Shown in pieces: positions 1-64,000 of a stretch of 64,000 bases of DNA; positions within the stretch are counted from its first letter, which is position 1; each line of letters begins with the position of its first letter. The translations under genes and the position numbers were made by a program. The stretch comes from Bacteroidota bacterium (GTDB taxonomy: Bacteria > Bacteroidota > Ignavibacteria > Tepidaquicellales > Tepidaquicellaceae), in the NCBI GenBank assembly GCA_018266845.1, contig JAFDZO010000011.1, forward strand, positions 124,001 to 188,000, read 5' to 3'. The notes under the pieces are model-generated. The model did no database searches. It worked only from the letters and a program-made list of their open reading frames with translations, and had not been told where the DNA came from.

Positions 1-1440
1 CGGATCAGGGTAATCTGCAATCCAGCCGAGCCTGTAAAAGTCCGCTCTTCCTGCATCAATATTATCTAAGTGCTGCGCAAACGGTATCTGGTTAATCTTC
101 ATATTGATTCCCACTTCTTTCAACATACTTTGAATGGCTTCTGCTATCTGAGTATTTCTTCCGCCGCCTTCGTTAATTTGTAGCACTATATCCGGCAAAC
201 CTTTTCCATCGGGATAACCTGCTTCTGTTAGCAGCTGCTTTGCTTTTTCTTTATCGTAGCTGTACCCTTTTATGCTTTTAAAATCGTAGCCCGGCATTGC
301 AGGCGGAACGATTCCGTAAATTCCCGGATATGATGACTGTCCGTTTAAAACAAATTTCGTAATCTTATCCCTGTCAATCGCGTAGTTAATAGCCTGACGA
401 AGCTTTACATTTCCTAATAATTTGCTTGTTGTTAAAAATCCATAGAACTGTGCTGATAAAGACGGAACTCTTTGAAGCTGAAACTTTGCAAAACCGGGCG
501 TTAATTGTTTATCAGGTCCTACAACTTCTTTAAACGATTCACTCGGAATTCTATAAGACTCGTCAATATTACCGTCTCTGAATTCAAGCAGCTGCTGCGA
601 TAAATCTTTAATGAATTTGAATTTTACATTGCTTACATAAGGAAGCTGATTTCCATACTGGTCTTTCATCCAATAGTTAGGATTTTTTTTCAGGTTCAAA
701 TCTTTATCGGGAGTCCAGTCAACAAAAACAAAAGGACCTGTTCCTACAGGATTCTGAAAGAAATCTTTTCCATATTTTTCAACCGCTTCTTTCGGAACGA
801 CATACGCAAACCCAAGGCAGAGATAATAAATAAAAGGACCAAAAGGTTTTTTGAGCTTCACTTGAAAGGTAGAATCATCTTTCACAATATACCCGGAAAC
901 CTCTTTTAGTTTTGGCTCTTTATTATTTTTAACTGCATCGCTTATATCATAGAAGTATTCGTAAGCGCCTTGAACTAAATTTTTATAAAAATCAAAACCG
1001 CGCGGAGATGTGCGCGGGTCGCAGACTCTTTCTAGGGAATACTTTACATCCTTTGCTGTGAACTCTCTTCCTTTTCCATTAGGGAAACACGCATTATCAT
1101 GGAAGAGAACTCCCTTCCTTAAATGAAAAGTGTATAGAGTTCCGTCATCGGAAATTTCCCATTTTGTAGCAAGAGCCGGAACAAGATTAAGCGAAGAATC
1201 TAAGTCTATCAATAAATCATAAATCTGATGAGCAACGTGATGCGAAATATCATCATTAATTCCTACAGGGTCAAGACTGCGGACATTATCATTTTCATTC
1301 ATTATATATGTTCCACCGCCTTTAATGCCGCCCTGAAGGCTGGTCATCGTGCTGTCTTGCGATTTTTTTCCGCATCCGCTCATAAAAATTAAGAGGGCAA
1401 TTGTAAATAAAGATAAACTTATTGAATATTTTTTATTCAT
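1..1440 (-). CDS. Peptide ABC transporter substrate-binding lipoprotein (SBP family 5), partial
   Basis: The reading frame is open from the ATG at 1438-1440 to the window edge, so the C-terminus is missing. The first 23 residues are a lipoprotein signal ending in F-M-S-G-C, followed by a Ser/Lys/Gln-rich linker. The rest matches the DppA/OppA family: an N-terminal R-S-L-D-P-V segment, a central N-P-V-G-T-G-P-F motif, and LRQAINYAIDR, the family's most conserved stretch. It should bind peptides or similar solutes outside the inner membrane and hand them to an ABC permease. No permease is visible here; an OppF-type ATPase lies 13 kb away at 14419-15414 and may belong to the same kind of system, but linkage is not shown. 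Confidence 0.9.
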   Translation of the reverse strand, partial: MNKKYSISLSLFTIALLIFMSGCGKKSQDSTMTSLQGGIKGGGTYIMNENDNVRSLDPVGINDDISHHVAHQIYDLLIDLDSSLNLVPALATKWEISDDGTLYTFHLRKGVLFHDNACFPNGKGREFTAKDVKYSLERVCDPRTSPRGFDFYKNLVQGAYEYFYDISDAVKNNKEPKLKEVSGYIVKDDSTFQVKLKKPFGPFIYYLCLGFAYVVPKEAVEKYGKDFFQNPVGTGPFVFVDWTPDKDLNLKKNPNYWMKDQYGNQLPYVSNVKFKFIKDLSQQLLEFRDGNIDESYRIPSESFKEVVGPDKQLTPGFAKFQLQRVPSLSAQFYGFLTTSKLLGNVKLRQAINYAIDRDKITKFVLNGQSSYPGIYGIVPPAMPGYDFKSIKGYSYDKEKAKQLLTEAGYPDGKGLPDIVLQINEGGGRNTQIAEAIQSMLKEVGINMKINQIPFAQHLDNIDAGRADFYRLGWIADYPDP

Positions 1441-1449
1441 AATAATAAG

Positions 1450-2253
1450 TTATGATTTTTGATTTATTGAATTGTTTAGTTCGGTTGTTTTAGCTCGCAC
1501 AATTTTTTCAAAATCTTTTCTTTCAGTATCCCGCGGAGAAGAGTAAATTATGCTTCGGCTGACATTAATCAGAAAATTTTTGTTATGAAGATTTTTGAAT
1601 AACCCATCCGCCTCGCCATGCTGGCTGCCGACTCCCGGAATGAGCATTGGATAATCAGGCAACTCTTTTGAGTACTTCCCTATCTCCTTTGTGTGATTGG
1701 AGCCGAATACAAATCCGATATTTTCATTTTTATTCCATTCTACACACTTGTCAATAATATGCTCGAACAAAAATTTTTTACCGGCTTTCAATTTCTGAAA
1801 ATCTCCTGAACCGGGATTTGATGTTAAGATTAATACGTAAGTCAGCTTGTCTTTTCTTTCAATGAACGGCTTAATAGAATCGCTTCCCATATAAGGCTGA
1901 AATGTAATTGCATCAAAATTCAATTCATCGAAAAAATTTCTTGCATAAAGCTCGTCAGTATTTTCAATATCACCGCGTTTAGCATCGCAGATTTTTATAA
2001 GATTATCTGGAATGTACTTTAAAGTCTTTTCAACAGTTTTATACCCTTTTGCATTTTCATAAAAAGCCATGTTCAGCTTATACCCTGCAACAATATCTTT
2101 AGTGGCGCATATTATATAATGATTGAACTCATATACCGGGTCAGAATATTTCAAGAAGCATTTCGGAATCTTTTTTATATCCGAATCCAAACCGATTACA
2201 AGATTGGAATTATTCTTTTTTACAACGGATTGTAATTTTTGTAAATAAGTCAT
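1450..2253 (-). CDS. pyrF: Orotidine 5'-phosphate decarboxylase, type 2
   Basis: Converts OMP to UMP, the last step of de novo pyrimidine synthesis, in the cytosol. The N-terminal V-I-G-L-D-S-D motif, the catalytic D-A-K-R-G-D-I (Asp90, Lys92, Asp95 from this start) and the late P-G-V-G-S-Q motif are diagnostic of the longer, family-2 enzyme. The frame stays open to 2313, but the extra 20 codons lie in an array of GAGACGC hairpin repeats, so I place the start at the ATG at 2251-2253. The gap to the lipoprotein gene downstream is short (9 bp), so the two may be co-transcribed. Confidence 0.93.
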   Translation of the reverse strand: MTYLQKLQSVVKKNNSNLVIGLDSDIKKIPKCFLKYSDPVYEFNHYIICATKDIVAGYKLNMAFYENAKGYKTVEKTLKYIPDNLIKICDAKRGDIENTDELYARNFFDELNFDAITFQPYMGSDSIKPFIERKDKLTYVLILTSNPGSGDFQKLKAGKKFLFEHIIDKCVEWNKNENIGFVFGSNHTKEIGKYSKELPDYPMLIPGVGSQHGEADGLFKNLHNKNFLINVSRSIIYSSPRDTERKDFEKIVRAKTTELNNSINQKS

Positions 2254-2264
2254 ACTTTTTTCCG

Positions 2265-2394
2265 TAGAGACGCGATACTCACGTCTCTTTATAAATTGAG
2301 ACGCGATACTCACGTCTCTTCATAAATTGAGACGCAATGTTTTGCGTCTCTACATTTACTATTTAGGCTTTTTTAGACGCATATAATGTGTCTC
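2265..2394. repeat. Cluster of GAGACGC inverted repeats
   Basis: Four imperfect palindromes lie in a row: 2265-2289, 2298-2318, 2329-2350 and 2375-2393. The first two are the same tandem unit of about 31 bp; the third has arms GAGACGCAA/TTGCGTCTC; the fourth is a decayed AGACGC...GTGTCT version. They lie directly upstream of pyrF and could form hairpins in its leader. They resemble REP-type palindromes; no associated transposase is present. Confidence 0.75.
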
Positions 2395-2402
2395 TATCAC
2401 CC

Positions 2403-2519
2403 TTCAGCCTGGTTACAACGCTCATGCGCCGTATCGATTTATTTATTCTTTAAATAATTTTCAGCCTCGTTATGACACGCCTGCATCGTAATGATTTATT
2501 TATTCTTTAAAAAATTTTT
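2403..2519. repeat. Diverged tandem duplication including the dcd 3' end
   Basis: Two copies with a period of 57 bp (2403-2459 and 2460-2519) both begin TTCAGCCT and end in GATTTATTTATTCTTTAAA. The second copy contains the last codons and stop of dcd, so the first is a decayed duplicate of the gene tail plus its trailer. No coding potential is seen in the extra copy. Confidence 0.6.
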
Positions 2520-3041
2520 CCACATCATGCTTTCAACCGGCTTATTATTTTTCTTGTTATACTTGGCGCTTTTTTTCTTATCGTAAGAATTCTCCACTTC
2601 ACCTTCCACCATAAAATAAATTAACTGTCCGATAGGCATAAAAGGATAAACAATACACGGCTGCTTAACTGAAATTTCAAGCGTCCAGAAATTCTTAAAC
2701 CCGACATCACCCTTCCCCGCTGTTGCATGAATATCAATGCCAAGCCGTCCAATACTGGATTTACCTTCAAGGAAAGGCACATACTTGTATGTCTCCGTAT
2801 ATTCTTGCGTTACACCGAGGTACAATCTTGAAGGGAGCAGCAAATGACCGTCTTTTGACATTTTGAAAGAAGTAGCTTTATTGTGTTTTTTTGCGTCCAG
2901 AACATCATCGTCATACACTGAAAGCCATTCGCCCAAGTGAACATCATAGCTGTTTGTGCCAAGACATTTTCTATCGAACGGAGAAATTACAATGTTTTTA
3001 TTTTCAATTTCTTCGAGAATTTTTTTATCGGAGAGAATCAT
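2496..3041 (-). CDS. dcd: dCTP deaminase
   Basis: Deaminates dCTP to dUTP, feeding dTMP synthesis. The 181-residue protein is near the usual size. The active-site block is clear: G-K-S-S-I-G-R-L-G (Ser95, Ser96, Arg99) followed by I-H-A-T-A and W-T-L-E, with Glu122 in the catalytic position. The C-terminal A-K-Y...P-V-E-S nucleotide-lid segment is present. It is a trimeric dUTPase-fold enzyme; the H-A-T-A rather than dUTPase-type motif favours the deaminase. Whether it is mono- or bifunctional (dUMP-forming) cannot be told. Confidence 0.93.
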   Translation of the reverse strand: MILSDKKILEEIENKNIVISPFDRKCLGTNSYDVHLGEWLSVYDDDVLDAKKHNKATSFKMSKDGHLLLPSRLYLGVTQEYTETYKYVPFLEGKSSIGRLGIDIHATAGKGDVGFKNFWTLEISVKQPCIVYPFMPIGQLIYFMVEGEVENSYDKKKSAKYNKKNNKPVESMMWKNFLKNK

Positions 3042-3072
3042 TTACTATTTAAGAATTTAGATTTATGATTTA

Positions 3073-3110
3073 GAACACAGATTTTTATGATTTATATGAT
3101 GCCGCAGATA
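3073..3110. repeat. Solo arm of the AACACAGAT repeat family
   Basis: The stretch begins GAACACAGAT and continues with TATGATTTATATGATG and a terminal GCAGATA, matching both inverted arms of the element at 63171-63330. No partner arm is seen nearby, so it looks like a decayed or one-ended copy between dcd and rodA. Confidence 0.5.
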
Positions 3111-3171
3111 AAAAACTTAAAACGATAAATAATATACATACTCAATACTCACGATTCACTACCCTATACAA

Positions 3172-4398
3172 TCAGACATACAAATTACGATTTCTATAGG
3201 CGCTCATTCCAATTCCCAGCATTACTAAAAACGAAAGCAAAGATGAAATACCGTAACTCATAAGCGGCAATGGAATGCCTATAACCGGCATAAGCCCGAT
3301 TGTCATTCCCACGTTAATTATCAAATGAAATAATATTATTGATGCAAAACCAATACAGGCAATGGATAAAAACCTGCTTCGTGTAACGTAAGCATTGCTA
3401 ATCAATTTATAAATGATAACAATGTACAATGTAAGTAAAATTAATGCGCCTATAAATCCAAACTCCTCCCCTATCATACAGAAAATAAAATCTGTCCACT
3501 GTTCGGGAATGAATTTTAGCTGTGTCTGAGTTCCTTGAAGAAATCCTTTGCCCCATAACCCGCCGGAACCTATCGCCACCTTTGACTGAATAACATTATA
3601 ACCCGTGCCAAGCGGGTCAGTAGTTGGGTCGAATACTGCCATGATTCTTTTCTGCTGGTAGGGCTGAAGCTTACTGAAGACTTTAGGGACAGAAAATCCT
3701 ATAGCGATATTAACTGCAATAATGATTCCTGACCAGATGAAATTCCGCTTAAACAAAAGGAGGCTAACGGTAATGATAACGATAGCTGCTATGAAATAAG
3801 CAGTTCCGAAAAAAGCCGCGAAAGCTATTACTCCAAAACTAATCAATGCAACTAAGAAATATGGCGATAAACCTGCCCAGAAAAAAACAGGAACAAGAAA
3901 AGAAAGGAACACAAGTGCTGTTCCTGTATCGGGCTGCTTTAAAATTAATCCGAAAGGAATGAGAACTATTGCGGCAGCCTTTATGAATTCCCAAGGTCTG
4001 TTAATATCCCGCGCTTCATTGGCAGAAAGATAATTTGCCAGACATAAAATTGTTGTGAATTTTGCGATTTCAGACGGCTGAATTCCGAATCCTCCTACAT
4101 AAAACCAGCTTTTATTTCCTTTAATGGTACGTCCGAAAATAAGAACAGCAACGAGAAGCAGAATTGTTATCAGATATAAAAGATATGACACCTTAGAAAG
4201 GTATTCAGCAGGAATAAAGCTCAAGCCTATCATCAAAGAATAACCGAACAGCGCAAAATACAACTGCTTCATATAGTAATCATGGCTGGATGCGTTTCCA
4301 AACGTAGCGCTATAAATTGCAAGGACTCCGATTGTGATTAAAACGGCAGTTGCTAATGCTAAAACAATATCGAATCTTTTAAAAAAACTTTTATCCAA
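3172..4398 (-). CDS. rodA: Rod shape-determining protein RodA (SEDS glycosyltransferase)
   Basis: Peptidoglycan polymerase of the elongasome, working with PBP2 in the inner membrane. The protein is 408 residues with about ten hydrophobic segments, the usual RodA size. SEDS signatures include the central I-Q-P-S-E-I-A-K motif, K-Q-P-D-T-G-T, the Q-S-x-V-A-I-G-S-G-G-L-W-G-K-G loop and the closing P-L-P-L-M-S-Y-G. It is the last gene of mreB-mreC-mreD-PBP2-rodA, 17 bp after the PBP2 gene, so the transpeptidase and its polymerase are translated side by side. Confidence 0.97.
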   Translation of the reverse strand: MDKSFFKRFDIVLALATAVLITIGVLAIYSATFGNASSHDYYMKQLYFALFGYSLMIGLSFIPAEYLSKVSYLLYLITILLLVAVLIFGRTIKGNKSWFYVGGFGIQPSEIAKFTTILCLANYLSANEARDINRPWEFIKAAAIVLIPFGLILKQPDTGTALVFLSFLVPVFFWAGLSPYFLVALISFGVIAFAAFFGTAYFIAAIVIITVSLLLFKRNFIWSGIIIAVNIAIGFSVPKVFSKLQPYQQKRIMAVFDPTTDPLGTGYNVIQSKVAIGSGGLWGKGFLQGTQTQLKFIPEQWTDFIFCMIGEEFGFIGALILLTLYIVIIYKLISNAYVTRSRFLSIACIGFASIILFHLIINVGMTIGLMPVIGIPLPLMSYGISSLLSFLVMLGIGMSAYRNRNLYV

Positions 4399-4415
4399 AC
4401 TGAAAACTTTTGAGT

Positions 4416-6203
4416 TTAATCTGAAATGCCTGAGCCTGCGTTTTCATTAAATACATCAGCGGAATTTCCGCTTAAATACCGGACCATTATAGCTGCTGCT
4501 ATAGGAGCAGCAAATTGATTTCCCCATCCTGCATTTTCACCCAGTACGCAGATTGCTATCTTAGGGTCTTCATAAGGGGCATACCCGACAAACCATGAGT
4601 GATTATTACCGCCTGAATTCTGAGCAGTCCCTGTTTTACCTACTAAACTGAAATCGCTGTTCTTTACATTTTTTGCTGTCCCTGTTCCATTAACAACTAA
4701 GTACATTCCCCTCTGGACAACTTCAAAATAGTTTTTCGGCATATCAATCTGGCGGGAAACATATTTAACATCTTCTTCTTTTCCAGTAGCTGAGTTTTTT
4801 ATTTTCTTAACAAGATGCGGCTGGTTGTATAAGCCATTCATAGCAATCGCAGATGAATATGCGCAAAGCTGAACCGGAGAAACAAGAAGTTCGCCCTGTC
4901 CTATTCCTAAGTTAATCAAAACACTTTGATTCCATCCTCTCGGGCCAAAGACTTTATTATAGTATTCTTCAGTCGGAAGCAAACCATTTGTTTCATTAGG
5001 CAAATCAATCCCTGTCTTCTTTCCAAAATTAAACATACCGGAGAACTTATCGTAATTCTCTAATCCTAACCGAAGACCCAATTTATAAAAAAATACGTTA
5101 GCTGATTTTTCGAGAGCAGTCGGAATCATTATTGCCCCGTATGCTCCGTGATCTTCCCATGTTCTGCCTCCATAAGTGAACGAACCTTCACAAACAATGG
5201 TAGATTTTGTAGTAAGCTCTCCGCTTCCAAGCCCTGCAAGGCTCATCATCATTTTCCATGTTGAGCCGGGAGGATATTTTGCCTGTATTGCTCTATTGAA
5301 GAGAGGTTTATCTTTATCAACCAGCAGCTTTCCAAATTCTTTCGGATCTGTGGGTCCTGAAAAAATGGATAAATCAAAATCAGGTTTAGATACCAGACAA
5401 AGCACTTCGCCTGTGCGCGGGTCCATTGCAATTATTCCGCCGTGCTTACCTGTTAAAAGCTTTTCTGCATAATCCTGCAAGTCAGCATCAATTGAAAGAA
5501 TTAAATCAGAACCATTTACCGGAGGAATATCACTTTTTCCGTCATTGAACTGCCCCACTTCCCTGCCCTTCACATCAACTGAAACAAATCTGTTTCCTTT
5601 TTCTCCTCGCAGAAATTCCTCGTATGTTTGTTCCAGCCCTGAGGAGCCGATTAAGTCTCCCTGCTTATAATATTCACCTATCTGCGCATCAAGCTGCTTT
5701 TCAGAAATTTCTTTCGTATATCCAAAAATATGGGAGGCTCTGAATTTGTTGGGATAGACCCTCATTGCTTCAACCTCAAAATCAACGCCTTTTAATCTTT
5801 CCTTATTTTCCGAGAGATAAGAAACCTGCTTGAATGTTAAATCTCTTTTTATTCTTACAGGGTTAAACCTGTTCGTGCCTTTTACTTTATCAAGTTCTTC
5901 TTTTAATTTTTCAGGGGTGAGATTAGCAATTTCCGCAACTTCATTGAGGTAGCTTTTATCGAATTGATAAGGAGTAACAGTCAGCGTATAAGACGGGCGG
6001 TTATCAACAACAAGTTTACCATTCCTGTCAAACATAAGCCCGCGGGCAGGAGTTTCCGTAATATTTTTTATGGCATTCTTATTGGAATCTTTAGAAAGTT
6101 CATCAACACTGATAACCTGAAGATAAACAAGTCTTGACAGAAGGATGACAAAAATACACCCGACAAAGATATAGAGAATTATTCTTTTTGCTGAAGCACT
6201 CAT
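4416..6203 (-). CDS. mrdA: Penicillin-binding protein 2 (elongasome transpeptidase)
   Basis: Class B PBP that crosslinks lateral-wall peptidoglycan. It has one N-terminal membrane anchor (about residues 9-27), a dimerisation/pedestal region starting E-T-P-A-R-G-L-M-F-D-R-N-G, and a C-terminal transpeptidase domain. The catalytic S-T-W-K has Ser314, an S-A-N motif follows, and K-T-G-T begins at Lys523. The length of 595 residues is typical. Its ATG overlaps the mreD stop codon by four bases, implying translational coupling. Confidence 0.97.
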   Translation of the reverse strand: MSASAKRIILYIFVGCIFVILLSRLVYLQVISVDELSKDSNKNAIKNITETPARGLMFDRNGKLVVDNRPSYTLTVTPYQFDKSYLNEVAEIANLTPEKLKEELDKVKGTNRFNPVRIKRDLTFKQVSYLSENKERLKGVDFEVEAMRVYPNKFRASHIFGYTKEISEKQLDAQIGEYYKQGDLIGSSGLEQTYEEFLRGEKGNRFVSVDVKGREVGQFNDGKSDIPPVNGSDLILSIDADLQDYAEKLLTGKHGGIIAMDPRTGEVLCLVSKPDFDLSIFSGPTDPKEFGKLLVDKDKPLFNRAIQAKYPPGSTWKMMMSLAGLGSGELTTKSTIVCEGSFTYGGRTWEDHGAYGAIMIPTALEKSANVFFYKLGLRLGLENYDKFSGMFNFGKKTGIDLPNETNGLLPTEEYYNKVFGPRGWNQSVLINLGIGQGELLVSPVQLCAYSSAIAMNGLYNQPHLVKKIKNSATGKEEDVKYVSRQIDMPKNYFEVVQRGMYLVVNGTGTAKNVKNSDFSLVGKTGTAQNSGGNNHSWFVGYAPYEDPKIAICVLGENAGWGNQFAAPIAAAIMVRYLSGNSADVFNENAGSGISD

Positions 6204-6703
6204 CCGATGTAAGCCGTTCTTTTATTATCTTTAATAAAAAGTATAAAAAGGCTTCCGACTAAAGTTGTGTATGTAGTAGTTGATAAAATATAAATCAGGA
6301 AAATGTTTTGCACTGTAATAGGAGAACCTTGATAAAAAATCAGAAAATAAATTGTATTTGCAATCAAAGCGCAAAGAAAAACAATACCAACTAAGAAATA
6401 CTTTTTGTAAGAATCTTCCCTTTCTTTAACGCAAAAATACCCTGCAATAAATCCTGTAATAGTATAGCACAAGGCAGACAGCCCCAGAAACGAACCGGAT
6501 AAAACATCTATCATCAAGCCGGATACAAACCCTATTACCAGCCCTTCAATATGCCCGCGCGCTATTCCCACATAAATTACCATTAATATTACCAAGTCAG
6601 GCGAAATGTTATAATTTGAAAGCGCAATAAGCCAGATTAAAGTTTTCTGTATTGCGACTAAAAGAATAACTATTGCAATGTATTTTAAATAAGAAACAAT
6701 CAT
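6200..6703 (-). CDS. mreD: Rod shape-determining protein MreD
   Basis: Small inner-membrane protein of 167 residues with five to six hydrophobic segments, lying between mreC and the PBP2 gene as expected for mreD. The G-F-V-S-G-L-M-I-D-V-L-S-G stretch is the family's characteristic conserved loop. MreD links MreC to the PBP2-RodA machinery. Assignment relies on this motif, size and gene order. Confidence 0.92.
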   Translation of the reverse strand: MIVSYLKYIAIVILLVAIQKTLIWLIALSNYNISPDLVILMVIYVGIARGHIEGLVIGFVSGLMIDVLSGSFLGLSALCYTITGFIAGYFCVKEREDSYKKYFLVGIVFLCALIANTIYFLIFYQGSPITVQNIFLIYILSTTTYTTLVGSLFILFIKDNKRTAYIG

Positions 6704-6721
6704 GTTAAGATTTTCATTCCA

Positions 6722-7549
6722 TTATTTATTCATAAATATTTTTTCAAGCTCATATTTTTCCCTGCTTGGCAGGTTTTTAACGACAAAAACTTCTTCAAGA
6801 ATACTGAAGTTTACGGCAGGCTTAACGGTTATTTTTTTGAAAAGGTTATCCAGATTTCCTGTTTCTATAACAGTTCCAAGAGGAATACCGGCAGGAAAAA
6901 GGTTGCTGTAGTCCGAAGTAATAATTAAATCGCCGGGATTAACATCAGCAGCTTTCGGAACGTTAGTCAAAATGAGACTGCCCACTCCGTCATAGGTAAA
7001 AATTCCGTCAACTCTGCTGCGCTGCACTTTTGCGCTGATACGTAAATCTTTGTTATAGAGAATTTGAGCAATAGAATAGTTTTTGCTTACTCCGACAATT
7101 TTGCCTACAAGTCCGTCATCGGTAACAACAGGCATATTAATTTTTATGCTGTCGTTCTCTCCTGCATTAATTGTGATAGTATTTCTTGTCTGGACTAAAG
7201 ATTTGTTTACAATTTTTGCGCTGATGACTCCGAGGACGTTTTTATCTTTAAGTGAAAGTAGTTTTGAGAGCCGGATATTTTCAAGCTTTGCCTCTTTTAA
7301 AGCTGCTACTTCATTGGCAAGCTCAATATTTTTCTCACGAAGATATTTGTTTTCGTTTTGCAGTTCAAAAACATTCGGCACGGCAGAAACGCCGCTTTGA
7401 AGTGTTCCGACGAAGCCTATTGCAAAAGCCCTGAGAAAACGGATTTGCGTGTTATCATTATTAAAAATTAAGACTAAGCTAATTACGACGAATAAAGTTA
7501 AAATCAAATATTCCTTAATTCTTAATATTAGCAGCCCTATTGTTTTCAA
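6722..7549 (-). CDS. mreC: Rod shape-determining protein MreC
   Basis: Periplasmic elongasome scaffold of 275 residues. An N-terminal transmembrane helix (about residues 13-30) is followed by a coiled coil (about 60-100, rich in L-x-x-K-N-x-E-L) and the beta-barrel region with V-V-T-D-D-G-L-V-G-K-I and G-D-L-I-I-T-S-D-Y-S-N-L-F-P-A-G-I-P-L-G, the signature of the family. The mreD start lies 18 bp downstream. Confidence 0.96.
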   Translation of the reverse strand: MKTIGLLILRIKEYLILTLFVVISLVLIFNNDNTQIRFLRAFAIGFVGTLQSGVSAVPNVFELQNENKYLREKNIELANEVAALKEAKLENIRLSKLLSLKDKNVLGVISAKIVNKSLVQTRNTITINAGENDSIKINMPVVTDDGLVGKIVGVSKNYSIAQILYNKDLRISAKVQRSRVDGIFTYDGVGSLILTNVPKAADVNPGDLIITSDYSNLFPAGIPLGTVIETGNLDNLFKKITVKPAVNFSILEEVFVVKNLPSREKYELEKIFMNK

Positions 7550-7617
7550 TAATTATTCAGCGGAGATTTTTGTTTTGTAAAAATGGTTGGGGTAAAACTT
7601 GTTATTTCATAGAATCT

Positions 7618-7791
7618 GCTTCCCAACGTCCTCGTTGGGAAGCTGCGCAACTAAGTATTATAGTAACCCCATACTTCAGGATGGGGTAAAAGCTATCTAA
7701 TGTTAACCCTTTAGGGTTAAACTTAACTCATTTAGTTTTGCCCTGAAGGGCATCACATTCTATTTGTCTGCCCCCAGCCTGAAGGCTGGGG
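7618..7791. repeat. Five different palindromes in the mreB-mreC gap
   Basis: The 330-bp gap holds hairpins at 7618-7643 (GCTTCCCAACG arms), 7665-7688 (CCCCAT/ATGGGG), 7702-7721 (TTAACCCT/AGGGTTAA), 7739-7752 (TGCCCT/AGGGCA) and 7772-7791 (CCCCAGCCT/AGGCTGGGG). Several share a CCCT-nn-AGGG-like centre. No gene is seen in 7550-7879. The hairpins could attenuate or process the transcript between mreB and mreCD. Confidence 0.75.
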
Positions 7792-7879
7792 TTACTGTTA
7801 CACCAGTGTTTCCGTTCCGAAGCTGCAACATTTGAACGAGTCTGATAGACTTTACAAACTTTATAGACCTTAAGAACTT

Positions 7880-8896
7880 CTATCTCTTCAGAAGTACCTT
7901 TTTATAGTAATCCAAATCCTCAAGTACTTTACCTGTTCCTCGCGCCACAGCAGTCAAGGGATCTTCCGCAATATGTACAGGAACGCCTGTTTCCATTTTT
8001 AATCTTTCATCAAGTCCTTTTATTAATGCGCCTCCGCCCGTTAAAAATATTCCCCGCTCAAGCAAGTCTGCTGAAAGCTCCGGGGCAGTTTTTTCAAGCG
8101 CAACCTTTACAGCTTCAATCATTTGTGATGCAGGGGGATTTAATGCTTCTCGAATTTCAACTGAACTCACTTCAGTTACTTTCGGAACACCTGCAACTAA
8201 ATCACGTCCTTTCACTTCAATGATAACCTCCTCTTCAAGAGGCATTACAGAGCCTACCTGGCATTTAATTTCCTCCGCCATTCTCTCTCCTATGAGGATA
8301 TTATGATTGCTCCTGAAAAATCTTACAATAGCTTCTGTAAGTTCATCGCCTGCTGTTCTTATTGAATAGTTTGTCGGCATACCTGAAAGTGCGATAACTG
8401 CAATTTCAGTTGTACCGCCGCCAATATCTACAATCATATTTCCATATGGAGCCATAACGTCAAGCCCTATCCCTATTGCTGCAGCCATCGGCTCGCTGAT
8501 AAGATAAACTTCTTTGGCACCTGCATGCTCGGCAGTATCACGCACTGCGCGTTTTTCAACCTCAGTTATACCTGAAGGAACGCAGATAACTATACGCTTT
8601 GCAGGCATCCAGTTTGAACTTATTTTTTTAATAAAAGCTTTTATCATTCCTTCCGCCATTTCAAAATCGGCTATAACGCCGTCTTTCATCGGACGGATTG
8701 TAGAGAGTTCTTTATGAACTCTTCCCATCATTTTTTTTGATTCTTCCCCTATAGCAACTATTTTTCTTGAGCCGACATCGTATGTTACGATTGACGGTTC
8801 GTTAAGCACGATACCTTTTCCTTTTACATAAATAAGAGTGTTTGCTGTTCCTAAATCTATCGCAATATCATTGGAAAACATTCCAAGTAACGCCAT
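7880..8896 (-). CDS. mreB: Rod shape-determining protein MreB (bacterial actin)
   Basis: Cytoplasmic actin homologue that positions cell-wall synthesis. The 338 residues show the actin-fold nucleotide motifs: phosphate 1 I-D-L-G-T-A-N-T near residue 14, V-D-I-G-G-G-T-T-E for phosphate 2, and the adenosine motif L-T-G-G-G-A-L-I-K-G near the C-terminus. It heads the mre cluster but is separated from mreC by a repeat-filled gap, so it is likely to be expressed partly independently, as MreB usually needs to be more abundant. Confidence 0.98.
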   Translation of the reverse strand: MALLGMFSNDIAIDLGTANTLIYVKGKGIVLNEPSIVTYDVGSRKIVAIGEESKKMMGRVHKELSTIRPMKDGVIADFEMAEGMIKAFIKKISSNWMPAKRIVICVPSGITEVEKRAVRDTAEHAGAKEVYLISEPMAAAIGIGLDVMAPYGNMIVDIGGGTTEIAVIALSGMPTNYSIRTAGDELTEAIVRFFRSNHNILIGERMAEEIKCQVGSVMPLEEEVIIEVKGRDLVAGVPKVTEVSSVEIREALNPPASQMIEAVKVALEKTAPELSADLLERGIFLTGGGALIKGLDERLKMETGVPVHIAEDPLTAVARGTGKVLEDLDYYKKVLLKR

Positions 8897-8950
8897 GTGT
8901 GATTTCCTTAATCTAAAATATAATTATAAAAAAATTTTTATTTTCATACT

Positions 8951-9061
8951 AATTCCGAAACTCTGTTTCGGAATTAAATATGGTGCGAAACTCCGTTTCG
9001 CTTATAAAAGGTGAAACAGAGTTTCACCTTAATAGTGCCGTCCCAAACAGAGTTTGGGACG
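8951..9061. repeat. Array of four hairpins with a common GAAAC/GTTTC-type core
   Basis: Palindromes lie at 8951-8975, 8985-9001, 9008-9030 and 9039-9061 between mreB and purH. The loops are CTCTG-, CTCCG- or CAGAG-like, and the inner arms are AAAC/GTTT in every copy, while outer arm bases differ but stay paired (AATTCCG, GCG, AAGGTG, CGTCCC). Such compensated variation indicates that the hairpin itself is conserved. They could act as promoter-region structure for mreB or as REP elements. Confidence 0.8.
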
Positions 9062-9129
9062 TAGTACACAAGTAAGATTCTAATACTCTTGAGTCAAAAC
9101 AAAATTAATTTTACTTACTACTTATACCC

Positions 9130-10647
9130 CTAGTGCTTGAAATGCCTTATGCCTGTAAACACCATTGCAATATTATTTTCATTTGCTGCTTTAATAACTT
9201 CATCGTCTCTTACTGAACCGCCGGGCTGAACAATAACACTTGCGCCTGCATTTGCAAGCTCAAGCAATCCGTCCGCAAACGGAAAAAAAGCATCGGATGC
9301 CGCAATGCTTCCTTCGAGATTGTGCCCGAACTCTTGCGCTTTTGCAGCAGCAATTCTGGTTGAATCTAATCTTGAAGGCTGACCGGCTCCTATGCCGAGC
9401 GTTCTTTTATTTTTTACAAATACAATTGCATTTGATTTTGTATATTTTGCAACCTTATCTGCAAAAAGAACATCTTCTATATAATTTTCATCAAGAGGTT
9501 TTTCTGTTACAACCTTTAGAGTATTTTTTGTTACTGAAACTTTATCTCTTTCCTGATACAAAAATCCGCCGGCAATTTTTTTCAGTTCAAAGTTATGTGT
9601 ATCTGAAAATTTATATTTTATCAGCCTGCGATTTTTTTTCTTCATAAGTAAATCAAGAGCATTGTCATCATATTCAGGAGCAAGTATTATTTCCGAAAAA
9701 ATCTTATCAACTTCCTGCGCCGTTTCTAAATCTAACTTCTTATTAAAAATTATTATTCCGCCAAAAGGAGAAACCGTATCAGTCGCAAAAGCTTTTTTGT
9801 AAGCATCTACGAGTGAGCTTCCAATAGCAACTCCGCAGGGATTTCCGTGTTTTACAATCACACAGGCTGGTGCTTCATCTTTGAATTCAGTTATAAACTC
9901 AAATGCAAAATTTGTATCGAGCAGATTATTATATGAAAGCTCTTTCCCGTGAAGGACTTCATATATCTCATCAAAATCATCTTTGTAGAGAATAGCTGCC
10001 TGATGCGGATTTTCGCCGTAACGAAGCTCGTAAGGATTTTTTAAAGTTACTTCCTTAGTTTCGCCTTCATTAAAATAATCCCTTATATCTTTATCGTATT
10101 CTGCAATTACTTCAAATGCCTTTGCTGCAAGTTTTTTTGAAAACTCCACTGAAACATTATTTGAAGTAACATCAAGCTCATTCAAATAATCATCATACTG
10201 ATTTTTAGAAACCAGTACATTTACACATTTGAAGTTTTTCGCTGCCTCGCGTATTAAAGTAACTCCGCCAATATCTATCTCTTCAATAATTTCATTTTCG
10301 TCTGCACCTTTAGCAACAGTTTCCCTGAACGGATATAAACTGACCACAACTAAATCTATCGGAGCAATGGAGTGTTTCTCCAGTTCCTCATTATGGTTTA
10401 CATTCGTTCTATCTGCAAGAATTGCTCCTGCAATTGCAGGATGCAGAGTTTTCACTCTCCCGTTTAAAATTTCAGGAAAGCCGGTTACATCTTCAACTTT
10501 TGTTACGGGAATATTTTCCCTTTGCAAAAGAGAATAAGTTCCGCCTGTTGAAATAATCTCAATTCCCTTTTCATTCAGTCTGCGAGCAAAATCAACTATG
10601 CCTTCTTTATCATGAACACTGAGTACTGCTCTTTTTACTGAAATCAC
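9130..10647 (-). CDS. purH: Bifunctional AICAR transformylase / IMP cyclohydrolase
   Basis: Catalyses the last two steps of de novo purine synthesis, AICAR to FAICAR to IMP. The 505-residue length is standard. The N-terminal IMP cyclohydrolase (MGS-like) half carries S-T-G-G-T-Y and N-G-R-V-K-T-L-H-P; the transformylase half has the catalytic V-K-H-G-N-P-C-G motif and ends in the family's typical F-T-G-I-R-H-F-K-H. It follows purN in a two-gene minus-strand unit with a 7-bp gap. Confidence 0.98.
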   Translation of the reverse strand: MISVKRAVLSVHDKEGIVDFARRLNEKGIEIISTGGTYSLLQRENIPVTKVEDVTGFPEILNGRVKTLHPAIAGAILADRTNVNHNEELEKHSIAPIDLVVVSLYPFRETVAKGADENEIIEEIDIGGVTLIREAAKNFKCVNVLVSKNQYDDYLNELDVTSNNVSVEFSKKLAAKAFEVIAEYDKDIRDYFNEGETKEVTLKNPYELRYGENPHQAAILYKDDFDEIYEVLHGKELSYNNLLDTNFAFEFITEFKDEAPACVIVKHGNPCGVAIGSSLVDAYKKAFATDTVSPFGGIIIFNKKLDLETAQEVDKIFSEIILAPEYDDNALDLLMKKKNRRLIKYKFSDTHNFELKKIAGGFLYQERDKVSVTKNTLKVVTEKPLDENYIEDVLFADKVAKYTKSNAIVFVKNKRTLGIGAGQPSRLDSTRIAAAKAQEFGHNLEGSIAASDAFFPFADGLLELANAGASVIVQPGGSVRDDEVIKAANENNIAMVFTGIRHFKH

Positions 10648-10654
10648 ACTCGTA

Positions 10655-11242
10655 TTAATTTAGTATTTCTACTTTGCCGTTTATAATTTTTACTTTATCC
10701 TCTTCGAACTTTTTTATTACCCAAGGATAACATTCGTGCTCTAACTTATGAATTTTTTCAGCTAAAATATTTTCATCGTCATCTTTATGTATATCCACTT
10801 TTTTCTGAAAGATTATTTTTCCTTCATCGTAATTTTCATTCACAAAGTGAATCGTGATACCGGAAAATTTTTCTTTATTTTTAACTACCTCTTTATGAAT
10901 ATTCATTCCGTACATTCCCGCTCCTCCATAGGAAGGAAGCAGCGCGGGGTGAATATTTATGATTTTATTTTCAAAAGAATTAATAAAATTCTCGTCAAGC
11001 TTTTTTAAAAAACCTGCGAGAACAATAAAATCAACTTTTAAATTTTTAAGAGAAGTAATTAAGTCAGATGAATTAAAATGGAAAGTTTTTATATCTTTTT
11101 CTTTCGCTATTAATTCAGCACCACAGCCGGGCTTATTTGTTACAAAAGCAACCACCTGCGAGCTTAATTTTTTTTCATCAATCGCTTTTAATATCGCCGA
11201 AAAGTTTGAACCTTTACCTGAGGCGAATACGCAAATTCTCAA
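10655..11242 (-). CDS. purN: Phosphoribosylglycinamide (GAR) formyltransferase
   Basis: Transfers the formyl group from 10-formyl-THF to GAR, step 3 of purine synthesis. The 195-residue protein has the N-terminal G-K-G-S-N-F phosphate loop, the catalytic N-I-H-P-A-L-L-P-S block, and D-E-G-K-I-I with the active-site aspartate. It is the first gene of the purN-purH unit. Confidence 0.97.
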   Translation of the reverse strand: MRICVFASGKGSNFSAILKAIDEKKLSSQVVAFVTNKPGCGAELIAKEKDIKTFHFNSSDLITSLKNLKVDFIVLAGFLKKLDENFINSFENKIINIHPALLPSYGGAGMYGMNIHKEVVKNKEKFSGITIHFVNENYDEGKIIFQKKVDIHKDDDENILAEKIHKLEHECYPWVIKKFEEDKVKIINGKVEILN

Positions 11243-11360
11243 TTTTTACAAATATTTACAAAAATAAACAGATTTTTATCGGATTTCAATTGAAATAAGC
11301 ACGATTTTACAAAAAAATGATAAATTTTCCCTTATGCGAAGCGCAAAAACTCCTTGAATC

Positions 11361-13922
11361 CTAAAATCTTGCGTTTACTCCAATGGTTGGGAGTATTGGA
11401 AACATTCCAACAGTATTGCGTTTTATCTGATAATCGCTCGTTAAATCATAATCATACCCGATTACATTTTTTCTATTGTAAACATTTATCACGTCAATAT
11501 AAAACGCCCAGTCAGCATTCCAGAATTTTGTGTATACGGTAAACCTCACATCAAGCCTGTGATAGGTAGGCTTTACTTGCGAGAATCTATTATTATCATC
11601 GCCGTAATCTAAATTAAAAATTACTCTTTGCGTAAATGGATTTACGACAATACTATCGCCGTTTACCCTCGGCGAAATACCGACCGGCGGAGTGTAAGGA
11701 AAGTTTGAAGCATATGTCCATCTTGCTCCAAACTCAAATGTTTTGTTGAACCTGTAATTAGCAACGATGTTCAGAACATGTCTTTGGTCAAATCTAAACG
11801 GCTTTTCAATTCCGTCTCTAATTCTGTTTGCAAAGGAATATGCGTAATTAATCCAGCCGGAAAATTTTGAATTAGGACCGGAGTATCTTTTCTCCAATGA
11901 AAATTCTATTCCGTAAGCATTACCTGTTACCCCGTTTATCGGAGTTGTTGTAATCGAATCATATGGCAGCTTTGTGCTTGAACGAATCCAGTTGGCTGGG
12001 TCGCCTACGTAAGCAGGATCAGTTATTGTAGGATCTGCTATGGTAAATTTATATTTGTAAGCGGTAAGTCTTTGCTGAGTAATCAAGCCATCAAATTTTT
12101 TATAGTACCCTTCAATTTTTGCATTCCATTCATTGTTAAGCCAGCGGTCAATTCCCAATACAAAGTGCATTGAACGCTCTGCTTTCAAATTATCACCTGC
12201 GCTGCCGGTTAAATCATAAAATGTTTGCCCGTCAACCAATTTTTCGTAACCGGGAGACTGATAATAAAGCCCTACGGAAGTTCGTATAGTAGTTACCGGA
12301 TCAATTGCATATCCCATATTGAATCTCGGAGATATGTACGCTTTTTTGAGGAATGAATAATAATCAAGCCGCAGTGAAGGCTGATAGAAAAATTTAGTAC
12401 CCACTTTAAATCTCCCCTGCCCATATAAACTTGCTCTTAAATTATCATTTCCTTCAATGTTAAAATCTTCAAGTATTGCCTGCGCATTTGGTAAGCTTCG
12501 AATAAAACTTTTAAATGCTTCATCAAGATTTAGAGTATATGTCAAATCGGTTCTTATCATATCTAAGCCCGCTCCAAATTCGAAATAATTCTTTCCTGCA
12601 AACAAACTGCTCTTATTCACCAGAGAATATTTTCTGAAATTATATTTTGAATCAAACTTAAATCCAAGCAAAGCGCCAATTGCCTTCAAGCTGTCTCTTT
12701 GTCCCGGAGACAATCCTTCTTTATCAATTAGCGGGTCGAGAATATCGCCTTCAAAATCGTTATCACCTGAATTTTTATACCATGAGAAAGTTGTCTTTGA
12801 GACAAAGTTTGAATTAGGCAGATGGACCCACGAAGCAGAGAGCACATTGTTGTTTGTAACATCTTTCGCAATCACACTATCCGGCTGAGTTCTTTCAGAG
12901 CCGGGTATAACATCAACTCCGTCAGAAGAAAATATTCCGTTAATTAAAAATTTGCTTTTACTGAACGGTCCGAAGGCAAACTTAAACTGTAAATCTTTAA
13001 AATTAGGAAGTGAAGAGTCGTCGGTTATCAATCCTGATTTTTTGGCAAACGGTCCGAGTATTAAATCGTAATAAGTTCTTCTTGATGAAACAATCCACGA
13101 ACCCGGAATTTTCCATGGATTCTTACCCTGAACAATAACATTAGCGCTTGCAATATTCACATTGCTAATCATACTGAATGTTTTATCACGCACACCTTCT
13201 TTGTTATTCACATCCAGCACCGCAGAAAGGCGGTCGCCATATTTAGCGGGAAAACCTCCCGTTATTAATGTAATATCCTGAAGTGTTTCGGGGTTGAACA
13301 TACTGACAAGTCCATATAATCTGTATGGATTAAAAATTTCCACATCATCCATCACGATTAAATTCTGGTCAGGACCGGAGCCGCGCACAACAAGCTGTGA
13401 AGTGAAATCGTTAGGCGCAGTTACACCGGGCAAAGACTTCAAAGAGCGCATCACATCTTCAATAGCGCCGGGTAATATTTTAACCTCTTTTGGGAGAACA
13501 TTGAACACGCTCGTTCTCAAATCTTCCTGCTTCTGCCGGAACTCTGCTTCAACATCAATTTGCTCGGTGCTAAATTTCGTTTTCTCAATTAAAGTGATGT
13601 TGAAAATATTTTGTTTATCCTTTTCAATAAAAACTTTTTGAGAATATTTTTCAAAACCAATTCTGGTAATATATATATCATATCTGCCTTCATCTAAATC
13701 AAAGGAGTAATTTCCTTCATCATTTGTAAAAACTGAAAAAGCTTCCGAACTGGAAACATTTTTATACGAAACTAATATACCGGAAAGAATATCATTTTTA
13801 TCTGATGTAACCTTTCCCAATACATGAACTTTAGATGTGTCTTGAGAAACAGCGCAGTTATGAGCTGTAAATAGTAATAAAAAAATTACAAAAAACACAC
13901 TTAGAATCTTAAATTGAAACAT
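11361..13922 (-). CDS. TonB-dependent outer-membrane receptor with carboxypeptidase-like N-domain
   Basis: An 853-residue outer-membrane protein with a signal peptide (cleavage near residue 26). About residues 33-115 form a CarboxypepD_reg-like beta-sandwich, followed by a plug domain (E-D-V-M-R-S-L-K-S-L-P-G-V, then L-V-V-R-G-S-G-P-D-Q-N-L-I-V-M-D-D) and a long beta-barrel ending in an aromatic V-N-A-R-F. The layout is SusC-like, but no SusD partner is adjacent, so the substrate is unknown. It is transcribed alone. Confidence 0.9.
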   Translation of the reverse strand: MFQFKILSVFFVIFLLLFTAHNCAVSQDTSKVHVLGKVTSDKNDILSGILVSYKNVSSSEAFSVFTNDEGNYSFDLDEGRYDIYITRIGFEKYSQKVFIEKDKQNIFNITLIEKTKFSTEQIDVEAEFRQKQEDLRTSVFNVLPKEVKILPGAIEDVMRSLKSLPGVTAPNDFTSQLVVRGSGPDQNLIVMDDVEIFNPYRLYGLVSMFNPETLQDITLITGGFPAKYGDRLSAVLDVNNKEGVRDKTFSMISNVNIASANVIVQGKNPWKIPGSWIVSSRRTYYDLILGPFAKKSGLITDDSSLPNFKDLQFKFAFGPFSKSKFLINGIFSSDGVDVIPGSERTQPDSVIAKDVTNNNVLSASWVHLPNSNFVSKTTFSWYKNSGDNDFEGDILDPLIDKEGLSPGQRDSLKAIGALLGFKFDSKYNFRKYSLVNKSSLFAGKNYFEFGAGLDMIRTDLTYTLNLDEAFKSFIRSLPNAQAILEDFNIEGNDNLRASLYGQGRFKVGTKFFYQPSLRLDYYSFLKKAYISPRFNMGYAIDPVTTIRTSVGLYYQSPGYEKLVDGQTFYDLTGSAGDNLKAERSMHFVLGIDRWLNNEWNAKIEGYYKKFDGLITQQRLTAYKYKFTIADPTITDPAYVGDPANWIRSSTKLPYDSITTTPINGVTGNAYGIEFSLEKRYSGPNSKFSGWINYAYSFANRIRDGIEKPFRFDQRHVLNIVANYRFNKTFEFGARWTYASNFPYTPPVGISPRVNGDSIVVNPFTQRVIFNLDYGDDNNRFSQVKPTYHRLDVRFTVYTKFWNADWAFYIDVINVYNRKNVIGYDYDLTSDYQIKRNTVGMFPILPTIGVNARF

Positions 13923-14022
13923 TAAGTCTTAATTTTAATAAAATTAGATGATTTCTATTCTTATTAAACTGCAAAAAGTGTGGGAAAGTTGCAGTTAATA
14001 AATACTAAATTTTAAGCAAATA

Positions 14023-14382
14023 TCAAATTTTATCTTTGATAAAATAGTAAATGATTGCAGCCAGATTTAGAACAAAGAATGCAGGGAACAAATAAATTTT
14101 GTAAGAAGCTGAATAGATTTGAAAGAAGTTAAAAAAAATGAACAAACCTATTGTGATAGCTATGCACAATATTATTGAAGCATAAAAATAATTTGAAGGC
14201 AGTTTACGGGTAGAGAAAATGCTGATATAAGAAAGGGCGAAAAAAAAGTTTATGAAGTAAAAAATTATTGTGATAAATCCGGCTCCTCCGTAAAGAAGCG
14301 AAAGGAAAATAAAAATGGATGCTATCAAAACCAGAAAGTAGTTTCTACTATGAATAAACTTCAGAAATTCAGAACTTTTCAT
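14023..14382 (-). CDS. Small four-helix membrane protein, function unknown
   Basis: A 119-residue, strongly hydrophobic protein with about four transmembrane helices separated by short basic loops, ending in K-D-K-I. No family was recognised. It lies 36 bp downstream of the oligopeptide ABC ATPase gene on the same strand and may be co-transcribed. Confidence 0.6.
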   Translation of the reverse strand: MKSSEFLKFIHSRNYFLVLIASIFIFLSLLYGGAGFITIIFYFINFFFALSYISIFSTRKLPSNYFYASIILCIAITIGLFIFFNFFQIYSASYKIYLFPAFFVLNLAAIIYYFIKDKI

Positions 14383-14418
14383 CGTGCAATCCTCATCAAT
14401 GTATATTGAATATCTTGT

Positions 14419-15414
14419 CTAAGCTACTTTCTGAGTGCCGGGATAGCTTTCAGGATATAAGAGACATCTTACCCTGTGTCCATCTGCCGGAGCTAATACC
14501 GGATGAATATTGGAGCAGTCGCCGAATACTTTAGGACATCTCGGATGGAAGTAGCATCCTGAAGGAACTTTTGCCGGAGAAGGAACATCTCCAGTAAGGA
14601 TAACTCTTTTAGATTTATTCTTTGGGTCAGGAACCGGAACAGCAGAAAGCAATGCCTGTGTATATGGGTGTTTCTGGAATTTATACAGCTCTGCCGTATC
14701 AGCTATCTCAACAATTTTACCCAAATACATAACTGCAACTCTGTTCGAAATATATTCAACGACTGAAAGGTCGTGAGAAATAAAAAGATATGTCAGTCCG
14801 TATTCTTTTTGTAAATCAAGAAGAAGATTAATAACCTGCGACTGAATGGAAACATCAAGCGCCGAAACAGGTTCATCGCATACAATTAATTCAGGTTCGA
14901 CAGAAAGCGCGCGGGCTATTCCGATACGCTGCCGCTGACCGCCTGAGAATTCATGGGGATACCTTCTTGCATAAATTTTTCGCAAGCCCACACGTTCTAA
15001 AAGCTCGGCAACTCTTTTTTCCGCTGCTTCTCCTTCGGCAATTTCGTGAAACTTCAAAATCTCATTCAGCATACCTCCCACAGTAATACGCGGATTCAGA
15101 GACGAGTAAGGATCCTGAAAAATTATCTGCATCTTTTTCCGGTATGCCTTCAGTTCATCATGGCTTATGTTAGTTATATCTTTTCCATTATAGACAATAT
15201 TGCCTCCAGTGGGTTCAATCAATCTTAAAAGAGAACGGCCTACAGTAGTTTTTCCGCAGCCCGACTCACCCACAAGCCCAAGTGTTTCACCTTTTTTAAT
15301 CGTAAGGTCAATATCATCAACAGCTTTTACATAACCTACAGTTTTAGAAAATATACCTTTTTTAATCGGGAAATATTTTTTGAGACCCTTTATTTCGAGT
15401 AAGTTTTCAGACAT
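14419..15414 (-). CDS. Oligopeptide/dipeptide ABC transporter ATP-binding protein (OppF/DppF type)
   Basis: Cytoplasmic ATPase of 331 residues energising peptide import. It has Walker [10 protein letters not shown], the signature F-S-G-G-Q-R-Q-R, Walker B L-I-V-C-D-E-P and the switch histidine in F-I-S-H-D-L. The C-terminal C-Y-F-H-P-R-C-P segment (oligo_HPY extension) identifies the Opp/Dpp subfamily. No OppD partner or permease genes are adjacent. Confidence 0.95.
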
Positions 15415-15497
15415 CTTCTTTTTTAAGATTAATTAGTATGCAATATATGATTTTTGAAAGATAGTATAAAGTAGAATGCTAAGTAGAATAATTTGAA

Positions 15498-15926
15498 TTA
15501 AACTTGCACTTTTTTGATTGCTTCTTTTTTATCCTTGTAACCCTCGCGAATCATTTCCTTTAAAACCGTTTCGTCAACATCGGATAATTTCTTTATGTGG
15601 AGACATGAGCCGCTCGTTTTATGTTTGCCAAGCTTCTTGAGATGCTCCTGATAATTTTTAAAGCCCGGTACAATATACAGCGCAATAGCAGCTTTGCGGG
15701 GAGAAAATCCGGCAATACATGATACTCCCTCGTGCCCGCTGGAATATTTGTACTTATAGCTGCCGAAACCCACAATCGCAGGTCCCCACATTATGGGTTT
15801 CTCTTTTGTTATCTTTTGCATCATATCTGTCAGCTTTAGGCAGTCGTTTCTTTTTGTTTCATCCTCTACTGTTTTTAGAAACTGCTCGACTGATACTTTT
15901 GTAGGTAATGTTTTTTGCTCTGCCAT
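15498..15926 (-). CDS. DUF1801 (YdhG-like) domain protein
   Basis: A 142-residue soluble protein with the DUF1801 pattern: an early F-L-K-T-V-E-D-E helix, then P-x-M-W-G-P-A-I-V-G-F-G, a G-F-S-P-R-K-A-A-I-A-L-Y-I strand and a closing C-L-H-I-K-K-L-S-D-V-D segment. The biochemical role of the family is not settled. The gene is single and divergent from 16006. Confidence 0.85.
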   Translation of the reverse strand: MAEQKTLPTKVSVEQFLKTVEDETKRNDCLKLTDMMQKITKEKPIMWGPAIVGFGSYKYKYSSGHEGVSCIAGFSPRKAAIALYIVPGFKNYQEHLKKLGKHKTSGSCLHIKKLSDVDETVLKEMIREGYKDKKEAIKKVQV

Positions 15927-16005
15927 GTCATTAAATTTTGAATTAAAAATAATCTCACATTTTGCTTAATTATATGTAAATTTTTAGAACTAATTTTATT
16001 ATTAA

Positions 16006-16731
16006 ATGAAATTTTTACTTATCACGCTTCTATTCTTAACTTGTGCTATAGCGAACGCCCAGTCAGTTTTTATTCAGTCAAAAAAATACTTTGCCCCATA
16101 TAAAGACGAATACAGGCAGGACACCGCTGTGTTTGAACTGCCCGATATTATAGGAGGAGTGAGCAATGACATGCAGCACAGACTTGCCCCATACCTTTCT
16201 CCCGACAGCCTTCTTGGTGAAAATATTGATAGTGTAATTGCAAATTATATAAGCTGCGGATGCGGAACAGTGGGCGCAACTTACAGAGTACTATATAACA
16301 ATGACAACGTATTAAGCATTTCGGTAGCCGTTGAAACAATGGGAGCCTATCCCGATGCTTATTACGTTGATATAAATCTTAATCTTGCAGCAGGAAAAAA
16401 AATTAAGCCGTCTGATTTTCTTGTAAAGAGTAAAATGAAAGATTTAGCTGCCGGTTTAGATAAAATAATGCAGAAGAGAATAAAAGATAAAATTAAAAGC
16501 GGTGAGATTGGAGAAGAGGATGCCTTGCAGTTTTTTGAAGGAGCTAAATTTACTGAAGATGCTCTTAATCATTTTGCATTTACCGAAAAAGGAGTAATGT
16601 TTTATTACAACTTCAGCATACCTCACGCATTAAAAGCGCTTTCACCTGATGAGGATTTTTTGGTTACATGGAAAGATTTGAAAGAATACGTAAGAGAAGG
16701 AAGTTTAGCCGATAAAATAATTAACAAGTAA
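16006..16731 (+). CDS. Secreted RsiV/DUF3298-like protein
   Basis: 241 residues with a signal peptide (cleavage A-N-A-Q near residue 18). The remainder has the RsiV-like layout: a tyrosine-rich strand region with G-A-Y-P-D-A-Y-Y-V-D-I-N-L-N, then K-K-I-K-P-S-D-F and a final F-A-F-T-E-K-G-V-M-F-Y-Y-N-F. Usually related domains have G-A-H-P where this has G-A-Y-P. RsiV itself binds lysozyme, but that role is not implied here. It is followed 47 bp later by an aspartyl protease gene. Confidence 0.7.
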   Translation: MKFLLITLLFLTCAIANAQSVFIQSKKYFAPYKDEYRQDTAVFELPDIIGGVSNDMQHRLAPYLSPDSLLGENIDSVIANYISCGCGTVGATYRVLYNNDNVLSISVAVETMGAYPDAYYVDINLNLAAGKKIKPSDFLVKSKMKDLAAGLDKIMQKRIKDKIKSGEIGEEDALQFFEGAKFTEDALNHFAFTEKGVMFYYNFSIPHALKALSPDEDFLVTWKDLKEYVREGSLADKIINK

Positions 16732-16753
16732 ACCTTTCTGCATTTTGCTGCAT

Positions 16754-16782
16754 CATAAATGAAACCTCAAATTCATTTATGA
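16754..16782 (+). promoter_or_regulatory. Start-codon hairpin and seven-codon overlapping mini-ORF
   Basis: A perfect 9-bp inverted repeat, CATAAATGA (16754-16762) and TCATTTATG (16773-16781), encloses a 10-base loop, and its right arm ends in the ATG of the next gene (16779-16781). Inside it, an ATG at 16759 opens a seven-codon frame whose TGA (16780-16782) overlaps that start. The pairing would hide the start codon, and terminating ribosomes could reinitiate. The regulatory role is inference. Confidence 0.35.
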
Positions 16783-18143
16783 AAAAATTGTTTTTATTTT
16801 TAGTTTTATTTCTCTCCCCTATTTGTTTTGGGCAAACAAATGTGTTTTTAATTACAATCGAAAATGGAATTCCCAAGGTGGAAAAAGAGTCCATCGGCAA
16901 AGATGAAACAAAAGTTTACATCTGCGGCGGAGAATCGGGAATTATTTCAGTTGTGTTTCCAACCAGCCCGGGACTATCCGGCGACTTTGTAAAGCTTGCC
17001 GATAAAAAAATTCTTATCGTGAGAAATGTAAACGATGAGCTTGTCTTTAGTCTCAAAAAAGATGACGGCACACTGAAGGAGATTATTAAAGTGCCTACAA
17101 ACACACTCGCCCAAAATGACTATAAAATTAACTTAGTCTCCAAAAATTTAAGAAAAGCGTTTAAGATTTCAGCTTATGAAACAATTAGCGAAGATAACGA
17201 TTCGCCTGTAATGAATATGTTCGGCGATAAAATCACTCCTCAGGAAAATGAATTTATCATCACAACAGAAATAAAAGCAGCAGCGTCAGGATTTTTAGAA
17301 GGCGGGACATCTAACCTTCAGTTCACAGGAAATTATTTTTTGACTGATGTAAAAATCGGCGATAAAATTTGCTGCTTCGTACTTGATTTGGCTGCAACAA
17401 ATTCAATTATTGTAAAAAACAAAATTCCTGCCGGGATAAAAACGGAATTGCTGACAGCACAGCAATACTCTGCCGATGGAACACAAGTTGTAGATGCTCC
17501 ATCATCCGGCTTTGGCGGAAACATTCAGAATTTAAAAACTTGCACACTGCCCGAAGTTATTCTGGGCAGTGTAAGTCTTAAAGAAAAGTATTTTGTTGTC
17601 ATTGATTCCCTTTTCAAAATAAAAGATATGGAGATTGACGGAATTTTAGGAATAGATGTATTACAAAAATTTGAAGCGGTTTCATTCAAAATTGATACAG
17701 TAAAACAGGTTGACTTGCTGCTGGGCAGTAATTATTCCAAGAATACAGGAAGCGCAATTAATATGCCTTTTACTATTACAAACGGACATATCTTCGTGAA
17801 GGGAAAAATCGGGAACAGCGATGTAAATTTTATTATGGATACAGGCTCGCCATTTTCGTTTATACAAACTAAGCTCGCCGAAAAAGAAAATATCACCGGA
17901 GAAAAATCGGTTGAAGTGAAAGGAGCTGACGGAAAAAAAATTTCTACTTTGCACGGGGAAATATCTTCGCTCTATTTAAACGATAACATCATACACAATT
18001 TTAAAACGAAAATTGTTGACTCACCATTGCTGAATAATCTTGGAATGAAAGAATATGCAGGACTGCTTGGAAATTCTTTTCTGAAGGAGTATAAAGAGAT
18101 TTCCATTAACTTTAAAGAAAATAAAATTTTTCTTGCCAAGTAG
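16779..18143 (+). CDS. Secreted two-lobed aspartyl protease-like protein
   Basis: A 454-residue protein with signal peptide (cleavage C-F-G-Q near residue 19). An N-terminal beta-rich region is followed by two retropepsin-like lobes. The second has an intact F-I-M-D-T-G-S-P-F-S-F-I active site near residue 352; the first has V-L-D-L-A-A-T-N-S-I, keeping the Asp but losing the Thr-Gly. A two-lobed enzyme of this kind may be active with one altered lobe or be a binding protein. The gene converges with the porin gene, the two stop codons being separated by one base. Confidence 0.8.
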   Translation: MKKLFLFLVLFLSPICFGQTNVFLITIENGIPKVEKESIGKDETKVYICGGESGIISVVFPTSPGLSGDFVKLADKKILIVRNVNDELVFSLKKDDGTLKEIIKVPTNTLAQNDYKINLVSKNLRKAFKISAYETISEDNDSPVMNMFGDKITPQENEFIITTEIKAAASGFLEGGTSNLQFTGNYFLTDVKIGDKICCFVLDLAATNSIIVKNKIPAGIKTELLTAQQYSADGTQVVDAPSSGFGGNIQNLKTCTLPEVILGSVSLKEKYFVVIDSLFKIKDMEIDGILGIDVLQKFEAVSFKIDTVKQVDLLLGSNYSKNTGSAINMPFTITNGHIFVKGKIGNSDVNFIMDTGSPFSFIQTKLAEKENITGEKSVEVKGADGKKISTLHGEISSLYLNDNIIHNFKTKIVDSPLLNNLGMKEYAGLLGNSFLKEYKEISINFKENKIFLAK

Positions 18144-18144
18144 T

Positions 18145-19194
18145 TTAGAAAAACTCGTAAAATATGGTCAGTCTTCCCGTAACCGATGGTTTTATCGTCT
18201 CTCCGCCTGTCCGTTCGTAATATTCAATTGCGAAATTAGGAGAAATATATACGTGAGTATTCGGCTTGTAGTCAAATCCGAAAATAAATAAATCTCTTGA
18301 ATCATATTTTGAATAGCTCTTTGTGTTGTCATCAAAATAATCATACCTGGCAAATAATGAAAGCTTCGCATCTAACGGCTTAACAGCAAATACTGACAAT
18401 CCAAAGCCGGTTTTATCTTCCCCTTTTCCTAAGTAATTTTTTATGATATTGTAGTATGACTCAGCGCCTGCTGTGAAAATTTCACTTTTTTTATACGCGA
18501 AGAAAACCGAGTGAGTAAATTCATTTTTTGAGTAATCATCGTTACCGGCTGCTGTCCTGAAATCAGAAAATGCCGAAATGTAAAATGAGTTTACAGGGCG
18601 AAAAGTCAAATTTGCATTTACTCTTTTGTATTTATCATTTTCAACTTTGACTCCCGAATTATTTCCTGCCATTACACTATAAGAATATTTTTCGTCTTTG
18701 TCAAAGCTTCCCTTCAAAGATAATCCAAAATCACGTGAATCAATAATTCCCCTTAAATCCATTATAGTTTTTTCAATGTGTCTATGCTCCCAAATTTTTT
18801 CTGAAAGAGCATAAGCCGTAGTAGGCTGAATTCCGAAAATCAGGCTGCTTCCTTTAAAAACTTCCTTCCACTCAATATACGCATCCTTAATAAATACACC
18901 AATCTTTCCGTTCTGGAAAACTTCATCTCGCCCGCCCTCAAGCCGAAACCGTGTAAAAAAATCTTTTGAAATATTATAGTCATAGGTCAGATAAATTCTT
19001 CTGAATTGAAATCCGCTTGCATCTTGTTTCCCCCCATACGCCTGATTTTTTATAGTTGAATCAATATCACGGGAAAAGTTGTAATATACATCGCCAAACA
19101 TATAACCTGAAATTTTTCCTTTTGAAGTGGAATCCTGCGCAAAAGTATTTAAAGTGGTTACGATAAAAAAAAGAAAGGAAAGGAAGAGTTTCAT
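18145..19194 (-). CDS. Outer-membrane porin-like beta-barrel
   Basis: 349 residues with a signal peptide (cleavage T-F-A-Q near residue 20). The mature part is a run of short amphipathic strands with aromatic girdles and ends in ...T-I-F-Y-E-F-F, a classic C-terminal barrel strand. The opening G-Y-M-F-G-D-V-Y-Y-N and F-Q-F-R-R-I-Y-L-T-Y-D-Y motifs resemble OprO/P-type porins of Bacteroidota. Substrate unknown. Confidence 0.82.
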   Translation of the reverse strand: MKLFLSFLFFIVTTLNTFAQDSTSKGKISGYMFGDVYYNFSRDIDSTIKNQAYGGKQDASGFQFRRIYLTYDYNISKDFFTRFRLEGGRDEVFQNGKIGVFIKDAYIEWKEVFKGSSLIFGIQPTTAYALSEKIWEHRHIEKTIMDLRGIIDSRDFGLSLKGSFDKDEKYSYSVMAGNNSGVKVENDKYKRVNANLTFRPVNSFYISAFSDFRTAAGNDDYSKNEFTHSVFFAYKKSEIFTAGAESYYNIIKNYLGKGEDKTGFGLSVFAVKPLDAKLSLFARYDYFDDNTKSYSKYDSRDLFIFGFDYKPNTHVYISPNFAIEYYERTGGETIKPSVTGRLTIFYEFF

Positions 19195-19262
19195 TCTGAG
19201 GTAAAAGTTTACTTAAAAATAACAAAAACTTTAAGTAAATTTAATATAAAAGGACAACAAAA

Positions 19263-19292
19263 AACCCGTTAGAAAAAAATTTCCAACGGGTT
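19263..19292 (-). terminator. Rho-independent terminator after topA
   Basis: Arms AACCCGTT (19285-19292 read on the minus strand) and AACGGGTT (19263-19270) form an 8-bp stem; on the minus strand it is followed by TTTT and a T-rich tail. It lies about 30 bp beyond the topA stop and upstream of nothing else on that strand. Confidence 0.75.
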
Positions 19293-19324
19293 AATTCTCA
19301 ATACTCAATACGCACTACTCAATA

Positions 19325-21646
19325 CTAAGTAGCTTCAGCTTCTTCCTTCTTCAAATCATACTTTGCTTTACAAACAGGACACTCAAGATGCTCGCCATCT
19401 GCTTTTGTAGTCTTCTTAACAAGATAGTTATTTCCACACTCTGAACATTCCTGCCTTACTGGCATGAAGTTGGAAATAAAATCGCAGTCGGGATATCTTG
19501 TGCAGGCAAAGAAAGCTCTCTTCACCCTACCCTTGCCACCTCTGCGCTCTACAACTTCTCCTTCGTTACATTTAGGACATTTTATTCCGAGGGTTATTGG
19601 CTTGATACCTTTACATTTCGGATAATTGCTGCATCCGTAGAATTTTCCGTACGGTCCAATTTTTATCACCATAGGCGCTCCGCATAAATCACACGTAATC
19701 CCTTCGACAGGTTTGTTTGCTTCAGGGTCTTCTACAAGCGGCAATGAACATTTACACTTCGGATATTTTTCACAGGCGTAGAATTGTCCGTTCCTTCCCC
19801 ACTTCTTTACCATATGCGCGCCGGTCTCCGCTCCGCACTCGGGACAAACTTTATCTGTACGTTCAGTAAGCTTCTCTTTAATATCTTTTGCCTTTGAATC
19901 TGCTACAGTTAAGTCTTTCTCAAAAGGCAGATAAAAATCATCTAAAACCTTTTTATAAGTCGCTTCTCCATTTGCAATTGTATCAAGCTCCTCTTCCATC
20001 TTTGCAGTGAAATCTACATTGATAACATCGGAGAAATAATCGTCTAGTATTGCGCTTACCGTAAGTCCAAGATTTGTTGCATGAAGCCGTCTGTCAATTA
20101 AATCAACATACTTTCTATCAAGAACTGTAGAGACAATCATAGCAAATGTAGAAGGTCTGCCGATGCCAAGTTTATCAAGCTGTTTAATAAGACTTGATTC
20201 AGTGAATCTTGGCGGTGGCGATGTAAAGTGCTGATCTTTTCTCAGGTTTGAAACCTTCAGATTATCACCAACATTCAAATCAGACGGAATCAACGCAAGG
20301 TCTTCCTGCGGAGTATCGTCCTCATCTTTGGAATCTTCATATACTTTCAAGAAACCGCTGAATGTAATAACGCTTCCCGTTGCTTTGAATAAATATGTAT
20401 TGCTATCGCCTTTCGGTGAAAGCGCTTTTATGATTACCGTCTTCTGGTCAAGCACTGCCTGTGACATCTGCGAAGCAACAAATCTTTTCCAAATTAAATC
20501 ATACAGAGCATGATATTCTTTTCCCAGCTTCTTTACATCATCGGGAGTAATATTTACATCAGTCGGTCTTATTGCTTCGTGAGCGTCTTGCGCATTTTTG
20601 CTTTTGTTTGCGAAAATCTTCGGCGCTTCCGGCAGATAATCTTTTCCGTAACTTTTATCTATAAATTCCCTTGCTGCATTAATAGCTTCAGGTGATAGAC
20701 GCGTTGAGTCAGTTCTCATATAAGTTATAAGACCGACGTTACCCTCGCCTTTTTTAATTTCTATACCTTCATATAATTTCTGAGCAACTGCCATCGTCCG
20801 CTTTGGAGAAAATCCTAAACGCGTTGATGCAGTCTGCTGAAGAACTGAAGTAGTAAACGGAGCAGGCGCGTTTCTTTTTACTTCCCTTACCTGTATATCG
20901 GTAATTTTATACTTATTGTTCTTTAACGATTCAGTAATTGCATGCGCTTCATCTATATTTTTTATTCTCGGATCTTCGCCGTCAAACTTTAATGTATCTT
21001 CATTTATTTTATAAAGCTTTGCTGTAAAGGGTTTTGCGCTGCCTGAGAGTTTTGAAAATAAACCTTCTATTGACCAGTACTCTTTCGGAATAAATGCGCG
21101 AATTTCTTTTTCCCGCTCAACAATCAGCTTCAATGCGACTGACTGCACTCTTCCGGCAGAAAGACCGAAGTAAAATGTCTTCCATAGGAAAGGACTTACT
21201 TTATATCCTAAAATCCTATCCATCACACGGCGCGCCATCTGCGATTCAACTATCTGGTGATTTATTTCAAGCGGCTCGTCCATTGCTTTTGCGATTCCGC
21301 TTTTTGTAATCTCATTAAAAAGAACTCTGACGATTTTTTTATTTACAGTTTTTATTTCTTCTGCAATATCATCAGCAATTGATTCCCCTTCACGGTCAGG
21401 GTCAGTCGCTATATAAACTTTATCCGCATTTTTAGCAGCTGCCTTAATTGTATCAATAACTTTTTCTTTGCCGGGAATAACGGCATAGGTCGGCTCATAG
21501 CCGTTTTCTATATCAATACTAATTTTACTCTTAGGGAGATTTTTTATGTGTCCTACTGTCGCCTCTACTATATAATCTTTTCCAAGATATTTATTAATAG
21601 TTTTTGCTTTTGAGGGCGACTCAACTATAACTAAAGATTTACCCAT
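19325..21646 (-). CDS. topA: DNA topoisomerase I
   Basis: Type IA topoisomerase of 773 residues that relaxes negative supercoils. The N-terminal Toprim domain starts with V-E-S-P-S-K-A-K-T-I and includes T-D-P-D-R-E-G-E. The catalytic tyrosine lies in G-L-I-T-Y-M-R-T-D-S. The C-terminus has four zinc-ribbon repeats (C-P-E-C, C-D-L-C, C-P-K-C and C-S-E-C pairs) and ends in an acidic tail. It is the last gene of the ybeY-smg-topA run. Confidence 0.98.
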   Translation of the reverse strand: MGKSLVIVESPSKAKTINKYLGKDYIVEATVGHIKNLPKSKISIDIENGYEPTYAVIPGKEKVIDTIKAAAKNADKVYIATDPDREGESIADDIAEEIKTVNKKIVRVLFNEITKSGIAKAMDEPLEINHQIVESQMARRVMDRILGYKVSPFLWKTFYFGLSAGRVQSVALKLIVEREKEIRAFIPKEYWSIEGLFSKLSGSAKPFTAKLYKINEDTLKFDGEDPRIKNIDEAHAITESLKNNKYKITDIQVREVKRNAPAPFTTSVLQQTASTRLGFSPKRTMAVAQKLYEGIEIKKGEGNVGLITYMRTDSTRLSPEAINAAREFIDKSYGKDYLPEAPKIFANKSKNAQDAHEAIRPTDVNITPDDVKKLGKEYHALYDLIWKRFVASQMSQAVLDQKTVIIKALSPKGDSNTYLFKATGSVITFSGFLKVYEDSKDEDDTPQEDLALIPSDLNVGDNLKVSNLRKDQHFTSPPPRFTESSLIKQLDKLGIGRPSTFAMIVSTVLDRKYVDLIDRRLHATNLGLTVSAILDDYFSDVINVDFTAKMEEELDTIANGEATYKKVLDDFYLPFEKDLTVADSKAKDIKEKLTERTDKVCPECGAETGAHMVKKWGRNGQFYACEKYPKCKCSLPLVEDPEANKPVEGITCDLCGAPMVIKIGPYGKFYGCSNYPKCKGIKPITLGIKCPKCNEGEVVERRGGKGRVKRAFFACTRYPDCDFISNFMPVRQECSECGNNYLVKKTTKADGEHLECPVCKAKYDLKKEEAEAT

Positions 21647-21687
21647 TATAAAAATTGGAAACTTTCTTTTGATTTGTAAACGGGGGC

Positions 21688-22143
21688 TTAATGAATAGTC
21701 TCATTATTCTGAAGAATTAACCGTTCGAGCTTTTCCGACTTCCCGTCAAAATTAAAAATTAAAGTCGTTAAAACAGTTTGAATTTCAGGAATACCGGCTT
21801 TCTGGTATCCAAGAAAAAAAATTCTATCTATGATTAATTCTTCGTCTAGGTCGCTTATCAAACCCAGCTCTTTAAGCTGAATTAAATAACCGATAGCGTT
21901 ATTTGAAATAATACTTTTTTCAGCCGGATGAAAAAATCTGTGGGATTTGCTTGTTTTATTTCTTTCAATAAAAAGATTTTCACCCTGCTCTATTTTCGAA
22001 TAAATCCACGCAAAGGCGGAATTGATTTCTGCATCGGTATAGCCCTCTTGTGAAAGTGCAGCTACATCAATGTCATTTAAATGTTTGTCACTTTTTATCT
22101 GCGATAAAATATGAACAATTATTTCTAAAATTTTTTCCTGCAT
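21688..22143 (-). CDS. smg: Smg/DUF494 family protein
   Basis: 151-residue soluble helical protein. It fits the Smg (DUF494) family: a start M-Q-E-K-I-L-E-I-I-V-H-I, the central L-S-Q-E-G-Y-T-D-A-E-I-N-S-A-F-A-W-I segment, and a C-terminal helix ending L-E-R-L-I-L. In proteobacteria smg lies near dprA and a topoisomerase-related gene; the adjacency to topA (41 bp) repeats that context. Function is unknown. Confidence 0.8.
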   Translation of the reverse strand: MQEKILEIIVHILSQIKSDKHLNDIDVAALSQEGYTDAEINSAFAWIYSKIEQGENLFIERNKTSKSHRFFHPAEKSIISNNAIGYLIQLKELGLISDLDEELIIDRIFFLGYQKAGIPEIQTVLTTLIFNFDGKSEKLERLILQNNETIH

Positions 22144-22149
22144 CTTGCG

Positions 22150-22581
22150 TTATGTTAGGTAAAAATTTTCCCGTTTCCTCATTTTCAGCTTTTCGGACTT
22201 AGTCTTGTCATCGTATCCGCATAAATGCAATACTCCGTGTATTATTACGCGTTTCAGTTCGCTATCATAAGTTGTTTTATAAGCCAGCGCATTCTCTCTA
22301 ACTTTTTCAACAGAGATTATTAACTCGCCGAACAATATATTAGTTTCATCATAATCGAAAAATGTAATTATATCAGTATCATAATCGTGCGATAAGAACT
22401 TATTGTTATATTCTCTTATCGTTTTGTTATCACAAAAAATTAAATTCAAAAAGGAAAGTGTTTGGTTTTCGTTTTGCAGAATTTTGATAATTATGCTTTT
22501 GGTTTCCTTTTTGAACTTGGCTTTATTTTCTTTTCCCTTTAAAAAATCTTTTAAAAAGAAATAATTTATTTTCAGTTTCAA
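22150..22581 (-). CDS. ybeY: Endoribonuclease YbeY
   Basis: Metal-dependent RNase involved in 16S rRNA 3'-end maturation and ribosome quality control. The 143-residue protein carries the H-G-V-L-H-L-C-G-Y-D-D motif: His115 and His119 are kept, but the third zinc ligand position (125) is Asp, not His. As far as I know this replacement occurs in other Bacteroidota. The start overlaps the upstream gene's stop by four bases. Confidence 0.93.
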   Translation of the reverse strand: MKLKINYFFLKDFLKGKENKAKFKKETKSIIIKILQNENQTLSFLNLIFCDNKTIREYNNKFLSHDYDTDIITFFDYDETNILFGELIISVEKVRENALAYKTTYDSELKRVIIHGVLHLCGYDDKTKSEKLKMRKRENFYLT

Positions 22582-22991
22582 CCGGCAGATTCAGTAATTG
22601 ATAAAGCTACAGCAGAAAGCAGCTTCTCCGAATTAAGCTCAGAGAAATCGGAGCTTAAAACCGATTTTTTCACGTTAGAATAAAGCGCGCAATCACCCTG
22701 TTTGGAAATTATCATTCCTGAAATAGTATCTTCTGTTTCTGAAGTGAAAATAAATTCTTCAAGCATATTGCTGACAATTATGTTTGCGCAATTTTGAAGC
22801 TGAAGGTGGCAATTGTTAGTGTAAACCGAAACAAGAAATTTCTCTTCCTGCTCCATCTGCACTTCAATGTGAATATCGGTTTTTGTTTTTGAATTTTTTA
22901 AATTAATCGAATAGATATTTTCGTTAACTGAAAATTTTTCGCCAAGAAGTTCTTCGATTAATTTGATGCTGTTAATGAATTGACTGCTCAA
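22578..22991 (-). CDS. Conserved-looking hypothetical protein upstream of ybeY
   Basis: A 137-residue soluble protein with alternating strands and helices, no signal peptide or membrane segment. Its alpha-beta layout (opening helix, several amphipathic strands, closing helix with S-E-K-L-L-S-A-V-A-L) faintly recalls YbjN or secretion-chaperone folds, but I do not recognise a family. ATGA overlap with ybeY indicates one operon with ybeY, smg and topA. Confidence 0.6.
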   Translation of the reverse strand: MSSQFINSIKLIEELLGEKFSVNENIYSINLKNSKTKTDIHIEVQMEQEEKFLVSVYTNNCHLQLQNCANIIVSNMLEEFIFTSETEDTISGMIISKQGDCALYSNVKKSVLSSDFSELNSEKLLSAVALSITESAG

Positions 22992-23018
22992 ATGAATAAA
23001 ATGGTCTTAATTTAAAAA

Positions 23019-23053
23019 ACCCTAATCAATATTTTAAAGTATCGATTAGGGTT
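23019..23053 (-). terminator. Rho-independent terminator after the cold-shock gene
   Basis: A 10-bp perfect stem, AACCCTAATC (23019-23028) and GATTAGGGTT (23044-23053), followed on the minus strand by a T-rich stretch. It lies 30 bp after the csp stop and separates csp from the ybeY operon. Confidence 0.8.
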
Positions 23054-23082
23054 AAGTTCAAATGACAAGTATTTAATAATTA

Positions 23083-23286
23083 TTAAATAGCTTTTACATT
23101 TGCAGCTTTTTTGCCTTTTTGGTCTTCAATCAGGTCATACTCTACACTCACACCTTTGTCGAGGGTTTTGTAGGATTGTTCAGAAGAGATGTCCGAATAA
23201 TGAACGAACACGTCGCTTCCGTCGTCGCCTACTAAAAATCCGTAACCTTTTTTAGCATCGAACCATTTAACTTTACCTTGTGGCAT
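23083..23286 (-). CDS. Cold-shock domain protein (CspA family)
   Basis: A 67-residue single OB-fold RNA/ssDNA chaperone. Both RNA-binding motifs are present: K-G-Y-G-F-L (RNP1) and V-F-V-H-Y (RNP2), with the standard start M-P-Q-G-K-V-K-W-F. A strong ribosome-binding site GGAGGT lies just upstream (23290-23295, minus strand). Monocistronic, with its own terminator and a structured leader. Confidence 0.97.
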   Translation of the reverse strand: MPQGKVKWFDAKKGYGFLVGDDGSDVFVHYSDISSEQSYKTLDKGVSVEYDLIEDQKGKKAANVKAI

Positions 23287-23311
23287 TTGTTACCTCCAAA
23301 TAAATAATAAC

Positions 23312-23380
23312 TAAGTTCTTGAAACATAAAACATAGACCTACTTAAAAAGATTGCCTCAAGAACTTAACAGTCTATGTTT
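23312..23380 (-). promoter_or_regulatory. Cold-shock leader with two interleaved perfect inverted repeats
   Basis: Pair A is TAAGTTCTTGA (23312-23322) with TCAAGAACTTA (23357-23367), 11 bp. Pair B is AAACATAGAC (23329-23338) with GTCTATGTTT (23371-23380), 10 bp. The order A-B-A'-B' means the two helices cross, so the RNA forms either an H-type pseudoknot or alternative partial folds. It lies 26 bases upstream of the csp start codon. The proximity to csp suggests a temperature-dependent leader as in E. coli cspA, but sequence similarity is not claimed. Confidence 0.6.
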
Positions 23381-23446
23381 CAATACTTTTAAAATATAAA
23401 AAATATATTAAAACTAATATAGTATAATTATTCCTTTAATAATTAA

Positions 23447-23971
23447 TTATTTTTTAATATTTGCGGCTGAAAGATATTCTTTGGCGTACTCGGAATAATT
23501 TTCAGCGCTTTTTTTGATGTCTTCTATCTCCTTTAAAGTCAAATCCCTCACAATCTTTCCCGGCACTCCTGCAACCAGTACTCCAGAAGGAACTTTAAAA
23601 TTTTCTTTGATAACTGTCCCAGCTGCAATCAATGAATTTGAATTCACCCTGCAATTATCAAGAAGAATTGCTCCCATTCCTATAAGAACATTATCCTCTA
23701 TCACGCAGCCATGAAGAATACAATTATGCCCGGCAGTAACATATGAGCCTATGTGCAGAAAATAATCAATGTGATTTACGTGAAGAATAGAGCCATCCTG
23801 AATATTCGTAAATTCCCCTATTCTGATATAGTTTACATCTCCCCTGACAACACAATTGTACCAAACGCTTGAATTTTTTCCTATCACTACATCGCCGATG
23901 ATGTGAGAGCCGGCACATACTAATACGCTTTCATCAATATTTGGCAGTACTCCTTTATAAGAGTGTATCAT
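23447..23971 (-). CDS. Gamma-carbonic-anhydrase-like hexapeptide-repeat protein
   Basis: 174 residues of left-handed beta-helix repeats ([LIV]-G-x-x-x pattern) with a C-terminal helix. The motifs V-V-R-G-D-V-N-Y-I-R-I-G, N-I-Q-D-G-S-I-L-H-V and T-A-G-H-N-C-I-L-H-G-C match the gamma-CA/YrdA/PaaY group and keep three candidate metal-binding histidines. It probably forms a trimer; carbonic anhydrase activity is not certain for this group. It follows the E2-like gene by 11 bp, so they appear to be in one transcript. Confidence 0.9.
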   Translation of the reverse strand: MIHSYKGVLPNIDESVLVCAGSHIIGDVVIGKNSSVWYNCVVRGDVNYIRIGEFTNIQDGSILHVNHIDYFLHIGSYVTAGHNCILHGCVIEDNVLIGMGAILLDNCRVNSNSLIAAGTVIKENFKVPSGVLVAGVPGKIVRDLTLKEIEDIKKSAENYSEYAKEYLSAANIKK

Positions 23972-23982
23972 TCTACTTTCTA

Positions 23983-24516
23983 CTATTTTAAATCTATTTC
24001 GATTTCTTTAATCTCAATTTTCAAATCTCCTTTCCGGATATTTGTATTATCAACCGGAAACCTGTGAATATTATTCTTTGCCCATAATGCAGCAGGTCCA
24101 TTTAGAGGACTGTCAACATTATAGTTTTGGTACATTATCATCTCGCCAATTTGATAAATTATATCTACGAGGGTTTCACCTGACGCCCAATAATCACCGA
24201 TACAAATGTCGTGCGGTGATGCCGTTCTGAAATTTGGATGAAAAATTGGTGTTAGAATATTCGCAATCGGTTTCAATCTTGGATAATCTATGTGCAGGTA
24301 TATTTCTGCTTTATGCTCACGTGAAATTAATATAATTCTGTTATCTTTTGTTGACTGCGGGTCAAGTTTTAATCCTTTTATGTTAAAGTGTACGATATAT
24401 TTTTCGGGAATAGAATCGCCGTTTGCAACGTACTCAACTTTTATATAAGGATGATTAGAAAATTCTTCTTTTATTTTTTCAAAATCCGAGTGTAACCTTC
24501 TTTGTCGTGGACTCAT
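23983..24516 (-). CDS. Ubiquitin-conjugating enzyme (E2)-like protein
   Basis: A 177-residue protein from the ATG at 24514-24516. It opens with an E2-type first helix, R-Q-R-R-L-H-S-D-F-E-K-I. It then has P-I-F-H-P-N-F (HPN at 93-95), D-I-C-I-G-D-Y-W with the candidate catalytic Cys105, and a C-terminal helix segment with S-P-L-N-G-P-A-A-L-W-A. This is the UBC-fold order HPN-Cys-Trp-PLN-AA, with two extra residues between HPN and Cys compared with eukaryotic enzymes. A TTG at 24543 would add nine residues and overlap the upstream gene; the ATG fits the E2 N-terminus better. It follows a JAMM-domain gene by 7 bp. Fold assignment is by motif; activity is not shown. Confidence 0.78.
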   Translation of the reverse strand: MSPRQRRLHSDFEKIKEEFSNHPYIKVEYVANGDSIPEKYIVHFNIKGLKLDPQSTKDNRIILISREHKAEIYLHIDYPRLKPIANILTPIFHPNFRTASPHDICIGDYWASGETLVDIIYQIGEMIMYQNYNVDSPLNGPAALWAKNNIHRFPVDNTNIRKGDLKIEIKEIEIDLK

Positions 24517-24523
24517 AATCTTT

Positions 24524-25519
24524 TTAATTAAGCGGAAGTTCAATCACCTGCCCGGGTTTTATGTCAAATTCGTTTTTCAATTTATTCAGCTTTACAATTA
24601 AATCAACTTTGCTTTCATCTTTCAAAATTCCTTTCACAATCGTTCTAAGATTTTCACCATCTCTAATTGTGTATTTTATTGTTTCAGATGCAGCAGACTT
24701 TAATTCCTGCACTGACTGTTCAAGGTTTACCACTTTTTGATTCAATTTTTCATTTTCCATTTTTACCTCAACCAATTGTTCTCTAACATTTTGCAGCCTT
24801 GAAAGTTCCTTATCCGTTGAACTTACTTTAAAGAAGAGCAATATGCTGAACAGAATATTTACAGCAAGCAGCGCTATTATAAAAAAATTTTTCATATTAT
24901 TTTCTGATTTCTTAGCTCCGTTCATATCAATTGGTTTGGGCATTTCGATTGCTAATGAGGTTGGATTTATTAAATCCTGCTTTTCTCCAAACACAAAATA
25001 CCCTTCACATTTTTTAATTCCGTTTTCATCCTTGTAAAAAAAACCCCTGTCGTTAATTACAGGGTCATAAACAAATGCCGTCATAAAAGGCAGATTAAAA
25101 AAATTATCCTGAATAAAAACATCATAGGTCGAAAGAAAAACCGAGTGCCCGGGGTGAGAATGATACCATCCTAAAATTCTTTTATTGGGAAAATTTTTTT
25201 CAAGATTGAAATTTATTTTCTCCCATGTCTCGTGAGTAAATGTTAGGCGCGAGAGCGAGGCATTAGTGTTTTCAGCTATAATACTTCCACTAATAACAAT
25301 AAAAAGATTTTCATCCGTATCTTTATATACAGACCCTGTCAGAACTCCTCCCAGCTCATTTTGTATATCACTTCTTAAATATTCTTCGATACCAAATAAA
25401 ACATTTTTATCTATAAAGATTTTAAGCCCTTCAGAAACGCTGCCGATTAATTCAGCTCCCGAGGGATAATCCGCCTTAGTAATTTCGGTTTTGCCGGTAT
25501 TTGAGTTTAAATCAACCAT
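24524..25519 (-). CDS. JAMM/MPN+ isopeptidase-like protein with membrane helix and LysM domain
   Basis: 331 residues. Residues about 30-175 form a JAB1/MPN domain with a complete JAMM zinc site: Glu55, then H-S-H-P-x6-S-x2-D with His120, His122, Ser130 and Asp133. A single transmembrane helix (211-231) follows, then a coiled coil (about 236-275) and a C-terminal LysM domain (281-329, starting I-K-Y-T-I-R-D-G-E-N-L). The likely topology is protease inside and LysM in the periplasm. LysM domains usually bind peptidoglycan. It is the first gene of the unit with the E2-like and gamma-CA-like genes, 57 bp after the cobalamin operon. Eukaryotic-type JAMM proteins remove ubiquitin-like tags; bacterial ones also trim ubiquitin-like proteins. 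Confidence 0.88.
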   Translation of the reverse strand: MVDLNSNTGKTEITKADYPSGAELIGSVSEGLKIFIDKNVLFGIEEYLRSDIQNELGGVLTGSVYKDTDENLFIVISGSIIAENTNASLSRLTFTHETWEKINFNLEKNFPNKRILGWYHSHPGHSVFLSTYDVFIQDNFFNLPFMTAFVYDPVINDRGFFYKDENGIKKCEGYFVFGEKQDLINPTSLAIEMPKPIDMNGAKKSENNMKNFFIIALLAVNILFSILLFFKVSSTDKELSRLQNVREQLVEVKMENEKLNQKVVNLEQSVQELKSAASETIKYTIRDGENLRTIVKGILKDESKVDLIVKLNKLKNEFDIKPGQVIELPLN

Positions 25520-25576
25520 GGATTAATCATTCATACAAGTTAGAGAGATTGAATTCTTTTTTCAACTAACTACATT

Positions 25577-26629
25577 TTAATTTCGAATTAATATTTTCTT
25601 CGGAGAAATTCCCGTTTGAAAACCCGCTTCCAATACCCCTGATGAGTTAAACTTATACAAAAAGCCCGCGCTGTTAAAATCTTTAGCATCTGCTAAGTAA
25701 TGTTTTTTATATTTTGAATCATACGAATATCCATTGATAAAGAGTAGATTATTGGATGAAGATGATTCAATAACGGTAGTAAGTTCGCCGGAAGTTAAGT
25801 CCAGCTTCATAATCGAAGAATAGTTTTTAATAAAAAAAATATTGTTCGAGTTAACATCAACATTAATATCACCGATAACCAGCGAATTTACAGAGTAAGA
25901 ATTTACAATTTCGTAAGAGTTAGGGCTCACTTTGTATATTGTACCCCCATGTCCCGAACTGCCTGCCAACAAATAACCATCCTTTGAAACGGCAAGAGAA
26001 GAAGGAGCTATATCTATCTTTATTTTTGCTACCTGTAAATCGTTAAGAGAGTTAATAACTGATATTGTTGAATCTACACCTCCGCCTGTATATTTTGTAT
26101 TGGCTACATATACTTTATTGTTAAGTGAAATTATTTCACGAGGGTTCAATCCTGTTTTGATTCTCTTTATTTCAGCAAGGCTATTCAAATCTATTACACT
26201 GACTGAAGAATCCGGTCCGTTAGAGCAATATGCTTTATCATTCACAGCGGCTATTGAGTAAGGGTTCAATCCAAAATTGTTTGAAGAATAGATTATTCCG
26301 TTTGTATCCAGCTTATAAATTTTTCCTTCTCCGCCGGGACTGCCCTGCTCTGTTATGTAAATAGCTGTAGCGTTGTATTCCGTAATTCCGTCAGGATATA
26401 AACCCAGCACTGACGGAAATGTAATGTTATAGCTGAATTCTCCATTTGCATAACTTAGGAACGAAAGCTTGCTTTGATCCGGCGCACCGTTTCCTTCCGA
26501 GAGAACGTACACGCCCAATTTGTGAGGTGAATTTGAGGAAACTAAGGGAACAATTATTTCATCGCGGTAACATCCTTGAATAACTATGAGGGCAAAAAAT
26601 AGAGGTAAAGCTATTTGCAATAATTTCAT
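25577..26629 (-). CDS. BtuG-like surface lipoprotein beta-propeller
   Basis: 350 residues with a lipoprotein signal ending V-I-Q-G-C. The rest is a YncE/YVTN-like beta-propeller with repeats such as I-S-V-I-N-S and P-S-S-L-A-V-S-K-D-G. It is a clear paralogue of 27546-28850: both share V-L-S-E-G-N-G, G-L-Y-P-D-G-I and G-K-I-Y-K-(L/M)-D. Its place in a cobalamin operon suggests a role like BtuG of Bacteroides, an outer-surface propeller that captures cobalamin for BtuB; substrate is inferred. No T9SS tail is present, so it is anchored by lipid instead. Confidence 0.8.
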   Translation of the reverse strand: MKLLQIALPLFFALIVIQGCYRDEIIVPLVSSNSPHKLGVYVLSEGNGAPDQSKLSFLSYANGEFSYNITFPSVLGLYPDGITEYNATAIYITEQGSPGGEGKIYKLDTNGIIYSSNNFGLNPYSIAAVNDKAYCSNGPDSSVSVIDLNSLAEIKRIKTGLNPREIISLNNKVYVANTKYTGGGVDSTISVINSLNDLQVAKIKIDIAPSSLAVSKDGYLLAGSSGHGGTIYKVSPNSYEIVNSYSVNSLVIGDINVDVNSNNIFFIKNYSSIMKLDLTSGELTTVIESSSSNNLLFINGYSYDSKYKKHYLADAKDFNSAGFLYKFNSSGVLEAGFQTGISPKKILIRN

Positions 26630-26641
26630 TCGGGAAAATAA

Positions 26642-26842
26642 TCACTCTTTTGTAATTATGTAATTAAATTTGGTTTCTCCCGTTTCAATCATTTTATTAA
26701 TATACGGCGCGCACAATTGACAGTTTTGCGAAACTTCAATGAATTCTCTAACTTGTTCCAAAGTAGAAAGATTATTTTCCGTCATAATCTTTTTTACTTC
26801 AGAAAATTTTATATTTGAACATACACACCTGTTTATCAGCAT
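26642..26842 (-). CDS. Small BFD-like [2Fe-2S] protein
   Basis: A 66-residue protein with four cysteines spaced C-x-C-x32-C-x2-C (Cys6, 8, 41, 44), the pattern of bacterioferritin-associated ferredoxin-like [2Fe-2S] domains. It sits 3 bp after the cobalamin adenosyltransferase gene and 12 bp before the BtuG-like lipoprotein gene, so it belongs to the operon. An electron-transfer role in reducing cobalamin before adenosylation is plausible, but not shown. Confidence 0.75.
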   Translation of the reverse strand: MLINRCVCSNIKFSEVKKIMTENNLSTLEQVREFIEVSQNCQLCAPYINKMIETGETKFNYIITKE

Positions 26843-26845
26843 AGC

Positions 26846-27499
26846 TCAAAATTCAATTCCCAGCCTTGCGGGAATACCTTTATCAAAATAATGTTTAACT
26901 TTTCTCATTTCAGTTACAAGGTCAGCCTTCTCTTCGAGTCCTTCCCATAATTTGTGTCCGGTTAATACAAGTTCAAACCTTCGATTTTTGTTGTACTCAT
27001 TGATTAAACTCTCAACATCTTCTTTTTCTAATAAGTGATATACAACTGCAGCAACCGCTTCATCTAGAATCAGTAAATCAATATCTCCGTTTCTTATTAA
27101 GTCAGAGGCAATCTGGAGTCCCCTTTTCGCCTCTGCAAAATCTTCTTCTGCATTTTTAAATCTGAACGTTCCATCTTCATTCATCCGCTCACATCCTGTA
27201 GGATAGATTTCTATCGGATAGCCGATTTCCTTCAGCTTTCTTAAAATATTTCTTTCTGCATAATGCTCATTGTGTCCGTCATAGCCTTTATCGAATTGAA
27301 CAATAGCAACTTTTTTACCTGCTCCAAGCGCGCGAATAGCCAGTCCCATTACAGATGTAGTTTTACCTTTGCCGTATCCATAATAGATATGTAACATGTG
27401 CTTATCTTTCTCTGAAAGATTTTTATATCCTTCGATAGTCTCTTTTATCTTTTCCTTAAATTTTGAGCCGCCGGAGCTTTTGGCATTCTCTTTTTTCAT
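26846..27499 (-). CDS. cobO: Cob(I)alamin adenosyltransferase, CobA/CobO/BtuR type
   Basis: Transfers the adenosyl group of ATP to cob(I)alamin to make coenzyme B12. The 217-residue protein has the P-loop G-Y-G-K-G-K-T-T (41-48), L-I-L-D-E-A-V-A-A and the family C-terminus V-T-E-M-R-K-V-K-H-Y-F-D-K-G-I-P-A-R-x-G-I-E. The N-terminal 30 residues are a lysine-rich extension. It sits in the btuB operon, where it would activate imported cobalamin. Confidence 0.95.
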   Translation of the reverse strand: MKKENAKSSGGSKFKEKIKETIEGYKNLSEKDKHMLHIYYGYGKGKTTSVMGLAIRALGAGKKVAIVQFDKGYDGHNEHYAERNILRKLKEIGYPIEIYPTGCERMNEDGTFRFKNAEEDFAEAKRGLQIASDLIRNGDIDLLILDEAVAAVVYHLLEKEDVESLINEYNKNRRFELVLTGHKLWEGLEEKADLVTEMRKVKHYFDKGIPARLGIEF

Positions 27500-27545
27500 A
27501 TTTTAATTTAACAAATTATAAACAAATTTTTCAATCAATAAGAAT

Positions 27546-28850
27546 TTACTTCACTAAGGTCATCTTTTTTGCTGATGAAAAGGAAGGAGTATTTAGCTTA
27601 TAAAAATATACACCTGATGACAGCTCCGAACCATTATAGCTCACTTCGTAAGTTCCTTTTGCTTTTGCCTCATCTAAGATTGTATTTATTTCTCTTCCAT
27701 TTGAATCATAAATTTTTAGTGAAACCTGTTCATTCTTGGGAATTGAAAAAATTATTTTTGTAAAAGGATTAAAGGGATTAGGATAATTTTGCTTTAGCGA
27801 GTAACCGGAAGCAATTTCGGAAACCTGATTTATATTTACAGTTGAGGTTCTGTCAAATATTACTCTTCTCGGCGCAATTCCTGTAGTAAAACTTTGTTCT
27901 AAGTTTCCCGTTCCGCCGTAAATAAACAAACTGCCTGACACTGTAAAATTCTTAGCATCACATATAAAGTGTTTATTGTTGGAGTAGTCATAATTGTATC
28001 CATAGAAGTAAATAAAAGAAGTCGCCGGATTATTAATAAACGTGTTTGCGCTTCCGGTTGATAAATTTAAACGGGATATATTATTTGAATAATCTATATA
28101 GTAAACGTTATCTGAATTTTTATCCACTGAAATATCTTTATCAAAGCCTTGGTTTAAAACATAGGTATCCAGAGTCTGAAAAGTATTGGGATCAATCTTA
28201 TATATCTTTCCATAATATCCATTACACCCTACAAGAAGTTTGCCGTCGTTAGAAATTGCAAGCGATGTAGGTTCAGTACTAAAATAAATTCTCCCGATAA
28301 CAGAATCGGTTTGTGAATTTATTATTGAAACGCTTGAATCTCTCGCTCCGCCAAATGCAGAAGTGTTACAGACAAAAACTCTATTTTGATACCCGAGTAT
28401 TTCCTGAGGGTATGAGCCGACGGTTAACTCTTTTATCACAGAAAAATTACTCATATTTAAAATGGTAACTTTACTTGCAGGACCGTTTGTAACGTAAATT
28501 TTGTTATTGGATGCAGTAAGAGAATAAGGATTCGCGCCGAATGACTGCGAATTTTGTATAGCTCCTGCACTATCCATTTTATAAATTTTACCTTGTCCAC
28601 CAAATCCTCCCTGCTCTAATACAAACAAGCTGGAATTAAACTTGAGTATCCCGTCAGGGTATAATCCTAAACTTCCGTTGCTTGTAATACTCAAAGAAAA
28701 TGCGCCTCCATTATACGTGTAAGCTGAAAGCTTTCCCGAGCCGGGAGAGCCATTTCCTTCGCTTAAAATATAAGCTTTTGTATTTTGAGTAAAGGATAGA
28801 TTTGAATTTGCAAGAAAAATAAAGACAAGAAACAGAGTAATTTTTTTCAT
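27546..28850 (-). CDS. BtuG-like beta-propeller with T9SS sorting domain
   Basis: 434 residues: signal peptide (cleavage near residue 22), a YncE-like propeller (about 28-345) and a C-terminal type A T9SS domain beginning L-K-Q-N-Y-P-N-P-F-N-P and ending M-T-L-V-K. It is the paralogue of the lipoprotein at 25577-26629 but is exported and anchored by T9SS. The gene starts 5 bp after btuB, so it likely cooperates with the receptor in cobalamin capture (inferred by analogy with BtuG). Confidence 0.82.
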   Translation of the reverse strand: MKKITLFLVFIFLANSNLSFTQNTKAYILSEGNGSPGSGKLSAYTYNGGAFSLSITSNGSLGLYPDGILKFNSSLFVLEQGGFGGQGKIYKMDSAGAIQNSQSFGANPYSLTASNNKIYVTNGPASKVTILNMSNFSVIKELTVGSYPQEILGYQNRVFVCNTSAFGGARDSSVSIINSQTDSVIGRIYFSTEPTSLAISNDGKLLVGCNGYYGKIYKIDPNTFQTLDTYVLNQGFDKDISVDKNSDNVYYIDYSNNISRLNLSTGSANTFINNPATSFIYFYGYNYDYSNNKHFICDAKNFTVSGSLFIYGGTGNLEQSFTTGIAPRRVIFDRTSTVNINQVSEIASGYSLKQNYPNPFNPFTKIIFSIPKNEQVSLKIYDSNGREINTILDEAKAKGTYEVSYNGSELSSGVYFYKLNTPSFSSAKKMTLVK

Positions 28851-28855
28851 ATATA

Positions 28856-30763
28856 TTAGAATGAATAGTTTAGATTTATTTTAAAAGTATAATTTCTAAG
28901 AGGTGCAGGGTATCCTGCAATGAGTTGATAATCAGAATTTGTGATATTATTGATTTCAAATTTAAACGAAGCCGAATAATCAGAAATTTTCAAATCGTAA
29001 AAAATATTTCCGTCCAAAGAATTTACAGAATTCATCGGGCTTAAATTTTCAGTATCTGAATATCTTTTCCCGGTGTAAGTGTGAAATAAATTTATCCCGA
29101 AATTTTTTAAACTAGCGCTAAACGAAGATTGTGTTTGTTCATCAGGAATGTAAATTATTTGTTTGTTAGACGACGGGTCATTCGGAAAATCCTCGCTGGT
29201 TTTCTTTGAACTACTTCTTGTATAGGAAAGAGAAAGTGATACAGAAAAATCTTTTAATTCAAAATTAATTTTTCCATCAGACATAAAAATTTCCGATTTG
29301 CTTTTCCCAACATTAAACGGCTTCCAAATGAAATACCTCTGAGGCAGCCATACTATTCTATCAACTGCCTCTACATTCATATAGGAAAAATCGAAAGTAT
29401 AGTCCACCGTATTTTTTCCGCTAAAAATAAAACCCGCTTCATAATTTTGGGAGTACTCAGGCTTTAAATCAGGGTTTCCCCAGGATTTCCAATACAGCCC
29501 GTTAAACGTTGGAGCAGCGAAATTTCTGCTAACATTTCCCCTTAAATGCAGGTTAATTTTTTCAAAGGGTTTGTAGTTTAACCCAAATTGATAAGTTACT
29601 GCGCCGGTCTTTATATCGGATATATAATCATATCGTACAGACGGGAAAAAACTCAAATTATTGATTACAATTTTTGATGAAGCAAAAATTGCATAATGTT
29701 TTCTATTTATGTTATCATTCAATTCATTGCTGTATAATGCAGCATACTGAATCTCATTTCCGAAGTTGAAAGAGTTATTTTTGGAATTAATTTCAACTTT
29801 GTTTAAAGAAGCAAGCAGAATATTTTTATAATAGCTCAACAAGACCGGGTATGTGTTATAATTCATCAGGTTATTCTGATAATTAAAATCGGAGGTGAAC
29901 GTAATATTTTTTTTCTGAAATGAATATTTCAAAATATTATTCCAGTTTTTATCAAGCTGGACTGTATTCGGAGGAGTGTTTCCTGTTTCAACACCGGGTA
30001 CTTCACGATATGAATTTACAAATTGCGCATAATAACTTAGCGCTGAGTTTTTACCTAAAAGATATTCGGAGTTAAGCGAATAGTTCGAGATTTCGAAAGC
30101 TGATTTCGATTTGTTTCTCAGTTCAATATTCGTCCCGTCATCAAAATAAAACTTATAATCATTATCCGATTTTTCAGATGTAAGGGAAAAATGATATTTG
30201 AGTTTTTTAAAACTATTTGAAATTTTAAAAAGATATTTTTTAAAATTGTACGAACCAATCTCCCCGCCCGCTTTAACATTTAACTTCTTGCTTGAAACAT
30301 CATCGGTAATAATATTTACAACTCCTCCCATTGCATCGGAGCCATACATTGAACTAAAGCCGTTATTCATAACTTCAATTTTTTGAATATCTCCGGCAGG
30401 GATTAATGACAAATCAGTTTGCCCGTTTTGAATAGAGTTCAGCTTTGAGCCGTTTAGTAAAATCACAGTATGCTCCGCGCCGAGTCCGTTAATAGAAATC
30501 GTCTGCAATGAAGATGAATTGCCATAAGATTTCACATAAACTCCCAGAACGGTTTTCAAAATATCGGAAATATTCGCGCTGTTCCTTCTTTGAATGGATT
30601 TTTTATTCAGCACAGATATATGCGAAGGAGCGGATAAAGGATTTATTTCATTATAAAAGGAAGTTATCTCAATTTGGTCAATTGAATAAAGTGAGGAATC
30701 CTGCGTTTGCGAAAAAGCAAGATTAAAAACAAACAGTAATATGAAGCTAAGTGGTAATTTCAA
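28856..30763 (-). CDS. btuB: TonB-dependent cobalamin receptor (BtuB-like)
   Basis: 635 residues: signal peptide (cleavage A-F-S-Q near residue 19), plug domain (I-S-D-I-L-K-T-V-L-G-V, I-S-I-N-G-L-G-A-E-H-T-V-I-L-L-N-G, M-Y-G-S-D-A-M-G-G-V-V-N-I-I-T) and a beta-barrel ending F-K-I-N-L-N-Y-S-F. The length is near E. coli BtuB. The start is TTG at 30761-30763; no in-frame ATG lies upstream. Placement directly downstream of a cobalamin riboswitch and upstream of cobO strongly supports cobalamin as ligand. Confidence 0.92.
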   Translation of the reverse strand: MKLPLSFILLFVFNLAFSQTQDSSLYSIDQIEITSFYNEINPLSAPSHISVLNKKSIQRRNSANISDILKTVLGVYVKSYGNSSSLQTISINGLGAEHTVILLNGSKLNSIQNGQTDLSLIPAGDIQKIEVMNNGFSSMYGSDAMGGVVNIITDDVSSKKLNVKAGGEIGSYNFKKYLFKISNSFKKLKYHFSLTSEKSDNDYKFYFDDGTNIELRNKSKSAFEISNYSLNSEYLLGKNSALSYYAQFVNSYREVPGVETGNTPPNTVQLDKNWNNILKYSFQKKNITFTSDFNYQNNLMNYNTYPVLLSYYKNILLASLNKVEINSKNNSFNFGNEIQYAALYSNELNDNINRKHYAIFASSKIVINNLSFFPSVRYDYISDIKTGAVTYQFGLNYKPFEKINLHLRGNVSRNFAAPTFNGLYWKSWGNPDLKPEYSQNYEAGFIFSGKNTVDYTFDFSYMNVEAVDRIVWLPQRYFIWKPFNVGKSKSEIFMSDGKINFELKDFSVSLSLSYTRSSSKKTSEDFPNDPSSNKQIIYIPDEQTQSSFSASLKNFGINLFHTYTGKRYSDTENLSPMNSVNSLDGNIFYDLKISDYSASFKFEINNITNSDYQLIAGYPAPLRNYTFKINLNYSF

Positions 30764-30782
30764 AATGAGTATAAGAAAAAAA

Positions 30783-30832
30783 TCCCGTTTTCTTTACCTG
30801 AATCATCATAAAAAACAATAAAGAAAACGGGA
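30783..30832 (-). terminator. Leader terminator between riboswitch and btuB
   Basis: A 14-bp perfect stem, TCCCGTTTTCTTTA (30783-30796) and TAAAGAAAACGGGA (30819-30832), followed on the minus strand by seven T residues before the btuB start. This is a typical riboswitch expression platform: cobalamin binding would favour termination and shut the operon. Confidence 0.85.
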
Positions 30833-30879
30833 CTTCCCGTACTCATTTGCCTTTATCATTTCCCACGATGACTTTGGTT

Positions 30880-31040
30880 ATATTTGCGGCAGGTCTCCTG
30901 ACTTATGAGCTATTTGCATCCGCCTTCCCGTTTTTAAACAGTGGCAAAGTAGATGCTCTTCTCAATTACAGTTGCGGGGACAGTCCCGGATTTTCACCGG
31001 ATTCCCTTTTAGTCCTTAATTAGGAACCGTAAATATTATA
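30880..31040 (-). promoter_or_regulatory. Cobalamin riboswitch
   Basis: Read on the minus strand, the order of conserved blocks is G-G-G-A-A-T, CCGGTGAAAATCCGGGAC, TGTCCCCGCAACTGTAA, GCCACTG, GGGAAGGCGGATGC and AAGTCAGGAGACCTGCC, which are the B12-box core elements. Outer P1 arms (ATATTTACGG and CCGCAAATAT) close the domain. The boundaries are set by these arms and are approximate. It precedes btuB, with a terminator between. Confidence 0.96.
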
Positions 31041-31168
31041 TAGAGAACTTATACAAATATAATTATAATTTTTCTGAAATCCTATATGAGCAAATCATAC
31101 TTTTTGTCTTCCGCATTAGCGAATTTTGTATAGAAAATTTTTTGCAACTTAATTTCCATAATATCTAA

Positions 31169-32566
<1,398 letters not shown>

Positions 32567-32576
32567 ATAACAAAGG

Positions 32577-32616
32577 AAAATAGTCCGTCCGGTGTTATCG
32601 GGCGGACTATTTTTTA
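32577..32616 (+). terminator. Terminator of the tyrosine phenol-lyase gene
   Basis: Arms AATAGTCCG (32579-32587) and CGGACTATT (32603-32611), extended by inner CC/GG pairing, are followed on the plus strand by a T-run. It sits 10 bp after the stop codon. Confidence 0.85.
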
Positions 32617-32709
32617 TAAAAAAGAAACATAAACGCCATCGCTCCTATTGCAGCTAAAATTACGGGTATAGCGCTAAAAAATTCAACACACTTTAAAAAG
32701 CTAAAGGTT

Positions 32710-33126
32710 TTATTTTTTCTTTTCTGTTAAGCTTGCCCAATTCCCTGAATCGTCAACAAATACTGCCGCTACTCCATAAAATTCTTTTGTAGGCTCTTTT
32801 GTAAATTTAACCCCTTTAGCTTTCATTTCTTCATAGGTAGCATAAATATCTTCGCACTCATATGAAGCGCCGCCCATTTTGCCTGAGTTAAGCAAGCCCC
32901 TCATTGCCTCTGCGCTTGCCTCATCAAACATCATGCCCTTGGTTGCTTCCATTAAGACTAATTCAAATCCTTCCATTCCTTTTGGGCAAACTGTGAGCCA
33001 TCTTCCTTTATCAAATTTTGCATCAGTTACGATTTTAAAGCCAAGCTTATTTACATAAAAATCGTAAGCGCTGTCCTGATTTAAAACAAAAATGCAGTGA
33101 TGAGAAATTTTTGAAATCATTTTCAA
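32710..33126 (-). CDS. VOC (glyoxalase/bleomycin resistance-like) family protein
   Basis: 138 residues with two beta-alpha-beta-beta-beta units: opening K-I-S-H-H-C-I-F-V, a middle E-L-V-L-M-E and a closing A-A-V-F-V-D-D-S-G-N-W-A-S-L. This is the YaeR/PhnB-like single-chain VOC type used in homodimers. Substrate unknown. The AraC regulator gene lies 40 bp upstream on the same strand. Confidence 0.85.
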   Translation of the reverse strand: MKMISKISHHCIFVLNQDSAYDFYVNKLGFKIVTDAKFDKGRWLTVCPKGMEGFELVLMEATKGMMFDEASAEAMRGLLNSGKMGGASYECEDIYATYEEMKAKGVKFTKEPTKEFYGVAAVFVDDSGNWASLTEKKK

Positions 33127-33166
33127 TTTTTTTTTGATTAATTAATGTACAAATATAGGGAGAGAT

Positions 33167-33619
33167 TTAGGAACGGGCTTCTTGAAAATTGCTTTTTTTA
33201 TGCTCAACAAATTTTCCTGCAAAACATCCCGGAATAAAATTCAGCGGCTTCTTTTTAATTTGCATTTTTAATGCAATCTGTTGTGATTTGTATTCAGAAG
33301 GAGTATTGCCTGCTTCCCTTTTGAACAATCCTGTAAACGAGCTGACACTATCAAAGCCTACGGCGTAGCACACTTCTGTTACGGTCATTTCGTTTTTTAA
33401 TAGCTGCTTGGCTTCTTCAATTCTAACCGAAGTAAGATATTGATGTGGTGTCTTTCCGTATGTTTTTTTGAAAAGTCTTATGAAATGAAATTTAGAAAAG
33501 TAAGCTTCATCGGCAATATCATTTACATCAATCGCTTCGGCAAAGTGCTCATCAATGAACATCTTCGCCTGGACAATTCTTTTGTAAAGATACATTTTGG
33601 GATAAGAGTCTTTCTCCAT
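33167..33619 (-). CDS. AraC-family transcriptional regulator (DNA-binding domain only)
   Basis: 150 residues, mostly the two-helix-turn-helix AraC domain: I-D-V-N-D-I-A-D-E-A-Y-F-S-K-F-H-F-I-R-L-F-K then V-T-E-V-C-Y-A-V-G-F-D-S-V-S-S-F. There is no sensor domain; the last 35 residues are basic and unassigned. It may regulate the VOC-protein gene next to it. Confidence 0.9.
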   Translation of the reverse strand: MEKDSYPKMYLYKRIVQAKMFIDEHFAEAIDVNDIADEAYFSKFHFIRLFKKTYGKTPHQYLTSVRIEEAKQLLKNEMTVTEVCYAVGFDSVSSFTGLFKREAGNTPSEYKSQQIALKMQIKKKPLNFIPGCFAGKFVEHKKSNFQEARS

Positions 33620-33629
33620 TTATGTTAAC

Positions 33630-34052
33630 CTACTTCACAAACTGCTTCACTGCATTTGTTTGCGTTTCTATTTTATCGAAAATCATTTCATCTTTTACAG
33701 GTGAATAATATTCCTGCAATAATAAATTTTTCATCGTTCCATTATCATCGTAACTTAATAAATATAAAGAACCTGAAATTTTTTCAAGAGTTACCTTATT
33801 TGATTTTGAAACCATCGGATAAATAACTTCTTCGAGATAAATCTGCAAATCTTCGTTTTCATCCCCTGCTATATCCTGAACTAAAGTTGAGCTGAATATT
33901 TCTTCTTTGGTCATGTTTGTATCCGTGTCATCAACTGCGTTATTCTGCTGGCTTGTAGTCTGGTTCTGTTTGTTATCTGTCTTCTGCTTATCCTCTTTAG
34001 AACATGAAATAAAAAGTACTGCAAGTAATACAAATGGAATAATTTTTAACAT
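33630..34052 (-). CDS. Putative lipoprotein
   Basis: A 140-residue protein with a lipoprotein signal ending L-F-I-S-C, then a Gln/Asn/Thr-rich linker and a small acidic domain with no recognised family. It ends just 10 bp before the AraC gene and is on the same strand. Confidence 0.6.
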   Translation of the reverse strand: MLKIIPFVLLAVLFISCSKEDKQKTDNKQNQTTSQQNNAVDDTDTNMTKEEIFSSTLVQDIAGDENEDLQIYLEEVIYPMVSKSNKVTLEKISGSLYLLSYDDNGTMKNLLLQEYYSPVKDEMIFDKIETQTNAVKQFVK

Positions 34053-34079
34053 CTGATTTATTATTTTAAAATTTTTAAA

Positions 34080-34523
34080 TTAAACTCTGTAGTGAACGGG
34101 TTCAAAAGTTAACTCATTTTGATTTAACTTTTTTACAAATAAAATTTCTGCCTGCGGCTGAATGTTGTGTATTACGCCTGATTTTTGCCAACCATGCCTT
34201 TCAAAAAATCCAAGCATAATTGCGTTATCATCTTCAGTGGAAGAAAAAATCAGTTCGGCATTTTCATCTTTATAAATTTTTTCTGCCTGCTCGTATAATC
34301 TTCTTGCTACTCCCCTCTGCCTGAATTCTTTATTTACGCATACAAACTGCACAAACGGCCGGTCGTAAAAACTTCTGTTATGGGTAAGATAGCCTGCTAC
34401 TTTATCCTCAATCAAAGCAACAATTATCTCACCTCGTTTAATTTCTTCTTTTCTGTCTCTGGCAAATACATCGAATGCATCAATACCCGGGAAATCTTCT
34501 AATGTCGCTTCTCTTATTATCAT
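34080..34523 (-). CDS. GNAT-family N-acetyltransferase
   Basis: 147 residues with the acetyl-CoA-binding motif A in F-V-C-V-N-K-E-F-R-Q-R-G-V-A-R-R-L-Y-E-Q-A and the preceding strand. Substrate cannot be predicted. Possibly co-transcribed with the lipoprotein and AraC genes (27-bp gap). Confidence 0.9.
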   Translation of the reverse strand: MIIREATLEDFPGIDAFDVFARDRKEEIKRGEIIVALIEDKVAGYLTHNRSFYDRPFVQFVCVNKEFRQRGVARRLYEQAEKIYKDENAELIFSSTEDDNAIMLGFFERHGWQKSGVIHNIQPQAEILFVKKLNQNELTFEPVHYRV

Positions 34524-34530
34524 TTTTATT

Positions 34531-34624
34531 TCAACACTAAAACACTAAACTCACAAAACGACACTAAAATATAATTTAAAAAAATTTTGTGGATTTTTGT
34601 GTGCTTCGTGTTTTAGTGTTAAAT
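34531..34624. repeat. MITE-like inverted repeat element (AACACTAAAACAC family)
   Basis: Arms of about 38 bases, starting AACACTAAAACAC on the left and ending GTGTTTTAGTGTT on the right, with a short AT-rich centre. No coding capacity. The inner TTTTGTGTGCTT text also occurs in the repeat at 51107-51307. Confidence 0.75.
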
Positions 34625-34692
34625 CAATTTATAAAAAATGCCAACACAAATATTTGCATTGGCATTATAAATTTTAACGAACGGAAAATAAT

Positions 34693-35886
34693 TTATTTTA
34701 TAATTCCGAAATCTTTTCCGATTTCTCCGAATATCTCAAGTATTCTGTTCAGGTGCTCATCCTGATGTGTAGCCATGTAAGAAGTTCGCAACATTGCCAT
34801 TCCTACCGGAACTCCCGGAGAAATGAACGCATTAACAAAAACCCCTTTATCAAACAACGCTCTCCAAAATTTGAAAGTAATATCATCCTGACCTAATACA
34901 ACAGGAACAATTGCTGTTTCGCTTTCGATTACATTGAATCCCATATCCTTAAATCCTTTTCTCATCTTAGCAGCGTTAGCAATAAGCTTATCTATTCTTT
35001 CCGGTTCTGCCATTAAAATATCAAGTGCAGCGCTTGCAGCAGCTACAGAAGCGGGAGTCGGTGATGCAGAGAAAATCAAGGCAGGAGCATGATGCTTTAA
35101 ATAATTTATCACTGCCCTTTCACCTGCTACAAATCCGCCTAAAGAAGCAAATGTTTTTGAGAACGTACCCATTACCATATCAACTTCATTATCAAGACCG
35201 AATTTAGAAGCTGTTCCTCTTCCGCCTTTTCCGATAACACCTGTTGAGTGAGCATCGTCAATTAAAATTCTTGCATTATATTTTTTGCAAAGCTCTACAA
35301 GCTTAGGCAAATGAACAATTTCACCTGTAGTTGAAAACACACCATCACTGGCAACAAGTTTAGCAGCGTCAAGCGGAATTTTTGAAAGCACTTTTTCAAG
35401 GTCTTCCATATTATTGTGTTGATAACGCTTGAATTCGGCAAAGCCGCCTTTAGCCATCATATTTGCTGCAACTATACATGCGTGGTTATCTTTATCTGAA
35501 ATTATATACTCGCCTTTGTTTACCAGGGTTGGAATTATTCCCTGAGCCGTCTGATAGCCGGTTGAAAAAAGCAGAACTGCCTCTTTTCCGAAAAATTCGG
35601 CAAATTTATGTTCTAAATTGATGTGTAAATCAAGGGTGCCGGTCAGATATCTTGAACCTGAACAGCCTGTTCCGTATTTTCTGATAGCTTCTAATGCAGC
35701 TTCTTTTACTTTCGGGTGAGCCGTTAAGCCAAGATAATTATTAGAGCCTGCCATGATAATCTTTCTGCCTTCAATCTGTACAACGGGTCCTTCGTTTTCC
35801 TCAATTGCTCTGAAATATGGGTATAATCCGCTTGCCTTTACTTCATCTGCTCTTGTGAAATTATAACACTTTTGAAATAAATCCAT
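34693..35886 (-). CDS. Alpha-oxoamine synthase family enzyme, probably serine palmitoyltransferase
   Basis: PLP-dependent fold-type I enzyme of 397 residues. The family motifs are [15 protein letters not shown] and F-S-K-T-F-A with the PLP lysine. Relatives are Kbl, BioF and SPT. The N-terminal Y-P-Y-F-R-A-I-E...V-V-Q-I-E-G-R-K and [15 protein letters not shown] resemble bacterial serine palmitoyltransferases of Bacteroidota, which make 3-ketosphinganine from serine and palmitoyl-CoA. BioF or Kbl cannot be ruled out from sequence alone. The divergent SDR gene next to it supports a lipid role. Confidence 0.8.
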
Positions 35887-35989
35887 TTAACTCCTATTAA
35901 TTTTTAATTCAAGGGTAAATATTTTAAAATAGAAAATACTAATTATTCTATCTAACTTCTATGTTAAAATTTAATAATAATTTAATAGA

Positions 35990-36973
35990 TTGAAAGCTTT
36001 TATAACCGGAGCAACAGGATTTGTGGGCAGCCATTTAGTTGATAAATTGCTCGCAAAAGAATACGAAGTATATTGCCTGAAAAGAAAGACTTCATCCACA
36101 AAATGGCTCGATGGAAAAAATGTAAATTATGTTGACGGCGACCTCTTTTCAAATGAAGTTCTTGAAAAAACCATAAAAGATATGGATTATGTGTTTCATG
36201 TTGCAGGAGTTGTGAAATCCAAAGATAAAGAAGGATTTATAAAAGGAAACCAGCTTGCAACAAGAAACCTGATTGAAATTACATACAAAGTTAATCCCAA
36301 TATTAAAAAATTTGTGCATGTTTCATCACTGGCAGCCGTTGGTCCTAATTTAGACGATAAACCGATTACCGAAGAAACGCCTTACCACCCGATAACCACT
36401 TACGGCTATACAAAACGGGATGCCGAGCTTGAAGTAATGAAGTATGCGGACAAAATGAACGTTACAATCGTAAGACCGCCGGCTGTTTTCGGTCCGCGCG
36501 ATACTGAGGTTTTCGTTTATTTTCAAACTTTTGCAAAAGGCTTAAACAGCGTCATTGGATTACGTGAAAAATTTCTTACATTAGTCTATGTTGAAGATTT
36601 GGCCGATGCAATTGTTCTTGCAGGTGAAAAAGCCGAGGCAAAGGGGCAAAAATATTTTGTCGGCTTTGAAGAAGCATATAACTGGAAGCAAATCGGGGAA
36701 ATTACCGGAAAGCTTCTAGGCAAAAAGGCATTCAAAATTGCCTTACCTCATTTTATTGTTTTCACAGTTGGAGCATTTGCCCAGTTTTTTGCGGGATTTT
36801 CCAGCAAGCCAGCAACTTTAAACCTTGAAAAATGCAGGGATATTACTCAAGTACGCTGGGTCTGCTCAGTTCAGAAAGTTAAAAAGGAGCTTGGCTTCAA
36901 ATCGAATTACACTTTGGAATCGTCTTTTAAAAAGACTATTGACTGGTATAAAGAACAAGGCTGGATAAAGTAG
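35990..36973 (+). CDS. NAD(P)-dependent epimerase/reductase of the extended SDR family
   Basis: 327 residues. The Rossmann nucleotide motif T-G-A-T-G-F-V-G-S-H starts at residue 7, and the active site is Y-G-Y-T-K with the serine strand V-S-S-L-A-A-V-G before it. The start is TTG at 35990-35992; no better ATG exists. It is divergent from the SPT-like gene, so ceramide or 3-ketosphinganine reduction is a reasonable guess, as for CerR in Caulobacter, but unproven. Confidence 0.85.
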   Translation: MKAFITGATGFVGSHLVDKLLAKEYEVYCLKRKTSSTKWLDGKNVNYVDGDLFSNEVLEKTIKDMDYVFHVAGVVKSKDKEGFIKGNQLATRNLIEITYKVNPNIKKFVHVSSLAAVGPNLDDKPITEETPYHPITTYGYTKRDAELEVMKYADKMNVTIVRPPAVFGPRDTEVFVYFQTFAKGLNSVIGLREKFLTLVYVEDLADAIVLAGEKAEAKGQKYFVGFEEAYNWKQIGEITGKLLGKKAFKIALPHFIVFTVGAFAQFFAGFSSKPATLNLEKCRDITQVRWVCSVQKVKKELGFKSNYTLESSFKKTIDWYKEQGWIK

Positions 36974-37060
36974 TTTTCAGTTGGTAGTTGTCAGTTATCG
37001 GATATATTGTAACTGATTTAAATTATTACATATTAGAACCCTAAATATTACTCAAATTCT

Positions 37061-38710
37061 GTGATTAAAACATACTTACATTCCGTAATAAATAACGCTT
37101 TAAAAAAGCTCAATTTTCCTGAAAAATCCATACAGCTTGATAATCCTAAAGATGAGAAGCACGGCGATATAACTACCAATGTTGCCTTAACGTTATCCAA
37201 AGAGCTTAAACAAAAACCGCGAGATATTGCGCAGAGCATTATGGATAATCTTGATTTAAATCCTGAAATCATTTCAAAGGTCGAACTTGCCGGCGCAGGA
37301 TTTATAAACTTTTTTATATCTGATAAATATTATATTGCAGAGCTTTTAAATATTCTCACTGAAAAAGATAAATACGGGAAATCCGACGATTTCACTGGAA
37401 AAAAAGCCAATCTCGAATGGGTTTCCGCAAATCCCACCGGACCGCTTCACCTTGGCCACGGCAGACAGGTTTGCCTCGGAAAAGCTATTGCCAATTTGCT
37501 TGAATGCGTCGGCTACGATGTAACCCGGGAATATTATTACAATGATGCGGGAAACCAGATGGAAAATCTCGGAAAGTCCGTTTATGCGCGTTATATGCAG
37601 ATTATTGACCCGAACTTCCCTTTTCCTGAAGACGGCTATGTTGGCGATTATATCAAACAAATTGCACAGTTAATTTACGATGAAAGAAAAGATTCTTTAA
37701 AAAATTCAACGGATTTAAGTTTATTCAAAAAAGCCGGAGAAAACTACAATTTTAAGATGATTCGAAGCACTTTGAACAAGCTTGGAATTCATCACGATAT
37801 TTTCTCCAACGAGTCGCAGCTTTATACAGACGGCAAGATTGATAAAACCATAAACGAATTTATTGCGCGCGGACTTGCCTACGAGAAAGATGGCGCATTA
37901 TGGCTGAAAATGGACGAAAAAGCGGGTTTTGATAAAGACAAAGTAATCCGCAAAAGCACGGGTGAACCCACTTACCGCCTGCCCGATATGGCTTATCATA
38001 TCGAAAAGCTTAACCGCGGATATGACCTCATAATTGACATTTTCGGTTCAGACCACGGAGATACCTACAAAGAGGTTCTTTATGGTGTTCAGTCCCTTGG
38101 CTATGATACCTCGAAAATTAAGGTGATTATTCACCAGATGGTTACTTTCAAAGAAGGCACTGAAAGCGTGAAAATGAGCAAAAGGAGCGATAAATCTTAT
38201 CCTCTTGACGGACTCATTGAGGAAGTCGGTGCCGATGCCGTGCAGTTTTTCTTCGTTATGCGCGGAGCTAATACGCATCTTGATTTTGACATTGCCCTTG
38301 CAAAGGAGCACTCGGATAAAAATCCGGTTTATTACCTTCAATATGCACATGCGCGGATTTGCGGTATTTTACGCAATGCCGAGGACAATTTTCCGGGATT
38401 TGATTTCCGCTCGGAAGCGGCTTTTTCCGATGGCTTAATCGGCACAGAAGAAGAGATTCAGCTTTTGAAAATCCTTGCGAAATTCCCCGAGGAAGTAAGC
38501 TCCTCAGCAGCTTCATTTGAACCGCATAAGATTATTACATATCTGAATGTTGTGGCTGAACGATTCCATAAATTCTATCATAATAACCGCGTTTTAGATG
38601 CAGAAAACAAGGAGCTTTCCATAGCTCGCCTTAAGGTCTGCCTGGCGACGAAGCAAATCCTCAAAAATGGCTTTGAAATCATAGGAATTTCGGCACCGGA
38701 GCGAATGTAA
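37061..38710 (+). CDS. argS: Arginyl-tRNA synthetase
   Basis: Class I synthetase of 549 residues. The N-terminal Arg-specific tRNA-contact domain is followed by the HIGH-like motif P-L-H-L-G-H-G (near residues 128-134), K-M-S-K-R and a C-terminal anticodon-binding domain with the usual A-P-E-R-M end. The start is GTG at 37061-37063. Codon choice and GC are visibly higher than in the small-protein island that follows. Confidence 0.97.
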   Translation: MIKTYLHSVINNALKKLNFPEKSIQLDNPKDEKHGDITTNVALTLSKELKQKPRDIAQSIMDNLDLNPEIISKVELAGAGFINFFISDKYYIAELLNILTEKDKYGKSDDFTGKKANLEWVSANPTGPLHLGHGRQVCLGKAIANLLECVGYDVTREYYYNDAGNQMENLGKSVYARYMQIIDPNFPFPEDGYVGDYIKQIAQLIYDERKDSLKNSTDLSLFKKAGENYNFKMIRSTLNKLGIHHDIFSNESQLYTDGKIDKTINEFIARGLAYEKDGALWLKMDEKAGFDKDKVIRKSTGEPTYRLPDMAYHIEKLNRGYDLIIDIFGSDHGDTYKEVLYGVQSLGYDTSKIKVIIHQMVTFKEGTESVKMSKRSDKSYPLDGLIEEVGADAVQFFFVMRGANTHLDFDIALAKEHSDKNPVYYLQYAHARICGILRNAEDNFPGFDFRSEAAFSDGLIGTEEEIQLLKILAKFPEEVSSSAASFEPHKIITYLNVVAERFHKFYHNNRVLDAENKELSIARLKVCLATKQILKNGFEIIGISAPERM

Positions 38711-38887
38711 TTGCCGGTTTTTAGTTATCGGTTGCTTGAGGGCGATAATTAGCTGATTTTACATAGGGTGAAACTTACGCCCCCTCGTAAGTTTTGAGAT
38801 AAAATGCTGTTAAAACAATTTGAATTTTTGTGATTTTCGGAGAATCCATGGTTTTGGCACGTTAAATCACTGTAATAACAATAAAAT

Positions 38888-39142
38888 TCAGGTTGCAAAA
38901 ATTAGTGCGATTATACAAATAAATATCAATAATACTAGTAGTTTACCTACATTCCAGAATGGTGTTCCATCCATTTCATTTTCTCCATAAGGTACTTTTT
39001 TGCCATATAATTCTTCAAAAAGGATATTAGACTCATCTGGTCGTTTTCTTAAAGTATTATAGATCGCCCATAGCCAGTCAATTCTGTTTTCCCTTTTTTC
39101 TTCCTTTGATAACTCTTTTTTATATAACATAATCATGTACAA
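38888..39142 (-). CDS. Island membrane protein 1 (single C-terminal helix)
   Basis: 84 residues: a charged N-terminal part with K-E-E-K-R-E-N-R-I-D-W-L-W and a C-terminal helix L-L-V-L-L-I-F-I-C-I-I-A-L-I-F. An ATG at residue 5 is an alternative start. No family recognised. Last gene of the AT-rich minus-strand island, 4 bp after the next upstream gene. Confidence 0.6.
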   Translation of the reverse strand: MYMIMLYKKELSKEEKRENRIDWLWAIYNTLRKRPDESNILFEELYGKKVPYGENEMDGTPFWNVGKLLVLLIFICIIALIFAT

Positions 39143-39146
39143 TCGG

Positions 39147-39371
39147 CTATTTCAAGACCACTATATTATAAATCAACAAACATAGATATAAAAATATAAT
39201 CAATCCTACTATAGCAGCTATTATTCCAAGCCAAAATGGACCAGTCTTGACTTCTTTTTTAGTTTTTGGGGTAATAGAATATTGTATCATGCCGTCTAAA
39301 AAAACTCCCGGAATTTCTGCCAATATGCCAAGTATAAAACCCGCTAATATTTCAAAAAAGATTGTGAACAT
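39147..39371 (-). CDS. Island membrane protein 2, paralogue of protein 3
   Basis: 74 residues with two hydrophobic segments joined by a basic loop K-T-K-K-E-V-K. The start F-T-I-F-F-E-I-L-A-G-F...A-E-I-P-G matches H-T-I-L-E-L-I-I-G-F...G-E-I-A-G of the next upstream gene, so the two are diverged duplicates. Function unknown. Confidence 0.6.
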   Translation of the reverse strand: MFTIFFEILAGFILGILAEIPGVFLDGMIQYSITPKTKKEVKTGPFWLGIIAAIVGLIIFLYLCLLIYNIVVLK

Positions 39372-39390
39372 ATTTTTTTTAATTAAAACC

Positions 39391-39603
39391 TCACGCCTTC
39401 ATGCCCCTGTAAACATACACTATTCCGAGATAAATTATTATTACAAACGCAATAAAAAGCAGAAGAAAAAGCCATCGCGGTAATTTCAGCCCCTTCCGGG
39501 TTTTATCCATAGCTCCTGTTGTGATACTAATGCCAATTAATCCTGCAATTTCTCCAATTGCCCACGCAAAAAATCCTATTATTAATTCCAATATTGTGTG
39601 CAT
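39391..39603 (-). CDS. Island membrane protein 3, paralogue of protein 2
   Basis: 70 residues with two transmembrane helices and a basic connector D-K-T-R-K-G-L-K-L-P-R. Shares the amphipathic E-x-x-x-G-F-x5-(A/G)-E-I-x-G pattern with the neighbour at 39147-39371. Function unknown. Confidence 0.6.
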   Translation of the reverse strand: MHTILELIIGFFAWAIGEIAGLIGISITTGAMDKTRKGLKLPRWLFLLLFIAFVIIIYLGIVYVYRGMKA

Positions 39604-39666
39604 TTCTTTCCCGGCTCGTTTATTAACTAATTTTACGAGATTTTCATTCCGTAAGTTTATGTATTA

Positions 39667-39789
39667 TCAAAAGAAAAAATATAAAATTAAAACAACAACT
39701 ATGACAAAAAGAATACTCTTTATGAATATTGTATCAGCTCTTCCGCTTCCTCGTCTCTCCTGCCGAATTTTTGTAAATGTAATAGACAT
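39667..39789 (-). CDS. Island membrane protein 4, very short (40 residues)
   Basis: ATG at 39787-39789 to TGA at 39667-39669. The first half is basic (K-I-R-Q-E-R-R-G-S-G-R), the second half is one clear helix F-V-I-V-V-V-L-I-L-Y-F-F-F. The layout matches the other island proteins. No strong ribosome-binding site is seen. A second, overlapping frame at 39734-39862 (TTG start, 42 residues, also one hydrophobic helix) is less convincing. Confidence 0.45.
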   Translation of the reverse strand: MSITFTKIRQERRGSGRADTIFIKSILFVIVVVLILYFFF

Positions 39790-39885
39790 AGCAAGTAAAG
39801 ATTATTATGATACAAATCGCAGCTACTGTTAACCCAAATTGTCCTTGAAATAGGTAATGCAAATTAACTAAAATAAAACTTGATT

Positions 39886-40200
39886 TCACAGAAAGAAATA
39901 CAAATAAATGCCAAAAACGATTATGATTAAAATCACAATTTTATAAAAACCAATCAGGATTTGATTAGTATTTTCTTCTTCTATAAGTTTATCTTTTTGT
40001 TCTTCTCCGCGTTCTGAAAGTATATTAATTTGTTTTTTCGACAGCCTTCCCTTTTGAATTTGCCGCATCATCAATCCGAAAAAAATAATTATTAACACAA
40101 AATCAACCCACATAGGCTTATTAAACTTAAAAGCTCTATCTATGTAGGTATATATTACAATAAGAATAATTAATCCATATTCTTTTAAAAACTGTTTCAT
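39886..40200 (-). CDS. Island membrane protein 5
   Basis: 104 residues: two hydrophobic N-terminal segments, a basic and glutamate-rich cytosolic-looking loop (about 45-78, with K-K-Q-I-N-I-L-S-E-R-G-E-E-Q-K), and a C-terminal helix ending Y-L-Y-F-F-L. No family recognised. Confidence 0.6.
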   Translation of the reverse strand: MKQFLKEYGLIILIVIYTYIDRAFKFNKPMWVDFVLIIIFFGLMMRQIQKGRLSKKQINILSERGEEQKDKLIEEENTNQILIGFYKIVILIIIVFGIYLYFFL

Positions 40201-40284
40201 TAAAATCTTTATTAGAAGTTAAAAATTCCATTTTACTTTTCTTTACTTTGTGTATTTCCTAAGAATTAAACAGAGTTACATTTC

Positions 40285-40404
40285 CTATAATTTTCTCTTT
40301 AGCGCACAGTCTGTCGTCAGATATACTCCTGCGATAATTATTATTGTAAACAGTAAATCTCTAAATCTTCATAATCTACTGTTATCATTTCTACTTTCTT
40401 CCAT
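40285..40404 (-). pseudogene. Interrupted small membrane-protein gene
   Basis: From the ATG at 40402-40404 the frame reads M-E-E-S-R-N-D-N-S-R-L, then TGA, then R-F-R-D-L-L-F-T-I-I-I-I-A-G-V-Y-L-T-T and a TAG at 40285-40287. Without the internal TGA it would be one 39-residue protein with a charged N-terminus and a single helix, like its neighbours. It may be a decayed gene or two unrelated frames. Confidence 0.3.
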
Positions 40405-40427
40405 CACTTCAAGTTCTGCAAGCTCCT

Positions 40428-40637
40428 CTAGGAAAGATTTTCTTTAACATATTTTCTGAATATCCATTCCGCAATTAAGAGCAGCCAAAAAAAGGCTATG
40501 CAAATCCACTGCATTGTTTCGGATAATGCTCCGGGGGCTTTATCTTTCAGCAGAGCCCATAGTACAAGCATTGGGATTAGGAATGCCCACTCGAATAATG
40601 CCCTAAACCCTTTATTTTTTATACTTTTTTCAAACAC
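40428..40637 (-). CDS. Island membrane protein 6
   Basis: 69 residues with two hydrophobic segments (A-F-L-I-P-M-L-V-L-W-A-L and W-I-C-I-A-F-F-W-L-L-L) separated by a short loop and flanked by basic ends (M-F-E-K-S-I-K-N-K). No family recognised. Confidence 0.6.
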   Translation of the reverse strand: MFEKSIKNKGFRALFEWAFLIPMLVLWALLKDKAPGALSETMQWICIAFFWLLLIAEWIFRKYVKENLS

Positions 40638-40676
40638 TTGTAAACACTGAGTGAAGATTTTAACTAATAAATATTA

Positions 40677-40961
40677 TTAAAATACTAATTCAAAAATTAA
40701 TTTTAACGCAAAAAGCACCGCCAGAATATATAAAATTATTACTATAGCAGTTGTCGTTTTTTCTGAATTCTTTTCAGAATTAGATTTTCTTTTCTCTAAT
40801 TCCTTAAACTTTAGCTTATTATTAATTCTTACTAACCAAAGAACAACAATCACTAAAAGCAGAACGTTGTTTTCGGGTTTGTCGAGATGTTTAAAAAGAT
40901 AATCTAGTGAGCGCCCAGGATATGACATAAAGCTGATATTCAATATTTTTTTAAAAATCAA
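40677..40961 (-). CDS. Island membrane protein 7
   Basis: 94 residues with two helices (V-L-L-L-V-I-V-V-L-W-L-V and the C-terminal I-V-I-I-L-Y-I-L-A-V-L-F) around a basic loop K-F-K-E-L-E-K-R-K. The start overlaps the stop of the upstream gene by four bases, which argues for real translation of both. Confidence 0.62.
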   Translation of the reverse strand: MIFKKILNISFMSYPGRSLDYLFKHLDKPENNVLLLVIVVLWLVRINNKLKFKELEKRKSNSEKNSEKTTTAIVIILYILAVLFALKLIFELVF

Positions 40962-41173
40962 CGTGCTACAAATATAATTACTACTACAATTATTACAATA
41001 ATAAGTAATAATAGTCTTACTTTAATGCGAAATGATTTATCACCGGAATTTTGATTTTCCTCAGATGTATTTTGTACTGCCCGGGTAAGCCCGAAAGAAT
41101 CCATATCCCATAAAAACCAGAAAAATTTTTCAAGAAAATCAAAAAAGGATTTATTACCTGTATGTTTATTCAT
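40958..41173 (-). CDS. Island membrane protein 8
   Basis: 71 residues: aromatic N-terminal helix F-L-E-K-F-F-W-F-L-W, polar middle, then a C-terminal helix of L-L-L-L-I-I-V-I-I-V-V-V-I-I. Overlaps the next gene by four bases. No family recognised. Confidence 0.6.
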   Translation of the reverse strand: MNKHTGNKSFFDFLEKFFWFLWDMDSFGLTRAVQNTSEENQNSGDKSFRIKVRLLLLIIVIIVVVIIFVAR

Positions 41174-41217
41174 AGAAGAGGAAAATTCATTAATAAATTT
41201 ATATCTTTAAGTGTCAA

Positions 41218-41544
41218 TCAGAAAAAAGTAAAAATTAGTAAAAGTATATAGATTACAAAAAGAAAAATTTTTATTTTTCCACGCCATCTGAATTCCTGCC
41301 TTAGCTCGTAGCTGTTACCAAATTCGTCTTCGCCATGCGTATCTGATATATCAATACGTCCTGTCATACTTAGCCATCTCCTGTTTTCGCGGTCTTCGTC
41401 GTAATCATCATCAGGTTCGGTTTTCCGAAAGAAAAAAATGAGCAGAGGTATAAGTATTGCACCCATTACCCATGCCATTGGATGTTCTTTTAGTGAATCA
41501 ATTATATCCTGTAAAAAAGGATTAATGAGAAATATGAAAAACAA
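41218..41544 (-). CDS. Island membrane protein 9 (GRID-SD family, copy 1)
   Basis: 108 residues: N-terminal helix, an acidic, soluble loop, then a C-terminal helix. The loop carries N-R-R-W-L-S-M-T-G-R-I-D-I-S-D followed by D-E-F-G-N-S-Y-E-L-R. The same motif occurs in 41581-41925. I do not recognise the family; the two-helix, motif-in-loop design is conserved between the copies. Confidence 0.65.
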   Translation of the reverse strand: MFFIFLINPFLQDIIDSLKEHPMAWVMGAILIPLLIFFFRKTEPDDDYDEDRENRRWLSMTGRIDISDTHGEDEFGNSYELRQEFRWRGKIKIFLFVIYILLLIFTFF

Positions 41545-41580
41545 TATTTGTTAAATTTATTTGTTTGCGACATAAAATTG

Positions 41581-41925
41581 TTAATGATGGGAAAAGAACA
41601 ATTGTCTATATCTTAATATTAAGAGTAGGAATAGAATTATTATCAAAACCCATAGCTTTAATTTTCTATAATCACGATATTTATTTCTCGTTTCTTCGCT
41701 GTTGCCGTACTCATCGGTGCCGGGTTTATCTGATAAATCAATTCTTCCGCTAAATCTGAACCATTGACGTTCTCCATATTCTTCTCCCCAAGTCCCTTCT
41801 GATTTGCGGTTCGAAAAGAAAAAATGAAATATTACTAAAAATAAAATTATACCTATTACTGCAATAATAATATTTTCAGTATATTTATTGAATATTTCTT
41901 TTATATCCTGCCAGAATAATTCCAT
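41581..41925 (-). CDS. Island membrane protein 10 (GRID-SD family, copy 2)
   Basis: 114 residues, paralogue of 41218-41544. Shared pattern: (R/Q)-W-x3-(T/S)-G-R-I-D-(I/L)-S-D-x3-G-x-D-E-(F/Y)-G-N-S-x-E-x-R, between two hydrophobic helices. The preceding helix is long (I-I-I-A-V-I-G-I-I-L-F-L-V-I). The copies are diverged enough that the conserved motif is probably under selection. Confidence 0.65.
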   Translation of the reverse strand: MELFWQDIKEIFNKYTENIIIAVIGIILFLVIFHFFFSNRKSEGTWGEEYGERQWFRFSGRIDLSDKPGTDEYGNSEETRNKYRDYRKLKLWVLIIILFLLLILRYRQLFFSHH

Positions 41926-41932
41926 AAAAAAT

Positions 41933-42280
41933 TTACCTAAATATTTTCAAAATAATAATGATAAGATAAACACTTACTGCAGCAACAATTATGAACAACA
42001 TTAACTCAAACCTGCGTTGTATCCTTTCTTTCTCCTTCCTCTCAATCTTTTCTTCAATTTCTTCAATCTCTTTTTCTGTCAACCCATCATACTCAGTTTT
42101 TTTCAGATAGTAAGCTATAGCAAAACATGCTGCAAGCAAAATTGCAAGAGTTGTTTTCTCAAATACTGAAATAGTTGAAAAATTTTCTCTTAGAAAAATT
42201 GCTATGATGAGCATTAGAATAAAAATGACCCATCTCATAATTGTACGAACCGGTTTACTTTTGAAAATAGAATTACTCAT
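41933..42280 (-). CDS. Island membrane protein 11 (first gene of the island)
   Basis: 115 residues: two N-terminal helices, a highly charged glutamate/lysine stretch (about 63-86, E-K-E-I-E-E-I-E-E-K-I-E-R-K-E-K-E-R) and a C-terminal helix. Its start faces the histidine kinase gene across a 393-bp divergent spacer, so the island promoter is presumably there. No family recognised. Confidence 0.6.
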   Translation of the reverse strand: MSNSIFKSKPVRTIMRWVIFILMLIIAIFLRENFSTISVFEKTTLAILLAACFAIAYYLKKTEYDGLTEKEIEEIEEKIERKEKERIQRRFELMLFIIVAAVSVYLIIIILKIFR

Positions 42281-42673
42281 TAAATTAATATTTCTAATTC
42301 ATTTTATTAACAATGCAGTTACAAAACTCACTCGAATTTTTAGAAAAGTATTATTTAGAAAAATTTTCTATAACAAATAAATAATGAGCCCCCTATAGTC
42401 ATTACATACAAATCCCTTATCAACAGGAATTTTACAAATGGCATTTCCCTGCGATTTTGAACAAAATTTTGTTTATTCCTTAAACGATACCTCCATATAA
42501 AAGAGAGCTTCTCCTCCACCTTATTCCAACCTCTTTACTATTTATGAAATTTTTTTGTCGTGTGGAGAGCAAGCAAATAGCAGTAGAAATTTTCAATAAC
42601 TTTTACTGGCAAATTTAATTATATTATATGTTCTAAAAATAGTTACATTTTTCCCCCCTAAAAAAGTATAAGA
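42281..42673. other. Divergent intergenic region between island and histidine kinase
   Basis: AT-rich spacer without a supported gene. It contains one copy of the repeat end ATTTTTTTGTCGTGTGG (42549-42565), which matches the terminal arms of the elements at 47763-47977 and 51067-51340; no second arm is visible here. Promoters for both flanking units should lie in this stretch, but I could not define them. Confidence 0.5.
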
Positions 42674-44224
42674 ATGTTAGAAGTTGATAAGTTTTCAAAA
42701 AAAGAATCCAAAGAATTCAGAGATTCGCTTGAGAAAATTTCTTCGGATTCGGCTCACGCAAAAAAAATGAAACAAACAGATTTTCTTGGAGCTTTAAAAC
42801 GCTACGAAAATCTGCTCGAAAGAATAAAGAAGTTAGACCATGATAAACTTGACGGCAAGTATAAACTTGCTTATCGGGAAATCCTCATACAGCTATCCAA
42901 TATAAATTATTATTCAGCAAAGTACGACAAAGCAAAACATTATACTGACTTATTAGAGCAGGCTGCTGAGTTTTATAATGACAAAAAAATGAGGGCAATG
43001 AGCAGATTACAATATGGCAACATCTTTGCCGACCTATCGGATTTTTCAGCTGCGATGAAATATTCCACTGAAGCTCTGAAGCTATATACGGAGCTAAATG
43101 ATATTGGAGGAATGGGAAGCGCGAATAATAATATTGCAAACATTTTTGTTTTTCAGTATAAAGAAAGTGAGGCATATCCTTACTATGAAAAGGCGCTGGG
43201 TTACTTCAATCAAATTGAAAATGAGGAACTGAATAAATCAAATGTACTGCAAAATCTTGCCTCAATTCACATAAAAAAGGGAGAATTTAGCAGGGCTTTG
43301 GATTTTTTAGATGAAGCAACTAAACTGAAAGAGCAGATGAACGATTCTTTTGGAACAGCATTAAGCAAATCTTTGATGGGAGAATTAAGCGTTGATATGA
43401 AAGATTATGAATCTGCAATTGCAAATTATAAATCTGCGTTGGAAATTCAGGAAAAGCTTGATGATAAAAACGGAATACTATTTTCCAATATGCACCTTGG
43501 AAATGCTTATATACAAAAATTCTTATTTGAAAGTAAAAAGGAAAAATCGCTGCTTGCAAGAGCAGAAAAACACCTGCTGGAAGCACTGTTTACTGCGCAA
43601 AAAATTAATTCAAAATATAATTTATCGCTTATATACAATACACTTTATGAACTCCATGAGACACAGGGAGATTTTGAAAAAGCCTTAGAATATCATGTAA
43701 AGTTCTACGAAGCGGAGAAAGAAATTTTTAATGAAAAGGTGTCTCTGGAGGTGCAAAAGCTGGAAAAAGAATTCCAATTGAAAGAGGCAAAGCACACGGC
43801 TGAGATGAATCAGCTAAGAAATGTTGAGCTGGCTGAAACGGTAAAAAAGCTTGAAGAAACTGTAAAACAAAAAAATGAATTTCTTGGAATAGTAGTCCAT
43901 GACTTAAAAAATCCAATCGGTAATATAAAACTTCTTGCTGAATTTTTGATAGATGAAGGAAGCTATTCAAAAAATGAAATTACTGAATTTAAAAAATATA
44001 TTATAGAATCTGCTGAGACCTCACTTGATTTGGTAACGCAGCTTTTGGATTATGCAGCAATTGAACAAGGAAAAATAATATTAAATATCAGCGATTTTGA
44101 TATTGCAGCCGAAACTGAACGAATAATTCGTCTGTACAAACTGAAGACAATGCAGAAAGAGATAGAGGTCAAATACCGCAATGAGCTAAAGAGTAACATT
44201 GTAAAACGGATAAGAACTCAATAG
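42674..44224 (+). CDS. TPR-domain sensor histidine kinase, N-terminal part (frameshifted gene)
   Basis: 516 codons: an N-terminal TPR superhelix (about residues 40-345; repeats such as N-N-I-A-N-I-F-V-F-Q and N-L-A-S-I-H-I-K-K-G), a coiled coil, and the dimerisation/phosphoacceptor domain with the H-box V-V-H-D-L-K-N-P-I-G-N-I-K. There is no signal peptide or membrane helix, so it is a cytoplasmic kinase. The frame stops at 44222-44224, just before the ATP-binding domain, which continues in another frame. Confidence 0.85.
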   Translation: MLEVDKFSKKESKEFRDSLEKISSDSAHAKKMKQTDFLGALKRYENLLERIKKLDHDKLDGKYKLAYREILIQLSNINYYSAKYDKAKHYTDLLEQAAEFYNDKKMRAMSRLQYGNIFADLSDFSAAMKYSTEALKLYTELNDIGGMGSANNNIANIFVFQYKESEAYPYYEKALGYFNQIENEELNKSNVLQNLASIHIKKGEFSRALDFLDEATKLKEQMNDSFGTALSKSLMGELSVDMKDYESAIANYKSALEIQEKLDDKNGILFSNMHLGNAYIQKFLFESKKEKSLLARAEKHLLEALFTAQKINSKYNLSLIYNTLYELHETQGDFEKALEYHVKFYEAEKEIFNEKVSLEVQKLEKEFQLKEAKHTAEMNQLRNVELAETVKKLEETVKQKNEFLGIVVHDLKNPIGNIKLLAEFLIDEGSYSKNEITEFKKYIIESAETSLDLVTQLLDYAAIEQGKIILNISDFDIAAETERIIRLYKLKTMQKEIEVKYRNELKSNIVKRIRTQ

Positions 44225-44232
44225 TTCAGATA

Positions 44233-44541
44233 TTGGACAATCTTTTTTCCAATGCGATTAAGTTTTCGCCTCCAAACAAGAGTATAATGCTCCGGTTATC
44301 GGAAACCGATAGAATTTTGAAAATTGAAATAAAAGATGAAGGACCGGGATTTACAGAAGAGGATAGGAAAAAACTGTTCAAACAATTTTCAAAGTTGAGC
44401 GCGCGACCGACTGCCGGAGAACATTCATCAGGGCTTGGTTTGTCAATTGTCAAAAAGCTTGTAGATTCGCTTCATGGTACTATTGAGTGCGAAAGCGAAA
44501 TAAATAACGGGGCGAGCATGATTGTAAAAATTCCGGTTTAG
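44233..44541 (+). CDS. Histidine kinase catalytic (HATPase_c) domain, C-terminal part after frameshift
   Basis: 102 codons from a TTG at 44233. It has the N-box D-N-L-F-S-N-A-I-K-F-S, G1 D-E-G-P-G-F, F-box and G2 S-S-G-L-G-L-S-I. The same frame can be read upstream to 44209 as D-K-N-S-I-V-Q-I-L, the usual start of this domain, whereas the upstream gene loses it in a different frame. So the two parts were one gene of about 620 residues; one base is missing near the AAAA run at 44203-44206. Confidence 0.85.
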   Translation: MDNLFSNAIKFSPPNKSIMLRLSETDRILKIEIKDEGPGFTEEDRKKLFKQFSKLSARPTAGEHSSGLGLSIVKKLVDSLHGTIECESEINNGASMIVKIPV

Positions 44542-44597
44542 AAACTAAAAAATTTTACTGCCCGCCGGTATTAAACCGGAGAGCAGCATTACAAAAA

Positions 44598-46121
44598 TTA
44601 CTTTATGAGAGTCATCTTTCTTATTGAAGTAAATCCGTTAGCGCTCAGCCTGTAAAAATACATTCCCGAAGTAAGAGTAGAGGCATTGAAATTAACCGAG
44701 TAATATCCCGCCATTTTATATTCCTGCAGCAGGCTGTTTACTTCCTTTCCAAGCATATCATATATTTTTAATGACACAAATACATCCTTTGGAAGTGAAA
44801 AGTTTATCGTTGTTGAGGGATTGAATGGGTTTGGGTAATTTTGCTCAAGAGTAAATTTTTCCGGCGCGCCGACCGAAACATCACCGCTTAAATTATGATA
44901 TTCGTAGTTTCCATTAAAATCAACTTGCTTCAGGCGATACTGATATATACCGCTTTGTAAAGCATTATCTAAATAGGTATAACTATTAGTATTACTTGAC
45001 GTTCCGCTGCCTTTTACGAAAGCAATTTTTTGCCAATCCGAATTTGATTTTCTTTCAATTTCAAAACCTGAATTATTCTGCTCTGCTGACGTGCTCCACT
45101 TTAGCGCAACGTTATTCGCATTTACGGCAGAAACAAAGCTCGTTAGGTTCACCGGCAGCAAAGCATCATTCATAGCAAAATAAGAGATAACAGGTATATG
45201 GTCTGAAGCATAATGAATTCCATCAGCTACAGCGGCAGAAACCGCAGTATTTGGCAGCATGTTAATTGAATCATTCAAATGATTTCCGTCGTTTCCGTAA
45301 GCAGTGTATTTAGCTCTAACCCAATAAAATTTTCCGGTTGTAGTATCTGTGCATGCTTTTGAAGGCATAATAAGATCGAACCTGTCATCCATTCCGCCTG
45401 TTGCTCCTCCTCCAAAAGAGCGCACACGCGGAGACTGAGTAAAGTAAGCCGAGTATCCCGAAACCCCTGACCAGTTACCCGTCATCCCGTTTATCTGATC
45501 AAAAAACTGTCCCTCATTCCCGCCGGCTGCAAGGAGTTTAGTGTATGCTGTTTCAGTTGCGCCATAAAAATTGAAATCTCCCATCACCATAAAAAATTTG
45601 CCGGAAGGCAGAGCATTTGTAACCCGCCTGAGGGAATCCACTTCCCTTCCGCGCTGCGCCTCATTAGTTGCGCCGGAACTTGCCTTCAGATGCACACTGT
45701 AAAACCTGACAGTATCTTGAATAAAGGGAACATACATTTTAAATTCGGCAATATTGCGAAGCTCGGTGCCGATTATTGTTTGAGAAATAAAGGAAGCTTT
45801 GGATTTTTTGAAAAAAAGCAGGTTATCCGAATCCGGTCCGTCTATAAATGTGCACGTATCATATACTCCGGGCGCAAATGACTGAAACACCTGATTGAAC
45901 AGGACTTTATTGGCAGTTGTTCCAGTGATTTCCTGACATACGAATATATCCGGCGATGCAGAACGAATCACCGTTCTGTAGTATTGAACACGGGAGGTAT
46001 CGGTACCGGAAAAGTTTAATATGTTCCAATTCATTACTTTCAGCGTATCGAACGCAGCAAATCCTTGATTACTGAACAAAAATAAAGGGAGAATGAATAT
46101 TAATAGCTTAAGTTTTTTCAT
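44598..46121 (-). CDS. Secreted endonuclease/exonuclease/phosphatase-family protein with T9SS tail
   Basis: 507 residues. A signal peptide (cleavage near residue 23) is followed by an EEP-fold catalytic domain (about 26-320) with M-N-W-N-I-L-N-F, C-Q-E-I, S-V-H-L-K-A, G-D-F-N-F and A-S-D-H-I-P-V, the metal and base residues of the family. A fibronectin-III-like domain (about 322-415) and a type A T9SS sorting domain (L-E-Q-N-Y-P-N-P-F-N-P...M-T-L-I-K) follow. It is probably a surface or extracellular nuclease or phosphatase. Paralogue of 46402-47655. Confidence 0.88.
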   Translation of the reverse strand: MKKLKLLIFILPLFLFSNQGFAAFDTLKVMNWNILNFSGTDTSRVQYYRTVIRSASPDIFVCQEITGTTANKVLFNQVFQSFAPGVYDTCTFIDGPDSDNLLFFKKSKASFISQTIIGTELRNIAEFKMYVPFIQDTVRFYSVHLKASSGATNEAQRGREVDSLRRVTNALPSGKFFMVMGDFNFYGATETAYTKLLAAGGNEGQFFDQINGMTGNWSGVSGYSAYFTQSPRVRSFGGGATGGMDDRFDLIMPSKACTDTTTGKFYWVRAKYTAYGNDGNHLNDSINMLPNTAVSAAVADGIHYASDHIPVISYFAMNDALLPVNLTSFVSAVNANNVALKWSTSAEQNNSGFEIERKSNSDWQKIAFVKGSGTSSNTNSYTYLDNALQSGIYQYRLKQVDFNGNYEYHNLSGDVSVGAPEKFTLEQNYPNPFNPSTTINFSLPKDVFVSLKIYDMLGKEVNSLLQEYKMAGYYSVNFNASTLTSGMYFYRLSANGFTSIRKMTLIK

Positions 46122-46401
46122 TAATACTTTTTCAATTTTATGCTAAAATCGCTTAAATATAAGGATTTTTTAGCTTTTTTTCAGCGAAAATATTAGAACT
46201 GCCTTTGAAGATAAATCAAGCAAAGCTCTATTTTCCTATAAAAACAAATTAACCAAAAGGGGGACGAATAGCTGTAAAGTGAGCTGTACCTGCCGGAAAA
46301 CCAAGCACAACAAGTGTTTGTATTGCGCGTATTTCGTTATTCGTTAGCTGTAATTCAGCATAAAAGTGAACAACAAGCAACGAATAACGAGCAACGACAA
46401 G
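46122..46401. other. Gap between the two EEP genes
   Basis: No gene is seen. A dyad CGTTATTCGTT / AACGAATAACG with a loop of about 36 bases lies just before 46402; it lacks a T-run, so terminator function is doubtful. Similar GAATAACG-type strings recur near 57160. Confidence 0.4.
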
Positions 46402-47655
46402 CTATTTGAGAAGTATCATCTTCTTCATTGCCGTATAATTTCCGGCTGTAAAACGATAAATATATGTGCCTGAAGGCAAAGCAGAAGCATCTATTGTAAC
46501 TGCAAAATTTCCCGCCGGCTTTTGTTCGTTTACCGGAGAAAGCACTTCCCTTCCCGTCAAGTCATACACTTTGAGTGTTACGTAAGCAGAAACGGGCAAG
46601 CCGAATCCAATTGTTGTAACGGGATTGAACGGATTCGGAAAATTCTGCGATAAACTGAATCCGCTTGGAATTTCATTTCCGGCAGCGATTATTCCGCTCG
46701 TTCCGGTCAGAACATATTTTGCGATTACAGGGCAGTGGTCGGAAGCATAATGTATTCCGTTAACCACATCTACAGGAGCAGCAGTGTTGGGCTGCTTATT
46801 AATTGAATCGTTAAAATGATTGCCGTCGTTGCCATACGTAAAGTATTTAGTAGTTGAATATGAAAAGAAAAATTTGCTTCCGGCATTGCTGATTGCTTTC
46901 GAGTGCAATAGCATATCAAAGCGGTCGTCCATTCCGCCCGTTGCGCCTCCTCCAAAAGAACGCACGCGCGGAGACTGCGTATGATAAAAAGCATAAGCGG
47001 CTACTCCGTTCCAGTTCCCTGTCATGTTTGGAATCGGATCAAAAAACTGTCCCTCACCTGTTGTAACAGCAAGCAGCTTTTGGTAAGCGGCTTCATTTGC
47101 CGAGTAAATGTTAAAATCGCCCGCAAGTATAAAAAATTTATTTAATGGAAGCTGGTTTGTATAGTAACGCAATGTGTCCACTTCTTTTCCTCTGAGGATT
47201 TCATTTGCGCTGCCTGAACTTGCTTTTAGATGGCATGAAAAAAATCTTACCGTATCCTGTATGAAAGGCATATACATTTTGAACTCGGAAATATCTCTGA
47301 GAGCAGTCCTAATCGGCGTATTTGAAATAAATTTCGCCTTGGATTTTTTGTAGAATAAAAGGTTGCCTGTATCGGGTCCCATATTAAATACAACCGTATC
47401 ATAAACCCCCGGAGCGAATGACTGAAAAACCTGATTATACAAAACTCCGTTAGCAGCGGGACCGCTTATTTCCTGACAGATAAAAATATCGGGATTTGCA
47501 TTTGAAATAACCGTTCTGTAATACTGAACTCTGGATGTGTCCGTTCCTGCGAAGTTGAGGAGGTTCCAGTTCATTACACGAAGCGTATCGGTGGCTGCAA
47601 ATGACTGTATGGTGAATACAAATAAAAAAAATATTGCGAGGTTTAGTTTTTTCAT
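46402..47655 (-). CDS. Secreted EEP-family nuclease/phosphatase with T9SS tail, paralogue
   Basis: 417 residues: signal peptide, EEP domain with M-N-W-N-L-L-N-F, I-C-Q-E-I, C-H-L-K-A, G-D-F-N-I and A-S-D-H-C-P-V, then directly a T9SS sorting domain (L-S-Q-N-F-P-N-P-F-N-P...M-I-L-L-K). It lacks the fibronectin-like module of 44598-46121, so domain loss or gain followed the tandem duplication. The nucleic-acid scavenging role is inferred. Confidence 0.88.
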   Translation of the reverse strand: MKKLNLAIFFLFVFTIQSFAATDTLRVMNWNLLNFAGTDTSRVQYYRTVISNANPDIFICQEISGPAANGVLYNQVFQSFAPGVYDTVVFNMGPDTGNLLFYKKSKAKFISNTPIRTALRDISEFKMYMPFIQDTVRFFSCHLKASSGSANEILRGKEVDTLRYYTNQLPLNKFFILAGDFNIYSANEAAYQKLLAVTTGEGQFFDPIPNMTGNWNGVAAYAFYHTQSPRVRSFGGGATGGMDDRFDMLLHSKAISNAGSKFFFSYSTTKYFTYGNDGNHFNDSINKQPNTAAPVDVVNGIHYASDHCPVIAKYVLTGTSGIIAAGNEIPSGFSLSQNFPNPFNPVTTIGFGLPVSAYVTLKVYDLTGREVLSPVNEQKPAGNFAVTIDASALPSGTYIYRFTAGNYTAMKKMILLK

Positions 47656-47762
47656 ATCTTACTGCCGAAATCTCATCGGACTTTGTTTAATAATGGACAA
47701 AGAATATAAGTGATTGCGTAAAAAAATGCAGTGGGAATTGTGAGGATATTGGAATACATCTT

Positions 47763-47977
47763 ATCACACGACAAAAAAATTTTCAAATCTAAAATGATAT
47801 TAAAAACGCTTAATTTTAAAAGATTCCATAGAAACACCCCTCATCCCGCTAAAGCGGGATTCTCCCCTCAAGGGGAGAATTTATTCCTCCATCGAGGGAG
47901 GTGCCGAGCAAAGCGAGGCGGAGGGTGTTAAAAAATAGTCATTTCGCACTTTCTTGAGCTATTTTTTGTCGTGTGAT
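47763..47977. mobile_element. MITE-like element with CACACGAC terminal inverted repeats
   Basis: Left end ATCACACGACAAAAAAAT and right end ATTTTTTGTCGTGTGAT are complementary over 17 bases. Inside is a second long inverted structure that begins AACACCCCTCATCCCGC and ends GGCGGAGGGTGTT, enclosing several small hairpins. No protein is supported, although an open frame crosses it. The rest of 47656-48010 holds nothing else that I recognise. Confidence 0.65.
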
Positions 47978-48010
47978 GTATGAGCACATATTTGACAGGC
48001 TGCGAAAAAT

Positions 48011-48934
48011 TTATTTATTGTAACGCCAAATCATGAGTACTGCTAAAATAATAATACAGGCTATTATCATTGCTGAAATAAGAAATTTTGAATTTTCGTT
48101 TTCTGCAATTTCTGATTTTTTGATTTTACTTTGCAAAAGTTTAAACTCAGCATTATAATAATCTTCTTCATTCTCTTTATAATATTCGATTATTTCATCT
48201 AACAAATTTTTATCGGATTCTTTTATTTCCTTCAGTTCATCGAATGTTAGCCTTCTTTTTTTTACTTTAATATCATTCCAAAATTCCTGAATTAAAAGTT
48301 TATCAAGTGAAGAACTGTACTCCACGTACATTGCGCCATATTTTTTTAATTCCCCTTTATCAAAATATTGAAACCGCATATTGTGAAATTCGCCGGTTTC
48401 ATTGCCGGGGAAATATGCATCATACAAAAATTTTACAAGCAGCTGCAGCACGATAACATCCTGCCTCTTATTAAAATATGATTCAAGAATTGAAACAAGA
48501 ATGCTATAGTTATTTACATACATCTTATTATTAAAAATCTGGTCCTCGAGCCTATTTCTTGCAAAAACAAATTTGACAGCATTGGGAATAACGTAATCAA
48601 CTGCTTCCGTTTCACTGTCATAGTAGGTTCTATAATACAGACTTTTTACTGAATTAACTATTAGCATCTTATATTTTTCATCAGCCAGTAAAGATTCATC
48701 TGAATAAAAAATAAAGTTTTTAAAATACGAAGATATATCTCTCAATTCGGAAGTATTAATGTATCTGTATGACAAATTTTTCACCGCAAGACAAAGCCCT
48801 TTATATAGCCAGGCAATGGGGTTATTTTTCTCAAACTGAAAAATTTCGGCGCAAACACCTAAACAAGCTCCATAATTTTCATCTTCATAAAACCTCGATA
48901 GTTTTTCCTCTAATGACGTAACAAATGAACTCAT
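48011..48934 (-). CDS. Tail-anchored helical protein, function unknown
   Basis: 307 residues. The long N-terminal part is helical and charged with a TPR-like beginning (L-S-R-F-Y-E-D-E-N-Y-G-A-C-L-G-V-C), and a single helix at about 284-303 ends in W-R-Y-N-K, the layout of a tail-anchored membrane protein. No family was recognised. It is monocistronic and divergent from the Crp gene. Confidence 0.65.
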   Translation of the reverse strand: MSSFVTSLEEKLSRFYEDENYGACLGVCAEIFQFEKNNPIAWLYKGLCLAVKNLSYRYINTSELRDISSYFKNFIFYSDESLLADEKYKMLIVNSVKSLYYRTYYDSETEAVDYVIPNAVKFVFARNRLEDQIFNNKMYVNNYSILVSILESYFNKRQDVIVLQLLVKFLYDAYFPGNETGEFHNMRFQYFDKGELKKYGAMYVEYSSSLDKLLIQEFWNDIKVKKRRLTFDELKEIKESDKNLLDEIIEYYKENEEDYYNAEFKLLQSKIKKSEIAENENSKFLISAMIIACIIILAVLMIWRYNK

Positions 48935-49096
48935 TTTTTAAATTTTAAAGCAAAGTTTTAAAGTTAGTTTAAAATAATTTATATGCAATAAACACAAAAG
49001 GAATTTATATATTATCTTAACTATGATAACTCTTTTGGCACATAATTTTACCTGAGAATACATATTTTTTTAAAAATGTATTTCCTATTTTTCCCA

Positions 49097-49744
49097 ATGC
49101 AAAACGATACTACTGCGCTGCACGAAGCATACTCATCCATCTTCGAGCCAGAGCTATTAAGGGAAATTGAAGAGAAGGCGATTGTCTTCAATGCTCCCGC
49201 CGGACAGACATTAATGAATATGGGACAGCCCGTAAATGCCGTTCCAATGGTGCTTAAAGGCGCTGCTAAGGTGTGCCGCATAAATGATGACGGACAGGAA
49301 TTTCTTCTATACTACGTAAAAAAAGGCGAGGGCTGCGCAATTGCATTTGCATGCGGAATGATGGAGCATGAAAGCCCCATAAAAAGCACCGCTGAAGACG
49401 ATATTACGATTTTATTTGTTTCAGTAAATCAGATGTATGAGTGGATGGCAAAATATCCCTCATGGAAAAAATTTGTAATGGATACGATGGTTACGGAATT
49501 TATTGACATGATTAAAAACATAGATAACATTGCATTCAAAAAATTAGACGATAGAATTGTAAATCATTTAATAGATAAATCAAAAATATCCGGCTCTTCC
49601 CTTTTAAATATTTCTCACCAGCAAATAGCCGATGAGCTTGGCACAAACCGGGTCGTAATCTCCCGCTTATTAAAAAAACTTGAAAAGGAAAAGAAACTGC
49701 TTCTTTTCCGTAATCAGATAAAATTGCTTAATGAACTTAAGTAA
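49097..49744 (+). CDS. Crp/Fnr-family transcriptional regulator
   Basis: 215 residues from the second ATG (49097); the ATG at 49076 adds seven hydrophobic residues that are less likely. The cyclic-nucleotide-binding-like domain has A-P-A-G-Q-T-L-M and a loop with two cysteines G-C-A-I-A-F-A-C-G; the C-terminal winged helix has I-A-D-E-L-G-T-N-R-V-V-I-S-R. Without the four Fnr cysteines near the N-terminus, the ligand is unclear. A TGTAA-N6-TTACA site lies between it and the next gene. Confidence 0.9.
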   Translation: MQNDTTALHEAYSSIFEPELLREIEEKAIVFNAPAGQTLMNMGQPVNAVPMVLKGAAKVCRINDDGQEFLLYYVKKGEGCAIAFACGMMEHESPIKSTAEDDITILFVSVNQMYEWMAKYPSWKKFVMDTMVTEFIDMIKNIDNIAFKKLDDRIVNHLIDKSKISGSSLLNISHQQIADELGTNRVVISRLLKKLEKEKKLLLFRNQIKLLNELK

Positions 49745-49792
49745 TATTCTTTGCTAAGCTGGAGCCTCGTAAAGAGTTCCTCTTTTATGTGC

Positions 49793-49870
49793 GTTACAAC
49801 GCGGGAGCGTTGTAACTAGTTTCCATGTCGCTTTTCCAAATTTTACGTTACAACGCGGGAGCGTTGTTAC
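49793..49870. repeat. Two copies of a GTTACAACGCGGGAGCGTTGT palindrome
   Basis: 24-base palindromes at 49793-49816 and 49847-49870 differ at one arm base and have arms built around ACAACGC/GCGTTGT with a GGGA centre. They fill the gap between the Crp and methyltransferase genes and belong to the same style of short hairpins as those near 9000 and 2300. Confidence 0.75.
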
Positions 49871-49882
49871 GATAAAACGAAT

Positions 49883-49898
49883 TGTAACATTTATTACA
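49883..49898. promoter_or_regulatory. Candidate Crp/Fnr operator
   Basis: TGTAACATTTATTACA is a perfect TGTAA-N6-TTACA dyad. A second dyad, ATTACA-N6-TGTAAT, overlaps it (49893-49910). A Bacteroidota-like minus-7 element TATTTTTG lies at 49942-49949, so the first site would centre near -65 of the methyltransferase promoter. Assignment is inferred from pattern and the adjacent regulator. Confidence 0.4.
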
Positions 49899-49980
49899 CA
49901 CTTATGTAATAATGTTACCGATTTTTTCGTGCTCTCTTTCCTATTTTTGTATATCAAAAAAATTAAGTGATAATTCTAAA

Positions 49981-50826
49981 ATGGAAAAAGAACTCATCGA
50001 AATCCGCGAACAACAAAAAACATCGTGGAATAAATTTTCACCGGGATGGAAAAAATGGGATGATTTATTTATGGAACATCTTAAACCTATGGGTGAAGAA
50101 ATAATTAATCAGCTTGACCTTAAAGACTCTGATATTGTGCTCGATATTGCAGCAGGCACAGGCGAACCGGGGCTGACAATTGCTTCAAAAGTGAAAAGCG
50201 GAAAAGTAATAATCACCGACCTCGCCGACGATATGCTTGTTATCGCTCACGAGAATGCAAAAAAGAAAAAAATCAATAATGTCGAGTTCAATGCCTGCTG
50301 TGTGTGCGAGCTTCCGTTTGAAGATAATACCTTCGATGCAATAAGCTGCCGTTTGGGATTTATGTTCTTCCCTGATATGAAACTTGCAGTAAAAGAAATG
50401 ACACGGGTTCTGAAACCGGGAGGAAAAATTTCAACCTCAGTATGGCTTGGTCCCGAAAAAAATTTCTGGGTAACGGCAATGATGGGAACGATTAATAATA
50501 ATATGCAGCTTCCCTCTCCGCCTGCGGGCGCGCCGGGAATGTTCCGCTGCGCAGGTAATGATTTTATGACCGGACTTTTTGCTGAAGCGGGGCTGAAAAA
50601 TATTTATCACTCGGAAGTTACCGGCAAGCTGAACTGCGGAGATGCAGATACATACTGGACGATGATGACTGAGCTTGCGGCTCCCGTAGTAGCTGCATTA
50701 AGCGGTGCGGATGATTCAACCAAAGAAAAAATAAAGTATGAAGTTTTTGAAACTGTAAACAAAAAATTTCCTGACGGAAGTATTGTGATAGATTCGGGTT
50801 CTCTTGTAATCTGCGGAGAGAAGTAA
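49981..50826 (+). CDS. Class I SAM-dependent methyltransferase (UbiE-like)
   Basis: 281 residues from the ATG at 49981-49983; the open frame extends to 49912, but that extension crosses promoter-like DNA. Motif I is V-L-D-I-A-A-G-T-G-E-P-G, followed by I-T-D-L-A-D-D-M and L-P-F-E-D-N-T-F-D-A-I-S-C-R-L-G, then R-V-L-K-P-G-G. The UbiE/COQ5-like layout is clear; the methyl acceptor is unknown. It is downstream of the Crp-family gene and may be its target. Confidence 0.88.
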   Translation: MEKELIEIREQQKTSWNKFSPGWKKWDDLFMEHLKPMGEEIINQLDLKDSDIVLDIAAGTGEPGLTIASKVKSGKVIITDLADDMLVIAHENAKKKKINNVEFNACCVCELPFEDNTFDAISCRLGFMFFPDMKLAVKEMTRVLKPGGKISTSVWLGPEKNFWVTAMMGTINNNMQLPSPPAGAPGMFRCAGNDFMTGLFAEAGLKNIYHSEVTGKLNCGDADTYWTMMTELAAPVVAALSGADDSTKEKIKYEVFETVNKKFPDGSIVIDSGSLVICGEK

Positions 50827-50840
50827 ATTTTTTAGGGGGC

Positions 50841-50887
50841 AGTATTCCCGGCTGTTACAGGTTCAGCCGGGAATACTTATTTTTTAA
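50841..50887 (+). terminator. Terminator of the methyltransferase gene
   Basis: A 14-bp perfect stem, AGTATTCCCGGCTG (50841-50854) and CAGCCGGGAATACT (50864-50877), then a T-run. It lies 14 bp after the stop codon. Confidence 0.9.
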
Positions 50888-51066
50888 CTTACACTAAATA
50901 ATGTTTTACATTTTAATTCTGCTGCCATTTGTTTCAGCAAAAAAACACTCAATCGTATATAAAAGATTCTTTGTTAAATTTTCCAATGCTAAAGGCAAAC
51001 TTTGCGGTGAAAAAAACGGCAGCACATTCGTAAAGTAAACTGCAAAAAAATTCATTTGGATGTTTC

Positions 51067-51340
51067 ACCACACGACAAAAAAATATTTCATACTTGTAAA
51101 TATTTATTTAACCGCAAAGAACGCAAAATATGACTACAAAGTTCGCAAAGTTCTTAAAAACAAACTCAAAATATAATTTCTCAAACTCGAAATTGTTCAA
51201 CCAAAACAGACATTAAAGCGCAGTCAGTTTTATGTTTGAGATATTTAGGAAAAATATTTTATTTTTTTTGTGTGCTTTGCCAAAAACTTTGCATCTTTGC
51301 GGTTAAATTTAGTTTTTAAGAAAAATATTTATCGTGTGAT
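51067..51340. mobile_element. Nested pair of MITE-like elements
   Basis: Outer ends ACCACACGACAAAAAAATATTT (left) and an inverted AAATATTTATCGTGTGAT (right) match the CACACGAC family of 47763-47977. Inside, a second dyad has ends TTTAACCGCAAAGA (51107-51120) and TCTTTGCGGTTAAA (51294-51307). So one element appears to have inserted into another. No gene is supported in 50888-51572; the remainder is AT-rich and promoter-like. Confidence 0.65.
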
Positions 51341-51572
51341 GAGTTTCGATATACTCTCCACCTTTCTACATTTATTTTTATCTCTTGTTTCGTGAGTTTT
51401 GTATATATAAAAATGTAATCGGCACAATGTTTGCATGGTTATGTATATGAAAAATTTCTCTAAACGCTAAAAAGTACTATTTTTTGAAATTCATCCGTAT
51501 TACCCTGCTTAGATTTATAGCCGGATGACTATCACATAGTAGTATTTCTATTATCAAAATTTTTTTTCCCCT

Positions 51573-52790
51573 ATGAAAAAACTCATTACTGCTCTGTTAT
51601 TTTTTTCTTTTTGTTTCCCTATTTATGCTCAATGGGAACGCCCTTATTATGATATTTTTGCAGTCTGCTTACTGATAAAAGACGGAAATATTTATGCCGG
51701 CAAGAATGGTGTCTCGCGCACGACTGATGGCGGGCAATCATGGAATCTCTTCAATAATGGACTGCCTAATGTTGCCAACCGCTTTCAGGTAAACAGGATG
51801 TATAATTTTAATGGAATAATATATGCGGGTCTTGATACGATGGGTGTTTATATATTACCCGATGGAGGTAATACGTGGAGTCAAAGAACTACAGGACTTC
51901 CTGCCAATGTAACTGTTAAATCCTTTGCAGGATATAGTACAGTTTTATTCGCAGGAACAGATAAGGGAGTCTTTAAATCCACGAACGGAGGAGGATTGTG
52001 GAATCTATCCGGTATGGCAGATACAATGGTTGTGGACTTAATCTTCCGCGATAATATTTTATTTGCTTCAAATTATTCAGCAGGCGTAAAAGTCTCCTCT
52101 GATTTGGGGCAGACATGGAAAAACGCCTCTAATGGAATGACCGGAACAAAGTGGGCATTTACTTTTACAAACACCCCAAACTATTTAGTTGCAGGTACTT
52201 CCGATGCGAAAATATACAGGACATCAAACAACGGCACAAACTGGGAACAATGTTATTCGCAAAGCCCAGCCAACAACGCTATTTACTCCTTAAAGTATGC
52301 GTTGAATAGACTAATTGCAGGAACTGCGCAAGGAATATTTTATTCATATAATCAGGGAGCCACTTGGCTGCCGATGAATGACGGATTCCCTCCTAATACC
52401 GAAATGCGTTCCGATGCAATTGTCATTTCAACAATAAAAGTTTTTGCTGCCCCTACCAACGGAGTTTACCAAAGACCGCTTTCACAGCTCACCTCAGTTA
52501 CTTCATCAACTGCGGAGTTAAGTAATTTTGAACTGAAGCAGAATTATCCTAATCCGTTCAATCCTAATACAGTTATCAGTTATAGGTTGTCAGTTGCCGG
52601 AGATGTATCGCTAAAAGTATATGATTTAGCCGGTAACGAAGTCGCAGCGCTTGTTAACGAAAAACAAAATGCAGGAAGTTATTCCGTAACGTTTGATGCA
52701 GGGAAATATAATCTATCGAGTGGAGTTTATTTTTATAAGCTTAAAACGGAAAATTTTTCTGATACGAAAAGTATGATTCTAGTAAAGTAA
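51573..52790 (+). CDS. Secreted BNR/sialidase-like beta-propeller with T9SS tail
   Basis: 405 residues: signal peptide (cleavage Y-A-Q near residue 21), several Asp-box-like repeats (S-x-T-D-G-G-Q-S-W, S-T-N-G-G-G-L-W, T-S-N-N-G-T-N-W-E) and a type A T9SS sorting domain from N-Y-P-N-P-F-N-P. Such propellers are often surface binding or structural proteins; no catalytic sialidase residues were identified. Its C-terminal coding region is almost identical in DNA to that of the next gene. Confidence 0.85.
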   Translation: MKKLITALLFFSFCFPIYAQWERPYYDIFAVCLLIKDGNIYAGKNGVSRTTDGGQSWNLFNNGLPNVANRFQVNRMYNFNGIIYAGLDTMGVYILPDGGNTWSQRTTGLPANVTVKSFAGYSTVLFAGTDKGVFKSTNGGGLWNLSGMADTMVVDLIFRDNILFASNYSAGVKVSSDLGQTWKNASNGMTGTKWAFTFTNTPNYLVAGTSDAKIYRTSNNGTNWEQCYSQSPANNAIYSLKYALNRLIAGTAQGIFYSYNQGATWLPMNDGFPPNTEMRSDAIVISTIKVFAAPTNGVYQRPLSQLTSVTSSTAELSNFELKQNYPNPFNPNTVISYRLSVAGDVSLKVYDLAGNEVAALVNEKQNAGSYSVTFDAGKYNLSSGVYFYKLKTENFSDTKSMILVK

Positions 52791-52814
52791 ACTGAATATA
52801 AAAGATGTTATTGT

Positions 52815-52850
52815 AAACCCCGAAAGCGCTGCTCCAGGGGTTTTGTATTT
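52815..52850 (+). terminator. Terminator after the first propeller gene
   Basis: Arms AAACCCC (52815-52821) and GGGGTTT (52837-52843) with a T-rich tail, 25 bp after the stop codon. Confidence 0.6.
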
Positions 52851-52919
52851 ATAGGATAACGCTTTTGAATTTTCATTTCATGTAAAAGAGCGTACTTTAA
52901 GGTAACTAATTCTCCTGCT

Positions 52920-54917
52920 ATGAAAAAAATAATTTTAACAATTATTGTTTTTGCCCTTTCAAGCAGTAAAATCTATGCTCAATGGAATCAGATAGGACCA
53001 AACTACGGCTCATCAAACAATCCTACTCCGATTATTAATAATATCTGCACAGCTTCCGATACAATCTATGCTGTCAATAATGTTTTTGGAATTCATTACT
53101 CAACTAATCTTGGAGTAACATGGTGCGAAACCGGTCTTCTTAATGGAAATTATGTTTCCGTTGCTGCTTCGAGAGGTGTAATTCTCATAGGTAAAGATGC
53201 TATTTACCGCTCAACAGATAAAGGCGAAACATGGAACGGCATTCCATCATCAGGCGGCATTCAAACACTTGCATTAAAAGATAATATTGCTTTATGCGGA
53301 AGATCAGTTGGATTTTTTATCAGTACTGATGCCGGATTGTCATGGGCAAATCCTATAGTAACCGGTAATTTTACTGCATCTGCAATATCGGGAACTGTAT
53401 GTCTGGCAGGAAGCACAAGCGGATTATACCGCTCAACAAATTACTCTTCCTTCCCTCTTGCGCTTTCAAAAACAGTAAACTCGCTCACTGTAAATAGCAA
53501 TACAGTATATTGCTGTTCTACAACGGGACTTGATATTTCAACTGACCAAGGGCTTACGTGGAATACCACATCTATGACGATGAATACAAACAGCTTAGCT
53601 TTTTACAACGGAAACCTCTATTGTATTTCAGGCGTAGGAATTTATAAATCAACAAACGGAGGAGTGAACTGGAATTTGAATTACACTGCAGCTGCAAATT
53701 TGAAGACGATTAATTCCGCCTCAAACGGATTAATAGCGCTCGGTGAAAACGCAACGTACAGCAGTACGAATGACGGCGCATCATGGACTCAAACAGCATT
53801 CCATTTTATGCAATCTTACACTGCATACAAAACATCAACAGCTTTATACACATCAACAAATAACTTCGGAGTTTACCGCACTACGAACAACGGCGCAAAC
53901 TGGATTAACCCTACAAACGGATTAGACTTTTGGAGCATCAGAAGCTTTACTCAAAGCGGCTCTATATTATTTGCAGGAATGAACAATGTTGGAGTTTATA
54001 ATTCTACCGATGACGGATTGTCATGGAATGCACTGGGGCTTTCCGGCAATACAGTTTTTGCTATGAACACGACCGGATTGACTTTACTTGCAGGCACAAA
54101 AGATAACGGAATTTTTTATTCCACAACGAACGGGTTAAGCTGGGCTCAAACGAATGTAAATTCAGGAACGATTTATTCGATTTACTCAAATGGCGTAAGA
54201 CTCTTTGCAGGAGGAACTGCTGCGGGAATTAATATTTCTACCACAGGAGGAACTTCATGGAGCACAGTAAGTTTTCCTAGCGTGCCTCTTGGTTCTTTTG
54301 CGCATATTAATAATTTTATTTTCGCAGGAGGCGGAGCGGGTATTTTTTACTCGACAAACAACGGCGATAGTTGGGCACAAACTCCGTTTGCATATCCTTA
54401 CGTAAATGCTCTTGCTGTAAGCGGAAACTATTTATTTGCAGGCACAGAAAAAAACGGAATTTTTGTCAGCAGCAATAACGGCGCCACGTGGACTAACATA
54501 AACCGAAACCTCGGCACACGGCTTTCAATCTCACGTATGCTGGTTAGCGGAAATGATTTATATATTTCGACTTATACAAACTCGCTTATTCAAGCGCCTA
54601 TAAGTAATCTTGTTGGAGTTCAAAACACCGGAAACTCAGATATTCCATCAAGTTTTAACTTAAAACAGAATTATCCTAATCCGTTCAATCCTAATACAGT
54701 TATCAGTTATAGGTTGTCAGTTGCCGGAGATGTATCGCTAAAAGTATATGATTTAGCCGGTAACGAAGTCGCAGCGCTTGTTAACGAAAAACAAAATGCA
54801 GGAAGTTATTCCGTAACTTTTGATGCAGGAAAATATAATCTTTCGAGTGGAGTTTATTTTTATAAGCTGAATGCGGGAGGGTTTGAAGATACGAAGAGAA
54901 TGGTGTTGGTGAAGTGA
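52920..54917 (+). CDS. Large secreted BNR-like beta-propeller with T9SS tail
   Basis: 665 residues: signal peptide (cleavage Y-A-Q near residue 21), about a dozen Asp-box-like S-T-(N/D)-x-G-x-(S/T)-W repeats covering about 25-555, and a type A T9SS sorting domain with N-Y-P-N-P-F-N-P. The repeat number suggests two propellers in tandem. It is a larger relative of 51573-52790 with a shared C-terminal domain. Function unknown, probably surface adhesion or binding. Confidence 0.85.
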   Translation: MKKIILTIIVFALSSSKIYAQWNQIGPNYGSSNNPTPIINNICTASDTIYAVNNVFGIHYSTNLGVTWCETGLLNGNYVSVAASRGVILIGKDAIYRSTDKGETWNGIPSSGGIQTLALKDNIALCGRSVGFFISTDAGLSWANPIVTGNFTASAISGTVCLAGSTSGLYRSTNYSSFPLALSKTVNSLTVNSNTVYCCSTTGLDISTDQGLTWNTTSMTMNTNSLAFYNGNLYCISGVGIYKSTNGGVNWNLNYTAAANLKTINSASNGLIALGENATYSSTNDGASWTQTAFHFMQSYTAYKTSTALYTSTNNFGVYRTTNNGANWINPTNGLDFWSIRSFTQSGSILFAGMNNVGVYNSTDDGLSWNALGLSGNTVFAMNTTGLTLLAGTKDNGIFYSTTNGLSWAQTNVNSGTIYSIYSNGVRLFAGGTAAGINISTTGGTSWSTVSFPSVPLGSFAHINNFIFAGGGAGIFYSTNNGDSWAQTPFAYPYVNALAVSGNYLFAGTEKNGIFVSSNNGATWTNINRNLGTRLSISRMLVSGNDLYISTYTNSLIQAPISNLVGVQNTGNSDIPSSFNLKQNYPNPFNPNTVISYRLSVAGDVSLKVYDLAGNEVAALVNEKQNAGSYSVTFDAGKYNLSSGVYFYKLNAGGFEDTKRMVLVK

Positions 54918-54950
54918 GACTTCAATCTTATAATCAATTAATATAATAAT

Positions 54951-55577
54951 ATGGAACCAATTTTTACTTTAGCATTTTCAGAATATAAAACAGCTCTTGA
55001 GTTAAGCAAATATTTTAAAAAAGCGGAGGCATACTCCATTAATATACCATTAAGTAGATTTCAAAAAGGGTACGATTTAATTATATATAACTCCGAAACT
55101 AAAAAATCAATTACAATTCAAGTTAAAGCTTCCCGTTCTTATGTTGACACTGCTAAACGTAATCACAGAGATATTGATTTTCCAATCGACTGCCATTTCT
55201 TATTTAAAAATTTTGAAATCAAGCTAGGTGCTTCTGATTACTATTTATTATTTGGTATATATGTTAAGCCTGCTGATAATTCTAACATTGCGACAAGAGT
55301 TGCTAAGAATAAGTATTCTTTTTTCTATTTATTATTTTCTGAATCTCAGATGATAAATTTCTTAGATAGTATTCGGAAAAAAAATTCAAATGAACCAGAA
55401 TCACGATTCTCATTTGCACTCGATTTCGAGGGTAAAATATATCTAAGAAGAGGAAGTCCCGAAACAAAAAACTACAGTGATTTTTTTTTAAAGAATAGAA
55501 TTGATGAGTTAAAGAAAAAGCTAAACCCTAAAAGAAAAATTTTAAAACCAACCAAATCAAGAAACAAGAAACGATGA
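54951..55577 (+). CDS. PD-(D/E)XK nuclease-like protein
   Basis: 208 residues. Near the N-terminus G-Y-D-L-I-I-Y-N followed by I-T-I-Q-V-K-A-S has the D-x(14)-(E/Q)-x-K spacing of the PD-(D/E)XK fold (Asp42, Gln57, Lys59). The C-terminus is a long lysine-rich tail. The usual second acidic residue is replaced by Gln, as in some active enzymes of this fold. The stop overlaps the GNAT gene by four bases. Biological role is not evident. Confidence 0.65.
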   Translation: MEPIFTLAFSEYKTALELSKYFKKAEAYSINIPLSRFQKGYDLIIYNSETKKSITIQVKASRSYVDTAKRNHRDIDFPIDCHFLFKNFEIKLGASDYYLLFGIYVKPADNSNIATRVAKNKYSFFYLLFSESQMINFLDSIRKKNSNEPESRFSFALDFEGKIYLRRGSPETKNYSDFFLKNRIDELKKKLNPKRKILKPTKSRNKKR

Positions 55578-56122
55578 TTAAAATTCATGCCACAAGATTA
55601 CAGTCCCTACAACTTATATACACCCTCTACACAGATTCGGACTTTGAAGAATACAAACGCCAAGCAATGGATTACGAAATAATGAAATACATCAGCGGAA
55701 AAGCATGCAATGAAGAAGAAGCTAAACAGAAATGGGAAATGATTATGACTGCAAACACAATGCACAATGTACTTGGATATTATTCAGTCAGACGAATTGA
55801 AGATAATGAAGTTGTCGGACTTGCAAAACTTGTTTATCATGGTTCGGAGAGAGGCAGCTTAGAAGGAAAAGAAAACGGATTAGCTGAAGTGGGTTACTCT
55901 CTATTCCCTGAATTTTGGGACAAGGGTTACGCAACAGAAATAACGGAATACTTAACAGAGTTTGCAAAGACATTTGACGATATAAAAGAAGTTGTAGGAA
56001 TTATTCATCCTGATAATGCAGCATCAAAAAGAATTCTTACAAAGTGCGGATATACTTTATTCCCAACTATACAGGAAGAAGGAAAACAACCTTCTGAATG
56101 GTATAAAATAAAATTGAAGTAA
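55574..56122 (+). CDS. GNAT-family N-acetyltransferase (RimJ/RimL type)
   Basis: 182 residues with the GNAT layout of RimJ/RimL relatives: L-A-E-V-G-Y-S-L-F-P-E-F-W-D-K-G-Y-A-T-E then I-I-H-P-D-N-A-A-S-K-R-I-L-T-K-C-G-Y. It overlaps the nuclease-like gene by four bases and is followed one base later by the SDR gene. Substrate unknown. Confidence 0.9.
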   Translation: MIKIHATRLQSLQLIYTLYTDSDFEEYKRQAMDYEIMKYISGKACNEEEAKQKWEMIMTANTMHNVLGYYSVRRIEDNEVVGLAKLVYHGSERGSLEGKENGLAEVGYSLFPEFWDKGYATEITEYLTEFAKTFDDIKEVVGIIHPDNAASKRILTKCGYTLFPTIQEEGKQPSEWYKIKLK

Positions 56123-56123
56123 C

Positions 56124-57035
56124 ATGAGAGCGAAAATTGTAATGCCCGGAGGTTCTGGATTTCTTGGAAAATGCGCCGCTCATTATTTTTATAAGTTAGG
56201 CTATGATATAGTTATTCTTACACGTGGAAAATCCAAAATCATAAATAACATTCAATATCTGAACTGGGATGGAAAAACCTTCGGTGAGTGGACTAAACAT
56301 ATTGATGGTTCATTAGCAGTTATTAACTTTACAGGCAAAAGTGTAAACTGCATTTACACACCGGAAAATAAAAAAGAAATTATAGAAAGCAGAATAGATT
56401 CAGTAAAAATAATAGCTGAAGCCATCTTACAGGCAAAGAATCCTCCTAAAGTATTAATCCAGTCAGCATCTCTTGCAATCTATGGCGATACTAAGAAAGT
56501 TTGTGATGAAAACGCTCCGCACGGCACAGGTTTTTCGGTTGAAGTTTGCGAACGATGGGAAAAAGAATTTTTCAAGGAAAATCTTCCGCATACAAGAAAA
56601 GTTCTACTAAGAATCGGGTTTGTATTAGGGAAAAACGGAGGAGCTCTGGAAACACTTTCGAAACTGACCAGAAGATTTCTAGGAGGGGCAATAGCTTCTG
56701 GCGAACAATATATAAGCTGGCTTCATATAGAAGATTTAAACAGAATGTTTGAATTTGTTATAAAAAATGAAGACGCTATAGGAATTTATAACGCAACAGG
56801 AAATTCACCTTCCCAAAATAAAGATTTCATGAAAGCTTTAAGAAAAGCTCTCAAGAAACCGTGGTCGCCTCCGGTTCCTGTTTTTGCCGTAAAAATCGGG
56901 GCAAGGTTATTTATGAAAACCGATGCCAGTCTTGCACTTACCGGGAGAAATTGCATACCGTCAAAATTCATAAGAGAAGGCTTTAAATTAAACTTTGATA
57001 ACCTGGAAGAGGCATTAACAGATGTATTAAAATAA
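56124..57035 (+). CDS. TIGR01777/YfcH-type SDR epimerase-like protein
   Basis: 303 residues. An N-terminal Rossmann motif G-G-S-G-F-L-G starts at residue 9, then I-N-F-T-G-K-S-V, S-A-S-L-A-I-Y-G-D and the closing S-W-L-H-I-E-D-L-N-R-M segment typical of the YfcH group. The group's substrate is not established. Last gene of the 54951-57035 run. Confidence 0.87.
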   Translation: MRAKIVMPGGSGFLGKCAAHYFYKLGYDIVILTRGKSKIINNIQYLNWDGKTFGEWTKHIDGSLAVINFTGKSVNCIYTPENKKEIIESRIDSVKIIAEAILQAKNPPKVLIQSASLAIYGDTKKVCDENAPHGTGFSVEVCERWEKEFFKENLPHTRKVLLRIGFVLGKNGGALETLSKLTRRFLGGAIASGEQYISWLHIEDLNRMFEFVIKNEDAIGIYNATGNSPSQNKDFMKALRKALKKPWSPPVPVFAVKIGARLFMKTDASLALTGRNCIPSKFIREGFKLNFDNLEEALTDVLK

Positions 57036-57094
57036 AAAGCTACAATAGTCCGTAAGCTCTTTTTTCAAAAGCAGAAAAAACAAGCATAATACTA

Positions 57095-57135
57095 AAAGAC
57101 CTGAGCCCGCTTAAGCAGGGTCAGGTCTTTTTTTT
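57095..57135 (+). terminator. Terminator between convergent genes
   Basis: Stem AAAGACCTGA (57095-57104) and TCAGGTCTTT (57121-57130), with an inner GC-rich extension and a plus-strand T-run to 57135. The minus strand shows a shorter T-run, so it could also stop the A2M transcript. Confidence 0.85.
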
Positions 57136-57196
57136 ATATAGGAATGACATTCCCTATTTATCCAATAACGAGCAACCGGTAACGGATAACTAATTC

Positions 57197-60100
57197 CTAC
57201 TTATCTTCTATTCTCAACTTAAACCCCTGAGCGTTTCCGTTTACATCAGTATAGTACATCAACGAACCGCGTGTGGGATTTACTGTATATTCACCCGGAA
57301 TCTGAGCACGCATAATATATGAGTACTCATACTCTTTGCTCCATAAATTTGTAGCAAAGAATGTTACCCGGTTATCTCTCACATCTTTATCCGCATACCA
57401 CCATCTCCACCAATAATAGCTGTAGCCACTGTAATCTTTTTCATCTTCAATCTGGTATGCCCAATCATCTTTAATAACTTCGCAGCCTGCGGGAATCGGG
57501 TCTTCAAGCATAAAGTAGCTAAGATTCTCATCCTTGGAATACACTTTTATTTTTACCAATACTTCATCGCCTGATTTCAAAAGAGCATCAAAGTATTTTT
57601 TTCTATAAGTAATTTTATCTTCGTTGTAAGAAGTATATTTCTCAAGCTTATAATACTCACGCTCAACTCTAAAGCCATTTTCCCGCGCATCCATATCCGT
57701 TGTGTAATAAGTAGTGTTGGAAGAAAAATAAACTTTACCCGCGCCGGATTTTTCAATTCTGATTTCATTATTTCCCTGCTGCATTGCGCTGCCGTCTAAT
57801 TTTATCAAAGCATCTTTTTTGAAAACATCATCGCGAGTCATTTGCTTTGTCAGATATTGTTTTCCGTTTACGAAAACGCTCACAGAGTAATCCGGGTTTA
57901 ATTCATTTGAATTTTTAAGATAATCAACCATTGCATAGATTACCCATGCTGTTTCCTGTGTATTTCTCCATGATGTGCCCTGTCTCTGCATCATCAGCCA
58001 GCGGATGATTTTATCCTTTAAGTCAGAGCCTGCTTTTATATTTACAAATGCTTTTAATGCCATAGCCGTTGTTTGCACTTTATCCTGCTGCCAGTTGTAG
58101 TGCCAGGTTTTTCCTTCCCAGTAAGCTGCGCCTTCGCCTGCCGACTTAACATTTTGCTCAAGCACGGCAAGTATCATTTCGGCTCTGTTATTCTCTCCGT
58201 AGTTTTTCATTGCAAGGGCGCACAAGCTGCGGGCATAGTCATTTATCTCTGCATTTGTAAGAAGGTTTTCAATTTCGTTCTTCATTTTTTCTTTATCTTT
58301 ATCATCCACTAAAGAAATCACATAGAGCATGTATGCTTTTGTTGTCGGGTCTGCTTCGGAAGAAACTCTGCCTTTTACATATGTAATACCCTTCTTCAAA
58401 ACATTTTCCTTCACTTTGTAATTAGCATCTTTAGCCATTTTGAAACCATAGATTACATAGGCAGACATGAAATTGTTTGAGTTATCGTTAGTCCACCATC
58501 CCCAGCCGCCGTCAGAATGCTGGAAGCCGTATAATCTGTTTACGCCTGCTTCAACCATCTTCGGCAAATCTTTTTTCAGCACATCACTAATCGGAGCGCC
58601 TAAATCCTGAAACGCGCCTGCAACAACAACTGTGGGAAGGAATCTGCTCATCGTCTGCTCAACGCAGCCGTAGGGATACCCTGCAAGCTCATCAAGCGCA
58701 GAGAGCATTGTAGATGCAAGCGAAGGAGCTACAGCAAACTTCATCGTTACACTTCTTAAATCTGTTCCCCCGGGAATGTAAACACTCTTAACTTCGTTTT
58801 TATATAAGTCGTCAAAATCGGCTACAGTCGGCACCATCATCTGTAAACCTCTGGGCTGTAGCGGAACTGACATTTCAACTGCATCAGATTCTTCATTTGT
58901 TAATGCTTCTGCATAGAGCTTAGCAATGCCGTAAGGATTATTTACTTTTATCGTCCAGTCTATTCTCTGTTCTGAATTTGAAGCAAGCTTCAACTCTTTT
59001 GTGCTATCGCCTTGCAGCTCAGTATTTCCCGCTCTGAATTTTACTTTTACATTTTTTTCAGTTGAAAGGTAATTGTGAACCATTGTAGAGATAGTTACAA
59101 TATCGCCGTCCTGCAGGAAGCGCGGAGTTTCCATTCTTACCAATAAATCTTTCCTTGTAATAACTGTATTTGCTGCCTGCCCGACTTTTGTATCTTCTGT
59201 AATTACTCTTGAACTCATTCTCCATGCTGTCAGATTATCAGGATAAGTTACATAAACAATTGCATATCCGTTTTCATCGGTTTTTGCATAAGGTGTCCAG
59301 TTAATTGCGTCTTTGAAATCAGAGCGGACTTCAGGTGTTACCAGTTTGTCATCAGAATCTGCATTTTTCTCATATTCCTTTTTCTTTGGAGCGGGAGCTT
59401 CTGTTTTCTGCTCCATATCTTTGGTTGTAGAAACTGACACTTTATCCGTAGTAACATTAATTACTCCACTATGCACATTTATCTGGCCGCCTCTTTCATC
59501 CTGCACAACACCTGATGTTTTCGAAACCAAATCCGTTATTCCTCTTATTCCTGAATTTTCAATTTCCTGTTGAGTAATTATCTTACCTGACTGTTCGATG
59601 TCTTTGCCGTCCTTAGTTTTCATTCCGGCATTAAGCAGGAGGTTTAGTGTTTTACCTTTGGAAAGAGTAATCTCCATTATATTATTTGTGCCGTCAGATT
59701 TTTTATCTCTATACAAACCGATTTTGTATGAACCTTCAGGAAGCTTGAATTCAAAAATTCCGTTTTCATCTGTTACAGCTGCCTGAAAATCATTATCAAT
59801 AACTATCGTTGCTCCCGATACAGCCATGCTGTCTGGAGTTACAACAATTCCTTTTATAGTTGCTAAATCATTTTCGGAAGTTGACTTCACATTAAATCTT
59901 TCATAAATCGTAATTAGTCTTGAAGTGCCGTATGAAGAATTATAAGACATAAATGCAGTAGAAACGTAATAAGGTTTTTGTCCATAAAAATATTTCCTTA
60001 TATCCTTTGTTTTGTCTTCCTTAATCGCGTAAATGCTTTCGTCAACAACTCCCAATGATACTTCGGCATTTTTAACGGCATTACCGAATTTATCCGTAAC

Positions 60101-62311
60101 CTTTACTTTCACCTCACCTGACTCCCTCGGCTTGTAAACAAGCTTTGACGGGTCAATGCTTACTGTAAGAAATTTCTCTTCGGGTACGACAAGTATATTT
60201 TTTGACTCTGTAAACAAATTTCCGTTTGATACATATGAAACGCTGATTTTAAAATTTGTTTTATATTTATCTGTAACCGGAATCTGAACAGCATCGCTTT
60301 TGCCAATGAATCTCTTTGTCTGGTAAGAAATTATATTATCATCTTCAGTGGTGATAAGAACGTTTGCATCGGGCACAGTAGTAAATATAACTGCATTACA
60401 GATTTCACCGTTCTTGTAATTATCCTTGTCTGTTATTATCTGCACAGCGCCGGACTCATTATTGTACCACGAATAATCTCCGTCAGAGACATAAAAGCTT
60501 GTTGAAGTTTTTATTACATTCGAGCGGTCATCTGTAGCTTTTACCTCTGCAAAGTAATAGCCGTTTTTTGCATCAAAAGGAAGAGTAAACTCGGTAATGC
60601 CCTTGCCGTCGTTTCTTGTTTCACCCTTCACGCTTCCGATAAAATCTTTGCTGCTTTCTTTGTAATCATAGTAATAATAATTCTGCCTGTAAATGCTAAC
60701 CTCAAAGCTTGTCTTTACCGGCTTGCTTGCAAAATCTTCTGCGTTTACAGTAAAGTTTACCTTGTCATTTTTCTTGTACCAGTATTTATCGGGATTAGCC
60801 GTTAAGGTAAATCCGCCGCGGGTAACAAATGCAGTGGTGGTTCCGTTTATCTGCCTTCTTGATTTATCTGTAACTTTCGCCTGAACGATATATCTGTAGT
60901 CGCTTTCCTCGCCTCCATACCAGTATCTGTAATAGTAGTCCCTATTATTTTCACTTTTGAAATCTTCCTTTATCGCATATTCAAAATCGAACTTGCCGTC
61001 TTTGTTCAGCTTGCCAGTTCCTGAATAAATCATTTCAGAGCCGCTGTAATTATTTTCCTGCTCGGCATAAAAATCTTCATACCACCATGCCCACTCTGAA
61101 AATCTCCACCATGGTTTGTAATATCTGATTTTAAAAACATTGTATTCAACCTCAGCATCGGCAACCGGACTTCCGAAATAATAATCTGCCTGCACACTTG
61201 CTTTCATTTCATCTCTTCCGTAATATTGGGATTTATCGAGCTTAACAGAAACTTTATACTCAGGTTTTTTATACTGTTCCACTTCAAAGGTTGCTGTATA
61301 GGTATGCTTTTGGTCAATTTGTGTTTGGATGTAATAAGTTCCTAAAGCGCCTTCATCATCTACTTTAAAACTGCCATTGTAGCTTCCGTTTTCATTTGTT
61401 TTCAAAACCTGTTTATACACTTCGGCATTTTTTGCATCTCTTATAATAACAGTAATCTCTCTGTTCGGAACAGTTTTGAAATCGTTTTCAGAAGTCTCTC
61501 TAAGAATTCCTTTAAAATTTACAAGTGAACCTGTTCTATAAACCGGCTGCTCGGTATAAACATAGGAGTAATACTGGCTTGCTCCGTAGCCGAAATACAG
61601 ATATACATCGGAGATAATTATATCATCGCCCGCATTTCCGACAATTAAAGGAGTCATTCTGTCTTCATTTCCCGATTGCTTCACTTCATTGGTGATTGTC
61701 TGATAAAATAGTCCGTCAACAGTTGTTCCGTGCCCTATTTTTTTATCGCCGAGATAAAAATCAAGATTTGCATTTGAAATGGGAACGCCGGTTTTTCTAT
61801 CAACCGTATAAGCAAGCATTGAATTATTGCCTGCCTTTGATATGACACCTGCGCTTGAAATAATGAATCCGCAATAAGCAACTTTGTTTCCTGCTTTGAC
61901 TCTCAGCAGATATGCCCCTTTATCATATACGCTTAGCTTTACATATTCATTGATATACCTGTACCCGTAATCATTTTTTGAAGACAGGCTTTTTTCAAAG
62001 TTGGCGTACTCGCTGCAATAATATAAAAGATTTGTGCTGTCTGCTCCCAGCACATCAACGCCATAACGTGAAAGCTGCTTTGAGTAGAATGCGCCCAAGT
62101 CTTTTATTTTATACACTTTGAATTCAAAATTCTGCTTCTTTGAATTTTTTTCCGAGTAGTCATAAGAGTACACATAAGCCTGTACATCTTCGCCGGGCAG
62201 ATAATAAAGGTTTGTGCTCACCTGAAAATTTATTTCTTTTTCGTCCTGAGCGTGAAGGATACCTGCGAGAAAAGTAAGGGAAAGAGCCAGAATAACGTAG
62301 AGAGATTTCAT
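57197..62311 (-). CDS. Alpha-2-macroglobulin family protein with regulatory/plug-like insertion
   Basis: 1704 residues with a cleaved signal peptide (cleavage L-H-A-Q near residue 22) and no lipobox. Successive macroglobulin domains precede the thioester domain, which has Y-G-C-V-E-Q with Cys1216 as thioester cysteine. Between about residues 815 and 950 there is a carboxypeptidase-regulatory-like beta-sandwich (V-T-P-D-S-M-A-V-S-G-A-T-I-V) and a segment resembling a TonB-receptor plug start (I-T-Q-Q-E-I-E-N-S-G-I-R-G-I-T-D-L-V). Bacterial A2Ms trap proteases in the periplasm. The usual pbpC neighbour is absent. Confidence 0.9.
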   Translation of the reverse strand: MKSLYVILALSLTFLAGILHAQDEKEINFQVSTNLYYLPGEDVQAYVYSYDYSEKNSKKQNFEFKVYKIKDLGAFYSKQLSRYGVDVLGADSTNLLYYCSEYANFEKSLSSKNDYGYRYINEYVKLSVYDKGAYLLRVKAGNKVAYCGFIISSAGVISKAGNNSMLAYTVDRKTGVPISNANLDFYLGDKKIGHGTTVDGLFYQTITNEVKQSGNEDRMTPLIVGNAGDDIIISDVYLYFGYGASQYYSYVYTEQPVYRTGSLVNFKGILRETSENDFKTVPNREITVIIRDAKNAEVYKQVLKTNENGSYNGSFKVDDEGALGTYYIQTQIDQKHTYTATFEVEQYKKPEYKVSVKLDKSQYYGRDEMKASVQADYYFGSPVADAEVEYNVFKIRYYKPWWRFSEWAWWYEDFYAEQENNYSGSEMIYSGTGKLNKDGKFDFEYAIKEDFKSENNRDYYYRYWYGGEESDYRYIVQAKVTDKSRRQINGTTTAFVTRGGFTLTANPDKYWYKKNDKVNFTVNAEDFASKPVKTSFEVSIYRQNYYYYDYKESSKDFIGSVKGETRNDGKGITEFTLPFDAKNGYYFAEVKATDDRSNVIKTSTSFYVSDGDYSWYNNESGAVQIITDKDNYKNGEICNAVIFTTVPDANVLITTEDDNIISYQTKRFIGKSDAVQIPVTDKYKTNFKISVSYVSNGNLFTESKNILVVPEEKFLTVSIDPSKLVYKPRESGEVKVKVTDKFGNAVKNAEVSLGVVDESIYAIKEDKTKDIRKYFYGQKPYYVSTAFMSYNSSYGTSRLITIYERFNVKSTSENDLATIKGIVVTPDSMAVSGATIVIDNDFQAAVTDENGIFEFKLPEGSYKIGLYRDKKSDGTNNIMEITLSKGKTLNLLLNAGMKTKDGKDIEQSGKIITQQEIENSGIRGITDLVSKTSGVVQDERGGQINVHSGVINVTTDKVSVSTTKDMEQKTEAPAPKKKEYEKNADSDDKLVTPEVRSDFKDAINWTPYAKTDENGYAIVYVTYPDNLTAWRMSSRVITEDTKVGQAANTVITRKDLLVRMETPRFLQDGDIVTISTMVHNYLSTEKNVKVKFRAGNTELQGDSTKELKLASNSEQRIDWTIKVNNPYGIAKLYAEALTNEESDAVEMSVPLQPRGLQMMVPTVADFDDLYKNEVKSVYIPGGTDLRSVTMKFAVAPSLASTMLSALDELAGYPYGCVEQTMSRFLPTVVVAGAFQDLGAPISDVLKKDLPKMVEAGVNRLYGFQHSDGGWGWWTNDNSNNFMSAYVIYGFKMAKDANYKVKENVLKKGITYVKGRVSSEADPTTKAYMLYVISLVDDKDKEKMKNEIENLLTNAEINDYARSLCALAMKNYGENNRAEMILAVLEQNVKSAGEGAAYWEGKTWHYNWQQDKVQTTAMALKAFVNIKAGSDLKDKIIRWLMMQRQGTSWRNTQETAWVIYAMVDYLKNSNELNPDYSVSVFVNGKQYLTKQMTRDDVFKKDALIKLDGSAMQQGNNEIRIEKSGAGKVYFSSNTTYYTTDMDARENGFRVEREYYKLEKYTSYNEDKITYRKKYFDALLKSGDEVLVKIKVYSKDENLSYFMLEDPIPAGCEVIKDDWAYQIEDEKDYSGYSYYWWRWWYADKDVRDNRVTFFATNLWSKEYEYSYIMRAQIPGEYTVNPTRGSLMYYTDVNGNAQGFKLRIEDK

Positions 62312-62463
62312 GAGCGTGGGATTATGATTTAATAAATTATGCGCTTTAATACAAGAAAACTTTTTAATATGAATTTAAAGCTTCTGATTTTTATATTCCA
62401 ATAGTTTTTAAAAGTTCCCGAAAGTGTCTATTTTTTTATACAGAATTAAAAAATCACTTAATT

Positions 62464-63165
62464 ATGCTTTCCGATTTAATCAAAGAGCCGTTCCTGGGAT
62501 TTTCTGAAGAAACTGTTAAGTTCTTCAAGTCTCTCAAAAATAAAAAAAACAATAATAAAATCTGGTTTGAGAAACATCGTGAGGAATATGATAATTATGT
62601 AAAAGCTCCCATGCGAAATTTAATTGATACTATGGCTGTCGAACTTCCTAAGATTGACAAAGATTTTATTGTAAGCTACAAATCCATTTTTAGAATAAAC
62701 CGCGATATAAGATTTTCAAAAGACAAAACTCCATATAAAGACTATTGCTCGGCGGCATTTTGTCTTGAAAGAATAAAGTCAGCGGAAATTCCGCATCTTT
62801 ATTTTCATCTGCACCCTGATGAGCTTATAATCGCTGCCGGACAGTACAGCATGGACCCTGTGAATCTGAAAAAAATCCGTTACATAATTTTTTCCGAGTT
62901 TGATAACTACCTTTCTATAATAGAAGACAGGAATTTTAAAAAACTGTATGGTGAAGTCAGGGGAATTAAACAGCAAAGACCTTCAAAAGATTATGCCGAA
63001 GTAACAGATGAAAAACTAATCGAGGTTTTGAAAATGAAACAATTTTATGTTTATAAAACTTATGAGCCAAAGCTCGCTTTCGACTCGTCTTTTATTGAAT
63101 TACTCTTAAAGCATGCTAAAGTGAGTCTGGATTTTAACAGATTCTTGTGGGAAGCGATAAAATGA
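62464..63165 (+). CDS. DUF2461 (TIGR02453) family protein
   Basis: 233 residues. The opening F-L-G-F-S-E-E-T-V-K-F-F, then N-K-I-W-F-E-K-H-R-E-E-Y and R-I-N-R-D-I-R-F-S-K-D-K-T-P-Y-K match the DUF2461 consensus. Soluble; function unknown. Single gene, divergent from the A2M gene. Confidence 0.85.
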   Translation: MLSDLIKEPFLGFSEETVKFFKSLKNKKNNNKIWFEKHREEYDNYVKAPMRNLIDTMAVELPKIDKDFIVSYKSIFRINRDIRFSKDKTPYKDYCSAAFCLERIKSAEIPHLYFHLHPDELIIAAGQYSMDPVNLKKIRYIIFSEFDNYLSIIEDRNFKKLYGEVRGIKQQRPSKDYAEVTDEKLIEVLKMKQFYVYKTYEPKLAFDSSFIELLLKHAKVSLDFNRFLWEAIK

Positions 63166-63170
63166 TTTTC

Positions 63171-63330
63171 GGAAACACAGATTGTTATGATGTTTATGAT
63201 AGCACTGATAGAAAAATTTCTTCTGACTTATTAAGACAGCTTTTTAAGATTACATAACTGGTTTTCTTATTAATGTTTATTAAATTAAAATATCTGTGCA
63301 ATCATATTTAATCATAATTATCTGTGTTCC
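63171..63330. mobile_element. MITE-like element with AACACAGAT inverted repeats
   Basis: The left arm starting GGAAACACAGAT (63171) and the right arm ending ATCTGTGTTCC (63330) align over roughly 40 bases with scattered mismatches. The interior is AT-rich and non-coding. A single arm of the same family lies at 3073-3110. Confidence 0.6.
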
Positions 63331-63402
63331 TTAAAGAATTAGTGATTAATTTTACCTGTAAATCATTTCTTCTTATCTATATATTGAATAACAATTTTTT
63401 GA

Positions 63403-64000
63403 ATGGAAAAAGGAAATCTCCCTGCCGTTGTTAAAAGCGCGCCTATTGATACAATCATAAAACCTTTTAAAAGGTTTATGCACATTGAAGCATCGAGCGG
63501 AATTGTATTAATAATTGTAACTATTGTATCATTGCTGCTTGCCAACTCTTCACTCTATAATTTCTATCACCATCTGCTTGAAACCAAAATAATTATAGGC
63601 ATAGGTCAGTTTGCGCTTGACAAAGAAATAAGCCATTGGATAAATGACGGGCTAATGGCAATTTTTTTCTTTGTAGTAGGGCTTGAAATCAAACGCGAGA
63701 TAATTTCCGGCGAGCTTTCTTCATTTAAAAAATCATCCTTCCCTATTTTCGCAGCGCTTGGCGGAATGATATTTCCTGCTTTAATTTATTCAGCATTAAA
63801 CTGGGGAAACGCCTACGAAATGAAAGGCTGGGGAATTCCGATGGCAACGGATATTGCTTTTTCGCTCGGCATCCTTTCGCTGCTTGGGAATAAAGTCCCC
63901 CTTTCATTAAAAGTTTTTCTAACTGCCTTTGCAATCGTAGATGACCTCGGCGCCGTGATTGTTATAGCAATTTTTTACACTGCTGATTTATCTCTCATAG
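63403..64000 (+). CDS. nhaA: Na+/H+ antiporter NhaA, partial
   Basis: The gene starts at ATG 63403 and is cut by the window end after 199 residues. Motifs of the family: F-M-H-I-E-A-S-S-G at the N-terminus, F-F-F-V-V-G-L-E-I-K-R-E, P-M-A-T-D-I-A-F and the ion-binding pair D-D (residues 180-181) in A-I-V-D-D-L-G-A-V. Expected to expel sodium using the proton gradient. Confidence 0.95.
   Translation, partial: MEKGNLPAVVKSAPIDTIIKPFKRFMHIEASSGIVLIIVTIVSLLLANSSLYNFYHHLLETKIIIGIGQFALDKEISHWINDGLMAIFFFVVGLEIKREIISGELSSFKKSSFPIFAALGGMIFPALIYSALNWGNAYEMKGWGIPMATDIAFSLGILSLLGNKVPLSLKVFLTAFAIVDDLGAVIVIAIFYTADLSLI

Follow-up and report, generated by a model that had tools for sequence, protein, structure and literature searches.

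Which partners would a JAMM metalloprotease fused to a LysM domain, and the ubiquitin-conjugating enzyme-like protein (E2) encoded next to it, work with, if no activating enzyme (E1) and no ubiquitin-like modifier (Ubl) are encoded around them? This question is raised by a pair of genes in a 64,000-nucleotide stretch of DNA, which was analysed as a whole and is referred to here as the window. We consider it very probable that the pair belongs to a bacterial ubiquitin-like system of five parts, to which it contributes E2 and deconjugase, and that the Ubl, E1 and RING-type E3 of this system are encoded on another contig. This reading, drawn from sequence comparison and structural models, is based on conserved catalytic residues, on the shared presence and absence of the two loci, and on an E1-Ubl-E2-JAMM operon found elsewhere.

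The JAMM and E2 genes and their neighbours

The genes, domains and motifs of the window locus are as follows.

24524..25519, minus strand: predicted JAMM/MPN+ metalloprotease with transmembrane (TM) helix, coiled coil and LysM domain, 331 aa (PF01398, 4.7e-11)
25040..25429, minus strand: JAMM domain, residues 31-160, predicted cytoplasmic (Pfam span 31-140, extended to 160 by PDB matches)
24830..24886, minus strand: single TM helix, residues 212-230 (hydropathy)
24533..24673, minus strand: LysM domain, residues 283-329, predicted periplasmic (17.4 bits in the window's copy)
23983..24516, minus strand: E2 (UBC-fold) enzyme with predicted catalytic Cys105, 177 aa (PF00179, Foldseek, VIA)
24232..24240, minus strand: HPN motif of the E2, residues 93-95 (invariant in the alignment)
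24202..24204, minus strand: codon of the predicted catalytic cysteine C105 of the E2 (invariant in the alignment)
23447..23971, minus strand: gamma-carbonic-anhydrase-like hexapeptide protein (NF050158, 1.3e-49, under its cut-off)

The product of 24524-25519 is predicted to be a membrane-anchored deconjugase or precursor protease. It carries the E...HxHP...SxxD motif of JAMM/MPN+ isopeptidases, and the zinc-motif residues E55, H120, S121, H122, P123, S130 and D133 are invariant in all 18 aligned relatives, in agreement with the complete JAMM motif that an earlier note had read from this sequence. Its top match among solved structures is the N11/Rpn11-like 6fjv (2.6e-7). The same note had described a fusion running from JAMM through a membrane helix and a coiled coil to LysM, and this architecture holds: the LysM domain scores 17.4 bits in the window's protein, under the Pfam cut-off of 20.9, and it is matched at E<=0.01 in 16 of the 18 relatives (best 2e-11) and missing from 2. 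One JAMM protein without LysM, in genome G011 (L034), keeps the JAMM motif. The charges flanking the helix show a weak bias toward an N-in/C-out orientation, from which we infer this topology for the protein.

The E2 reading frame extends from an ATG at 24516 to a stop at 23983, with 7 bp separating the JAMM stop from the E2 start. The protein matches PF00179 at 3.6e-5, just short of the curated cut-off, and E2s in the PDB at 2.8e-4, the ubiquitin-conjugating similarity spanning its second half. H93-P94-N95 and C105 are invariant in 20 of 20 sequences, and in the same 20 W110 and PLNG (137-140) show little or no variation. The AlphaFold model (pLDDT 80, pTM 0.78) finds eukaryotic E2s in Foldseek (E 4.5e-6, probability 1.00) and aligns with UBE2N in VIA over 130 residues (Z 12.6, rmsd 2.8 A); as modelled, the product of 23983-24516 has a UBC fold, and a role as E2 is predicted for it. 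The JAMM and E2 genes adjoin on one strand in all 20 genomes that have the E2, their ends overlapping in some. The earlier note had recognised an E2 in this gene by its HPN, Cys and PLN motifs, and had named a non-UBC fold, homologues without the cysteine and a lack of conserved adjacency as results that would speak against it; the modelled fold, the retained C105 and the conserved pairing all uphold the identification.

In much of the family the JAMM-E2 pair occupies a similar site, among topA, ybeY, the gamma-carbonic anhydrase gene and cobO. The gamma-carbonic anhydrase gene adjoins the pair in 20/20 genomes and had been proposed to complete the unit, but genome G015 has it at the same site, beside the next gene, with JAMM-E2 absent. 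We therefore treat it as a neighbour only, probably a bystander rather than a third component.

Two further features of this neighbourhood were observed. An uncharacterised conserved gene of the family adjoins ybeY (22578-22991, minus strand; 137 aa, no significant Pfam match), and its protein is found in 10 of 10 genomes tested, at 52-59% identity, whether or not the genome has the ubiquitin-like system. Two related beta-propeller-like proteins (25577-26629 and 27546-28850) flank cobO and a BFD-type [2Fe-2S] gene, adjoining a TonB-receptor-like gene.

A second locus with modifier, E1 and RING genes

A ThiF search of the window's own genome (G000) returned an E1-like gene of about 410 aa on another contig (G000:C8:45761-46474), where a Ubl, the E1 and a RING protein are encoded by three successive genes on one strand (L059/L095, contig C8). 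Searches with ThiF and Ubl queries gave no E1 or Ubl match within the window. The earlier statement that there is no E1 or ubiquitin-like gene is thus correct for the window and incorrect for the genome; a genome search for an E1 and a Ubl ending in Gly had been suggested as a check, and both are present on C8, the Ubl ending in ITAG.

The Ubl has 89 aa, ends in ...HPEITAG, and matches YukD (PF08817, 1.9e-16) and ubiquitin (PF00240, 2.5e-4); judged by these matches, it has a Ub/YukD-like beta-grasp domain. Its terminus is Ala-Gly, not Gly-Gly. EITAG is present in 18/18 Ubl sequences, of which 9 terminate there and 9 extend with tails of 1-23 residues that are mutually unrelated (S, MSS, SL, NAF, RF, SIHR and others), the same pattern as in the precursors of ubiquitin, SUMO and NEDD8. 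The Ubl of the window organism needs no trimming, and the JAMM enzyme there would therefore mainly deconjugate. Mean pairwise identity among ten representatives is 87% for the Ubl, 61% for the E1, 60% for the E2, 40% for the RING protein and 39% for the JAMM protein, the Ubl being the most conserved component of the five. Among the recurring families read by eye in the surroundings of the E1 genes, there was no EssC/FtsK-like ATPase or WXG100 gene such as would accompany a YukD of WXG100/type VII secretion. A Fic-domain gene and a small Imm63-like partner (L059 2664-3247, minus strand) immediately precede the Ubl gene; they are absent from the other E1 loci in the comparison and look like an inserted toxin-antitoxin pair.

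The E1 contains a ThiF-type adenylation domain (PF00899, 7e-54). A profile of 16 E1s matches UBA1 at 3.6e-35 and UBA3 at 1.6e-31, compared with 1.8e-19 for ThiF and 2e-18 for MoeB, which places the E1 nearer UBA1/UBA3. The top Foldseek hits of its model are UBA3 chains (3.4e-18). The whole-E1 model aligns with SAE2 in VIA over 282 residues (Z 23.5, 3.9 A, model residues 39-405), and the alignment ends at model residue 405 and chain residue 535, where SAE2 carries its ubiquitin-fold domain (UFD); on this model, the E1 likely has a C-terminal UFD as well. A cysteine in the motif KR[KR]SC, following a CxxC, is found in 20/20 E1s, and by motif order we take it to correspond to the catalytic cysteine of UBA3. 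In genome G011 (L102) the E1 lacks the CxxC and CxxH, presumed zinc ligands, and keeps the KRxSC cysteine. The other ThiF matches in the window's genome are weaker and shorter, which leaves the C8 E1 as the one clear candidate to charge the window's E2. The class of E1s scoring about 180 bits occurs in nearly the same genomes as E2-JAMM.

The RING protein (286 aa) combines a Prok-RING_1 domain (PF14446, 1.4e-15), whose match includes the zinc ligands of prokaryotic RINGs, with a zinc ribbon, a TM segment and a C-terminal NTF2-like domain (Cds6_C, 3.8e-8). Its flanking charges clearly favour N-in/C-out, K+R mostly numbering 4-9 ahead of the helix and 1-3 behind it. An E1-RING pair is present at 20/20 E1 loci fetched, with a Ubl nearby at 18; at the two others, where the E1 is close to the start of its contig, the Ubl was located on a different contig (G010:C22, G024:C390). 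An apparent loss of the RING N-terminus in four genomes (G002, G014, G017, G024) was dismissed as an artefact of the start-codon rule, since tblastn recovers the RING in all of them. Four RING genes (L107, L109, L114, L097) have no ATG, GTG or TTG ahead of the RING codons; translation may begin there at a less common codon.

Of the eight family genomes that lack the system, five, of genus g7, retain a RING-TM-NTF2-like homologue (about 35% identical) without Ubl, E1 or E2, and at the two loci read gene by gene it lies beside a UbiA-family prenyltransferase gene resembling the one at the E1 loci of the family, with no Ubl or E1 nearby (L175 2033-2857, L176 2464-3435). The RING protein may therefore have another role: either the E3 outlived the cascade in that role, or it was there first and the cascade was added to it. 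A second Prok-RING_1 protein, of 488 aa with RING, helical region, TM helix and outer part, is encoded in the window's genome (G000:C46, L181 2193-3659, plus strand), and most genomes of the family, some of those that lack the ubiquitin-like cascade among them, have similar RING reading frames of about 490-510 aa.

Distribution and relation to known systems

Relatives of the JAMM and E2 proteins occur in one taxonomic family, the titled ones in the genome collection being Ignavibacteria or labelled Bacteroidetes, and the Ubl and E2 profiles found no match outside this family (f1) in a phylum sample of 395 genomes. Both loci are present, allowing for contig breaks, in 21 of the 29 family genomes, and neither in 8; the complete set occurs in 14 of the 16 genera of the family, at conserved chromosomal sites. 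Counted by gene, the Ubl is found in 21 genomes and the E2 in 20, the sole mismatch being G022, in which the JAMM gene runs into the contig end where the E2 would follow. In G006 the E1 is truncated by a contig end. The lone JAMM of the former and the missing E1 of the latter were considered as real losses and rejected, contig ends explaining both. The same 8 genomes, including the single-contig genome G434, lack both Ubl and E2. Fisher's exact test for the co-occurrence gives p 2.3e-7 with genomes treated as independent, though they are related; in a tree built from neighbouring genes, the 8 lacking genomes group in a single part of the family that also includes G016, a genome with the system, so that only about 2-3 independent events lie behind the co-occurrence. 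In the four-contig genome G014 the two loci are on separate contigs (C2 and C3). The earlier idea of a conjugation system with remote partners is borne out by the Ubl-E1-RING locus, which follows the same presence/absence pattern as JAMM-E2.

Stronger evidence than co-occurrence that the two loci form one system comes from operons in which related genes are joined. On the plasmid pCRI9333.03 of the cyanobacterium Crinalium epipsammum (L192), E1-Ubl-Ubl(...EGGY)-E2-JAMM-TM stand in a row. The E1 is 42% identical over 255 aa, the JAMM-TM protein 30% and the E2 26%, and the two YukD-like Crinalium Ubls have weak Pfam matches to YukD (0.06 and 0.19). Unlike the two-locus system, it is a single plasmid operon with no RING gene seen and no LysM, and the C-terminal part of its E1 has a CxxC...CxxC stretch not seen in the E1 of the window organism. 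A prophage-like contig carries a further E1-Ubl(...VAG)-E2-JAMM operon (L193 2878-5453). The latter stands beside a BsuBI/PstI-type restriction enzyme and a methylase, and is possibly a defence version of the same kit. Viral contigs gave no match to the Ubl profile, the E2 profile or the Crinalium E1; phages gave only weak ThiF/MoeB-type matches to the E1; and among plasmids there was no Ubl match, E2 and JAMM matching Crinalium only.

RING-containing prokaryotic systems, with E1, E2, JAB, RING and YukD-like Ubl together, were reportedly predicted by Burroughs, Iyer and Aravind in 2011. By this definition the set is present in the window's genome; the present system differs in its two distant loci, its JAMM-TM-LysM and RING-TM-NTF2-like proteins and its being core to one Ignavibacteria family. 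To our knowledge, a two-locus arrangement with LysM and NTF2-like fusions has not been described, and a literature search on ubiquitin systems in Ignavibacteria found nothing. Also already predicted are bacterial Ubl-E1-E2-JAB sets, as operon types 6a-6d (Iyer 2006, PMC1779556), and BilABCD is a defence set of Ubl, E1, E2 and JAB (PMC11354881). Each of these is encoded in one operon, in which E1-E2 fusions or tandem Ubls are frequent and no RING is listed (PMC1779556, PMC11354881), and type 6d E2s are without the classical His (PMC1779556), whereas our two loci lie on different contigs and not in the one operon of Bil, Bub or CBASS systems.

According to the excerpted text of PMC5654768, bacterial E2 and E3 homologues are sporadic, with some operons complete, and Caldiarchaeum subterraneum has a minimal, eukaryote-like cascade of E1, E2, small RING protein and Rpn11, the Rpn11/JAMM enzyme of which trims a nine-residue pro-peptide and also deconjugates. 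The present system resembles it in being a minimal cascade and in the N11-like 6fjv as best solved match of the window's JAMM protein. The Caldiarchaeum cascade differs in being archaeal, in an operon with adjacent JAMM and with a di-Gly ubiquitin-type modifier, and no membrane-anchored parts are reported in that excerpt (PMC5654768). What appears to be new here is the combination of two conserved chromosomal loci, the JAMM-TM-LysM and RING-TM-NTF2-like proteins, a near-invariant modifier and core inheritance in one family.

Alternatively, the genes might form an anti-phage system of the Bil/Bub type that, upon infection, couples the Ubl to proteins of the phage or of the cell. Such defence operons do combine Ubl, E1, E2 and JAB (BilABCD, PMC11354881), and of the related operons described above one is on a prophage-like contig beside a restriction enzyme and another on a plasmid. 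However, JAMM-E2 stands at a similar chromosomal site in much of the family, the Ubl-E1-RING genes adjoin a UbiA-family prenyltransferase gene at 16/20 loci, the Ubl is near-invariant and not fast-evolving, viral contigs are without matches to the Ubl and E2 profiles, and PADLOC gives no E2 match and only generic JAB matches, and we regard this explanation as unlikely.

It is highly improbable that the Ubl is a sulfur carrier of the ThiS/MoaD/CysO type and the JAMM protein a carrier-processing protease of the Mec/desampylase type. YukD, ThiS and ubiquitin share a common fold, and JAMM and ThiF proteins are also known to work in sulfur transfer, but such transfer has no use for a RING protein or for a dedicated E2 with an invariant cysteine, the E1 is nearer to UBA1/UBA3, and the identifiable families recurring around the E1 loci are a prenyltransferase and ABC-transport genes rather than genes for sulfur or cofactors. 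Equally hard to credit is that JAMM-E2 and Ubl-E1-RING are two unrelated conserved loci, with JAMM acting alone as an envelope protease: the loci are on different contigs and few independent losses limit the co-occurrence test, yet relatives of E1, Ubl, E2 and JAMM-TM form one operon in Crinalium, and the window's E2 has its only clear charging candidate on C8.

Proposed mechanism and biological role

In the five-part conjugation system that we prefer, the Ubl would be synthesised either with -ITAG as its terminus or with a few further residues, which the JAMM enzyme would trim. The E1 would adenylate the Gly of the Ubl and then take the Ubl onto its conserved cysteine C209, and the UFD-like C-terminal region of the E1 would pass it to Cys105 of the E2. 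The RING-TM-NTF2-like protein would deliver the E2~Ubl to target proteins on the inner surface of the inner membrane, and the JAMM-TM-LysM protein would take the tag off. With an N-in/C-out topology, both enzymatic parts would be cytoplasmic and both accessory domains periplasmic; from outside, the LysM and NTF2-like parts may sense or anchor, holding the enzymes in place or gating them in response to the condition of the wall or periplasm. The earlier suggestion that the pair acts at the cell envelope is consistent with the predicted JAMM and RING topology, envelope action itself being a prediction.

All experimentally studied bacterial ubiquitin-like conjugation systems known to us are defence operons. 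Tentatively, and as a possibility that we rate somewhat below even, the present system might serve everyday regulation and not defence: it would be chromosomal and vertically inherited, with a TM RING ligase and a TM JAMM deconjugase that read the periplasm (NTF2-like) and peptidoglycan (LysM) and set the tagging of inner-membrane proteins, with a modifier near-constant in the family, as ubiquitin is in eukaryotes. The membrane-anchored E3 and deconjugase with outward-facing domains make a link between envelope and tagging directly testable, and for the question of where RING/E2/DUB cascades came from the system offers an example in bacteria. The complete set, with its near-invariant modifier, in 14 of 16 genera and at conserved sites suggests that ubiquitin-like tagging has a core physiological role in bacteria, and, given the predicted periplasmic parts of the system's membrane proteins, there may be a connection between this tagging and the cell envelope.
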